This document shows, one piece after another, positions 1-42,768 of a DNA stretch of 42,768 bases; position 1 is the first letter of the stretch, and every line of letters starts with the position of its first letter. The position numbers and the translations under genes are program-made. The stretch is taken from NCBI GenBank assembly GCA_938002815.1, contig CALKZT010000037.1:1-42768 (forward strand), in the 5' to 3' direction. The stretch is from an uncultured bacterium. GTDB taxonomy: Bacteria > Desulfobacterota > DSM-4660 > Desulfatiglandales > CALKZT01. The notes under the pieces were generated by a model. The model ran no database searches. It worked only from the letters and a program-made list of their open reading frames with translations, and was not told where the DNA came from.

Positions 1-327
1 AAGATGGAAAAGGGGGTCTTGGAACTCCTGATGGCCTATCCCTGGCCTGGGAATGTGAGGGAACTGGAAAATACCCTTGTGGAGGCAATGGTAAGGGCAA
101 GGGGGGGTATGATTACCAAAGACACAGTAAGGGGCCTTCTTGGCCAGCAGAGGGAACACACGGCTGACAAAAGGGGGTTGTCTAAACTGGAACTCGTGGA
201 AAGGGAGCACATACTCGAGATATTAAACAGTGTCTCCTTTAACAGGAAAAAGGCCTCTGAAATCTTGGGTATCTCCCTGCCCACCCTGAGAAGCAAGATA
301 AAGAAGTACGGGATAAAGGGCCCTTGA
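1..327 (+). CDS. Sigma-54-dependent response regulator, C-terminal part (5' end outside window)
   Basis: The reading frame is open from the first base, so the annotated ATG at 4 is only an internal Met and the gene is cut by the window edge. What remains is the end of the AAA+ sigma-54 activator domain (YPWPGNVRELEN, the conserved C-terminal motif of NtrC-type activators) and a Fis-type helix-turn-helix (RKKASEILGISLPTLRSKIKKYGI) that binds enhancer-like sites. Proteins of this family use ATP hydrolysis to open RpoN promoters. The N-terminal receiver or sensor domain cannot be seen, so the input signal is unknown. The stop overlaps the TTG start of the diguanylate cyclase by four bases, suggesting translational coupling. 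Confidence 0.9.
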   Translation, partial: KMEKGVLELLMAYPWPGNVRELENTLVEAMVRARGGMITKDTVRGLLGQQREHTADKRGLSKLELVEREHILEILNSVSFNRKKASEILGISLPTLRSKIKKYGIKGP

Positions 328-3086
328 TCCCGTTACTCTTCTCATATCTATCAGCAGTCTCTGGGATATTATCCCTTATCCTGGGCATCTACATCTTGTG
401 GCAAAATCCATCGGCAAGGTTGAATAAGATCCATCTTTTCTTATCCCTTTCACTATTTTTGTGGGCCTTTCCCTATTCCTTTGTCTATTCTGCACATACC
501 AAGGAGATGGCATGGCTTTGGTATAAGATCTCAGGCCTTGGATGGTGCACCTTCATGGGTGTTGGGATGCTCTTCCTTTTGGAACTTTCAGGGCATAGAC
601 CTTTGCCCTCTTTGCTCCTCTATCCCTTTGCATATCTACCCCCCGCACTATTTCTCTACAGGTTATTCTTTAAGACCCTCCTGGTGCAGGATTTCACTTT
701 AGGCCCCCTTGGCTGGGTAGAGGTTAAGACAGAAGACCTGATCTGGCTTATAATATTTTGGGCCTATACCTTAACCTCCCTTTCCTTAGGCTTCTCTTCG
801 TTGATCAAAAAGGCCAGATCTTCTTCCTCAAGAAGGGAAAGGCTTAGAACCACATTCATCATAAAGGCTGGTATACTGACAACAATATTAGGGCTAATCA
901 CAAACATGATACTCCCTTTAATCGGAAGAGGGCCTGTCCCTGCCCTTGCACCCATTTTTTTAATAATCTTTTCAGCCGCCACATTTACTGCCGTTGTAAG
1001 ATACAGAATCATGGTAATTGACCCTGTAATTACTGCCGATAAGGTACTGGATTTGATAAATGATATGGTAATACTCTTAGATAATGAGCACAATATCAAA
1101 TCATTGAATAAAAGTGTCTGCAAGACTTTTGGACTCAAGAAGGATGAACCTTTAAATCAGAAAATTTTTTCTGTTTTCCCAAATATAAAGGAGTTTTTGT
1201 GTAACAACAAAAAAAATGATCATCAGATTGAAACATATCTTTGGACAGAAAGATCTGAACAAATTTATGTTCTTTTAAGAGTACTTCCAATCAAAGACCA
1301 ATTTGGAGACAAAATTGGAACCCTTTTGGTAATTAGTGACCTAAGGAATGTTCAGAACCTAATGAATGAAATTGAGGAACACAAAAGAACTCAAGCGCAA
1401 TTGCTGGACTTGCAAAAAACTCTTGAACTAAGGGTTGAAGAAAGAACCAAAAGACTAGTTGACTTGAATAGAAAACTATTGCTGGAATCCCAAGAGAAAG
1501 AAAGGTTATACGATAAGCTCCTCAAAAAGGAGGAAATCTTCAGGAGAGTGATAGAGTTCTACCCTGATCCAGCCGCCATTATAGATATGAGAGGGGAGGT
1601 CCTCTATTTAAACCAGTCCTTTGCAGGCCTTTTAGAGATACTGAAAGACCAGCCCATCTTCAAATTTAAATCTCTCCAAAGTTTTAAAGGAATACACACA
1701 GAAGAAATGGAGATAGGGCAAAGGTTCATGCATACCACTGTCTTTCCCATCTCAGGGGAGGAAGAAGGCTTTGCCATTATCCTAAAGGACGTCACTGAAC
1801 TCAAAATGAGGGAGATAGAACTAAAAAAGGCCTATGAGCGCTACCATAGGATACTGGAAGAGATCACTGATGGCTACTATGAAACCGACCTTAAGGGGAG
1901 GTTTACCTTTTTTAATCCCTCCTGGGCCAGAATCCTGGGGGTCTTACCAGAGAAGCTCAAAGGCGCAAGCTACAAAAATTTTATACCCCAAGAATTGCAT
2001 AAGGATGTGTTTTTCACATTCAATAGGGTATACGAGACCAAGATCCGCATTGGATCCTATAAGCTTACACACCTAACACCTGGTGGTCTTCGGGAGTTGG
2101 AATTATCTATATCCCCCGTTTTGGATAAGGAAGGAAATGTGGTGGGTTTTAGGGGTATAGGAAGGGACATAACTGAAAAGGTGGAGGGAGAAAGGTTATT
2201 GAAAGAGAGCGAAGAGAAGTTTAGGAGGCTCTTTGAGACCATAAATCATCCCATATTCTTGATGGAAAGAGAAAGTATTCTGGACTGTAATCCGGCCTCT
2301 GAAGTGGTCTTTAAGACAGAGAGGGCCAATATAATAGGTAAAACCCCCTTTGATTTCTCCCCTGAATATCAACCAGATGGCGAAAGCTCCTCAGAAAAAG
2401 GGAAACATTATATAATACTGGCCATGCAAGGGGAGAGGATCTCCTTTGAGTGGAAGCATATGAGAGCAGACAAAACCCTCTTTGATGCCCATGTGACCCT
2501 CGATAGGCTAATTATAGGTGGAAAAATCTATTTATTTGCCTTTGTGTACGATCTCACAGAGAGAAAGTTGTTAGAAGAGCGCCTTAGGATGAGCTCCATA
2601 ACAGATGAGCTAACCGCTTTGTACAACAGAAGGGGATTTTTTGAAATGGGAGAAAGGATGCTAAGAACAGCCTCCAGACTTAAAAAAGGTATATTCTTGA
2701 CCTTTGCAGATTTAAATGGCCTTAAGATAATAAACGACACTTATGGCCATCAGGCAGGTGACATTGCGATAAAAGAATTTGGATCATTATTGAAGTCTAT
2801 ACACAGGGAAACTGATGTGGTTGCCCGCATAGGCGGGGATGAATTTGTGGTACTCGCCATGGAAAGCGATGAAAGAGTGGATAGTGAATCCATCTTAAAA
2901 AGGGTTAAAGATGAGTTACAAAAATATAATGCCCAAAAGAAGCTAAAGTTTGAGCTCACAGCAAGCATAGGTATAACCAGGTGGGAGCCAGGTTCTGATA
3001 TTAGCATGGAAGATCTTATTGCCGAAGCAGATAGACTCATGTATATGGATAAGGCAAAAAAATTTAAAACTAATACTTCAAAGTGA
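324..3086 (+). CDS. Membrane-bound diguanylate cyclase with 7TM, four PAS and GGDEF domains
   Basis: This 920-aa protein probably makes cyclic di-GMP. Residues about 1-228 hold seven hydrophobic segments, like the 7TM module of histidine kinases. About four PAS-like segments follow (roughly 240-345, 405-490, 505-620, 630-745), with a charged coiled coil at about 350-400. The GGDEF domain (about 755-920) has an intact GGDEF active site near residue 837, preceded five residues upstream by RETD, which fits the RxxD inhibitory I-site. There is no EAL or HisKA domain. The start is TTG, overlapping the upstream stop (TTGA), and the first transmembrane segment begins almost at once. Bases about 1075-1500 (first PAS and coiled coil) look more AT-rich than the rest of the gene, so that domain may have been acquired separately. 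The ligand is unknown. Confidence 0.92.
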   Translation: MIPLLFSYLSAVSGILSLILGIYILWQNPSARLNKIHLFLSLSLFLWAFPYSFVYSAHTKEMAWLWYKISGLGWCTFMGVGMLFLLELSGHRPLPSLLLYPFAYLPPALFLYRLFFKTLLVQDFTLGPLGWVEVKTEDLIWLIIFWAYTLTSLSLGFSSLIKKARSSSSRRERLRTTFIIKAGILTTILGLITNMILPLIGRGPVPALAPIFLIIFSAATFTAVVRYRIMVIDPVITADKVLDLINDMVILLDNEHNIKSLNKSVCKTFGLKKDEPLNQKIFSVFPNIKEFLCNNKKNDHQIETYLWTERSEQIYVLLRVLPIKDQFGDKIGTLLVISDLRNVQNLMNEIEEHKRTQAQLLDLQKTLELRVEERTKRLVDLNRKLLLESQEKERLYDKLLKKEEIFRRVIEFYPDPAAIIDMRGEVLYLNQSFAGLLEILKDQPIFKFKSLQSFKGIHTEEMEIGQRFMHTTVFPISGEEEGFAIILKDVTELKMREIELKKAYERYHRILEEITDGYYETDLKGRFTFFNPSWARILGVLPEKLKGASYKNFIPQELHKDVFFTFNRVYETKIRIGSYKLTHLTPGGLRELELSISPVLDKEGNVVGFRGIGRDITEKVEGERLLKESEEKFRRLFETINHPIFLMERESILDCNPASEVVFKTERANIIGKTPFDFSPEYQPDGESSSEKGKHYIILAMQGERISFEWKHMRADKTLFDAHVTLDRLIIGGKIYLFAFVYDLTERKLLEERLRMSSITDELTALYNRRGFFEMGERMLRTASRLKKGIFLTFADLNGLKIINDTYGHQAGDIAIKEFGSLLKSIHRETDVVARIGGDEFVVLAMESDERVDSESILKRVKDELQKYNAQKKLKFELTASIGITRWEPGSDISMEDLIAEADRLMYMDKAKKFKTNTSK

Positions 3087-4276
3087 TACTCACACCCAAA
3101 TCAGAGCTACAAGATAGAATCACAAAGCTAATGAACCTCATGGCCAAGGAGGGGATAGAATCCTCTCTTATAGTTCATAGGCCAGATCTATTTTACCTTA
3201 CAGGGACTGCCCAGAGGGGGTATCTCTTTTTGTCTTTAGAAAGGCCCCCCCTTCTCTTGATCCGAAGCTTCATAGGGAGGGCAAAAGAGGAATCTTCCTT
3301 GGATAACATAGTGGAGCTCCCGTCCACAAAAAGATTGCCAGAGATCATCAAGGAGTACTTAGGCAGAGGGCCCACTAAATTGGGCCTTGAATTAGATGTA
3401 ATGCCTTACAAGGACTTTTGTTTTTTCCGAGACCTATTTGAGGGTGTAGAGATATTAGACGTCTCACCCTTGATACTGGAAATAAGAAAGGTGAAGTCCA
3501 CCTGGGAGATAGCACGCATGAAGGAAGTGGCTCATCTCTCCCGCATGACCTTTGAGTACATAATAAAGAACATACGGCCCAATATAAGCGAGGTGGGGTT
3601 TGCAGGTGAATTTGAAGCCTTTGCCAGGAGACATGGCCATGCTGGAAAATTACGGGTCCGGGATTGGCTCACAGAGGGCTATACCTTCCACATACTCAGT
3701 GGTCATGCCACAGGCATGGTTGGGGTCCTGGATTCTCCCATGAGTGGTATTGGAACCTCACCTGCCTTTCCCTGTGGTGCAAGCCTAAAGGAGCTTAGAC
3801 CCTTTGAACCCATTATGATAGATCTAAACCTCATGTTGAATGGCTATCACTTTGACGAGACAAGGATGTTTGCCCTAAAAGGGATGCCAGAGGGGGCAAT
3901 GAGGCTATCCATGGCAGCCATTGATATCCAGGAGGAGGTCCTTTCCATAGCCAAGGTGGGGATCCCCATCTCAGAGCTTTATCAAAAGGCCTGGGAGGTG
4001 GCCAAAAGGCTCAAGGTGGAAGAGGAGTTTTTGGGCCTTCCCGGATATAAGACCAGATACATAGGGCATGGCATAGGGGTAGAGTTGGTTGAGCCTCCTA
4101 TCCTATCAGAGAATTCCAATGAGCTCCTCTTGGAGGGAATGGTATTTGCCCTGGAACCCAAACTGGTATCCCAAAAGGGCTTTGGGGCAGGTGTAGAGAG
4201 TATCTTTCTGGTAAGGGAAAATGGAGCAGAGGTCCTTAGCGAGACCCCTTCCCAGGTGTTTGTAATAGATATTTAG
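3083..4276 (+). CDS. M24 family metallopeptidase (Xaa-Pro dipeptidase/aminopeptidase type)
   Basis: A 397-aa pita-bread-fold protein with a creatinase-like N-terminal domain (about 1-130) and a C-terminal M24 catalytic domain. The five expected metal ligands are visible: Asp in DLNL (about 247), Asp in DETR (about 258), His in GHGIG (about 328), Glu in ALEP (about 358) and Glu in GVES (about 371). An active cytoplasmic dinuclear-metal hydrolase acting on Xaa-Pro or related substrates is likely; creatinase or ectoine-hydrolase activity cannot be excluded from sequence alone. The GTG start overlaps the upstream TGA by four bases, so it is co-translated with the cyclase. Its last 41 bases overlap the 3' end of the convergent cytochrome gene. 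Confidence 0.92.
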   Translation: MILTPKSELQDRITKLMNLMAKEGIESSLIVHRPDLFYLTGTAQRGYLFLSLERPPLLLIRSFIGRAKEESSLDNIVELPSTKRLPEIIKEYLGRGPTKLGLELDVMPYKDFCFFRDLFEGVEILDVSPLILEIRKVKSTWEIARMKEVAHLSRMTFEYIIKNIRPNISEVGFAGEFEAFARRHGHAGKLRVRDWLTEGYTFHILSGHATGMVGVLDSPMSGIGTSPAFPCGASLKELRPFEPIMIDLNLMLNGYHFDETRMFALKGMPEGAMRLSMAAIDIQEEVLSIAKVGIPISELYQKAWEVAKRLKVEEEFLGLPGYKTRYIGHGIGVELVEPPILSENSNELLLEGMVFALEPKLVSQKGFGAGVESIFLVRENGAEVLSETPSQVFVIDI

Positions 4277-5657
4277 ACCTCCACCTCTCAAATTCTTTGC
4301 TGGGTTTCATAAGCATCTCCTGCTCTTGTTTATTGAGCTTTCTGTGAGGGCTCAAGACCCCATCCACCCTTGTAAGGACCGTATCGAAGCTCAGTTCCTC
4401 CTCTATGCCCTCTCCGGAGGCCATTCGATTCCCGTGGCAAGAATAACAAACCCTTCCCCTCTGGACATTATGGGGCGTATAGGGCAAGAAACCCCAGCCC
4501 TTTTCCCCTGAGCTCTTCCTCTGAGGTACGTAGCTATCCAAAACCACCCTCCCCTCAGAGTCTATATACGAGATAAGGTACTGGTATTTGGGTCTGAGGG
4601 GTCTTATGAACCCTTGCTGATCCACACCCAACGGGATCCAATCCCAACGTCTGAACCGATAACCCATTCTCCACTCTGCCCTGCCATCGGATAGCTCTTT
4701 AGCCATGACACTTAGGCCAAAATCCCCAAACACCCACTGGGAATGACATGCGGTGCAGTGCAATCTCTTGTGTTTTGGGATTATGTGGGGAAGACTATCC
4801 AGGTTTTTGTGGCAGTCATTGCACCTTACCTTTGAGTCTTGGAGGGCATAACTATAACTCCTCCCATCCCCCATCACATCTGATTTCTTGTGACAGTCAG
4901 TACACCTCATCCCCCTCTCGTGGTGTACATCCTCCCTTAGCCTATGATAGTCCCTATACTTATCCCCTCTAAACTCAGAGAGCTCAAAAGAGGCGGTGGT
5001 ATCCCTCTCAAAGAGGCCTAAATAATCCGAACCCACATGGTTTTTCCTGTGGCATGAAAGGCAGCTTCTATCTTCAATGGGCCTTTTGAACCTATGCCCT
5101 CTGGCCCTTACCTTTTTTGAAGACCTAAGCCCTTTATCACCTCCCTCATACCTTCCCTCCTCTCCGTACTCCATATGACAGGCGGCACACCCTGTGGACC
5201 TATAAAACCCCTTTTCATTGGACCCCTTAGAGATATGGCAGCCTGTGCAATTATCTTCCAAAAAACGTCTACCTAAGCCCCCCAAGATGAGATCCTCTCC
5301 CTCACTTTGGCCGCCCCAGAGAGAAAGGCTCTGGTAAATTATCCCATCTAAAGTGAAATGAAGGGATTTTTTAAGATTTCCGATTTCGGTTTGATGGCAT
5401 CTCCCGCAGGCCACATCCCAATAATTGGGATCAGAGGGGTTCTTGACCACATTTAAGTGTATCCCCCCTTTATCACCTCCTCTGTTTAGAGGAAAATGGC
5501 AGTAGATACATTCAAATCTGTGATTTTCGTCCATCTCCTCTATTCCAGAATGGCAATGGATACACTCCTTACCCCTATCCTTGGCAGTACCAATTTTGCC
5601 CATAAGGAGCCAGGCCAAAAAAGGGATACAAACCAGGACATAGATCACCTTCTGCAT
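4236..5657 (-). CDS. Multiheme c-type cytochrome, ten CXXCH motifs
   Basis: A 473-aa exported protein. An N-terminal hydrophobic segment (MQKVIYVLVCIPFLAWLL) acts as signal peptide or anchor. I count ten CXXCH heme c sites: CIHCH, CIYCH, CGRCH, CTGCH, CAACH, CLSCH, CTDCH, CNDCH, CTACH and CYSCH. It is presumably a periplasmic or membrane-attached electron carrier; the family could not be named. It is a paralog of the gene just upstream: both share the order DVHH/DIHH, a CXDCH heme, VMGDG, another heme, then a CXACHSQW heme. The ATG lies inside the upstream reading frame (13-base overlap), so the two are translationally coupled and probably form a complex. The 3' end overlaps the convergent M24 gene by 41 bases. 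Confidence 0.9.
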   Translation of the reverse strand: MQKVIYVLVCIPFLAWLLMGKIGTAKDRGKECIHCHSGIEEMDENHRFECIYCHFPLNRGGDKGGIHLNVVKNPSDPNYWDVACGRCHQTEIGNLKKSLHFTLDGIIYQSLSLWGGQSEGEDLILGGLGRRFLEDNCTGCHISKGSNEKGFYRSTGCAACHMEYGEEGRYEGGDKGLRSSKKVRARGHRFKRPIEDRSCLSCHRKNHVGSDYLGLFERDTTASFELSEFRGDKYRDYHRLREDVHHERGMRCTDCHKKSDVMGDGRSYSYALQDSKVRCNDCHKNLDSLPHIIPKHKRLHCTACHSQWVFGDFGLSVMAKELSDGRAEWRMGYRFRRWDWIPLGVDQQGFIRPLRPKYQYLISYIDSEGRVVLDSYVPQRKSSGEKGWGFLPYTPHNVQRGRVCYSCHGNRMASGEGIEEELSFDTVLTRVDGVLSPHRKLNKQEQEMLMKPSKEFERWRSKYLLQTPGKGSR

Positions 5658-7360
5658 GGCAACTCAGTATCCCAGAGGAATCTATTGTAGCTTTGGGAAA
5701 AGTCCCCATATATCTTGTCAGCATAGTCTCCATGACAGCCTATACACTCTCCAACCCTCAATATCCTTTGGATATCCGCCATTTCAAAGCTCTTTACATC
5801 TATCCCCTCCTTTCCGGTCAAAAGGTCCATTCCTGGATAGAGGTAAGATAGTCCATAGGTCTTGGGGTCGCCATGGCACTCAAAGCAGGTTCTGGATCTT
5901 TTTTGTGTTGTGTGGGGATCAAAGGAGGCAAGCCCAAAGTAGTCGTGCCGCGACCTTGAACCTTCCACTCCATCATAGAAAGATACATAGTGTGCCGATA
6001 TGGGATAGACCTTCCCATCCCTTAGCCCCAAAGGAGGAGATTCAAAGCGCATAAAGTCCCTCCTCTCAAACCACTGGGGCATGGACCCTTCCTTTCTGAT
6101 CCAGTCCCATTGAAGCCCTTCCCTCTGGGCTATGTGGCAACCATAACACTGGGGCATCCACTGGCTATGGCAGGCTAAACAAGAGAGTCTCTCGTGGCCC
6201 CTCAGATGATGATAGGGCTCTTTTTTGATAGAACTTATCTCAAAAGGCTGGCCATCAGACTTTCTAAAGAGAAAAAGGCCCTTTTGTGTGGAAACCACAT
6301 TATAGAGGGGATACCCTTTAGGGCTGTACCTGATGATCTCCCCCTCTTTGACCTGGAGCTTGCCGTTTAGGGAGACAAGTTTTAGCCCCAGATCCCCTAT
6401 GGGCCCCTCTTTTGGGCCATCTTCCCAATGGTTTTGAGCATGGCAGCTAAGGCAGCTGGTATCCACTTGCTCCTTTAGGAGCCCGTACCTCTTACCATCT
6501 CCCATCACTTCCTGGCCGTTGTGGCAGTCTATACAGTCCAGACCCGATTTTCTGTGGTGGATATCTGGCAGAAGTTCCAGATAATACCTCTTTCCAGGAA
6601 GCCTTCTCGAAGAAAACCCATCCCCCTCATAGGGAGTTCCATAACCCTCTGACTCATACTGTCCTCTGTAGGATAGCCCGATCCTCGCAGACCTGTTGTG
6701 GCACCTGATACAATTTAGAGAGGGTATCCTAGTGGTAATCTCCCTATGATTATACGGAGCCTTGACCCCGAATCCTTCCCCTTTGCCTATTTTTCCCTCC
6801 CTTTCTCTTATCACATGGCAGGCACTGCATCCCCCACCTCTCTCCCCTATCTCCCCAACCACATCCCCAAATTCCTTGTGGAGATGGCAGCTTCCGCACA
6901 TCTTTCTAAAATAGTCCAAAAAAGGGGGCTCCTCCCTCTGCCTCTGAAAGGAGGACTCCACAGTCCTTGGCCAAAAGGATCCCTCAAATCCCATCCTTTC
7001 CCACACAATCCGCATCCTATGGAGTATCCCTGCATTAGTGGCCATAATCGAATTCTCCACCCTCTGGACCTGTTCAGGATGACATCCCCCCCTTCCACAT
7101 GTCTCTTTTGCAAAGGCAAGCTCACCGGGATTCCTTACAATACCCATATGGGCCGCCTCCTTCTGGAGGGCATATGGGTTACCCAGATGGCATAGGGAAC
7201 AACCCATGGCATCAAAGGGATGATTTTTGTCAGTTGAGATGGCAAATTGGTGGCATGAGTAGCAACTGTCCTTTTTGGGAGGATAGGTGGGCCTTTGGAC
7301 TTCCAAGTATATGCTGATTATGAGAACTAAGATGAGGAATATGGGGCCTAGGCCCTTCAT
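5645..7360 (-). CDS. Multiheme c-type cytochrome, eleven CXXCH plus one CX4CH
   Basis: A 571-aa protein with a single N-terminal hydrophobic segment (residues about 5-20) that looks like an uncleaved anchor. Eleven CXXCH motifs are visible (CYSCH, CSLCH, CGSCH, CSACH, CIRCH, CIDCH, CLSCH, CLACH, CYGCH, CFECH, CIGCH), plus CGRGGCH, a CX4CH motif of the type that carries heme in some tetraheme cytochromes c3. That would give up to twelve hemes. The role is probably electron transfer across or along the periplasm; the partner and acceptor are not identifiable. It starts seven bases after the MerR gene at the tail of the thrS-pheT operon and overlaps the second, related cytochrome. The upstream Shine-Dalgarno is weak. 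Confidence 0.9.
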   Translation of the reverse strand: MKGLGPIFLILVLIISIYLEVQRPTYPPKKDSCYSCHQFAISTDKNHPFDAMGCSLCHLGNPYALQKEAAHMGIVRNPGELAFAKETCGRGGCHPEQVQRVENSIMATNAGILHRMRIVWERMGFEGSFWPRTVESSFQRQREEPPFLDYFRKMCGSCHLHKEFGDVVGEIGERGGGCSACHVIREREGKIGKGEGFGVKAPYNHREITTRIPSLNCIRCHNRSARIGLSYRGQYESEGYGTPYEGDGFSSRRLPGKRYYLELLPDIHHRKSGLDCIDCHNGQEVMGDGKRYGLLKEQVDTSCLSCHAQNHWEDGPKEGPIGDLGLKLVSLNGKLQVKEGEIIRYSPKGYPLYNVVSTQKGLFLFRKSDGQPFEISSIKKEPYHHLRGHERLSCLACHSQWMPQCYGCHIAQREGLQWDWIRKEGSMPQWFERRDFMRFESPPLGLRDGKVYPISAHYVSFYDGVEGSRSRHDYFGLASFDPHTTQKRSRTCFECHGDPKTYGLSYLYPGMDLLTGKEGIDVKSFEMADIQRILRVGECIGCHGDYADKIYGDFSQSYNRFLWDTELPCRR

Positions 7361-7367
7361 AAGTCTA

Positions 7368-7688
7368 TTAGGATAGGGCCTTTAGGACCTTCGTCAGCTC
7401 CTCTTTTAGTTCCTCTATCAGAGCCTTCACATCCACATCTTCCTTCCCTTTTGTCCTAAGCCTTTTTTTTGCCCCTTCTATGGTAAGCTTTTCCTCGTAG
7501 AGGAGCCTTCTTATGGTTATGAGGAGCTCCAAGTCCTTTCTCTGGTAAGTCCTCTGCTTGCTATCGGCCCTCCTGGGCCTGAGCTGAGGGAACTCTGACT
7601 CCCAGTATCTGAGCACATAGGCGGGTACACCCACGATCTTACTTGCCTCACCGATTCTAAAGAACTTCTTGTTGGAAGGAATCTCCAT
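7368..7688 (-). CDS. MerR-family DNA-binding regulator
   Basis: A small regulator with an N-terminal MerR winged helix-turn-helix (FFRIGEASKIVGVPAYVLRYWE, residues about 8-30, then RTYQRKDLELLITIRRLL) and a short charged C-terminal helix. There is no effector domain or metal-binding cysteine cluster, as in the short MerR proteins that commonly sit next to pheT in Desulfobacterota-type genomes. The ATG at 7688 (MEIPSNK) is chosen because homologs I know of begin this way; the ORF track starts at a TTG at 7697, which is also possible. It lies 13 bases after pheT and just before the two cytochrome genes, so it may regulate either; the target is unknown. Confidence 0.85.
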   Translation of the reverse strand: MEIPSNKKFFRIGEASKIVGVPAYVLRYWESEFPQLRPRRADSKQRTYQRKDLELLITIRRLLYEEKLTIEGAKKRLRTKGKEDVDVKALIEELKEELTKVLKALS

Positions 7689-7701
7689 CTCCCACAAAAT
7701 A

Positions 7702-10128
7702 TCATTCTCTAAGTTTCGCCAAGAACTTCTCCTCTAACCCTCCTATGATCTCTCCCATCAACTGGTTTATCTCCTGGCCATCGAGGGTCCTTTCAGGGGA
7801 CCTGAAAGTGATCCTAAATCCCAAGGCCTTTTTGTCCTCTCCTACCTTCTCCCCTTCGTAGAGGTCAAAGATATGGACTGATTCCACAAGCCCTTTCCCT
7901 GAGCGGTAGATCTCATCTATAATCTTTCCTGCCTCTTTCCTCTTTTCCACTACTATGGAAATGTCTCTGATCACAGAGGGATACCTGGGAAGGCCCATAA
8001 ATTTCACAAAAGAGGGCATGGCCTCCCTGATGGAGTCCATATCCCCCTCCAACACAAATATGTCGCCCCTCTCTTTTAGGTCGTATTCCTCCAAGATATC
8101 CTTCTCAACGCGGCCAAATCTTAAAAGGACTCTATCATCCTTTAAGGCCTCCACACAGAGACTGGGATCATAGCCAGGATAGCTCCCCTTTCTAAATCCT
8201 ATAGGCCTAATGGAGAGAGCACCCAGCAAGGCCTCGGCAACCCCTTTTATATCCCAGATGTCTAAGTCCCTTCCCTTTGCGTACCAGGTATCGCGGCTGT
8301 AAGGCTGGGTCATCAGTGCACATAGCATCATCTTCTCCTCTGGGAGATCTTCTCCTTCCTTTTGGAAAAAGACCTCTCCCAACTCAAAGAGTCTGAATCC
8401 AGACAGCCCTTGAAAGAGATTGTATTTGGCCGCACCCAACGCCCCTGGCAAGAGGGAGGTTCTCATCACAGACTGTTCTATGCTAATGGGGTTCTTGAGC
8501 CTCACAATCCTCCTCAATTCAGATCCGGGGGAAGAATCCTCTTGGGGTACCTTAAAAAGCTCCAGGTATGAAGGAGAGATAAAGCTATAGGTAATTACCT
8601 CCTGAAACCCAAGGCCCACCATGATTTCGGATACCAGTCTCCAAAACCCCCTCTTGTGAATCCCCCAGGACTTTTGGGAACTTATCCTTGGAAAAGTCAC
8701 CTGCACATTCTCATAGCCCACTACCCTGGCGATCTCTTCCATGAGGTCCTCTGGGATCTTCACATCTGGCCTAAAGGAAGGTGGCGTGACGGATATCTTG
8801 TCCTCCGTCTCCACCTCTACGGCCATCCCAAGCCTTTGGAAGATATCTTTTGCCTCCTCCTGGTTTAAGGGAATCCCGATGAAATCCCTCGCCCTCTTGA
8901 GGCTCAAAGATATGGTATAGGCCTTATACCGCTTGGGGTATACGTCCAGTATACCCTTTAGAATCCTACCCCCTGAGAGGGTCCTCATAAGGGAGAGGGC
9001 CCTTTTTAGGGCATTATCCACATTCTGGATGTCAATACACCTCTCAAACCTAAAAGAGGCCTCTGTCTGGAGGCCCAGGTATTTTGAACCCCGCCTTATG
9101 GTGACAGGATCAAAGAAGGCCGACTCCAAGAGAATTGTCTTTGTGGAGGGTGAGATCTCTGAATTTAAGCCACCCATGATCCCTGCAATGGCCACGGCTC
9201 CCTCTCCATCACATATGAGGAGGACCTCTTCTGAAAGCTCCCTTACCTGACCGTCCAGGGTTTTAAAGATCTCTCCTCCCCTGGCCCTCTTTACAATGAT
9301 CTTGCCATCCTTTAGCCTATGGTAATCAAAGGCATGGAGTGGCTGGCCCAGTTCCAGCATCACATAGTTGGTGACATCAACTATGTTATTTATCCCACGC
9401 ATGCCGCTCTTGTGGATCCTGTACCTTATCCAAAATGGGGAGGGTTTGATCTCTGCCCCATCTATCATCCCGGCCACATACCTCGGGCAACCTTCTGGAT
9501 CCTCTATATCAATCCTTGCCCATTTTTCTACCGGATCAGCCTCTTCTACCATCTCATAGGAGGGAGTCCTCACAGGCCTGTTACACAAGAGGCCCACCTC
9601 CCTGGCTATTCCAAGAACACAGTTGCAGTCACCCCTGTTTGGGGTGATGGATATCTCAAGAACCGTATCCCTTATTCCCTCCAACTCTTCCAGAGGAATC
9701 CCGGTCTCAAGCCCAGCTTCAAGTTCTATGATCCCAGAATGGTCATCCGTAAGCCCCAATTCATCTTCCGCAGCAATCATTCCACAGCTTGTTACACCCC
9801 TAATTTTGGTCTCCTTTATTTCCATGCCGTTTGGAAGCCTCGCCCCTGGCAGTGCCAACGCAGAAAACATGCCTTCCCTCAGATTAGGGGCCCCACAGAC
9901 TATCTGGTACTCCCTTCCACCAGCCTCTGCGATACAGACCTTTAACCTATCGGCATTGGGATGCTCCCTTACCTCCTTTATGGAGGCCACCACAACTCCC
10001 TGGAGGTGTTGGCCATATTCCTCCACATCCTCTACCTCCAGCCCCAACATGGTAAGCCCCTCAACCAGCTCCTTTATGGAAAGATTTGGGTCCACGTAAT
10101 CTTTGAGCCAATCTAAGCTGATTCTCAT
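7702..10128 (-). CDS. pheT: Phenylalanine--tRNA ligase beta subunit
   Basis: 808 aa, the usual length for bacterial PheT. Domain order: N-terminal OB-fold tRNA-binding domain (VVVASIKEVREHPNADRLKV, about 45-65), B3/B4 editing region (with MLELGQPLHAFDYHRL), B5 DNA-binding-like domain (about 400-475, ending near RPDVKIPEDLMEEIARVVGY), the catalytic-core-like domain, and the C-terminal ferredoxin-like anticodon-binding domain (PRYPSVIRDISIVV to the end). It forms the alpha2-beta2 enzyme that charges tRNA-Phe and edits Tyr-tRNA-Phe. It lies 18 bases downstream of pheS in the same operon. The large plus-strand ORFs opposite it (for example 9319-9945) are shadows. Confidence 0.98.
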   Translation of the reverse strand: MRISLDWLKDYVDPNLSIKELVEGLTMLGLEVEDVEEYGQHLQGVVVASIKEVREHPNADRLKVCIAEAGGREYQIVCGAPNLREGMFSALALPGARLPNGMEIKETKIRGVTSCGMIAAEDELGLTDDHSGIIELEAGLETGIPLEELEGIRDTVLEISITPNRGDCNCVLGIAREVGLLCNRPVRTPSYEMVEEADPVEKWARIDIEDPEGCPRYVAGMIDGAEIKPSPFWIRYRIHKSGMRGINNIVDVTNYVMLELGQPLHAFDYHRLKDGKIIVKRARGGEIFKTLDGQVRELSEEVLLICDGEGAVAIAGIMGGLNSEISPSTKTILLESAFFDPVTIRRGSKYLGLQTEASFRFERCIDIQNVDNALKRALSLMRTLSGGRILKGILDVYPKRYKAYTISLSLKRARDFIGIPLNQEEAKDIFQRLGMAVEVETEDKISVTPPSFRPDVKIPEDLMEEIARVVGYENVQVTFPRISSQKSWGIHKRGFWRLVSEIMVGLGFQEVITYSFISPSYLELFKVPQEDSSPGSELRRIVRLKNPISIEQSVMRTSLLPGALGAAKYNLFQGLSGFRLFELGEVFFQKEGEDLPEEKMMLCALMTQPYSRDTWYAKGRDLDIWDIKGVAEALLGALSIRPIGFRKGSYPGYDPSLCVEALKDDRVLLRFGRVEKDILEEYDLKERGDIFVLEGDMDSIREAMPSFVKFMGLPRYPSVIRDISIVVEKRKEAGKIIDEIYRSGKGLVESVHIFDLYEGEKVGEDKKALGFRITFRSPERTLDGQEINQLMGEIIGGLEEKFLAKLRE

Positions 10129-10146
10129 AGGCCTCTTCCTTGTAGC

Positions 10147-11166
10147 CTAGAGGAAAAACTGTCCTAAAAACCGAAGATCATTTTTGTAGAAGAGCTGAAT
10201 GTCGTCTATCCCGTATTTTAACATGGCAATCCGCTCAACTCCCATTCCGAAGGCAAAGCCAGAGACTTCTTCTGGATCATAGTCAACAAACCTATAGAGG
10301 GCAGGATGGACCATACCAGAGCCCAAGATCTCCAGCCAGCCAGTATTTTTGCAGGTCCTGCAGCCCTTTCCTCTACACAAGACACATTCTATATCCACCT
10401 CTGCACTGGGTTCCGTAAAGGGGAAGAAACTGGGCCTGAATCTGAGCTTCGCATCCTTGCCGAACATCTCCCTTGCAAACATAAGAAGGGTACCCTTCAA
10501 GTCTCCAAAACTGACACCCTTGTCCACCAAGAGTCCCTCCACCTGGTGAAACATGGGGGTGTGGGATACATCCGAGTCCCTTCTAAATACCTTTCCTGGT
10601 GCAATGATGGCCACAGGGGGCCTCTGGGCCTCCATGGTCCTTACCTGCATGGGAGATGTATGGGTCCTCAGCACCACCCTATCGCTTACGAAGAATGTGG
10701 CCTGCATGTCCCTTGCGGGGTGGTCCTTGGGGATGTTTAGGGCCTCAAAGTTATAGTACTCAAGTTCCACCTTTGGCCCCTCTACCACCTCATAGCCCAT
10801 CCTCACAAAGATCTCACATATCTCCCTTAGGACCAGGGTAATCGGATGATAGTTTCCCCTAAGTGGCACTCTCCCAGGCATGCTTATGTCCAAGAACTCC
10901 CTTGTCTCCTTGGCCTTGAGGAGCCCTTCCCTCTTTTCCTTTATGAGTTGGACCAATTCTGCCTTTAATTCATTGGCATACCTGCCAAGGGTGGGTCTAC
11001 TCTCCGGTGGAAGTTTTCCGATCTCTTTGAGTAACTGGGTGACAATACCCTTTTTCCCCAGATACCTTACCCTCACCTCCTCTAAGTCCGAAAGCTCCCG
11101 GGCGTGGGATATGCCCGTGAGTGCCTCCTCTCTGATAGACCTTATCTGATCTTCAAGACGGGTCAT
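10147..11166 (-). CDS. pheS: Phenylalanine--tRNA ligase alpha subunit
   Basis: About 339 aa. The N-terminal coiled coil (about 1-85) is followed by the class II catalytic domain, with class II motif 2-type sequence (PGKVFRRDSDVSHTPMFHQ) and motif 3 (FGMGVERIAML). A CVLCRGKGCRTC segment lies near residue 265. It pairs with PheT to activate phenylalanine. I chose the ATG at 11166, one base after the rplT stop, because it fits the usual N-terminus. The ORF-track start is a GTG at 11178 that would overlap rplT by 11 bases. Neither has a strong ribosome-binding site, so coupling to rplT translation is likely. Confidence 0.97.
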   Translation of the reverse strand: MTRLEDQIRSIREEALTGISHARELSDLEEVRVRYLGKKGIVTQLLKEIGKLPPESRPTLGRYANELKAELVQLIKEKREGLLKAKETREFLDISMPGRVPLRGNYHPITLVLREICEIFVRMGYEVVEGPKVELEYYNFEALNIPKDHPARDMQATFFVSDRVVLRTHTSPMQVRTMEAQRPPVAIIAPGKVFRRDSDVSHTPMFHQVEGLLVDKGVSFGDLKGTLLMFAREMFGKDAKLRFRPSFFPFTEPSAEVDIECVLCRGKGCRTCKNTGWLEILGSGMVHPALYRFVDYDPEEVSGFAFGMGVERIAMLKYGIDDIQLFYKNDLRFLGQFFL

Positions 11167-11167
11167 G

Positions 11168-11515
11168 TCAGTTTGCACAGGACTCTACCAGATCCTTAAA
11201 GGCGGATGGATCCTTTACTGCCATATCTGCCATAATCTTTCTATCTAGCACCACTCCTTTTTCCTTGAGGGCATGGATGAACTTTGAGTAACTCATGCCC
11301 AATTCCCTTGCAGCTGCGTTTATACGGGCAATCCAGAGCTTTCTGAAATCCCTCTTTCTCTTCTTCCTGTCACGATAAGAGGAGGCCCTAGCCCTCATAA
11401 CAGCGGTGCTTGCACTCTTATATTGCCTACTCTTGGCGCCATAATATCCTTTGGCTGCCTTGAGAATCTTTTTCCTCCTCCTCCTTGCCTTAAAACCCCT
11501 CTTTACTCTTGGCAT
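11168..11515 (-). CDS. rplT: 50S ribosomal protein L20
   Basis: 115 aa, basic and typical of L20: [19 protein letters not shown] at the N-terminus, then [18 protein letters not shown] and the conserved [16 protein letters not shown]. It binds 23S rRNA early in 50S assembly. In other bacteria L20 represses its own operon by binding the rpmI leader; I saw no obvious pseudoknot here and did not fold the region. It lies 17 bases after rpmI in the conserved order infC-rpmI-rplT. Confidence 0.98.
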
Positions 11516-11532
11516 CTCTTATACCTCTCCCT

Positions 11533-11730
11533 TTATAGATAAGGCAGAAGCCTTTTGATGTGCTTTGCCTCACCACCTGTTATGTAATCTCCCCTTCTGA
11601 GCTGCCTCTTCCTCTTCCTCGCCTTATGGGTCAGCAGGTGGCTGAGATTTGCCTTTTTCTTTTTGATCTTCCCCTTCTTGGTCAAACTGAACCTCTTCAA
11701 AGCTCCACTATTCGATTTTAATTTGGGCAT
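11533..11730 (-). CDS. rpmI: 50S ribosomal protein L35
   Basis: 65 aa, very basic, with the L35 pattern MPKLKSNSGALKRFSLTKKGKIKKKKA and the C-terminal IKRLLPYL. It is a small late-assembly component of the 50S subunit. Position between infC (13 bases upstream) and rplT (17 bases downstream) matches the usual bacterial IF3-L35-L20 operon. Confidence 0.98.
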   Translation of the reverse strand: MPKLKSNSGALKRFSLTKKGKIKKKKANLSHLLTHKARKRKRQLRRGDYITGGEAKHIKRLLPYL

Positions 11731-11743
11731 CTTCTCCTCCCTA

Positions 11744-12262
11744 CTATCTCGGTATCACTACCACTGAAAGCCTGTTTGTTCCCTCCTTTTTGGGCTGATC
11801 TTCTAAATTGGCAACATCTTTGATGGCCTCCAGGACTCGGTTTAGCATCTCCTCCCCGGCCTCAAAGAAGGCAAGTTCCCTTCCCCTGTAGAAGATAGTC
11901 ACCTTTACCCTGTTTTTCTTTTCAAGGAATTTCCTAATACTCTTTATCTTTGTCTCAAGATCGTGGTCATCGGTCCTGGGCCTTAGCTTCACCTCCTTCA
12001 GCTGGAAGACCTTGGTCTTCTTTTTGCTTTCTTGGATCTTTTTGCTGGCCCTATATTTGAATTTACCATAATCCATGACCTTACAGACCGGAGGGTCTGC
12101 GTTTGGTGCCACCTCCACCAGGTCCAGACCTTCTTCCCTGGCTATCCTTAGGGCTTCATTTATCCCTACAATCCCCAGGTTTTGACCAGTGGAAGAGACC
12201 AGTCTCACCTTTTCTGCCATTATCTTTTCATTGACCCTGATTTCGTCTACCTGTTTACCGAT
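11744..12262 (-). CDS. infC: Translation initiation factor IF-3, probable AUC start codon
   Basis: IF-3 binds the 30S subunit and controls start-codon selection. The ORF track begins at an internal ATG (12220) and gives only 158 aa, lacking the conserved N-terminal RVNEKI segment. Reading upstream in frame gives [21 protein letters not shown], the canonical IF-3 N-terminus, and no ATG, GTG or TTG occurs before the in-frame stop. An ATC codon at 12262-12260 lies six bases after an AGGGGG Shine-Dalgarno and gives 172 aa, the normal length. It overlaps the end of thrS by eight bases. Rare AUU/AUC starts are known for infC, including AUC in Myxococcus, and allow IF-3 to repress itself. Domains: N-terminal about 10-80, C-terminal about 85-172. 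Confidence 0.93.
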
Positions 12263-14192
12263 AGCCTACCCCCTTTTGCTGAGATTCTTTTTCTATGTTT
12301 ATCACAAATTCCTCTAACTTTATGGTGGCCAGTGTAGCCTTCCCCTTTTGCCTTAGGGTGACGCTCCTGCCTTCCACCTCCTTGTCTCCTATCACCAAAA
12401 GGTAGGGTATCTTTTGGATCTCCCCTTCCCTTATCTTGGCCCCCAGTTTTTCATTTCTAAAATCCGGCTGCACCCTGAACCCCTTCTCACTTAGGAGCCT
12501 TACAACCTCCTCTGCATAAGGGATGTGTCGGTCTGCCACAGTGAGGACAGCAACCTGTACTGGCGCAAGCCAAAGGGGGAATGCCCCACCGTAGTGTTCT
12601 ATCAGGATGGCCACAAACCTCTCAATGGCCCCCAAAATTACCCTGTGTATCATAACGGGTCTTTTTCTCTGGCCGTATTGGTCTATGTACACCAAATCGA
12701 ACCGCTCTGGCAAGGTAAAGTCGCACTGGACAGTGGCACATTGCCATTTTCTATTTAAGGCATCCCTGAGTTTTACATCTATCTTAGGGCCGTAAAAGGC
12801 CCCCTCACCTTCATTGATCTCGTAGCTGAACTTTAGGTCCTCCACCGCCTTCTTTAAGGCATTGGTGGCAAGCTCCCACTCCTCATCTGTACCTATTGAT
12901 TTCTCCGGCCTGGTGCTGATCTCCAACTCATATGAGAAGCCAAAAATCTTCATTACATCATCCACGAAGCTAAGGACTCCCTTTATCTCACCGTCCAGTT
13001 GCTCTGGGGTACATAGGATGTGGGCATCGTCCTGTGTAAATTCCCTGACCCTCAAAAGCCCGGACAATACCCCTGATCTTTCATGTCTGTGAACAACACC
13101 CAGCTCAAAGTACCTTTTTGGAAGATCTCTATAACTCCTTATCTTGGACTTATATATCAGCATATGGGAGAGGCAGTTCATGGGTTTAAGGCCATATGAC
13201 TGATTATCCACATTTGTAAAATACATGTTCTCTCTGTAATTATCGAAGTGGCCTGATTTCATCCAGAGTTCTGTCTTCAAGATCTCAGGCCCCCTTACCA
13301 TCTCATATCCCCTCTTTAAGTGCTCCCCTATCTCAAATTGCTCCAAAAGGTACCGAAGCATCATCCCCTTGGGGTGCCATATCACAAGACCCGGGCCCAC
13401 CTCCTCATGGATACTAAATAGCTCAAGCTCTTGACCTAATCTTATGTGATTGCGCCTCTGTGCCTCCGTAAGCCTTTGGAGGTGTTCCTTTAAGTCCTCC
13501 TCTGTGGCAAATGCCATTCCATATATCCTGCTAAGCATCTGCCTCCTCTCATCACCTCTCCAATAGGCACCTGCCACCTTATGGAGTTTAAAGGCCCTGA
13601 GATAAGAGGTAGAAGGGACATGGGGTCCACGGCAGAGGTCCACAAAATTGTCATGCCTGTATATGGAAACCCTGGAATCCTCTATTTCCTTTAGGATCTC
13701 CACCTTGTAAGGCTCCCCTTGCTCTTCAAAGAACCTTATGGCCTCTTTTATCTCCAGCTCCTCCCTCCTAAATGGTATGTCCCTTTTGACCAGTTCGGCC
13801 ATCTTCGCCTCTATGCGAGGCAAATCCTCATCCCTGAAGCTCCTCTCATAGTCAAAATCGTAATAGAACCCGTCTTCAATGGCAGGCCCTATGGCCACCT
13901 TTGCGGAAGGAAATAGTTCTTTTACCGCCATTGCCATCACATGGGCGGTGCTGTGCCTGAGTATCTCAAGCCCTTCTTTCGTATGGACATAAATCGGTTC
14001 AACCTCGGCCTCATCCGTAATCCTAAAGTCCAAATCCTTGAGTACCCAAGTTCCCTCTTCGCCCCTAAACCTCACCTTGGCTGCCACAAGGTCCTTCGGG
14101 TCACAACCGGCCCTCAAGAGCACCTCCTTGGCCGAGATACCCTCATGGACTTCTATTGTATTTCCATTGGATTTAATCAGAATATTCCCCAT
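12255..14192 (-). CDS. thrS: Threonine--tRNA ligase
   Basis: 645 aa from the ATG at 14192, the usual ThrRS length. Domains: TGS (about 1-60, [20 protein letters not shown]), editing domain with the HSTAHVM motif, class II catalytic core (including [24 protein letters not shown] and [14 protein letters not shown]) and C-terminal anticodon-binding domain ([16 protein letters not shown] to the end). It charges tRNA-Thr in the cytoplasm. The ORF track extends the frame to 14345, but a good promoter at 14236-14264 lies inside that extension and the TGS domain starts right after 14192, so I prefer the shorter form. It is the first gene of the translation operon. No T-box leader was recognised. Confidence 0.96.
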
Positions 14193-14235
14193 ATAGATCT
14201 TCGCCCTTCCCTGAGCCAACGTCCAGAATCTCTCT

Positions 14236-14264
14236 CTTATAGAGTAAAGCAATGCCTCCTTCAA
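14236..14264 (-). promoter_or_regulatory. Candidate sigma-70 promoter for the thrS-infC-rpmI-rplT-pheST operon
   Basis: On the minus strand, TTGAAG (14264-14259) and TATAAG (14241-14236) are separated by exactly 17 bases. Transcription would start about 40 bases before the thrS ATG at 14192. It lies downstream of the terminator that closes the sulfur operon, the expected place for a new promoter. Called by eye. Confidence 0.55.
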
Positions 14265-14404
14265 GGAAAAATTCCTATATCTTATTGGGGATTTCTCTCC
14301 AATCCCCTCCTTCTTCCTGGGCCCCTGGTTCACGAAGGGGTACAAAGTGCAGAATGTGGGGAGTGGACTTAAAAGGGAGGTTTTCTTTCCCTAAGGAAAG
14401 ACAT

Positions 14405-14435
14405 AAAAAAGGACTGGGGGGTCTAGACCCCCAGT
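14405..14435 (-). terminator. Rho-independent terminator of the protease/sulfur operon
   Basis: On the minus strand an ACTGGGGG...CCCCCAGT stem with a central TCTAGA palindrome (one extra G) is followed by CCTTTTTT. This is a canonical intrinsic terminator, about 30 bases after the stop of the 57-aa gene and before the thrS promoter. A second small hairpin (CTTTCC-CTAA-GGAAAG, 14385-14400) lies just beyond it. Confidence 0.8.
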
Positions 14436-14466
14436 AACCAAAAATTCTTATCCCAGCCTTTAGACT

Positions 14467-14640
14467 TTACCACCAGGTGACTACTTTATCCACCTCAAAG
14501 ACAAGATCCAGCAGTTTACCGTAATCTACATCTTCACCGAAAAGTTTAAACTCAACGACCTGGTTTCCCTCAGCCAACTTTTTTGCCAGGACCTTTGTGG
14601 TCTCATCTGGCTCACTCTTATAAATATAGAGCAGCTTCAC
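14467..14640 (-). CDS. 57-aa protein ending the YeeE-TusA-DsrE operon (not in ORF track)
   Basis: This gene is too short for the supplied ORF track. A GTG at 14640 overlaps the stop of the upstream DsrE-like gene (GTGA) and sits six bases after a strong GGAGG ribosome-binding site. The product begins [20 protein letters not shown] and ends VDKVVTWW. It starts with a short hydrophobic strand, then alternating helix-like and strand-like segments, and has no cysteine. The size and the ending recall TusB/DsrH-like or partial DsrE-fold proteins, but I cannot assign it. It is followed by the operon terminator. The gene model is well supported by spacing and coupling; the function is unknown. Confidence 0.75.
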
Positions 14641-14939
14641 CTGGAACCTCCAAAGGGTATCACGAGGTCCATCTCCCTTAACTTCTCGCCCATCTCCTCA
14701 AGGCTCAAATACTTGAACCCGTGTCTCTCTACATTCTCTTTGTTGTTGGAAAAGAATTCACACTCCAAATCCAAGAGCCAGTCAAGGTTCTCCCTGTACT
14801 GCTCTGTCATATCCACCTCCACATCTATCACGAACATATAAGAGTAAAGGTTCTCCACGGCAAGCCCTAAGGTAGACCTAGAACCTTCCCAGAGATCTTC
14901 CTTTCGCCTGATCAAAAAAGCCACCTTTTTTACTTCCAT
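14637..14939 (-). CDS. DsrE-like protein, second of a pair
   Basis: About 100 aa with a DsrE/DsrF-like layout: an N-terminal strand ([12 protein letters not shown]), a helix ([22 protein letters not shown]), and a C-terminal segment ending in a strand ([12 protein letters not shown]). The only cysteine is in LECEFF, so it does not show the classical DsrE active cysteine clearly. A role in cytoplasmic sulfur transfer is inferred from its neighbours TusA and YeeE. The ATG at 14939 is preferred over the TTG at 14942 because GAGGG lies six bases upstream. Its 3' end overlaps the 57-aa gene by four bases. Confidence 0.7.
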
Positions 14940-14948
14940 CAAAATCCC

Positions 14949-15254
14949 TCACAGGCTTATATATCTGTCACACTCTTCTATGATCTCTAAATGCCTTGCT
15001 TGTGTTGCAAAGTCCTTATCGGCTATGACCTTGACAGGCCGCTTGAGTCCATGGCTTTCAAAACCCACATTACATAGGGCTATATGCCCGAGCCCCTCTA
15101 ACTCCGAAAACCTGATATCCTGGGTCAAAAGCACACCCCTATGTGTCAAAAAGACCTTCGATTCGATGCCCTTTTCCTTGGCTGCCTTGAGTATCCCTAT
15201 TAGTTTGTCCAGGTGTTTGTCGGAGCTCACGAATATTCCCAATTTCTTTCCCAT
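14949..15254 (-). CDS. DsrE/DsrF-like sulfur-relay protein
   Basis: 101 aa. The start KKLGIFVSSDKHLDKLIGILKAAKEKG fits the beta-alpha Rossmann-like DsrE fold, followed by KVFLTHRGVLL, a strand ending IALCNVGF with a cysteine near residue 61, and a C-terminal EECDRYISL with a second cysteine. DsrE-family proteins carry persulfide sulfur between partners such as TusA. It sits seven bases after tusA and just before a second DsrE-like gene. Fold assignment is by pattern, not a search. Confidence 0.75.
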   Translation of the reverse strand: MGKKLGIFVSSDKHLDKLIGILKAAKEKGIESKVFLTHRGVLLTQDIRFSELEGLGHIALCNVGFESHGLKRPVKVIADKDFATQARHLEIIEECDRYISL

Positions 15255-15261
15255 AGTACCC

Positions 15262-15501
15262 TCATTTCACCCTTATGTAAAACCTGGTAAAACCTTGATC
15301 GTCTTTGTGGCCAAGGTATTCATGGCCTGCCCGCTTGGCAAAGGAGGGCATGTCGTTCTTGGTCCCAGGGTCTGTTCCCAAGACCTCAAGGACCTCCCCT
15401 GATTTCATCTTCTCAATGGCCTTCTTTGTCTTAAGAATAGGCATAGGGCAGCTCAGCCCCCTTGCATCAAGGGTTTGATCAGGTTTTATGTCTTCCAGCA
15501 T
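15262..15501 (-). CDS. tusA: TusA-family sulfurtransferase
   Basis: 79 aa, the normal TusA length. The signature LDARGLSCPMPILKTKKAI contains the CPxP motif with the persulfide-carrying Cys18, followed by the second helix and the GTDPGTKNDMPSFAKRAGHE segment typical of the family. It acts as a cytoplasmic sulfur carrier. It lies between a YeeE/YedE transporter (21 bases upstream) and two DsrE-like genes, a known grouping for thiosulfate or sulfide-sulfur uptake and trafficking. A strong AGGAGG lies seven bases before the ATG. Confidence 0.95.
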   Translation of the reverse strand: MLEDIKPDQTLDARGLSCPMPILKTKKAIEKMKSGEVLEVLGTDPGTKNDMPSFAKRAGHEYLGHKDDQGFTRFYIRVK

Positions 15502-15522
15502 CTTTATTCCTCCTAATTATAT

Positions 15523-16707
15523 TTAAGGTTCAACCAAAAACCTTTCGGTCCTCTCATTCCACATAGCTACAACCATGTATAAGAGGAAGAAGAGCAATAA
15601 CAAAACCACACTCCAAAAGTAACCAATGTAACTGGGCAAAAAGACCGAAGCGCCCATGAATTTTGTAACCCCCTCAGAAGAGTTAATCCAGTTCTCAAAG
15701 GGAGAGGTCGTAAGGCAGAAGCATAGCACTGCGAGCATAAGTTTTACCTGACCTTCCCCTGCCCTCCAGACAGAACCTGAACCGCACCCTCCTGCTATGA
15801 GCATGCCAAAACCGAATATAATCCCTCCTACCAGTGCACCAAACCAGAAGGCCTGGGGGACATAAACAGCTTCTCCCCGAAGTCCTGTCCATTTTAGGGC
15901 AGCAAAACCCAATATGGAGATGATTAAACCAAAGGTAATCCCTTTTGGGATCTCTGCCTCTGTTGTCATAAAGGGATCCCTAAATCCCCTCACAAAACAA
16001 AACCGGGCACGCTGAATGGTTACCCCAAAGGCGACACCAAAGAGAAGTAAGACCCCCTCCCTTGTGAGGGCCTCTTGTGCATAGAAATAGGCCACCAGAA
16101 TGGAGGCCAGGAGCACCAAAGCACCCAGGTACGGCTGTACAGCCTTGGAATTAGGTCGGGCATCCCCAGAAACCACAGGACCTGAGCCTCCCCCCGTTGG
16201 TATATGCTCCAGTTCCCAATAGAGGTACTTGAGTCCCAAAAGGGCACCTATTAAAAGGCCGGCCATCATCAGGGGTCCACTTAAAGAGAGGGCAGAGGTG
16301 GCTGAAAAGAATCCCCCCACATTGCAGCCCCCTGCCATGGCAGAGCCAATACCCATAAGAGATCCGCCAACTATTCCTTTCAAAAGCTCCCAAGCAGGAG
16401 CAACCCTAATCCCAAATTCCTTCGACATCAGACTTGAACCAAAGGCGCCCCAAAGTAAACCCAGTGTGAGGAGTGAATTGGTGGAGGTAAAGAGCGGCTC
16501 TGGGCGACTCTTGTAGATCCCTATGGCATAATAGATCCAGTCTCCCCAGTTCTTTAGCCCTCCGGCCACCCCCCAAGGCCTTGCCCACGCAAAGCAAAGT
16601 ACACTCAAGATTCCCAATATCACACCTGCCAGCCACACAGGCCAGTTTTGATAAAATAGCTTGGAGTAGCCCTCCCTCAATAGAGCCTTAAGTTCACTCT
16701 CGGCCAT
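15523..16707 (-). CDS. YeeE/YedE-family sulfur transporter (TsuA-like)
   Basis: 394-aa polytopic inner-membrane protein with many hydrophobic segments in two homologous halves. Each half carries the family motif AGGCNVGG (Cys128) or AGGCGSGS (Cys309); a further cysteine at 237 lies in RARFCFVRG. In the thiosulfate transporter TsuA/YeeE, pore cysteines pass thiosulfate by transient S-S hydrogen-bond contacts, and those positions appear present here. Thiosulfate or another sulfane-sulfur compound is the likely substrate. It is ten bases after the periplasmic TPR gene and directly before tusA, which fits a path from periplasm through the membrane to a cytoplasmic sulfur carrier. Confidence 0.92.
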   Translation of the reverse strand: MAESELKALLREGYSKLFYQNWPVWLAGVILGILSVLCFAWARPWGVAGGLKNWGDWIYYAIGIYKSRPEPLFTSTNSLLTLGLLWGAFGSSLMSKEFGIRVAPAWELLKGIVGGSLMGIGSAMAGGCNVGGFFSATSALSLSGPLMMAGLLIGALLGLKYLYWELEHIPTGGGSGPVVSGDARPNSKAVQPYLGALVLLASILVAYFYAQEALTREGVLLLFGVAFGVTIQRARFCFVRGFRDPFMTTEAEIPKGITFGLIISILGFAALKWTGLRGEAVYVPQAFWFGALVGGIIFGFGMLIAGGCGSGSVWRAGEGQVKLMLAVLCFCLTTSPFENWINSSEGVTKFMGASVFLPSYIGYFWSVVLLLLFFLLYMVVAMWNERTERFLVEP

Positions 16708-16716
16708 GGGTCCCCC

Positions 16717-17160
16717 CTAACAACCCTCATCGTGCATGATCTTGAACTCTGTCTTGGGTTCTTCTCTCTTTTGAACCTCTTTCTTGGGTTCTGGCATGAC
16801 TGGCACTGTGGGAGTACTAGAGACTCCCCCAGAGGATGCCTTCTCCTCAGGAATTTGAACCTCCGAGGAGGCCAAGAGATCTACCTGCTTTTCTACCTTT
16901 TTGCCCAGGGCCATTATGGAAGAGATATCGTAGAATGTCCAAGCTGTCTTAGAGGTGGGATCTGCCTCTATTGCCTTTCTGAAAAAGGCCTTGGCATCCT
17001 CATACTTGCCCCTCAGGTATGCCTCCTTTCCGAAACGCATCATCTTCTCAAAGGTCTTCTTATCAGGTACCTGCGATATCTGCCCCTGAGCCGATGCCAA
17101 AAATGCAAGGGACACTGCCAGAGCCAGGACAATCAAGATGCACAAAAAAAGCCTCTTCAT
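16717..17160 (-). CDS. Periplasmic TPR-like protein with a single C-terminal cysteine
   Basis: 147 aa. It has a clear signal peptide (about 1-24, ending ASA), a helical TPR-like pair (about 36-75: MRFGKEAYLRGKYEDAKAFFRKAIEADP) and then a Pro/Glu/Lys/Ser-rich linker (about 95-140). The last residue is a cysteine (MHDEGC, then stop), the only cysteine in the predicted mature protein. A flexible tail ending in Cys recalls the swinging arm of DsrC, but there is no sequence similarity to that family. An AGGAGGT lies six bases before the ATG. It sits directly upstream of the YeeE-type transporter, so presenting a sulfur compound to it is a reasonable guess. No known family was recognised. Confidence 0.8.
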   Translation of the reverse strand: MKRLFLCILIVLALAVSLAFLASAQGQISQVPDKKTFEKMMRFGKEAYLRGKYEDAKAFFRKAIEADPTSKTAWTFYDISSIMALGKKVEKQVDLLASSEVQIPEEKASSGGVSSTPTVPVMPEPKKEVQKREEPKTEFKIMHDEGC

Positions 17161-17170
17161 AGGCCACCTC

Positions 17171-18559
17171 CTAATTCTTTTTGGTCTTCACCACTGCATA
17201 AAAGGTGCTCTTACCCCTTTTGATCAGAAGGAGCAAGCCCTCTTCCCCAGAACTTTCCTTCAAGATCTTCTTGAGATCTGCCACACTGGAGACAGGCTTT
17301 CTGTTGGCCTCCTTTATGAGATCCCCTGCCCTCAAACCCGCATCTTCTGCAGGGCTTCCAGCTTCCACAGAGGATATCAAAACTCCATCTTCTGAACCTG
17401 AAAGACCAAAGTGCTTCCTCAGTTCTGGAGTGAGATCCTGGAATGAAAGACCAAAGAATGTCTCTTCCCTCTTGGGCTCCTGAGGGGCCCTTTCTGCGGT
17501 TTCGGGCATTTCACCTAAATTTACCTCTATAACCTTAGTCTTACCTGCCCTAACAACCGTTAGAGATATTCGGCTCCCTGGTTTGCTCTGGGCCACAAGC
17601 CTGCTCAAGGTCCTGGCATCTTTCACAGGGGTATCATTAAACCTTGTCACTACATCCCCCCTCTTCAGACCTGCCTTTTCTGCAGGGGTATCCGGCATCA
17701 CCTCAGATATGAGAACCCCTTCTTCCGAAGAGAGCTTGAAGGACTTGGCCAGTTCTGGGGTAACATCCTGTATCATCACCCCGAGCCAACCCCTTATTAC
17801 CTTTCCCTCTTTTAGCTGGGGCAATAGGCTCTTGATGAGATTTATGGGTATGGCAAAGCCTATTCCTTGGCCTTGGGCTATTATGGCGGTATTGATACCG
17901 ACCACCTCACCATTCATATTAAAGAGTGGCCCACCACTGTTTCCTGGATTTATGGCTGCATCTGTCTGCAAAAAATCGTCATAGGGACCAGCTCCAATTA
18001 CCCTCCCCTTTGCACTTATAATCCCCAAAGTCACCGTGTGTCCCAGACCAAAGGGATTCCCCACTGCCATTACCCAATCCCCCACCTTCACCTTATCGGA
18101 ATCCCCCAGCTTTGCAGGTTTAGGGAAGTCCTTAATTGCATCTACCTTTAATAGGGCCACATCTGTTTTAGGGTCCCTCCCAATCACCTTGGCATCGTAT
18201 TCCTTGCCATCATCCAGTTTCACCTTTATCTCCGTAGCCTTTTCCACCACGTGGTTGTTGGTAAGTACATAGCCATCTTCGCTTATTATGACACCAGAAC
18301 CCAGGGCCTGGGTCTTCATGGGCCTATCCCCAAAAAACCTCTTGAAAAATTCCTCCCCGAAAAAGTCCCTAAAAGGTCCCTCTGGTCCAAAAAAGGGCTC
18401 TAAGGGATTGGTTTTCACTACCTGGGTAGTAAATAGATTAACCACACAATGCTTTACCTTCTCCACCAAGGGTGCCATCGAAGGGGGTTCTTCTCCAAAG
18501 GAACTCCCCACAAAGAGTAAGATTCCCACAACTGTGAGTATACTAAGACGCCTGGACAT
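17171..18559 (-). CDS. Periplasmic serine endoprotease, HtrA/DegP family (first of tandem pair by position)
   Basis: 462 aa. It has a signal peptide (about 1-22), a trypsin-like protease domain with an intact triad at His103 (TNNHVV), Asp133 (DPKTDVAL) and Ser208 (NPGNSGGPL), and two PDZ domains (about 245-335 and 375-460). It should degrade or refold damaged envelope proteins as an oligomer. A strong AAGGAGG lies nine bases before the ATG. It is transcribed after a second HtrA gene (72-base gap) and before the TPR-YeeE-TusA genes (10-base gap). Two proteases in one operon with sulfur-handling genes may mean envelope stress from reactive sulfur, which is inference. Confidence 0.96.
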   Translation of the reverse strand: MSRRLSILTVVGILLFVGSSFGEEPPSMAPLVEKVKHCVVNLFTTQVVKTNPLEPFFGPEGPFRDFFGEEFFKRFFGDRPMKTQALGSGVIISEDGYVLTNNHVVEKATEIKVKLDDGKEYDAKVIGRDPKTDVALLKVDAIKDFPKPAKLGDSDKVKVGDWVMAVGNPFGLGHTVTLGIISAKGRVIGAGPYDDFLQTDAAINPGNSGGPLFNMNGEVVGINTAIIAQGQGIGFAIPINLIKSLLPQLKEGKVIRGWLGVMIQDVTPELAKSFKLSSEEGVLISEVMPDTPAEKAGLKRGDVVTRFNDTPVKDARTLSRLVAQSKPGSRISLTVVRAGKTKVIEVNLGEMPETAERAPQEPKREETFFGLSFQDLTPELRKHFGLSGSEDGVLISSVEAGSPAEDAGLRAGDLIKEANRKPVSSVADLKKILKESSGEEGLLLLIKRGKSTFYAVVKTKKN

Positions 18560-18631
18560 TAGGACGCGCCTCCTTTCTGTTGAGCATATAACAACGCTGT
18601 TTTTGGCTTATAGCACTTGGAATTGAGGCTA

Positions 18632-20035
18632 TCAATAGATTCTTACCTGGACATAACCTTTTTTCCCTGTTCTGTGATCCACTGCCAAAAAGGTAGCGAT
18701 TGTACCTTGGGGCATCTGATTTAGGATGGATGCCAGATCCGATATGGATTTGATCTGGGTACCGTTTACTTCAAGGAGTATGTCCCCAATCTCCAAGCCT
18801 GCAAGGGCAAAGGGTCCTTTGGGATCCAGGGAGCAGATCACAAGCCCTGTCCCCTTAAAAATCCCATGGTTTTTTCCCTCCTCAGGCTTGATGGGTCTGA
18901 GGTCCGCACCTAATTTGCTCCTCAGGAGGGCCAAGCAATTCTCCACTGAGTGATCTTGGCTTCCCACCTGCACGGGCACGGTAATCAGATTGCCGTCCCT
19001 CCATACCAACAAGTTTGTGGTCTTCCCAGGTTCAATGAGCGCTACCAGGCTTTTAAGCTCTGAACTATTTTTCACCCTTTTTTCGCCCAGACTTTGTATG
19101 ATATCACCCTTTTTGAGGCCTGATTTCTGTGCAGGGGATTCCTCCTCCACCCCTGTAACTATGCATCCAAAGGCCTCCTTCAGACCAAACCTCTTGGCCA
19201 GCTCTGGGCTCAGATCTTGCAAGGTGGCCCCAATCCATCCCCTGACCACCTTCCCATTTTTGATCAATTGATTGGCCACATAAGATGCCATATTGCTGGG
19301 GATAGCAAAACCAATACCTTCATACCCTCCTGATTGAGAAACTATTGCCGTATTGATCCCGATTACCTCTCCTTTGAGATTTAGAAGGGGGCCTCCGCTA
19401 TTGCCTGGATTAATGGCTGCATCGGTCTGCAAGAAATCCTGGTAGCTATTGGGATCCAATATGCCTCTGCGGTGTTTGGCGCTGATTATCCCCTGGGTCA
19501 CAGTATGGTCAAGCCCCCTTGGGTGTCCCACAGCCACCACCCATTCCCCCACCTCAACACCATCCGAGTCCCCGAAGGTAAGGTAGGGGAACTTACCCCC
19601 TTCTTTGATCCTGAGCACTGCAAGATCGGTCTTGGGTTCTGCCCCGACGAAGGTCACCGAAAACCTCCTTTCGTCTGCCAGGAGGACCTCTATCTCAGTG
19701 GCACCTGCTATTACGTGGTAGTTTGTAATGATATGCCCCCTTTCGTCTATGAGAAAACCTGTACCGATCCCTTTCATAACCCTCTCGAACCTCTCAGGGA
19801 GATCTGGGATGTCAAAAAAGAACCTAAAAAAAGGATCATTCTTGAAAGGGAGCCAGGGATTGGGATAGCTGGTCCTGTGTATTACGTCAATGTGTACCAC
19901 AGCCGGAATGGCCCCCTTTGCCACCCTCCTTATGGCATTTGTTAGGTCCTCCTCCCCCTTTGCCAATACCCCATTGGCCCAGATGCCTGTTACTAAAAGC
20001 CCAAGAAAGGGTAGGATAAGACCTATTCTATGCAT
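18632..20035 (-). CDS. Periplasmic serine endoprotease, HtrA/DegP family (upstream member of tandem pair)
   Basis: 467 aa with signal peptide (about 1-25), protease domain with His107 (TNYHVI), Asp137 (EPKTDLAV) and Ser213 (NPGNSGGPL), and two PDZ domains (about 255-345 and 375-465). It is a clear but divergent paralog of the next gene; the second PDZ is preceded by a different linker (ENCLALLRSKLGADLRP). The start lies inside the end of the upstream Cys-rich gene (eight-base overlap), so translation is probably coupled. The enzyme should be active in periplasmic quality control. DegP, DegQ or DegS type cannot be settled here. Confidence 0.95.
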   Translation of the reverse strand: MHRIGLILPFLGLLVTGIWANGVLAKGEEDLTNAIRRVAKGAIPAVVHIDVIHRTSYPNPWLPFKNDPFFRFFFDIPDLPERFERVMKGIGTGFLIDERGHIITNYHVIAGATEIEVLLADERRFSVTFVGAEPKTDLAVLRIKEGGKFPYLTFGDSDGVEVGEWVVAVGHPRGLDHTVTQGIISAKHRRGILDPNSYQDFLQTDAAINPGNSGGPLLNLKGEVIGINTAIVSQSGGYEGIGFAIPSNMASYVANQLIKNGKVVRGWIGATLQDLSPELAKRFGLKEAFGCIVTGVEEESPAQKSGLKKGDIIQSLGEKRVKNSSELKSLVALIEPGKTTNLLVWRDGNLITVPVQVGSQDHSVENCLALLRSKLGADLRPIKPEEGKNHGIFKGTGLVICSLDPKGPFALAGLEIGDILLEVNGTQIKSISDLASILNQMPQGTIATFLAVDHRTGKKGYVQVRIY

Positions 20036-20297
20036 CTTTCCGCTTCCTTGGGCCCCTATTGGTCCTGCTCAGCTCCTTAGCAAACCTCTTACCCTCAGGG
20101 CAATTTCCACAGATCTGGAGACTATGGGCCCTAATGAGGTCGAACTCGTCCTTAGGAACCTTTAGGCACTCCTCCTTGGCTTGCAGATACCTTAGCGCAC
20201 AGCTCCTCTTTGTGATCTTCAGGCTCCCAGGCTGCCTTGTGCAGTGGATAACCTCCACACCGTCAATGGTGGAAACAGATTCTATCATGGCTTCCAT
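20028..20297 (-). CDS. Small cysteine-rich protein, unknown function
   Basis: 89 aa with five cysteines (19, 33, 44, 63, 66), the last two in a CGNC knuckle, and a very basic tail (RTNRGPRKRKDA). No signal peptide is seen, so it is probably cytoplasmic. Spacing of the last four cysteines would allow a zinc or iron-sulfur site, and the basic tail would suit nucleic-acid binding; both are inference. It is the first gene of the HtrA/sulfur operon, with GGAGGG a few bases before the ATG, and overlaps the HtrA gene. A regulatory role for the operon is possible. I do not recognise a family. Confidence 0.75.
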   Translation of the reverse strand: MEAMIESVSTIDGVEVIHCTRQPGSLKITKRSCALRYLQAKEECLKVPKDEFDLIRAHSLQICGNCPEGKRFAKELSRTNRGPRKRKDA

Positions 20298-20364
20298 TGT
20301 TCCCTCCTTCCTATCTACTACCTCCCGTCTAACATATTAATCATGACAGACCCATTTCATATCT

Positions 20365-20380
20365 ATTACAATTTTGTAAT
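20365..20380. promoter_or_regulatory. Perfect inverted repeat in divergent intergenic region, candidate operator
   Basis: ATTACAA-TT-TTGTAAT is a perfect 7-base dyad with a two-base centre, in the AT-rich gap between the HtrA/sulfur operon (minus) and the MFS gene (plus). It lies about 70 bases upstream of the minus-strand ATG, where it could overlap that promoter. Size and symmetry fit a dimeric repressor site; the regulator is unknown. Confidence 0.4.
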
Positions 20381-20440
20381 TTTTTCTTCAGGATACCCCA
20401 TAAGATGGGCCAGTTTTTAGGAGCACGCCATTTTCTTTGC

Positions 20441-20469
20441 TTGACAATATGTGTAATCCATAGTGTAGT
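20441..20469 (+). promoter_or_regulatory. Candidate sigma-70 promoter of the MFS gene
   Basis: A consensus TTGACA (20441-20446) is followed after 17 bases by TGTAGT (20464-20469), four of six matches to TATAAT. The predicted start is about 30 bases before the ATG, so the transcript would begin shortly before the hairpin at 20485. Confidence 0.55.
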
Positions 20470-20484
20470 TGGGTCATCATTATT

Positions 20485-20505
20485 ATAAGAGCGGAGGGCT
20501 CTTAT
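20485..20505 (+). promoter_or_regulatory. Hairpin enclosing the ribosome-binding site of the MFS gene
   Basis: ATAAGAGC-GGAGG-GCTCTTAT is a perfect 8-base-pair stem with a 5-base loop. The loop is exactly the GGAGG Shine-Dalgarno and the 3' arm runs into the first two bases of the ATG start codon (20504). In mRNA this would bury the start codon and constrain the ribosome-binding site, which suggests translational control by temperature, a protein or a ligand. Confidence 0.5.
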
Positions 20506-21721
20506 GCACTACGCATGGGTAATTGCTCTTACAGGTACCATTGTTACAATTCTGGCCCATGGTTTTGGTAGGATGTCCTACTCTGTTATACTACCTTCTA
20601 TGAGAGAAGGCCTTAAACTCACCTATACACAACTTGGGGCAATTGCTACTGGAAATTTCATAGGATATCTTAGTCTTGCGATTATAGGAGGCTTTTTAGC
20701 GGCAAAGTACGGCACAAGAAAATTGGTATTTGTATCTTTATTGGTGTTGTCTATAAGTTTATTTCTTACAGGCCTATCTAATTCATTCCTATCTGCATTT
20801 CTAATGAGGCTTATATCTGGATTAGGAAATGGCGGGAGCTACGTTCCTATTATGGCAATTCCAGCGGCCTGGTTTGTTTCAAGCAAAAGAGGGCTTGCTA
20901 CAGGGATAGTTTCAGCAGGTATCGGAATTGGTTTGTTTATTTCAGGGATCATGTTGCCTCCAGTTATAACGCACTATGGTGAAAATGGTTGGAGAAAAGC
21001 ATGGTTTCTACTTGGAATAATTGTATTTATCTTTTCATTTGTCTGCTATGCCTTATTGAGAGACAAACCATCTGAAAAAGGACTCAGCATGTACGGAGGA
21101 GAAGATGAGAAAAAACCTACATCTAAGGTGACACTGTTTGGTGCCTTTAGGGAAGTCACCAGACAAAAAGAGATATGGAAACTAGGCTTTGTATATTTCA
21201 TGTATGGCTTCTCTTATATTATTTACCTCACATTCTTTGTGGCCTATCTCACAAAGGAGATAGGGGTTTCTCCAATTCAGGCAGGTAAGATATACGGAGT
21301 CTTGGGTATAGTGAGCATCTTTTGTGGGATAATCTATGGATGGATCTCTGATGTTGTGGGGCGGAAATATGGCACTTTCCTGGCTTACTTGACCCTTGGC
21401 CTTTCCTATGTGATATTCGCTCTTTGGAAGACTGAAGGGGGGTTTTACACCTCTGCCCTAATATTCGGGATCTCTGCCTTTTCTGTACCCACCATCATGG
21501 CGGCAGCTTCAGGGGATGCTATGGGCTCTAAACTTGCTCCTGCAGGTCTTGGGTTCATAACCCTCTTTTTCGGAATCGGCCAGGCAGTTGGACCGGCCTT
21601 AGGAGGATGGATAAAGGATGCCACAAATACCTTCACATATGCCTTCTTGCTCTCTGCCCTTGTAAGCCTTATCGGGGCAATAGGCTCTCTCATGCTCAGG
21701 GGCAGGACAAGAACCCCCTAG
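20504..21721 (+). CDS. Major facilitator superfamily transporter (YbfB/YjiJ-like)
   Basis: 405 aa with about twelve transmembrane segments. The MFS loop 2-3 motif appears as GGFLAAKYGTRKLV (about 60-75) and its repeat in the second half as YGWISDVVGRKYG (about 283-297). The N-terminal HGFGRMSYSVILP fits the YbfB/YjiJ-type MFS proteins. Substrate is not predictable. The ATG at 20504 follows GGAGG at five to six bases, but within a hairpin. The first part of the gene is more AT-rich than the flanking operons. It stands alone, divergent from the HtrA operon; 251 bases without a convincing feature separate it from the EF-G-like gene. Confidence 0.9.
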   Translation: MHYAWVIALTGTIVTILAHGFGRMSYSVILPSMREGLKLTYTQLGAIATGNFIGYLSLAIIGGFLAAKYGTRKLVFVSLLVLSISLFLTGLSNSFLSAFLMRLISGLGNGGSYVPIMAIPAAWFVSSKRGLATGIVSAGIGIGLFISGIMLPPVITHYGENGWRKAWFLLGIIVFIFSFVCYALLRDKPSEKGLSMYGGEDEKKPTSKVTLFGAFREVTRQKEIWKLGFVYFMYGFSYIIYLTFFVAYLTKEIGVSPIQAGKIYGVLGIVSIFCGIIYGWISDVVGRKYGTFLAYLTLGLSYVIFALWKTEGGFYTSALIFGISAFSVPTIMAAASGDAMGSKLAPAGLGFITLFFGIGQAVGPALGGWIKDATNTFTYAFLLSALVSLIGAIGSLMLRGRTRTP

Positions 21722-21972
21722 AAGAGCTCTTAAGGGCTCAGCACCCCTCCTTGCGGGGAGCGAAGTTCTCCTATGGGATTCCAGATACGGCCAGTTGGTA
21801 GCTGTGAGTGAATCTTTAGAGATCTTTCAAGGGAGATGGGAGTAGAAAATTCATCCCATGAGCTCTAAAAAAGGGATCGCACAAAGGGGGCTCTTACCTT
21901 GACTTGGTATCGTTTATGGTGTAAGCGTCTAAGATTCCAATAGGGAAATCAATCACCAAAAAGGGGTTTGTA

Positions 21973-24063
21973 ATGGAGGAAAGGTCTTGGACAATTAGAA
22001 ACGTGGCCTTTGTAGCACACGGTGGATCTGGGAAGACGACCCTGGGAGAGGCATTCCTTTTTAACGGCAAGGCCACTACAAAATTAGGGAAGGTAGACGA
22101 TGAGGCAAGCAATTTAGACTTCGAACCGGAAGAGATGAAAAGGAGGATCACCATATCCACCTCCTTCCACCATTGTGACTGGAAAAAGAGGTCCATCAAC
22201 ATCATAGACACCCCAGGGGATGATAGTTTCCTCTCCGACACAAAACTTTGCCTCCAGGCAGCAGACGGTGCGGTACTAATTGTAGATGCCACAGCTGGAG
22301 TAAAGGTGGGCACCGAGAAGGTCTGGGCCTTTTGTGAAGAACTAAGACTTCCCAGGATAATCTTCATAAACAAGCTCGACAGGGAAAGGGCCAGTTTTGA
22401 TAAGACTTTTGAGGAGTTTATAAAGACCTTTGAGATAAGGGCAACACCTATATTTTTACCCATAGGAGAAGAGGAGAAATTTGAAGGCATAGTGGATCTG
22501 ATCTCAGAGAAGGCTTACATCTACAAGAAGGATGGCTCTGGTGCCTTTAAGACCCAAGATATACCGGGGAATCTGAAGGAGACTGCCCAGCAGTGGAGGG
22601 AGAAGATCGTTGAAAACATAGTGGAGTCCAATGACTCTTTGATGGAGAAATACCTGGAAGGGGAGCCCATCTCCCCAGAGGAACTAAGGGCAGCCCTATA
22701 TGAGGGAATCAAGAAGGGGCAGATATTTCCCATTTTGTGCGGCTCCGCAATCTTAAACATAGGTATCCCACACCTTATGGATATGGTAGTGGAAGGCCTT
22801 CCTTCCCCATTAGAAAGGGAGAAGGTAGAAGGGATAAATCTGAGGGACGGGAGCCCTGTTGAGATACCCGTATCCGTGGAAGGCCCCTTTTATGGACTGG
22901 TTGTAAAGACCCTCGCAGACCCCTTTGCGGGAAAACTGAGCATAATGAGGGTGTTTAGCGGTTCCTTGCTCCCCGACGGGCAACTGTATAATACCAAGAA
23001 GGAATCCAAAGAAAAATACGGCCAGATCTTGATACTGGAAGGGAAAAAACAACAACCCATAGAAAAGGCAGTTGCAGGGGACATAATAGCGATAGCAAAA
23101 CTGAAAGACACTGCAACGGGAGATACCCTATCTTCAGAGGAAAAGGGGATAGCCATCAGGGACTTGAAACCCATTCCGCCCTCTCTCTATTATGCAGTTC
23201 AACCAAAGGTAAAGGGGACAGAGGACAAGGTCTTCTCCTCCCTCTCGAGGCTAGCGGAAGAGGATCCAGGTCTTTTGATCACAAGGGATCAGAGTAGCTC
23301 AGAGATCTTGCTTTCAGGTGCGAGCCAGGTCCACTTGGATGTCATAAGGGAGAAGCTTCAGAGAAAATACGGTGTAGAGGTGGAGCTGAAGGCCCCAAAG
23401 ATCCCATACCGGGAGACCATAAAGAAGACAGTCAAGGGTGTGATATACAGACACAAAAAACAGACAGGTGGAAGGGGCCAGTTTGCAGAGGTACACTTTG
23501 ATGTCTCACCCCTTGAAAGGGGTACGGGCTTTGAATTTGAGGAGGCCCTGGTTGGAATGAATGTCCCCAGAAACTTTGTCCCTGCTGTGGAAAAGGGGGT
23601 AACCGAGGCCTTGCAGTCTGGTATCCTGGCAGGTTATCCGGTTGTGGACTTAAAGGTAAGGTTCTATGACGGCAAATCCCACGAGGTGGACTCCTCTGAA
23701 ATGGCCTTTAAGATTGCCGCAAGCATGTGTCTTAAAAAGGCACTGCAAGACGCAAACCCTGTCCTATTAGAGCCCATAATGAAGGTGGAGGTGATTGTCC
23801 CTGAAGAGATGATGGGAGACGTAATGGGGGACCTCAACAGCAGAAGGGGCAGGGTCTTGGGTATGGAAAGCAGGGGTAAAATGCAAGTTATAAAGGCCCA
23901 GGTCCCCATGGCCGAAATATTACAATATTCCTTGGATCTAAATTCCATTACGGGGGGAAGGGGAACCTTTACGGCTGAATTTAGCCACTATGAGGAGGTC
24001 CCTGGATTTTTGGCAGAAAAGACAGTACAGTTTGCCAAACAACAGCTTGAGGAAGGGAGCTGA
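21973..24063 (+). CDS. EF-G-like translational GTPase (FusA2-type)
   Basis: 696 aa, full EF-G length: G domain (about 1-270), domain II (about 285-375), III, IV (about 470-600) and V (about 605-690). The G1 loop is AHGGSGKTT instead of the AHIDAGKTT of canonical EF-G, with RRITIST at switch I, DTPG at G3 and NKLD at G4. This pattern marks the divergent EF-G paralogs that accompany, but do not replace, the main fusA in many Desulfobacterota and other bacteria. Their exact role, elongation-like or recycling, is unsettled. AAGGGG lies six bases before the ATG. The stop overlaps the mogA start (TGATG). Confidence 0.93.
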   Translation: MEERSWTIRNVAFVAHGGSGKTTLGEAFLFNGKATTKLGKVDDEASNLDFEPEEMKRRITISTSFHHCDWKKRSINIIDTPGDDSFLSDTKLCLQAADGAVLIVDATAGVKVGTEKVWAFCEELRLPRIIFINKLDRERASFDKTFEEFIKTFEIRATPIFLPIGEEEKFEGIVDLISEKAYIYKKDGSGAFKTQDIPGNLKETAQQWREKIVENIVESNDSLMEKYLEGEPISPEELRAALYEGIKKGQIFPILCGSAILNIGIPHLMDMVVEGLPSPLEREKVEGINLRDGSPVEIPVSVEGPFYGLVVKTLADPFAGKLSIMRVFSGSLLPDGQLYNTKKESKEKYGQILILEGKKQQPIEKAVAGDIIAIAKLKDTATGDTLSSEEKGIAIRDLKPIPPSLYYAVQPKVKGTEDKVFSSLSRLAEEDPGLLITRDQSSSEILLSGASQVHLDVIREKLQRKYGVEVELKAPKIPYRETIKKTVKGVIYRHKKQTGGRGQFAEVHFDVSPLERGTGFEFEEALVGMNVPRNFVPAVEKGVTEALQSGILAGYPVVDLKVRFYDGKSHEVDSSEMAFKIAASMCLKKALQDANPVLLEPIMKVEVIVPEEMMGDVMGDLNSRRGRVLGMESRGKMQVIKAQVPMAEILQYSLDLNSITGGRGTFTAEFSHYEEVPGFLAEKTVQFAKQQLEEGS

Positions 24064-24548
24064 TGTATACCGTCGGCATCCTCACCGTAAGTGATAAGGG
24101 CTTTACTGGAGAGCGCATCGATACCAGCGGAGATGCAATACAGGCATTCTTAGAAGAGAAGGGTTTTTCTGTGATCAAAAGGGGGGTGGTCCCTGACGAA
24201 ATCCAGAAGATAAGAGACATCTTAAAGGAATGGATCTCTGAAGAGATAAACCTCATTTTTACAACAGGGGGTACAGGTCTTGCGCCAAGGGATGTGACAC
24301 CTCAGGCGATGGAAGCCCTATTTGACTATGAGGTCCCTGGTATCCCAGAGGCCATGAGGGCCTATGGGCTGAAATTTACCCCCCATGCCATGCTATCAAG
24401 GGCAAGGGCAGGGGTGAAGGGTAGGACCCTCATAATAAACCTCCCTGGATCCAAGAGAGGTGCCCTTGAGGGACTTGAGGCCATCTTTTCTGCCCTACCC
24501 CATGCCCTATCCAAGCTCCTTGGGGATCCCACTGACTGTGGGATATGA
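24063..24548 (+). CDS. mogA: Molybdopterin adenylyltransferase MogA/MoaB family
   Basis: 161 aa. Family motifs are clear: GILTVSDKGFTGERIDTSG at the N-terminus, FTTGGTGLAPRDVTPQAM (about 82-100) and the INLPGSKRGALEGL segment near the C-terminus. The protein adenylylates molybdopterin before metal insertion, supporting molybdenum or tungsten enzymes. The start overlaps the upstream GTPase gene by one base, and its own stop overlaps the next radical SAM gene by four bases (ATGA). MogA and MoaB cannot be separated with certainty. Confidence 0.93.
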   Translation: MYTVGILTVSDKGFTGERIDTSGDAIQAFLEEKGFSVIKRGVVPDEIQKIRDILKEWISEEINLIFTTGGTGLAPRDVTPQAMEALFDYEVPGIPEAMRAYGLKFTPHAMLSRARAGVKGRTLIINLPGSKRGALEGLEAIFSALPHALSKLLGDPTDCGI

Positions 24549-26860
24549 TGCATGAAAGACCCTTCGGCTTAAGAGAAAAAGAGTTAGATCCAGGCAGGCA
24601 GAAGGTGGATATAGTACTATTTTCCCCACCTGTATGGTCTCCTGTGATGCCCTTTTTGGCCATTCCCACATTGATGGGGTACCTAAGGTCAAAGGATATA
24701 GAGGCCATACAATTTGATCTGAGCATAGATTTTTTCATAGACCATCTCCTGACCCCTTCAAATTTAGAAAAGGCCATGGAGACCATTATGAGAAGGGGTT
24801 ATGTAGAAGGACTTCCTCAAAACCTTCAGAGGCTATCCGAGGATTTTTTGAGAAGCCGTGAAAAGTACAAAGACATAGCCCAAAAGGTGGAAGATGCCAA
24901 GTGGGTCCTCAGGGATAAGGAATATTTCTTCGATATACAGAGGATGTTGGAGGCACAGAACTATTTATATAGGGCACTTGAAATCTTATCGCTTAGTCAA
25001 TATCCAATTATCCTGACATTCAATACATTTTCCCATAGGGAAGTTAGAGACTTCCGGTCTCTGTTTCAATTCATCACAAAGGGGGAAAATCTCTTCAGTT
25101 CATTCTATCAAACTTATGTATTTGAACTTTTGAAGAGACATTCTCCCAAATTGATCGGTATATCCATTAGCACATCACATCAAATGATCCCTGGCCTAAC
25201 TTTGGCAACGATGTTGAAAAATCACTTTCAGGATATGACAATAGTCCTAGGGGGTAGACAAGTAGATAGGCTTTTAGATACATTTGTAGCTTTTTCTGAT
25301 TACTCGAAAAAATTCTGTGATATACTCGTCTATGGTGATGGCGAACTTGCCCTTGAGGGTATATGGGAATGCCTAAAAGGAACTACTAATCAGAGCAAGA
25401 TTCCGAACATAGTTTGGTTCCAAAAGGATACAGTCGTCAGATCCGATAAGTTCCAATACATTCCCATCACCCAAAAACCTCCTCCTTCCTTTTTTGGTAT
25501 CCCGTTCCACAAATATCTCTCCCCTTACCCACTTATACCTGTGAGGTTTTCAGAAGGCTGTTATTGGGGGAAATGTAGCTTCTGTTCCAGATACGACAAC
25601 AGACGCTTTCAGACCCTTAGCGTGGACAGGGCCGTGGAGCTACTTAAGTCCCTTTCAGAGAGGCTAACTACCCAGTTTTTTATGATAAATGACGACTGCC
25701 TCACCCCCAAATACCTTGAAGCCCTGGCAAGGGGCATCCTTGAGGAGGGGATGGAGATAAACCTGAGCCTGTGGGCAAAACCTGTTTCGGGCTTTACCAA
25801 AGAGAGGCTTGAGCTCCTATCAAAGGCAGGAGTGAGACTCATCAGATGGGGTATTGAGACAGGAAATAAAAGAATCCTTAAACTCATGAACAAGGGCACA
25901 AATTTAGAAGATACTGTTATGGCCCTGGAGAGGAGCTCTACAGCAGGAATCTGGAACCATGGCATGTTTATAGTGGGTTTTCCAACAGAGACAGAGGACG
26001 AAGCAAGGGAGACACTAAATTTCCTAAAAAGGAATGCGGATAAGATCCATTCAGCTATCTTTTTTAAGTTCTCCCTTTTAAAACACTCACACATCTATAA
26101 CAACAAGGAGCTATACTCTATAAATGAGATAAAATCGCCGGAGAGCATTTTTTCCTATGAATATCCATTTATTTGTTCTGAGGGAATGGATATTAAAACT
26201 TTGAACAGGGTATTCAATTGGGCTCAAAACTTTAGAATCCAGTCTATATACAGGAATCCAGCCTGGTTTTACGCAAGGATTAGGGAATATCTCTTTTTGT
26301 ATCTTTCAAAATATAGTATAAAACAATTACGCAGATGGAAAGTAACGCCAGAAAATCTCAAGGTTTCCGATGCTCAAAGGGAACTTGTCTATAGATTTGT
26401 GATGGGAAATGAAATAGATAGAGAGTTGTTAGAAAGACTAAAGGCCTTAATCTCAGAAAGTGGAGAAGTTGGCAGATCTTGGTTAGAGGAAAACCTCACC
26501 AATGCACTTTGGGTCGCATATGTGGAAGACAGAGGGAGTCTTGTGGCCACAATGACCCACAAGAGGCCAAAGGAAAAATATCTTACATATCTAAAACAAA
26601 AGACTGGCCTTGATCTAAGTGGTTATATAGAGAGGGGCTATTCCTATGTAATGCCTGCATATAGGGGTATGGGAATCGGGGATAGGATGTTAAAGGGCCT
26701 GGTAGAAAAAACACCTGAGCAGCCCATATACGTGACGATAAGGCTCGACAACCATGCTGCCATAAGGCTTACAGAGAAAAATGGGATGAAACTGGCTGCC
26801 ACATTCCAAAATGATAGAACAGGTCACATAATAGGTATTTTTCTAAATGGATGGAAATAA
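24545..26860 (+). CDS. B12-binding-type radical SAM protein fused to a GNAT acetyltransferase domain
   Basis: 771 aa in three parts. Residues about 20-300 resemble the Rossmann-like B12-binding domain of radical SAM methyltransferase-type enzymes (VDIVLFSPPVWSPVMPFLAIPTL; then LIGISISTSHQMIPGLTLA and IVLGGRQ), split by a helical insertion of about 130 residues. The radical SAM domain (about 325-550) carries Cys339, Cys344 and Cys347 in CYWGKCSFC, a CX4CX2C variant of the usual CX3CX2C, with GIETGNKRILKLMNKG and IVGFPTETEDEA as supporting motifs. Residues about 650-771 look like GNAT: the acetyl-CoA loop RGMGIG near 706 and a C-terminal NHAAIRLTEKNGMK. The substrate is unknown. It overlaps both neighbouring genes. 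Confidence 0.85.
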   Translation: MMHERPFGLREKELDPGRQKVDIVLFSPPVWSPVMPFLAIPTLMGYLRSKDIEAIQFDLSIDFFIDHLLTPSNLEKAMETIMRRGYVEGLPQNLQRLSEDFLRSREKYKDIAQKVEDAKWVLRDKEYFFDIQRMLEAQNYLYRALEILSLSQYPIILTFNTFSHREVRDFRSLFQFITKGENLFSSFYQTYVFELLKRHSPKLIGISISTSHQMIPGLTLATMLKNHFQDMTIVLGGRQVDRLLDTFVAFSDYSKKFCDILVYGDGELALEGIWECLKGTTNQSKIPNIVWFQKDTVVRSDKFQYIPITQKPPPSFFGIPFHKYLSPYPLIPVRFSEGCYWGKCSFCSRYDNRRFQTLSVDRAVELLKSLSERLTTQFFMINDDCLTPKYLEALARGILEEGMEINLSLWAKPVSGFTKERLELLSKAGVRLIRWGIETGNKRILKLMNKGTNLEDTVMALERSSTAGIWNHGMFIVGFPTETEDEARETLNFLKRNADKIHSAIFFKFSLLKHSHIYNNKELYSINEIKSPESIFSYEYPFICSEGMDIKTLNRVFNWAQNFRIQSIYRNPAWFYARIREYLFLYLSKYSIKQLRRWKVTPENLKVSDAQRELVYRFVMGNEIDRELLERLKALISESGEVGRSWLEENLTNALWVAYVEDRGSLVATMTHKRPKEKYLTYLKQKTGLDLSGYIERGYSYVMPAYRGMGIGDRMLKGLVEKTPEQPIYVTIRLDNHAAIRLTEKNGMKLAATFQNDRTGHIIGIFLNGWK

Positions 26861-27863
26861 ATTAAGAATCCTTTCTTCATATAAAACAACCCCAGATTAC
26901 TTTCAGGCCGAAAGAGAGTTTAGAGAACTTTCTATTTCAAAAAAAATTGAGATATTGACAGAATATACGCCGTCTATTTTCCAAATAGAGACTACAACAA
27001 AATGTAATCTCAACTGCCCTCTTTGTTCAACACATCATCTCAAGAGGGGAAGGATTGACTTGGAGCTTTATATACTTGAAAAAATATTAGTTTCAAACCC
27101 TCAAATGAAGTATTCTACACTTCATTTTATGGGAGAACCACTGCTATCCTCAAATATATTCAGACAAATAAAACTCCTCAAACAAAATAATGTTTTTACT
27201 TTTTTTTCTACAAACGGCATACTGCTTGAACAAAAAGCTCAAGAGATATTTGAATCAGGATTAGACAAAATATCAATCTCTCTGGATGCAATAAACCAAG
27301 CTGACATGAATCTTTATAGGCGAAACGCAGATCTCAGTAAGATAGAAAGTGGTATTAAGGCACTCATATCTTTAAGGGGCCAAAAGGGCTTAAAGAGGCC
27401 AGTAATACAGATCCAAACAATTATGTTTAGGTATAACGAAGAAAAGGAAGGTGAGGTTTTGGACTACCTCTGCAGTCTTGGGGCAGACAGAATAAAGCTT
27501 AAAACCCCTTCCTTTGATAGCTTTGGTGCAAAAAACAGCCACACAGACTCCATACCCTGGGAAAGACTCATACCTTTAAGATATAGGAGGGATCCCAGGG
27601 AGCGATTATTTTATCGGCACAGGGCGGTGTGTAGGATGCTCTTTCAGGCTTTTGTCTTAGCAGATGGCTCTGTGGTCCCCTGCTGCATAGACTACGATGG
27701 CAAGAGTGCCTTTGGAAGCCTAAGGGAGAAAACTTGGGAAGAGATCTGGTATTCGGATAGGAGGCGTGAGCTACTTAAAAGATACTTTGAAGGCGAACTC
27801 ACCCTCTGCAGAGAATGCACCATGTGCTACGACTATTCGTGGGAGGTGGTAAGGATCCGTTGA
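26847..27863 (+). CDS. Radical SAM/SPASM-domain protein
   Basis: 338 aa. The cluster motif CNLNCPLC (Cys53, 57, 60; CX3CX2C) starts the radical SAM domain, with HFMGEPLL as the GGEP-like SAM-binding segment and SISLDAIN further on. The C-terminal part (about 262-335) has the SPASM pattern: CRMLFQAFVLADGSVVPCC, then CRECTMC, which would bind one or two auxiliary iron-sulfur clusters. SPASM enzymes modify peptides, proteins or small molecules. The start overlaps the B12-type radical SAM/GNAT gene by 14 bases, so the two are probably made together and act on one pathway. The gene looks AT-rich compared with its neighbours. Confidence 0.9.
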   Translation: MDGNKLRILSSYKTTPDYFQAEREFRELSISKKIEILTEYTPSIFQIETTTKCNLNCPLCSTHHLKRGRIDLELYILEKILVSNPQMKYSTLHFMGEPLLSSNIFRQIKLLKQNNVFTFFSTNGILLEQKAQEIFESGLDKISISLDAINQADMNLYRRNADLSKIESGIKALISLRGQKGLKRPVIQIQTIMFRYNEEKEGEVLDYLCSLGADRIKLKTPSFDSFGAKNSHTDSIPWERLIPLRYRRDPRERLFYRHRAVCRMLFQAFVLADGSVVPCCIDYDGKSAFGSLREKTWEEIWYSDRRRELLKRYFEGELTLCRECTMCYDYSWEVVRIR

Positions 27864-27943
27864 GGTCTCTATTAGACACCCACCTTTTTCTTTGCATGAT
27901 GCAATTCGATTCACTATCTTTGAAGACTCTTGAGGAATAAGTT

Positions 27944-30007
27944 ATGGCCCGAATATTCTCTACCCTTCTAACAGTAATCTTAATTTTGGGCCCCCTATTG
28001 GTAGCAGATGCCAAGGATAGCCCCTTTACAGGCCCGTCCAATTGGGGAACTACAGGCCTTATGGAGATTCCAACCGCCAGGGTCATGGAACTGTACTCCT
28101 GGAGGGTAGGATTAGCCCAAATAGACCCCTATCGCTATTACTATGTGGCCGCCAGTCCCCTTAAGGGTCTTGAACTGGAGGGCAGGGTCACCGAGATCTT
28201 GGGAACAAAGATAGAATCACCAGGCTGGCAGGGATATGGCAATTACAAGGACAAGGCAGTGGACATAAAATATCAGTTCTTTCCAGAGGGAAAATATACA
28301 CCTGCCCTTGCCATAGGTATTATGGACCCCCATGGAACCAGACTCTACACAGGCCAGTACGTGGTTTTGAGCAAACAGATATACCCCTTTGACTTTACCC
28401 TGGGCCTTGGAAACGGGAGGTTTGGAAAGAGGCCTCTGCCCAGCACAGGAGAAGGTATTGAGGTGGAGATATTTAAGGATCCGAAGGCCTGGAGGGAAGA
28501 TGCCCAGTTTTTTGGGGGGATCCAATTTGCCTTCTCAGAAAGGCTCCTATTCATGGCAGAATATAACCCCATAGACTATAAGGCCCAAACCTCGGATCCT
28601 GCAGTTAGAGAAAGGGTCTTAGAAGAGCCCACATCAAAGCTCAATTTTGGGATCAGATGGAGGCCTATCCCTGACTGGGTAGAGATAGATGCCTCTTATC
28701 AAAGGGGCAACACCATAGGCATCAATATCTTTATGCCCTTCCAAATCGGGAGGCCCATGATCCCCATATATGATCATCCTTATAAAGAGCCCCCTGAATT
28801 TAGGATTGCCTCACTCGATCTTAGAATCTATAGGGCCCTTATGGCCTCGGGGTTTGGAAATATTGGGGTGAACTGGGAGGGCAATGACCTAATAGTAGAC
28901 CTTGAGAACTACAAGTACTTTTACCCTCTAAGGGCAGTGGAAGTGGCAGTGAGCACCCTTGCCCCCCTTCTGCCAGATTCTGTTCAGAATGTGACCCTGA
29001 TCTTCAAAGAGAGGGATGTCCCCGTATACACACTAAAGACCCATAGAGAGGATATGCTCCTCTTTAAAAGGGAAAAGATCACCTGGGCCCAATTCTTATA
29101 TACATCGCCAATCACCTCCACCTACCAGGAGGTTCCCTCAGGGAGCAAATTCCCTTCTCAGGGGATCACCCTGGGCTATAGGCCTATCTTTCAGCTATTT
29201 TTAAACGACCCTTCCGGATTCTGGAAGGGAAAGCTGGGGATAACTGGCTATGCCTCTAAAAAGCTTTGGGCAGGGTGCCAGACCACTTTAGGCCTCTCCT
29301 TCTATCCCTTAGCCAACATATCCACGGTAAACGAACCCCTTAGCATCCCGGTAAGGACAGACATAGTGGACTACATAGGCAGGAAATTCCTCTTTGACTC
29401 CTGGGTCATAGACCAGGTATATAGACTTCCCAACACGGATCTATTTTTGAGGGGTACCTTTGGGGTCTTGGAACTTCAATACTCGGGGATAGATTTAGAA
29501 GCAGCCTACCCGATATTTAATGGAAAGGTATTTTTGGGGACCAATATGGCAATAGTAAAGAAGCGTGACCCAAAGATACCCTGGGAGTTCAGGGATGACC
29601 CACCCAACAGAGATAACTATAGGACAACATTTCTGAATTTACGAGTTCATCTCCCATTTGTCCAAAGCTATCTGGACCTAAAATACGGTAGGTTTTTGGC
29701 GGGGGATGTGGGGACAAAGATCACTGCCACAAAGGTCATACGAGGTGTTCAAATTTCCGCCTGGTATAGCTTTACAGATACAGATGTATTCAGTGACAAT
29801 ATAAATAGAGGTTACAAGGATAAAGGGGTTTCGGTTACAATTCCCTTTAGGTTGTTTAAGGGAACAGACACAAGGGCAAGATATACTCAGGGGATTTCTC
29901 CATGGACAAGGGATGTAGCCCAAGATATAAACCACTTTACTCCACTTTTTGAATTCTTGGAGGAAAATACATTTTTGGGGATTGACAATGGTATGGTGAA
30001 ATGGTAA
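27944..30007 (+). CDS. YjbH-like outer-membrane protein, probable exopolysaccharide-associated beta-barrel
   Basis: 687 aa with an N-terminal signal peptide (about 1-23). The start of the mature part, GPSNWGTTGLMEIPTARV, followed by many alternating amphipathic strands and aromatic-rich segments, matches the YjbH/GfcD-type proteins linked to extracellular polysaccharide export in Gram-negative bacteria. A large beta-barrel in the outer membrane is expected. GAGGA lies seven bases before the ATG. It follows the SPASM gene by 80 bases and precedes an Ala/Gly-rich exported protein, an arrangement that recalls the yjbEFGH/gfc operons, although YjbF- and YjbG-like genes were not found here. Confidence 0.82.
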   Translation: MARIFSTLLTVILILGPLLVADAKDSPFTGPSNWGTTGLMEIPTARVMELYSWRVGLAQIDPYRYYYVAASPLKGLELEGRVTEILGTKIESPGWQGYGNYKDKAVDIKYQFFPEGKYTPALAIGIMDPHGTRLYTGQYVVLSKQIYPFDFTLGLGNGRFGKRPLPSTGEGIEVEIFKDPKAWREDAQFFGGIQFAFSERLLFMAEYNPIDYKAQTSDPAVRERVLEEPTSKLNFGIRWRPIPDWVEIDASYQRGNTIGINIFMPFQIGRPMIPIYDHPYKEPPEFRIASLDLRIYRALMASGFGNIGVNWEGNDLIVDLENYKYFYPLRAVEVAVSTLAPLLPDSVQNVTLIFKERDVPVYTLKTHREDMLLFKREKITWAQFLYTSPITSTYQEVPSGSKFPSQGITLGYRPIFQLFLNDPSGFWKGKLGITGYASKKLWAGCQTTLGLSFYPLANISTVNEPLSIPVRTDIVDYIGRKFLFDSWVIDQVYRLPNTDLFLRGTFGVLELQYSGIDLEAAYPIFNGKVFLGTNMAIVKKRDPKIPWEFRDDPPNRDNYRTTFLNLRVHLPFVQSYLDLKYGRFLAGDVGTKITATKVIRGVQISAWYSFTDTDVFSDNINRGYKDKGVSVTIPFRLFKGTDTRARYTQGISPWTRDVAQDINHFTPLFEFLEENTFLGIDNGMVKW

Positions 30008-30047
30008 GTAGCCAAATCATGTTTTGAAAAAGGAGGAGGGTTGGAAA

Positions 30048-30779
30048 ATGGGGAAAAGAGGCTTAAAGGTTTTGGCAGTGGTTATGGCAGTGGTGTTTGG
30101 GATCAGCATGGTGGTCTTCCCGTCTCAGGCCACAGCCCAACAACAGGCTCCTTCACAAGCAGGGGCAGCTGCAGGTAAAGCAGGGGCAGAGGCAGGCGCT
30201 GCCACCGCAGCCGGGGTATCCACAGGGACCATAGTGGCAGGGGTCTTAGCAGCAGCGGCCATAGCCGCCATAGCAGCGGCCTCTGGTGGCGGAGGAGAGG
30301 CAGTATCTGTGGCACCCACACCAACGCCAAGCGGTGTAGCATCTGCCCTGGCTTCAGCAGGCTTATCAACAGATCAGCTATTGGCACTTTACGACGCATT
30401 AGAAACACCTATCGCCGGGCTAACCTTAAAAGACATATTAAAAGATATCAGTTATGATGACTTTAAGGCAGCTTTGACAGAGCTTGGTATTGCTGCCTTG
30501 GGCAAGGACGATCTGAAGAACTATCTCAACCAATTAAAGACTACTAACCCAGACTTGTACAACCGTTTAATAGAGGTGCTTAAAAAGTTAAAGGATGACC
30601 CAAATCTCTTTGCGCAGGCCAAGGCAGCAGTAAGCGACCCACAAAAGCTTAAAGAGGCTATCAAGCAGCAGGTAGAGAAAATGTTGACCCAGAATCATCC
30701 TGGATATACCGTCCAGTTCACGACAGTCCACCATGGCGGTGGAATTTATACGACCACATATCATCTGATCAAACAGTAG
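30048..30779 (+). CDS. Exported Ala/Gly-rich protein with helical C-terminal domain, GfcA/YjbE-like N-terminus
   Basis: 243 aa from the ATG at 30048, which follows GGAGGAGGG at seven bases; the ORF track starts 24 bases earlier at a TTG with no site. A signal peptide (about 1-31, cut near ATA-QQQ) leads into a low-complexity Ala/Gly stretch (about 35-90: AAGVSTGTIVAGVLAAAAIA, then ASGGGG) that resembles the small GfcA/YjbE proteins of capsule loci. Residues about 100-210 are charged and helical, and the end is His/Thr/Tyr-rich (HHGGGIYTTTYHLIKQ). Function unknown. An intrinsic terminator follows ten bases after the stop. Confidence 0.8.
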   Translation: MGKRGLKVLAVVMAVVFGISMVVFPSQATAQQQAPSQAGAAAGKAGAEAGAATAAGVSTGTIVAGVLAAAAIAAIAAASGGGGEAVSVAPTPTPSGVASALASAGLSTDQLLALYDALETPIAGLTLKDILKDISYDDFKAALTELGIAALGKDDLKNYLNQLKTTNPDLYNRLIEVLKKLKDDPNLFAQAKAAVSDPQKLKEAIKQQVEKMLTQNHPGYTVQFTTVHHGGGIYTTTYHLIKQ

Positions 30780-30788
30780 TGTCTCCTG

Positions 30789-30818
30789 GAGCCTAAGGGT
30801 TAGCCTTAGGCTCTTTTT
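30789..30818 (+). terminator. Rho-independent terminator after the GfcA-like gene
   Basis: GAGCCTAAGG-GTTAG-CCTTAGGCTC is a perfect 10-base-pair stem with a 5-base loop followed by TTTTT. It should end the long plus-strand operon, yet the next lipoprotein gene starts only 12 bases after the T-tract, so readthrough must occur or a promoter must overlap it. Confidence 0.88.
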
Positions 30819-30829
30819 GATTGGACAAA

Positions 30830-31318
30830 ATGAAGCTTTTACTTTCCGTTCTTTTCTTATCCATTTTGTTTCTCTTTCAGTCTTGCCAAACTTCTAAACC
30901 CACATCCCAAAGCCAGGAAACAATAGCAATTATCGAGGCAGCTGAAGTTTTTTTTAATAGCCTCCTCAAAAAGGACTATATCAAAGTCTGGGATGCCATT
31001 ACTGAAAAGAGTAAGCGCACTATAATCTCTGATGTCCTCAAGTACCTCAAAGCTGGTGAGCCCATAAGGGGAGAGCTTGAAACCGAATTCAAGGAAGGAA
31101 GAGGTGCAGCCCTCTCCTATTGGGATGCCTATCTCTTCAACTTCGACCCCAACATGGCACTGAAGGATAGCAAGTGGGAGGTGGGAAAGGTAAAAGATGA
31201 CTATGCCGAGATAATACTTAGCTATAAGAAGTCAGAAAAACCTGCAATTCTAAAACTTTATAGGGAAGGGAATGCCTGGAAATTTGGGCTTGTGGAATCC
31301 TTTTGGTCAAGGAAATAG
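30830..31318 (+). CDS. Lipoprotein of unknown function
   Basis: 162 aa from the ATG at 30830 (ORF-track start is a TTG nine bases earlier). The N-terminus MKLLLSVLFLSILFLFQSC is a type II signal peptide with a lipobox ending at Cys19 (LFQSC). The mature part (ETIAIIEAAEVFFNSLLKKDYIKVWDAIT, then a strand-rich C-terminal half) resembles small alpha+beta NTF2-like or DUF4878-type lipoproteins; this is a pattern guess. No strong Shine-Dalgarno is present, and the gene begins right after an intrinsic terminator. It may belong with the YjbH-like export group upstream. Confidence 0.78.
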   Translation: MKLLLSVLFLSILFLFQSCQTSKPTSQSQETIAIIEAAEVFFNSLLKKDYIKVWDAITEKSKRTIISDVLKYLKAGEPIRGELETEFKEGRGAALSYWDAYLFNFDPNMALKDSKWEVGKVKDDYAEIILSYKKSEKPAILKLYREGNAWKFGLVESFWSRK

Positions 31319-31566
31319 GTAAGCATTAGCTTCCCAACTGATCCCCTTTCTCTGATTAATAACGGCAAGACTCCTCTCCCGTACCTGCCTCTGGCTTCAA
31401 GGCAATTTCCCCTTAACTGAGGAGGCCATTTCGTAAATGGAGAAAGAAACTCTGTTATGTATAGCCTAAGCGATGAAGCAATCCCCAAATATAGAAAGGC
31501 AATATTGCTTTTTTTGGCCCACAATTCAGGGAGCCCCTTGAGGCCAGATGACGTGTCCAATAAAAA
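31319..31566. other. Intergenic stretch without a gene between the lipoprotein and tRNA-Pro
   Basis: No convincing protein gene. The minus-strand ORFs here run through the tRNA and are artefacts. Near 31494-31517 a short GCA-ATAT-TGC element followed by seven T residues could be a weak terminator of the lipoprotein gene on the plus strand. Nothing else was recognised. Confidence 0.4.
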
Positions 31567-31643
31567 TGGTCGGGACGACTGGATTTGAACCAGCGACCCC
31601 CTGAACCCCATTCAGGTGCGCTTCCAGACTGCGCTACGTCCCG
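31567..31643 (-). tRNA. tRNA-Pro (anticodon GGG), CCA encoded
   Basis: On the minus strand a full cloverleaf can be drawn: acceptor CGGGACG/CGTCCCG, D-arm stem GCGC/GCGC, anticodon stem CCTGA/TCAGG with loop ATGGGGT giving anticodon GGG, a five-base variable loop, and T-arm GCTGG-TTCAAAT-CCAGT with one G-U pair. The discriminator is A and the 3' CCA is encoded. It reads proline codons CCC and CCU. Confidence 0.96.
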
Positions 31644-31653
31644 ACCAGGAGGA

Positions 31654-31682
31654 ATTCTCATACCTCTTTCCTTTCATGTCAA
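31654..31682 (-). promoter_or_regulatory. Promoter of tRNA-Pro
   Basis: On the minus strand a consensus TTGACA (31682-31677) is separated by 17 bases from GAGAAT (31659-31654), which ends ten bases before the 5' end of the tRNA. Good -35, moderate -10. Confidence 0.6.
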
Positions 31683-31765
31683 TAGATTTCTGATTCTCTG
31701 ATCGTTTACCTCCTTTTGGGCTCCAATGGACTTGACTTGGGCTCTTTTGTCCTGTATTTGCCAAA

Positions 31766-32896
31766 ATGCCATCTTGGATCATGGATACACAGCCAAATAC
31801 CTTAGATGTCCTTGGGCTCTACCTCATACCTGGCCTTGGTTCAGGCTCAATAAGGCAGCTGATAGGCCGCTACCGAAACCCCAATGAGATCTACAAGGCC
31901 AGTGAGGAGGAACTCTCTAAGATTGAAGGGATCAGCCCCAATGTGGCCAAAAGGATTAAGGCACGGGAGTACATGGAGGATCCTCAAAAGGAATACATGA
32001 GGGCCCAGCGCTTGGGTGCCCAAATCCTCACCTATTGGGACAATAGATACCCTTCACTTTTAAAGGAGATCAAATATCCCCCTGTCTTGCTCTATTGCCT
32101 TGGAATGCCCGTATGGGAAAGAATGCCCCTTGTGGCGGTGGTGGGGAGCAGGCACCCCAGCCACTATGGAAGAAGGGTCTCCAATGGGTTGGCCTATGGC
32201 CTCTCAAAGAGGGGTATATGCGTGGTAAGTGGCCTTGCAGCTGGCATTGATACCTCTGCCCACGAAGGGGCCATCTCTTCTGGAGGCCATACCGTTGCTG
32301 TCTTAGGAACAGGACTGGATGTGATCTACCCCAAGGCAAATAGGTCTCTCTTCGAAAAGATCCCTAAACAAGGTGCTATTATTACGGAGTTCCCCCTTGG
32401 TACGCCCCCTGACCCCAAACACTTCCCCATCAGGAACAGAATAATCAGCGGGATCTCCTTAGGTGTTGTGGTAGTGGAGGCCACAAGGTCCAGTGGATCC
32501 CTCATTACCGCCTCTATGGCAGCCGAAGAGGGCCGTGAGGTGTTTGCAGTTCCAGGGAGCATAGAATCCATGAAGAGTACAGGCTGCCACTATCTCATAA
32601 GGCAGGGGGCAAAGCTTGTGGAGAAGGTGGAGGACATCTTAGAGGAGCTAAGACTTCCCAACCACTTCTCAGGGGCATCCGAATCAAAGGCGGAAGGTCA
32701 CCTGGAAGACCTAAATAGAGAGGAGTTGACCATCTTAGATCACCTGGAAAGGGATCCTATCCACATAGATGAGCTCTCCAGGGCCTTGAGCATGGATACA
32801 GGGGCCTTGAGTTCCCTTCTCGTATCCCTGGAACTTAAGGGCCTCATCATCCAGCTTCCCGGGAAATTTTACGTAAAGGGTAAGGGCACATGGTAG
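31766..32896 (+). CDS. dprA: DNA-processing protein DprA (Smf)
   Basis: 376 aa: N-terminal helix-hairpin-helix/SAM-like region (about 10-70), central Rossmann-type DprA domain (about 75-290) with the family motifs VAVVGSRHPSHYG, VVSGLAAGIDTSAHEGA, GTGLDVIYP and FPIRNRIISG, and a C-terminal winged helix (about 310-370). It protects incoming single-stranded DNA and loads RecA during transformation or related processes. The first ATG lacks a ribosome-binding site, and a possible promoter (TTGACT at 31732, TATTTG at 31755) would place the transcript start close to it, so the ATG at 31781 (MDTQPNTLDV) is an alternative start. It overlaps topA by seven bases. Confidence 0.95.
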   Translation: MPSWIMDTQPNTLDVLGLYLIPGLGSGSIRQLIGRYRNPNEIYKASEEELSKIEGISPNVAKRIKAREYMEDPQKEYMRAQRLGAQILTYWDNRYPSLLKEIKYPPVLLYCLGMPVWERMPLVAVVGSRHPSHYGRRVSNGLAYGLSKRGICVVSGLAAGIDTSAHEGAISSGGHTVAVLGTGLDVIYPKANRSLFEKIPKQGAIITEFPLGTPPDPKHFPIRNRIISGISLGVVVVEATRSSGSLITASMAAEEGREVFAVPGSIESMKSTGCHYLIRQGAKLVEKVEDILEELRLPNHFSGASESKAEGHLEDLNREELTILDHLERDPIHIDELSRALSMDTGALSSLLVSLELKGLIIQLPGKFYVKGKGTW

Positions 32897-35046
32897 AAAA
32901 ATTGCTGATAGTAGAATCCCCTTCCAAGGCGAGGACCCTTCAGTCTTATTTGGGTAAGGGGTACAAGATCATGGCCAGTGTAGGTCACATAAAGGACCTC
33001 CCCAAAAATCAGCTGGGGGTGGAGATAGAAAAGGACTTTCAACCCCATTATCAGATTATCAAGGGAAAGGAGAAGATAGTTAAAGAGCTCAAAAGTGAGG
33101 CAGCCAAGGCAAAGCAAATATACCTGGCACCAGACCCAGATAGGGAGGGAGAGGCAATAGCCTGGCACATAAAGGAAGAGGTTGCACCAGACAATCACAA
33201 GTGCTTTAGGGTCCTTTTTAACGAGATCACCAAGAACGCCGTTTTGGAGGCACTGAAGAACCCTCAACAGCTAAACCAGGCCAGATACGAATCCCAAAAG
33301 GCAAGGAGGATCTTAGATCGGCTGGTGGGCTACCTCATCTCCCCCATTCTGTGGCAGAAGGTAAAGGGGGGGCTGAGTGCAGGTAGGGTGCAGTCAGTGG
33401 CCCTTAGGATGGTCTGCGAAAGGGAGAGAGAGATCTTCGCCTTTGTGCCCCAGGAATATTGGTCCCTAAAGGCAAAACTTCAGGCCCAGAGTCCTCCTGT
33501 CTTCTCTGCAAGGCTTATAAAATATAAAGGAGAGAAGGTAGATAGGCCCCATAAGGCCCTTATTGAAGAGATCTACGAGCATGTGCTCACTAAAGATTTT
33601 TTGGTATCAAAGAGGGAAAAAAAGGAGGTCCAAAAATCTCCTCCGCCTCCTTTTATCACCAGCACCCTCCAGCAGGAGGCATCCAAGAAACTGGGCTATG
33701 CCCCGAAAAAGACCATGACCATCGCCCAGCAGCTCTACGAAGGCATAGAACTTAGTGATGGCCAGATCGTGGGTCTCATCACCTATATGAGAACAGATTC
33801 CACAAGGATCTCTGAAGAGGCAATTCAGGGGGCTAAGTCCTTTGTGGAAAAGAATTTTGGCAGGGAATATCTCCCTAAAAAACCCTATGCCTATAAGAAA
33901 AAGGGCACCATGCAGGATGCCCATGAGGCTATCAGGCCAACCCATTTGGAATACAGGCCAGAAGAGATAGCCAAATACCTCACAAAGGATCAACTGGCCC
34001 TCTATGAGCTCATCTACAAGAGGTTTCTCTCTTCCCAAATGGCCCCGGCCATACTGGAGCAGCTCCGCATAGATATAGTAGCCGGAGATTCCTTATTTAG
34101 GGCTACCGGAACCAGCATACTATTTAGGGGCTTTATGGAGGCATATATAGAATCAGAGCAAGAAGAGGGGAGTCAAAGCGAGGGGGCACAAGATGGCCAG
34201 GAGAGATTGCCCCATGTGGTGGAAGGGGAAATATTAAAGGTCTTGGAACTCAAAAAGGAGCAGCACTTCACACAACCCCCTCCCAGATATACAGAGGCGA
34301 CCCTTATTAAGGCCCTTGAGGAGAACGGGATCGGAAGGCCCTCTACCTACGCCACAATCGTTAGTAACATCTTGGAGAGGAGATACGTTCAAAAGGAGAA
34401 GGGATATCTGAAGCCCACAGAAATGGGGTTTATGGTAAATGAGCTTCTCCTAAAGAGTTTCCCGGGGATAATGGACCTAAAGTTTACAGCTAGAATGGAA
34501 GACCAGCTGGATAAGATAGAAAAGGGAGAACTCAGTTATACGGAGGTCATAAGGCGCTTTTACAAGGCCTTCAACAAAGAACTCTTAAAGGCCCAAAAGG
34601 AACTTAAAGGAGAGATTCCCACTGATGTGAAATGTCCCCTCTGTGGTGCCAATATGGTTATCAGGAGTGGGAAAAACGGGCTATTTTTGGGATGCTCCAA
34701 CTATCCACAATGTAAAGGCACAGCTAACTTCAAAAGGGATGAGGCTGGCAATATCCAGATCGTCGAAAGGTTAGAGGCCGAAATCAGCGACAGGACCTGT
34801 CCCAAATGTAATAGCCCCATGGTGAGAAAGGAGGGAAGATACGGTGCATTTATGGCATGTTCGGCCTACCCCCAGTGTAAGACCACCCTTCCCATAAATG
34901 GAGAGGAGACCAAAATAAAGTGCCCAATGGAGGGTTGCGATGGGACCATGGTAAAGAGGCGCACAAAGAATGGGAGGGTCTTTTATGGGTGCAGTAGGTA
35001 CCCTGATTGTAAATACACCTCTTGGAAACTACCTCCTGAGCGATAG
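32890..35046 (+). CDS. topA: DNA topoisomerase I
   Basis: 718 aa type IA topoisomerase that relaxes negative supercoils. The N-terminal TOPRIM domain (LLIVESPSKARTLQSYLG; LAPDPDREGEAIAWH with the DxDxE-like metal site) is followed by the gate domains with catalytic Tyr about 299 in GLITYMRTDSTRI. The C-terminal end has three zinc ribbons of the four-cysteine type: CPLC...CSNYPQC, CPKC...CSAYPQC and CPMEGC...CSRYPDC, the last with CX4C spacing in its first half. It follows dprA with a seven-base overlap, the common dprA-topA arrangement. The nrpR gene converges on it 33 bases downstream. Confidence 0.98.
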   Translation: MVEKLLIVESPSKARTLQSYLGKGYKIMASVGHIKDLPKNQLGVEIEKDFQPHYQIIKGKEKIVKELKSEAAKAKQIYLAPDPDREGEAIAWHIKEEVAPDNHKCFRVLFNEITKNAVLEALKNPQQLNQARYESQKARRILDRLVGYLISPILWQKVKGGLSAGRVQSVALRMVCEREREIFAFVPQEYWSLKAKLQAQSPPVFSARLIKYKGEKVDRPHKALIEEIYEHVLTKDFLVSKREKKEVQKSPPPPFITSTLQQEASKKLGYAPKKTMTIAQQLYEGIELSDGQIVGLITYMRTDSTRISEEAIQGAKSFVEKNFGREYLPKKPYAYKKKGTMQDAHEAIRPTHLEYRPEEIAKYLTKDQLALYELIYKRFLSSQMAPAILEQLRIDIVAGDSLFRATGTSILFRGFMEAYIESEQEEGSQSEGAQDGQERLPHVVEGEILKVLELKKEQHFTQPPPRYTEATLIKALEENGIGRPSTYATIVSNILERRYVQKEKGYLKPTEMGFMVNELLLKSFPGIMDLKFTARMEDQLDKIEKGELSYTEVIRRFYKAFNKELLKAQKELKGEIPTDVKCPLCGANMVIRSGKNGLFLGCSNYPQCKGTANFKRDEAGNIQIVERLEAEISDRTCPKCNSPMVRKEGRYGAFMACSAYPQCKTTLPINGEETKIKCPMEGCDGTMVKRRTKNGRVFYGCSRYPDCKYTSWKLPPER

Positions 35047-35079
35047 TAAGCCTGATGGTTTTTTTAATTAACAGGCCCA

Positions 35080-36090
35080 TCAAGCGAGTAACTTTTTTAC
35101 TACCTCATCAAGCTCTCTGTGGTGAAATAGCCTCCTAAAATCCACAAGTCCTGCCAAGGCCTTGGAGTGGGTCCTGCTCCCACATTCCTCAAGCACTGCA
35201 ATGGGGTTCAGACCCCCTATGACCACTGCCCCTATCCTCCCCTCTCCCACAGGGATTTCTAAGACCGGTCTGCCTGGATTACCTATTCTCATAAAGCCCC
35301 CAAGCCCTATCCTTTCCAACCTCTTGGCCAGCTCTACCACAAGGCCCCTGCTTTCTGCTGGAAATTCCCTGAAACTTGCCCCGATCTTCCCATTTCCATC
35401 CCTGATGGCACCCATATAATCTGTCATGCCACTTCTTATAAATATCTCGAGGGGATCTAAGGTGGTAGCATCATAATTGATTATCTCCACAAACCTGGAG
35501 GGCTTTCCGTTCACCAATTCCAATAAACCTCCGAACTTAGATTGAGTAGGGATACCATGCTTTAGGAGCACCCCATTCAATGTGATGGAGCAGACCGTAC
35601 CTATACCGATTTTGTCAGGGGGTATCTCAATGGGCCCCACCCTTTCGCCAGGATTAAAGACCGTCACGAGCGTGCCCATGCCATATCCCCTCTCAAAGAC
35701 CCCATGGACCGCCTTTAGGTGCAAGAGAAGCTCCCTTGGCTCCACGATAGAGGTATTGACTACCACAGATCCGGTTTTGGTGTTCAGATCAAAATCCATC
35801 AAGTAGGTAAGGTTCTCTATCTTTGCAGAGAGAAAACCCACCTTTTCATAGACCCGTGAGGATTCCAATTCCTTTATACCCAGCTCGGTAATCTCCCTCC
35901 CCTTTCTACCCAAATTTACGGTAAAGCCGGCCTTATCCATATCTGCCAGATAGGCTCTCACCGTTCGTTCACTCATCTCAAGCCCAATGTTCCTAAGCTC
36001 TTCCACTATAACGGAACTGGGAAGGGGCCTATCACTAACCCTTAAGATCCTAAGTATATGGAGATATTTTTGGTTCAAAACCTCAGACAT
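35080..36090 (-). CDS. NrpR-like nitrogen-responsive transcriptional repressor (winged helix + DUF128)
   Basis: 336 aa from the ATG at 36090. An RNase R-type winged helix-turn-helix (about 5-70: YLHILRILRVSDRPLPSSVIVEEL) is followed by one NrpR/DUF128 regulatory domain (about 80-330). NrpR represses nitrogen-assimilation genes in methanogenic archaea and responds to 2-oxoglutarate; bacterial homologs are known in some Desulfobacterota. GGAGGT lies nine bases before this ATG; the ORF-track start, a TTG at 36120, falls on the -10 element and is unlikely. It is divergent from a glutamate synthase gene with inverted repeats between them, consistent with control of ammonium assimilation and its own gene. 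Confidence 0.88.
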   Translation of the reverse strand: MSEVLNQKYLHILRILRVSDRPLPSSVIVEELRNIGLEMSERTVRAYLADMDKAGFTVNLGRKGREITELGIKELESSRVYEKVGFLSAKIENLTYLMDFDLNTKTGSVVVNTSIVEPRELLLHLKAVHGVFERGYGMGTLVTVFNPGERVGPIEIPPDKIGIGTVCSITLNGVLLKHGIPTQSKFGGLLELVNGKPSRFVEIINYDATTLDPLEIFIRSGMTDYMGAIRDGNGKIGASFREFPAESRGLVVELAKRLERIGLGGFMRIGNPGRPVLEIPVGEGRIGAVVIGGLNPIAVLEECGSRTHSKALAGLVDFRRLFHHRELDEVVKKLLA

Positions 36091-36119
36091 TGCCACACCA
36101 CCTCCATAAAATATCCCCA

Positions 36120-36148
36120 ATTATAAGCCATCCTGAGAAAGGACACAA
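36120..36148 (-). promoter_or_regulatory. Candidate nrpR promoter
   Basis: On the minus strand a perfect TATAAT (36125-36120) stands 17 bases from TTGTGT (36148-36143). Transcription would start near 36113, before the chosen nrpR ATG. The perfect inverted repeat at 36155-36172 lies just upstream of the -35. Confidence 0.55.
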
Positions 36149-36154
36149 CAAAAA

Positions 36155-36172
36155 TCTGGCATCATTGCCAGA
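36155..36172. promoter_or_regulatory. Inverted repeat TCTGGCA-N4-TGCCAGA, candidate NrpR operator 1
   Basis: Perfect 7-base dyad with a TCAT centre, directly upstream of the candidate nrpR promoter and about 75 bases upstream of the glutamate synthase promoter. The half-site TGGCA recurs in the second repeat at 36276, which suggests one regulator binds both. Confidence 0.5.
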
Positions 36173-36246
36173 AAACGATCTTGTCGGCAGATTCAAATCC
36201 ACGAGGTTCTCCCGCAATTTCTCCCAGTATCGAGATAATTTTTTAC

Positions 36247-36275
36247 TTGACTCATCCCGCCTAAGCAGGTAAATA
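36247..36275 (+). promoter_or_regulatory. Candidate promoter of the glutamate synthase gene
   Basis: TTGACT (36247-36252), 17 bases, then TAAATA (36270-36275); an overlapping AATAAT at 36272-36277 is another possible -10. The transcription start would fall inside the inverted repeat at 36276-36293. Confidence 0.5.
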
Positions 36276-36293
36276 ATGGCAATGTACTGCCGT
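36276..36293. promoter_or_regulatory. Imperfect inverted repeat ATGGCA-N6-TGCCGT, candidate NrpR operator 2
   Basis: Five of six positions pair, and the half-site TGGCA/TGCC matches the perfect repeat at 36155. It begins at the -10 element and covers the predicted transcription start, a classic repressor position. Confidence 0.45.
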
Positions 36294-36333
36294 TAGTTCG
36301 GCTGATAATTACCAGTAAAATAGGAGGAATATC

Positions 36334-37926
36334 ATGAATCTTCAAAGACCAAATTCCAATGACGCAACCAGAAGTGTAAACAGGTCTAGGTCCGTTGTGC
36401 CTTCCAGTGGCCTATGCTCCAGGTGTATCGACGGATGTCAGGGGAACTGTGAGGTATTTAGGGCCTCCTTTAGGGGAAGAGAGCTACTCTACCCGGGGCC
36501 ATTTGGAAGCATTACTGCTGGGGCAGATAAAGATTATCCTGTGGACTACTCTCATTTGAACATCCAGGGCTATGCCACAGGTGCAAAGGGCCTCCCTGCT
36601 TGGGTATCAGCGGGACCCGATACATGCATATTCCCTAAGGTAGATACAGAGACAGAATATGGATGGGATATAAAGGTAAGGATGAAGGTCCCCATCTTCA
36701 CAGGGGCCTTGGGGTCCACAGAGATAGCCAGGAAGAACTGGGAGCATTTTGCCGTGGGTGCTGCCATCAGCGGGATCACCTTGGTCTGCGGTGAAAACGT
36801 GTGCGGAATAGACCCTCAGTTAGAATTGGATTCCAACGGAAAGATCAAGAGCAGCCCTGACATGGACAGGCGTATAGCAGAATACAAGAAGTATCATCAA
36901 GGCTATGGTGAGATCCTGGTCCAAATGAATGTGGAGGATACAAGGCTCGGGGTGGCTGAGTATGTGATAGACAAACACGGTCTGGAGACCATAGAGCTAA
37001 AATGGGGCCAAGGGGCCAAATGTATCGGTGGTGAAATTAAGGTAAACTCCCTTGAAAGGGCATTGGAACTCCAGAGGAGGGGTTATATTGTTACACCTGA
37101 CCCCTCGGATCCCGTTAATCAGGCAGCGTTTCAGACAGGGGCCATAAAGGAATTTGAAAGACATAGTAGACTCGGTTTCGTAGAAGAAGAAGGTTTCCTC
37201 AAAGAGGTAGAGAGGTTAAGGGGACTTGGGTTTAAGAGGATCACCGTAAAGACAGGTGCCTATAGCCTAAGAGAGCTGGCAATGGCTATCAAGTGGGGTT
37301 CAAAGGCAAAGATAGATTTACTCACCATAGATGGCGCACCCGGTGGAACGGGAATGAGCCCCTGGAGGATGATGTGTGAATGGGGAGTACCCCACATATA
37401 TCTACACTCGGCCGCATACGAATTTGCCAAGATCCTCTCTGACAGGGGAGAAAGGGTACCTGACCTGGCCTTTGCAGGAGGATTTAGCAGTGAGGATGGA
37501 GTCTTTAAGGCATTGGCCCTGGGTGCGCCCTTTGTGAAGGCCGTCTGCATGGGTAGGGCCCTTATGATACCCGGAATGGTGGGAAAAAACATAGACCTCT
37601 GGATAAAAGAAGGTAAACTCCCCAAGACGGTGAGCGAATTCGGCAACACACCTGAGGAGATCTTTGTGTCCTACGAGGAAGTAAAAGGTATTGTCGGCTC
37701 AGAAGAGATTAAAAAGATACCTCTGGGTGCGGTTGGCATTTATAGTTTCTGCCAAAAGATCAAGGTAGGCCTGCAGCAACTAATGGCCGGTTCCCGTAAT
37801 TTTAGGGTTTCCTCCATAAGCAGAAGGGACCTCATGTCCCTCACAGAGGAGTGCGCTAAGGTTACAGGAATCCCGTATGTTATGGAGGCTTACAGAGAGG
37901 AAGCACTTGAAATCCTCACAAAATAG
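36334..37926 (+). CDS. Stand-alone glutamate synthase FMN-binding (central) domain protein
   Basis: 530 aa. The (beta/alpha)8 FMN-binding domain of GOGAT is recognisable: IELKWGQGAKCIGGEIKV, ITVKTGAYSLRELA, LLTIDGAPGGTGMSPW, and LAFAGGFSSEDGVFKALALGAPFVKAVCMGRAL near the end. There is no amidotransferase domain or GltD-like flavoprotein fused or nearby, as in archaeal-type GltB2 proteins. An N-terminal CSRCIDGCQGNC cluster of four cysteines could bind an iron-sulfur cluster. It should make glutamate from 2-oxoglutarate with partner subunits coded elsewhere. A strong AGGAGG precedes the ATG by six to seven bases. It is divergent from nrpR and probably repressed by it. Confidence 0.9.
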   Translation: MNLQRPNSNDATRSVNRSRSVVPSSGLCSRCIDGCQGNCEVFRASFRGRELLYPGPFGSITAGADKDYPVDYSHLNIQGYATGAKGLPAWVSAGPDTCIFPKVDTETEYGWDIKVRMKVPIFTGALGSTEIARKNWEHFAVGAAISGITLVCGENVCGIDPQLELDSNGKIKSSPDMDRRIAEYKKYHQGYGEILVQMNVEDTRLGVAEYVIDKHGLETIELKWGQGAKCIGGEIKVNSLERALELQRRGYIVTPDPSDPVNQAAFQTGAIKEFERHSRLGFVEEEGFLKEVERLRGLGFKRITVKTGAYSLRELAMAIKWGSKAKIDLLTIDGAPGGTGMSPWRMMCEWGVPHIYLHSAAYEFAKILSDRGERVPDLAFAGGFSSEDGVFKALALGAPFVKAVCMGRALMIPGMVGKNIDLWIKEGKLPKTVSEFGNTPEEIFVSYEEVKGIVGSEEIKKIPLGAVGIYSFCQKIKVGLQQLMAGSRNFRVSSISRRDLMSLTEECAKVTGIPYVMEAYREEALEILTK

Positions 37927-37959
37927 TCCCTCCCTCCTTGGATGTTAGAGACCTAAACT

Positions 37960-37996
37960 GGGCCGCTTCCTAAATCAGAGCCAGGGGAAGCGGCCC
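37960..37996 (+). terminator. Strong hairpin between glutamate synthase gene and metG (no U-tract)
   Basis: GGGCCGCTTCC and GGAAGCGGCCC form a perfect 11-base-pair stem with a 15-base loop, 33 bases after the stop. It is followed by an A-rich stretch rather than T residues on either strand, so it may be a terminator needing other factors, an mRNA 3' stabiliser or a leader element for metG. Confidence 0.5.
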
Positions 37997-38073
37997 CAAA
38001 ATAAAATCCCTACCATTTTTATACCTGTTGTGTTATCGATTATGTCCACATAAAATCTTGGAGCAATGAGAGG

Positions 38074-39945
38074 ATGGCATCCGTATATATTACAACGCCC
38101 ATATACTATGTGAACGCAGAGCCCCACCTTGGCCATGCCTATACCACCATAGTGGCAGATGTCTTTAAGAGGTTTATGGGACTTTTGGGCCATGAGACTT
38201 ATTTGCTTACAGGGACAGATGAACATGGCGAAAAGATAGTGCGTGCCTCCCAAGAGAAAAAAGAGCCTGTAAGGGAATATGTGGATAGAATCAGCAACCT
38301 CTTTAGGGAGCTCTGGCCCAAGCTCATGATATCTAACGATGATTTCATAAGGACCACCCAGCAGAGGCATATAAGGGTGGTCCAAGAGATATTGAATCTG
38401 GTCTACCAAAAGGGTGACATTTACTTCAGCGAATACGAAGGCCTCTATTGCTACGGTTGCGAGCGCTTTTACACAGAAAAAGAGCTGGTGGATGGGAAAT
38501 GCCCCGACCACAGGACCATTCCTGAGCCTGTAAAGGAGGCAAACTACTTCTTTAAAATGAGCAAATATCAGGGCTGGCTTGTGGAACACATCCAAAAAAA
38601 CCCGGACTTTATAAGACCAGAAAGGTATAGAAATGAGGTCATAAGTTTCTTAAAGGAACCCTTGGAAGACCTATGTATCTCAAGACCCAAGAAAAGGCTC
38701 ACCTGGGGCATACCACTCCCCTTTGACGAAAATTTTGTGACCTATGTCTGGTTCGATGCCCTGATAAATTATATATCCGGCCTTAGTTATCCCGACGGAG
38801 AGCTTTTTAAGAGGTTTTGGCCCAATGCCCAACACTTCATTGCAAAGGACATCCTAAAGCCCCATGGGGTCTACTGGCCCTGCATGCTGAAGGCAGCAGG
38901 GATTGAACCTTTCAAACACCTAAATGTTCATGGCTACTGGAACGTAAACCAGGGAAAGATGTCCAAGAGCTTAGGAAACGTGGTAAAGCCCTTGGACCTC
39001 ATAAACAAATACGGTTTGGACCAGTTCAGATACTTCCTCTTAAGGGAGATGGTATTCGGTTTAGATGCTGAGTTTAGCGAAGAGGCATTGGTAGGCCGCA
39101 TAAATTCAGACCTTGCCAACGACCTTGGAAACCTAATCATGCGTGTCCTTACCATGTTGGAAAAATATCTGGGCCTGAACTGGCCCAGGATGGGAGAGTT
39201 AACCGTCCTGGACCAGGAGATCTTGGAGGCGGCCTTTGAGACAATAGAGTTTTATGAAAAGGCCTTCTTATCCCTTGAATTCCACAAGGCTCTTATTCAG
39301 CTTTGGGATCTGATAAACAGGCTGAACAAATACATAGACACCACCGCCCCATGGGCATTGGCAAAAAAGGATAAAGAGAGGCTCCAAACCGTACTTTTTG
39401 TCCTGCTCTCTAATCTCAGGGCCATCTCCCTTCTCATATACCCGGTAATGCCTTCCTCTGCCCTCAAGATGCAAGATATGTTGGGATTTGACCCTAAGGG
39501 GCTTAAGCTCTCCCACCTAAAGGGCCTCCTAAAAAGACCCCTGGAAGGGAACCCCAAAAGACCCTATGCCCTTTTCCCAAGGGTAGAATACCTTAAGGAC
39601 ATGAAAACCCTAAAGGAGGATGGAATGGAGATCACCATAGAAGAATTTGGGAGACTGGATCTGAGGGTAGGAACCATCTTGGAGGCAGAAGATATCCCCA
39701 AGTCTAATAAGCTCTTAAGGCTCGTGGTGGACATTGGCGAAAAGAGACAAGTAATTGCAGGCATAAAAGAACACTTCAAACCCCAAGACCTGATCGGAAA
39801 GAGAGTGGTGGTTGTGGCAAACCTAAAGCCCACAAAACTTATGGGTATCGAAAGCAGAGGAATGGTCCTTGCCGCAGTGGGAGAAAGTGGGATCTCCCTT
39901 ATAGGTCCCTATGAACCCGTGGAACCTGGAGCAAAGGTGAGATGA
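38074..39945 (+). CDS. metG: Methionine--tRNA ligase with C-terminal tRNA-binding domain
   Basis: 623 aa. The class I signatures are HLGH (about 18-21, HIGH motif) and KMSKS (about 295). A zinc knuckle lies near 127-150 (CYGCERFY...CPDH), here with only one CXXC and a CPDH pair. The anticodon-binding helical domain spans about 350-500, and residues about 520-623 form the EMAP/Trbp111-like OB-fold (LDLRVGTILEAEDIPKSNKLL, IAGIKEHF) that aids tRNA binding and dimerisation. It charges initiator and elongator tRNA-Met. A GGAG lies about ten bases before the ATG. The stop overlaps the next gene by four bases. Confidence 0.98.
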   Translation: MASVYITTPIYYVNAEPHLGHAYTTIVADVFKRFMGLLGHETYLLTGTDEHGEKIVRASQEKKEPVREYVDRISNLFRELWPKLMISNDDFIRTTQQRHIRVVQEILNLVYQKGDIYFSEYEGLYCYGCERFYTEKELVDGKCPDHRTIPEPVKEANYFFKMSKYQGWLVEHIQKNPDFIRPERYRNEVISFLKEPLEDLCISRPKKRLTWGIPLPFDENFVTYVWFDALINYISGLSYPDGELFKRFWPNAQHFIAKDILKPHGVYWPCMLKAAGIEPFKHLNVHGYWNVNQGKMSKSLGNVVKPLDLINKYGLDQFRYFLLREMVFGLDAEFSEEALVGRINSDLANDLGNLIMRVLTMLEKYLGLNWPRMGELTVLDQEILEAAFETIEFYEKAFLSLEFHKALIQLWDLINRLNKYIDTTAPWALAKKDKERLQTVLFVLLSNLRAISLLIYPVMPSSALKMQDMLGFDPKGLKLSHLKGLLKRPLEGNPKRPYALFPRVEYLKDMKTLKEDGMEITIEEFGRLDLRVGTILEAEDIPKSNKLLRLVVDIGEKRQVIAGIKEHFKPQDLIGKRVVVVANLKPTKLMGIESRGMVLAAVGESGISLIGPYEPVEPGAKVR

Positions 39946-40709
39946 AGGTAGCCACCTTCAACTGTAATTCTGTGAGGTCTAGGCTCCAAATAATAATCAA
40001 ATGGCTTTCGGAAAATATCCCTGATGTCTTGTGCCTCCAGGAGACAAAGGTTCAGGACAAGGACTTTCCAGAGGGAGAATTCAAAAAATTGGGATATCAT
40101 AGCCTCTTTGTAGGCCAAAAGGCATATAATGGGGTAGCGATTATTACAAGAGAAAAGGCCTCTCTCATAAGTACTGACCTTCAAAAGGGCTTTGGAACTG
40201 AGGCAAGGTTTTTGGAAATAGAGTATGATGGCAGTTTCATCCTAAATGTCTATGTACCACAGGGCACTTCTGTTGAAAGTGAAAGATTCCCTTATAAGCT
40301 TAGCTTCCTGGATCGATTACTTGAATACCTAAATGAGCACCACAATCCTTCTCAAAGAATAATTCTTGCAGGTGATTTTAATGTGGCCCTTGAAGATATA
40401 GATGTATATGATCCAGAGGCATTTAGAAATGAAGTCTGTTTTCACCCTGAAGAACAGAAGAGATTACAAAAACTCCTCGAGTGGGGCCTTGTGGATACCT
40501 ATAGATTCAAATATCCAGAAAAGAGGTCCTATACCTTTTGGGACTACAGGATCCCCAATGGGTTTAAGAGAAACCTGGGGTGGAGAATAGACTATATTTT
40601 GTGTACAAAAATACTTATAGCCTCCTTAAAAGACGTAGAAGTGGATAAGGGCCCCAGGGGCCTTCCAAAACCTTCAGATCACACCTTCCTTTGGGCAGAA
40701 TTCAGGTAA
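39942..40709 (+). CDS. xth: Exodeoxyribonuclease III / AP endonuclease
   Basis: 255 aa, the family length. Catalytic motifs in order: FNCNSVRSR, LQETKVQD (metal-binding Glu), AGDFNVAL (about 145), WRIDYIL and SDHTFLWAEF (catalytic His) at the end. The enzyme cuts DNA at abasic sites and trims 3' ends during base-excision repair. It overlaps metG by ATGA, so it is translationally coupled to it. It converges on the GAF gene with five bases between the stops. Confidence 0.97.
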   Translation: MKVATFNCNSVRSRLQIIIKWLSENIPDVLCLQETKVQDKDFPEGEFKKLGYHSLFVGQKAYNGVAIITREKASLISTDLQKGFGTEARFLEIEYDGSFILNVYVPQGTSVESERFPYKLSFLDRLLEYLNEHHNPSQRIILAGDFNVALEDIDVYDPEAFRNEVCFHPEEQKRLQKLLEWGLVDTYRFKYPEKRSYTFWDYRIPNGFKRNLGWRIDYILCTKILIASLKDVEVDKGPRGLPKPSDHTFLWAEFR

Positions 40710-40714
40710 TGCCA

Positions 40715-41236
40715 TTAGGCTTCCATGTTAAGGGATGCAGATCTATGTATTGCAATACATGCAAGCCTTAGAAGGGCTACCAAGAAATCCATCTCATCTT
40801 GATTTGGGATCTTTGTATTTTCAAAATAGATCCTCAGGACGCAGTAAGTGTTTTCATCCACAGTTGCAGGGATCCCTATTATGGATTTGATACCCTCTTT
40901 AAGGGCTGCCTCCTTGTTATATACCCGAGAATCCCTTTGTGTGTCCTTAACTATGACTACGCCACCTTCCGATATCTCTGTCTGGGATCTACCCCCATCC
41001 AATGCACCACATCTTAGATATTCCCCGCTCAGTCCGTGGCTTGCGAGCAATTTTGCCCTAAAGTCCTTGCCCAGTACCCGTAAGGTACTCCCAAGCCCTC
41101 CTGAAAGTTCCGAGGCCAGATAGACTATAAAATACAGCAAATCACTTAGGTCTTCATCATAATAGATTGCTTCAATAACCCTTCCTAATGAGAAAAAGTA
41201 CAGGTCGGCTGGGGATTCCTTCAACTCCTTTCCCAT
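40715..41236 (-). CDS. GAF-domain protein
   Basis: 173 aa. After an N-terminal helix (about 1-30) the rest fits one GAF domain: LLYFIVYLASELSGGLGSTLRVLGKD, then GVVIVKDTQRDSRVYNKEAALKEGIKSIIGIPATVDENTYCVLRIYFE and a closing helix. There is no output domain, so it may sense a small ligand and act on a partner. Cysteines near residues 77, 132 and 159 do not form a clear motif. AGGAGG lies six bases before the ATG and overlaps the stop of the upstream phosphohydrolase gene (three-base gap), so the two are co-expressed. Ligand unknown. Confidence 0.82.
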   Translation of the reverse strand: MGKELKESPADLYFFSLGRVIEAIYYDEDLSDLLYFIVYLASELSGGLGSTLRVLGKDFRAKLLASHGLSGEYLRCGALDGGRSQTEISEGGVVIVKDTQRDSRVYNKEAALKEGIKSIIGIPATVDENTYCVLRIYFENTKIPNQDEMDFLVALLRLACIAIHRSASLNMEA

Positions 41237-41239
41237 CTT

Positions 41240-42709
41240 TTACCTCCTAACAATTATACGTTTTGTACCTTCCCCGTAATCTATTAGCTTCATCCTCCTC
41301 GCAAACTCGATGGCTGACTCCGAAATAGTATAGGGTGTCTCCTTTATACTTGAGATAGGCAAATTATGTAGGAGTCCCGCTACATTTTCAGACTTCACGA
41401 GTACCGATGGCAAGGAGATGGAATAATTTCTGCTTAAATCTATTTCCCTTTCCCCCACTTTTATGCTCTCCAATACTGTTTTCTCACCCATTTTAAGGGT
41501 GTAGCTAAACCCTGATATCTGATTTTTGAAATCCTCTATCTCTCCCTGAACAAATCTTAGGAGATCCCCTCCCTTTACAAAACCCGTTACGATCTTGTTC
41601 TTGTAAGGGTACATCTCCTTAATATCGCCCTCCCTCAGTGGCAGAGGACCATACCTCACATGAAATTCCTTTCTCAGCGAATCGTTATTTATTATCGCAA
41701 TATCCGTCTTGCTCTTCCACCTGATCGCATCAGCTATAAAACTTCCCAGGGTTCCCTCATTGGGAATCTTCCCCTTTGGTTTATGGAGACTACTTCTAAC
41801 CAGAGCGATCGAATTGCCCTTTTGTTCTGATACCATTTCCTTAAAGTTCATTAGCTCATAAGTAAATTTATCAGGGAAAAGTGGTATGAGTTGGTTCTGA
41901 ACAACTTTAACTTTCCCTTCTTCGTATTCTAATTCTAATTTTCCCAAAAATTGATTCATTGAGCCAGCCTGGACTATTGGTTTTCCCTTCATATAAATAG
42001 GTGTTTCTGTGGTAATATGAGTATGACCTGTTATGACAACATCAATACAACTATCATCAGAAAGTCCTTCAACTAACTCTTTGATATCACTAATATTGTC
42101 GTGGATCACCAAAACCGTTATGTCTGCCCTGCAGATGAAGGGCTCATATTTCTTTATAGAACCTTTCAGATCCTCTACACGAAGCCCCTTCTCCTTTAGC
42201 ACACCATTCACCTTTGGATAATCGTCCATTATCAAACCGAGAAAGGATACAGAAATGTCTCTTTCCTTGGCTATTGTAAAAGGTCTAAAGTAGGGCTCAT
42301 TCTTCTCGTTCACTATGTTGGCACAAATTGGATTTAATTCCTTTAGTATTTCTGGGAACCCGTGGTCGAATTCGTGGTTACCCAAAGAGAGGATGTGCCT
42401 ACCCCTAAACCCTATTTGGTCCAGTTCCCCTTGATAAAGCCCCCAGACCTCCAGCTCCACCCTGCCCTTTTTATCCTCAGGTAAGCGTGGCCCGGTCACA
42501 ATGTCTCCTGCCACTACATAGAAGTTTAGGAGACCTTTTTGGTTCTCCTCCTTTAAGATCTCCAGGACCTTTGGCAGGCCAGCCTCTTGAGCCGACGGAA
42601 AAAACCATCCGTGTAGGTCATTTTGGTAAAATATATTGAGCCTTTGGCCCGGGTATGAAGGGCTTGTAAGTATAATTACGAATAGTACCGCAATGAAAGG
42701 CCTCTTCAT
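41240..42709 (-). CDS. Periplasmic 5'-nucleotidase/UshA-like metallophosphoesterase
   Basis: 489 aa with a signal peptide (about 1-20). The metallophosphatase core shows NDLHGW (about 30-35), AGDIV (about 68-72), LGNHEFDHG (about 109-117), VIHDN (about 202) and GHTH (about 228-231), covering the usual dinuclear metal ligands. The C-terminal 5'-nucleotidase domain (about 300-489) includes GSFIADAIRWKSKTDIAIIN. It probably hydrolyses nucleotides or other phosphoesters in the periplasm to recover phosphate or nucleosides. The middle of the gene (about 41800-42100) is AT-rich. It is co-transcribed with the GAF-domain gene. Confidence 0.92.
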   Translation of the reverse strand: MKRPFIAVLFVIILTSPSYPGQRLNIFYQNDLHGWFFPSAQEAGLPKVLEILKEENQKGLLNFYVVAGDIVTGPRLPEDKKGRVELEVWGLYQGELDQIGFRGRHILSLGNHEFDHGFPEILKELNPICANIVNEKNEPYFRPFTIAKERDISVSFLGLIMDDYPKVNGVLKEKGLRVEDLKGSIKKYEPFICRADITVLVIHDNISDIKELVEGLSDDSCIDVVITGHTHITTETPIYMKGKPIVQAGSMNQFLGKLELEYEEGKVKVVQNQLIPLFPDKFTYELMNFKEMVSEQKGNSIALVRSSLHKPKGKIPNEGTLGSFIADAIRWKSKTDIAIINNDSLRKEFHVRYGPLPLREGDIKEMYPYKNKIVTGFVKGGDLLRFVQGEIEDFKNQISGFSYTLKMGEKTVLESIKVGEREIDLSRNYSISLPSVLVKSENVAGLLHNLPISSIKETPYTISESAIEFARRMKLIDYGEGTKRIIVRR

Positions 42710-42741
42710 CCCCTACCCCCTTTCTCCTCACCCAATACCTC

Positions 42742-42762
42742 AAGGCCTTTTTGGCCTTTTTT
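42742..42762 (+). terminator. Small hairpin with T-tract at right edge
   Basis: AAGGCC-TTTTT-GGCCTT followed by TTTT reads as a short intrinsic terminator on the plus strand, yet no plus-strand gene ends nearby. It lies upstream of the minus-strand phosphohydrolase, so it may stop antisense transcripts or be chance. Confidence 0.3.
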
Positions 42763-42768
42763 ATATTC

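Follow-up and report, generated by a model that had tools for sequence, protein, structure and literature searches.

SoxYZ, a periplasmic protein, carries sulfur on one cysteine of a flexible C-terminal end (the GGCGG arm of SoxY), and DsrC uses a C-terminal cysteine arm to carry sulfur in Dsr metabolism. The sulfur bound to SoxYZ is discussed in PMC11582611, where the presentation of sulfur from the periplasm to the YeeE-like SoxT is left as a question; in the same paper, the DsbA-like Hden_0679, encoded beside soxT1A in Hyphomicrobium denitrificans and displaying a very C-terminal cysteine motif, is proposed to help in sulfur presentation. Concerning the PmpAB-type permeases, PMC10812762 reports the import of zero-valent sulfur by YedE1E2, for which the conserved cysteines of the transporter are required. 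A YeeE/YedE permease is also part of the YTD cluster. Sulfur disproportionators are the organisms for which this cluster was described (PMC12998232, PMC9751629, PMC8780430); in 2026 it received a new interpretation, as yeeE-tusA-dsrEFH type II, and sulfur transfer from TusA to DsrE and on to DsrC was demonstrated in vitro (PMC13293266). The published gene list comprises yedE, tusA, dsrE and 2-3 conserved hypotheticals (PMC12998232, PMC13293266). A TPR protein is unmentioned in the descriptions of the cluster consulted here, one of which names tetratricopeptide proteins only outside its YTD passages, and our literature search found nothing naming a tetratricopeptide or C-terminal-cysteine protein together with YeeE.

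The window, i.e. the whole stretch of 42,768 nucleotides analysed here, carries a gene, for which the name tprC is proposed, coding for a secreted TPR-like protein whose last residue is a cysteine. Like SoxYZ, TprC is a predicted periplasmic protein with a flexible, cysteine-bearing C-terminal end, but its cysteine is the last residue of a DEGC terminus, its head is TPR-like instead of a SoxY domain, and its genetic linkage is with yeeE and dsrEFH-II, not with soxXAB; membership of the SoxY family was rejected, as there was no Pfam SoxY match and the terminus reads HDEGC, not GGCGG. The C-terminal cysteine arm shared with DsrC is an analogy, not a kinship: DsrC is cytoplasmic, and no Pfam DsrC match was obtained for TprC. 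With Hden_0679, TprC has in common that it is a periplasmic thiol protein encoded next to a YeeE-family importer, but the former displays a thioredoxin fold and a CXXC motif, while TprC of the window has a single terminal cysteine on a TPR-like protein. The gene order downstream of tprC is identical to that of the YTD cluster, which the literature places in the context of sulfur disproportionation or sulfur oxidation (PMC12998232, PMC13293266); the difference is tprC itself, which is absent from the published gene list. Finally, relatives of PmpAB/YedE1E2, from the same permease superfamily, were found here with a DEGC tail or with rhodanese domains at their periplasmic end, whereas YedE1 and YedE2 have four predicted TM helices each, and the passages describing them make no mention of a tail (PMC10812762).

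The TprC protein and its terminus

The tprC gene (16717..17160, minus strand, 147 aa) is a genuine gene by sequence inspection, with an ATG start and a good Shine-Dalgarno sequence. An earlier note, written from the letters of the sequence, had described its product as a signal peptide followed by TPR-like helices, a Pro/Glu/Lys-rich linker and HDEGC before the stop. This architecture was largely recovered. The signal peptide covers residues 1-24 (17089..17160), with cleavage placed by inspection at about ASA/Q, and corresponds to a helix at residues 2-22 of the AlphaFold model (32 homologs). It is followed by a three-helix TPR-like unit, residues 34-95 (16876..17061), whose helices 34-49, 53-66 and 71-95 all have a pLDDT above 95. 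As for the TPR assignment, the helices are thus confident but the Pfam support is weak: the best match is TPR_2, with one repeat at 22.4 bits, below the curated cut-off of 27 bits, although TPR_2 matches with E<=0.01 were obtained for 26 of the 32 homologs. With Foldseek, designed TPRs rank top with a probability of 1.00 but no hit reaches E<=0.001, which amounts to a generic TPR likeness. Residues 96-147 (16720..16875) form an unstructured, Pro/Glu/Lys-rich arm of about 50 residues, alignable at its end alone, i.e. the HDEGC terminus (16720..16734). In the window copy, the only cysteines are residue 7, within the signal peptide, and Cys147.

Homologs of TprC were gathered from relatives, from 32 named genome contigs (several of them identical) and from a phylum sample, the named contigs with tprC belonging to Desulfobacterales, Desulfobacteraceae and Deltaproteobacteria MAGs and to strain NaphS2. 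Weak, unrelated TPR matches aside, the gene is present in 17/60 relatives. Weak matches in G221, G322 and G347 (E 1e-6 to 1e-8) were taken as ordinary TPR proteins, the one inspected, in G347 (L091), having no GC end. In pairwise comparison, the homologs are 30-48% identical to TprC of the window, and no alignment of the linker is possible. The end of the protein is nonetheless nearly constant, as the earlier note had suggested checking: the final residues are DEGC in 42 of the 48 distinct sequences, EEGC in another 5 and GKLP in the last one, so that 47/48 keep the terminal cysteine in the form [DE]EGC. The exception (L090, G106:C136) comes from a genome whose YeeE frame is also split in two pieces (L167). 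At the nucleotide level, the terminal glutamate is encoded by GAA (36) or GAG (11), the glycine by all four of its codons and the cysteine by TGT (28) or TGC (19), followed by any of the three stops; this synonymous variation means that the terminus is kept at the protein level. By comparison, a GC ending was found in only one of about 630 unrelated genes of the fetched loci, and that gene also lies in a YTD locus. The conservation of the terminus is thus more than chance.

The statement that the mature protein has no other cysteine holds for the window but not for the family, as most homologs have a second cysteine in a DKxLC motif near the mature N-terminus, replaced by Phe in TprC of the window and by Ser in a few relatives. 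The terminal cysteine is the better conserved of the two.

Gene neighbourhood and co-occurrence

On the minus strand, the gene order in the window is HtrA, 10 bp, tprC, 9 bp, YeeE/YedE, TusA, DsrE, DsrF-like and DsrH-like, in agreement with the earlier reading of YeeE/YedE and TusA as the next genes. The permease (15523..16707, minus strand, 394 aa) matches Pfam Sulf_transp (1.1e-47) and TsuA of PDB 6leo (8.9e-26). It reaches neither the NCBIfam TsuA cut-off (108.9 vs. 400 bits) nor that of the selenium-linked YedE/FdhT model (139.7 vs. 350 bits); neither identity was therefore retained, and its homology to TsuA is stated through PF04143 and PDB 6leo. Its Cys128, Cys237 and Cys308 are invariant in an alignment of 14 sequences. 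Next come, all on the minus strand, TusA (15262..15501; Pfam TusA 4.5e-28), with Cys18 in a CPMP motif, and three small genes assigned by synteny: DsrE type II (the YTD DsrE; 14949..15254), named by comparison with PMC13293266 and with Cys61 as candidate active residue, a DsrF type II-like protein (a YTD conserved hypothetical; 14637..14942) and a DsrH type II-like protein of 57 aa with a GTG start and a WW end (14467..14640). No match for DsrE or for the DsrF-like protein was returned by the Pfam search. The set of yeeE, tusA, dsrE and two conserved small genes, in the same order in relatives, fits the yeeE-tusA-dsrEFH type II cluster, and the cysteines expected of YTD proteins are present in TusA (Cys18) and DsrE (Cys61).

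Directly upstream of the operon, the window contains two adjacent HtrA/DegP-type proteases (17171-18559 and 18632-20035). An HtrA protease as obligatory partner of TprC was rejected, being absent from the homologous loci annotated.

The usual order in homologous loci is tprC-yeeE-tusA-DsrE-DsrF-DsrH, and in nearly all f4-type loci examined tprC is immediately 5' of yeeE, the gap varying from -7 to 76 bp. Other settings include loci in which yeeE has a thioredoxin reductase-like gene on its 3' side, loci near rhodanese genes and a few where tprC directly precedes tusA. The linkage to yeeE-type genes, on which the earlier note had made its proposal depend, also extends to whole genomes. In a phylum sample of 396 genomes, this type of YeeE accompanies tprC in 17/17 genomes vs. 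52/379 of the others (Fisher 2e-14, phylogeny ignored), and among the relatives (n=61) YeeE is present in 18/18 tprC carriers, one of them as a fragment at a contig end, vs. 1/43 non-carriers, shared ancestry again being ignored. In family f21, tprC lies away from yeeE, which is found elsewhere in the same genomes, and a secreted rhodanese follows directly downstream in 7/7 loci; a secreted tandem rhodanese adjoins tprC in several f4 loci. The genome of the window encodes secreted orthologs of both rhodaneses, the f21-type and the tandem one, as well as DsrA; DsrC was not found in this draft (90.7% complete).

In the loci L035, L037, L040, L041, L051 and L062, where the secreted tandem rhodanese is found beside tprC, its active-site loop contains an in-frame TGA (YCGGPT-TGA-GMSPKSAG; YCGGFR-TGA-VLSPMAAR) whenever both halves were found. 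The ortholog in the genome of the window (L242) has a cysteine at the TGA position (FYCQGVRCVLSP). Judging from these reading frames, the TGA-containing protein is likely a selenocysteine rhodanese.

Complete YTD clusters make up most of the YeeE loci examined in genomes devoid of tprC, and no TPR-Cys homolog was found 5' of yeeE in any of these loci. YeeE therefore works without TprC in many lineages; tprC is not a universal component of the YTD cluster but an accessory that certain lineages have.

Gly-Cys tails on other proteins

A scan for [DE]EGC-stop codons in six genomes was used to find the tail on other proteins. A PmpA-type Sulf_transp permease (PF04143 7.9e-14), in tandem with its PmpB half, carries an F.I..DEGC tail. 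A variable linker followed by F.I..DEGC ends 13/13 close PmpA homologs, whereas distant, shorter homologs end before the tail, and 12 of these 13 genomes are also tprC genomes. The tail comes after an extra, last (sixth) TM helix, and this helix and the loop charges place it in the periplasm; as the AlphaFold model of the tailed PmpA is poor (mean pLDDT 54), only its last two helices and the unstructured tail were used. In one PmpA homolog (L201/L259), three rhodanese domains stand in place of the tail. In the tailed loci (L188-L200, L251-L255), PmpB is upstream, and a related HEAT-repeat-like gene precedes PmpB in three loci examined.

Among the 396 genomes of the phylum sample, the pattern I..[DE]EGC-stop occurs at 48 sites vs. 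about 8 in a reversed control. The substantial ORFs among the loci examined were TprC, the PmpA tail, a small f21 protein and one NifH-like protein, the latter taken as chance; with so few families carrying it, DEGC as a general tag on many exported proteins was ruled out. The small protein, secreted and found in family f21 (L228, L229, L231 and L232), reads NCxIGGExGPGV ... IAPDEGC, and no sulfur genes were seen near it in these four loci.

A comparable arm was found on secreted persulfide dioxygenase (PDO)-rhodaneses. In G037, a secreted protein made of a PDO-like metallo-beta-lactamase and three rhodaneses ends in KKKSAGC, next to PmpB-PmpA-rhodanese. A linker and GC end are present in 11/11 secreted PDO-rhodaneses (L259-L269) vs. 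0/20 cytosolic homologs (Fisher 1.2e-8, phylogeny ignored), and 8 of the 11 are directly upstream of PmpBA. These arms are basic, not acidic, which leaves Gly-Cys as the part in common with TprC. The one GC ending among the background of about 630 genes outside the tail families belongs, as a single case, to a secreted monoheme CxxCH cytochrome c (L146:6886-7257), which ends in KKKKVEGC; its genome (G185) has no tprC, and its gene lies downstream of the YTD cluster.

A candidate sulfur-presenting arm and its alternatives

Our preferred reading, to which we give a probability of roughly 0.6, is that TprC is a periplasmic sulfur-presenting arm for YeeE, with the terminal cysteine as candidate swinging thiol. 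The TPR-like head would dock on a partner, either the periplasmic face of YeeE or a periplasmic rhodanese, and the disordered linker of about 50 residues would bring the C-terminal Asp-Glu-Gly-Cys within reach of an active site or of the entrance to the permease. Periplasmic rhodaneses could load the terminal thiol with sulfane sulfur, as persulfide or polysulfide, which the arm would then offer to the cysteine-lined pore of YeeE (Cys128/Cys237/Cys308); inside, Cys18 of TusA would take over the sulfur and pass it to DsrEFH type II and the Dsr pathway. Two parts of this scheme come from published work: the relay that links TusA, DsrEFH-II and DsrC, and the import of zero-valent sulfur through permeases of the PmpAB type. 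The gene, its secretion signal, arm, terminus, operon and co-occurrence, the rhodanese linkage and the permease-fused tail come from the present analysis. As cargo, sulfane sulfur seems likelier than thiosulfate.

The earlier proposal of a periplasmic swinging-arm carrier or docking protein is thus supported as a candidate role by the terminus and its linkage to yeeE, the PmpA tail, the rhodanese neighbours and the GC arms of the PDO-rhodaneses. Counted against it are the complete YTD clusters without tprC and the one homolog without the terminus (L090), and also the second cysteine of most TprC relatives, with which the terminal one could be a disulfide partner. The latter observation leads to the foremost alternative, a redox tether or gate. 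Here the terminal thiol would be linked reversibly, through a mixed disulfide, to YeeE, to a rhodanese or to the protein's own DKxLC cysteine, and would hold or regulate its partner with no carriage of sulfur. The thioredoxin reductase-like gene of some operons and the frequent protein binding of TPR units would suit such a role. We nevertheless regard it as unlikely, because TprC of the window and several relatives keep the terminal cysteine without the second one, and because neither a tail fused to a permease nor the PDO-rhodanese arms would need a tether.

Clearly less probable is the binding of a metal or selenium species by an acidic cysteine tail, the protein having, for instance, a chaperone or scavenging function in a sulfidic environment. 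The EEEEEEGC endings of some tails, the weak score of YeeE with the selenium-linked YedE/FdhT model and the putative selenoprotein rhodanese adjoining tprC in relatives point in this direction; against them stand the missed YedE/FdhT cut-off, TusA, DsrEFH-II and rhodaneses as neighbours, and the basic PDO arms, in which Gly-Cys is common but not acidity. Slightly more doubtful still is the view of the tail as a C-terminal tag for recognition, sorting or proteolysis, e.g. by the PDZ domains of the neighbouring HtrA, with an incidental cysteine: tags typically take the form of a short, conserved C-terminus and an HtrA gene lies 10 bp upstream of tprC in the window, but none of the homologous loci annotated has one, the tail-bearing proteins mostly share a sulfur theme alone, and Gly-Cys is constant across scaffolds. 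Lastly, that the EGC codons are kept merely as the ribosome-binding site of yeeE, whose ribosome-binding region overlaps the stop region GAGGGTTGTTAGGGGGGACCCATG in the window, was rejected as next to impossible given the variable distance to yeeE, the synonymous variation of codons and stops, and the f21 tprC genes, PmpA and PDO arms without yeeE downstream.

Returning to the sulfur-presenting arm, the tail found on unrelated secreted and membrane sulfur proteins, a permease included, is probably a flexible hook handing sulfur to YeeE-type importers. Whether a linker plus Gly-Cys makes up a general, so far unrecognised periplasmic delivery device for YeeE/YedE/Pmp-type importers, added to scaffolds as unrelated as a TPR-like protein, a PmpA permease and a secreted PDO-rhodanese, with a small secreted protein and a cytochrome c as possible further cases, is a question on which we see the odds as about even. 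The principle of a swinging thiol is already known from SoxY and DsrC, and its form in TprC is possibly general. If true, the device would answer how sulfur is presented from the outside to these importers. The YTD cluster is a leading candidate for microbial sulfur disproportionation, the rival view being sulfur oxidation by sulfate reducers, and a last-residue cysteine encoded in the same operon, together with its permease-fused version, makes sulfur delivery to YeeE directly testable through a single-residue candidate. A linker and GC-stop on secreted proteins would, moreover, serve as a simple signature for other periplasmic sulfur carriers.
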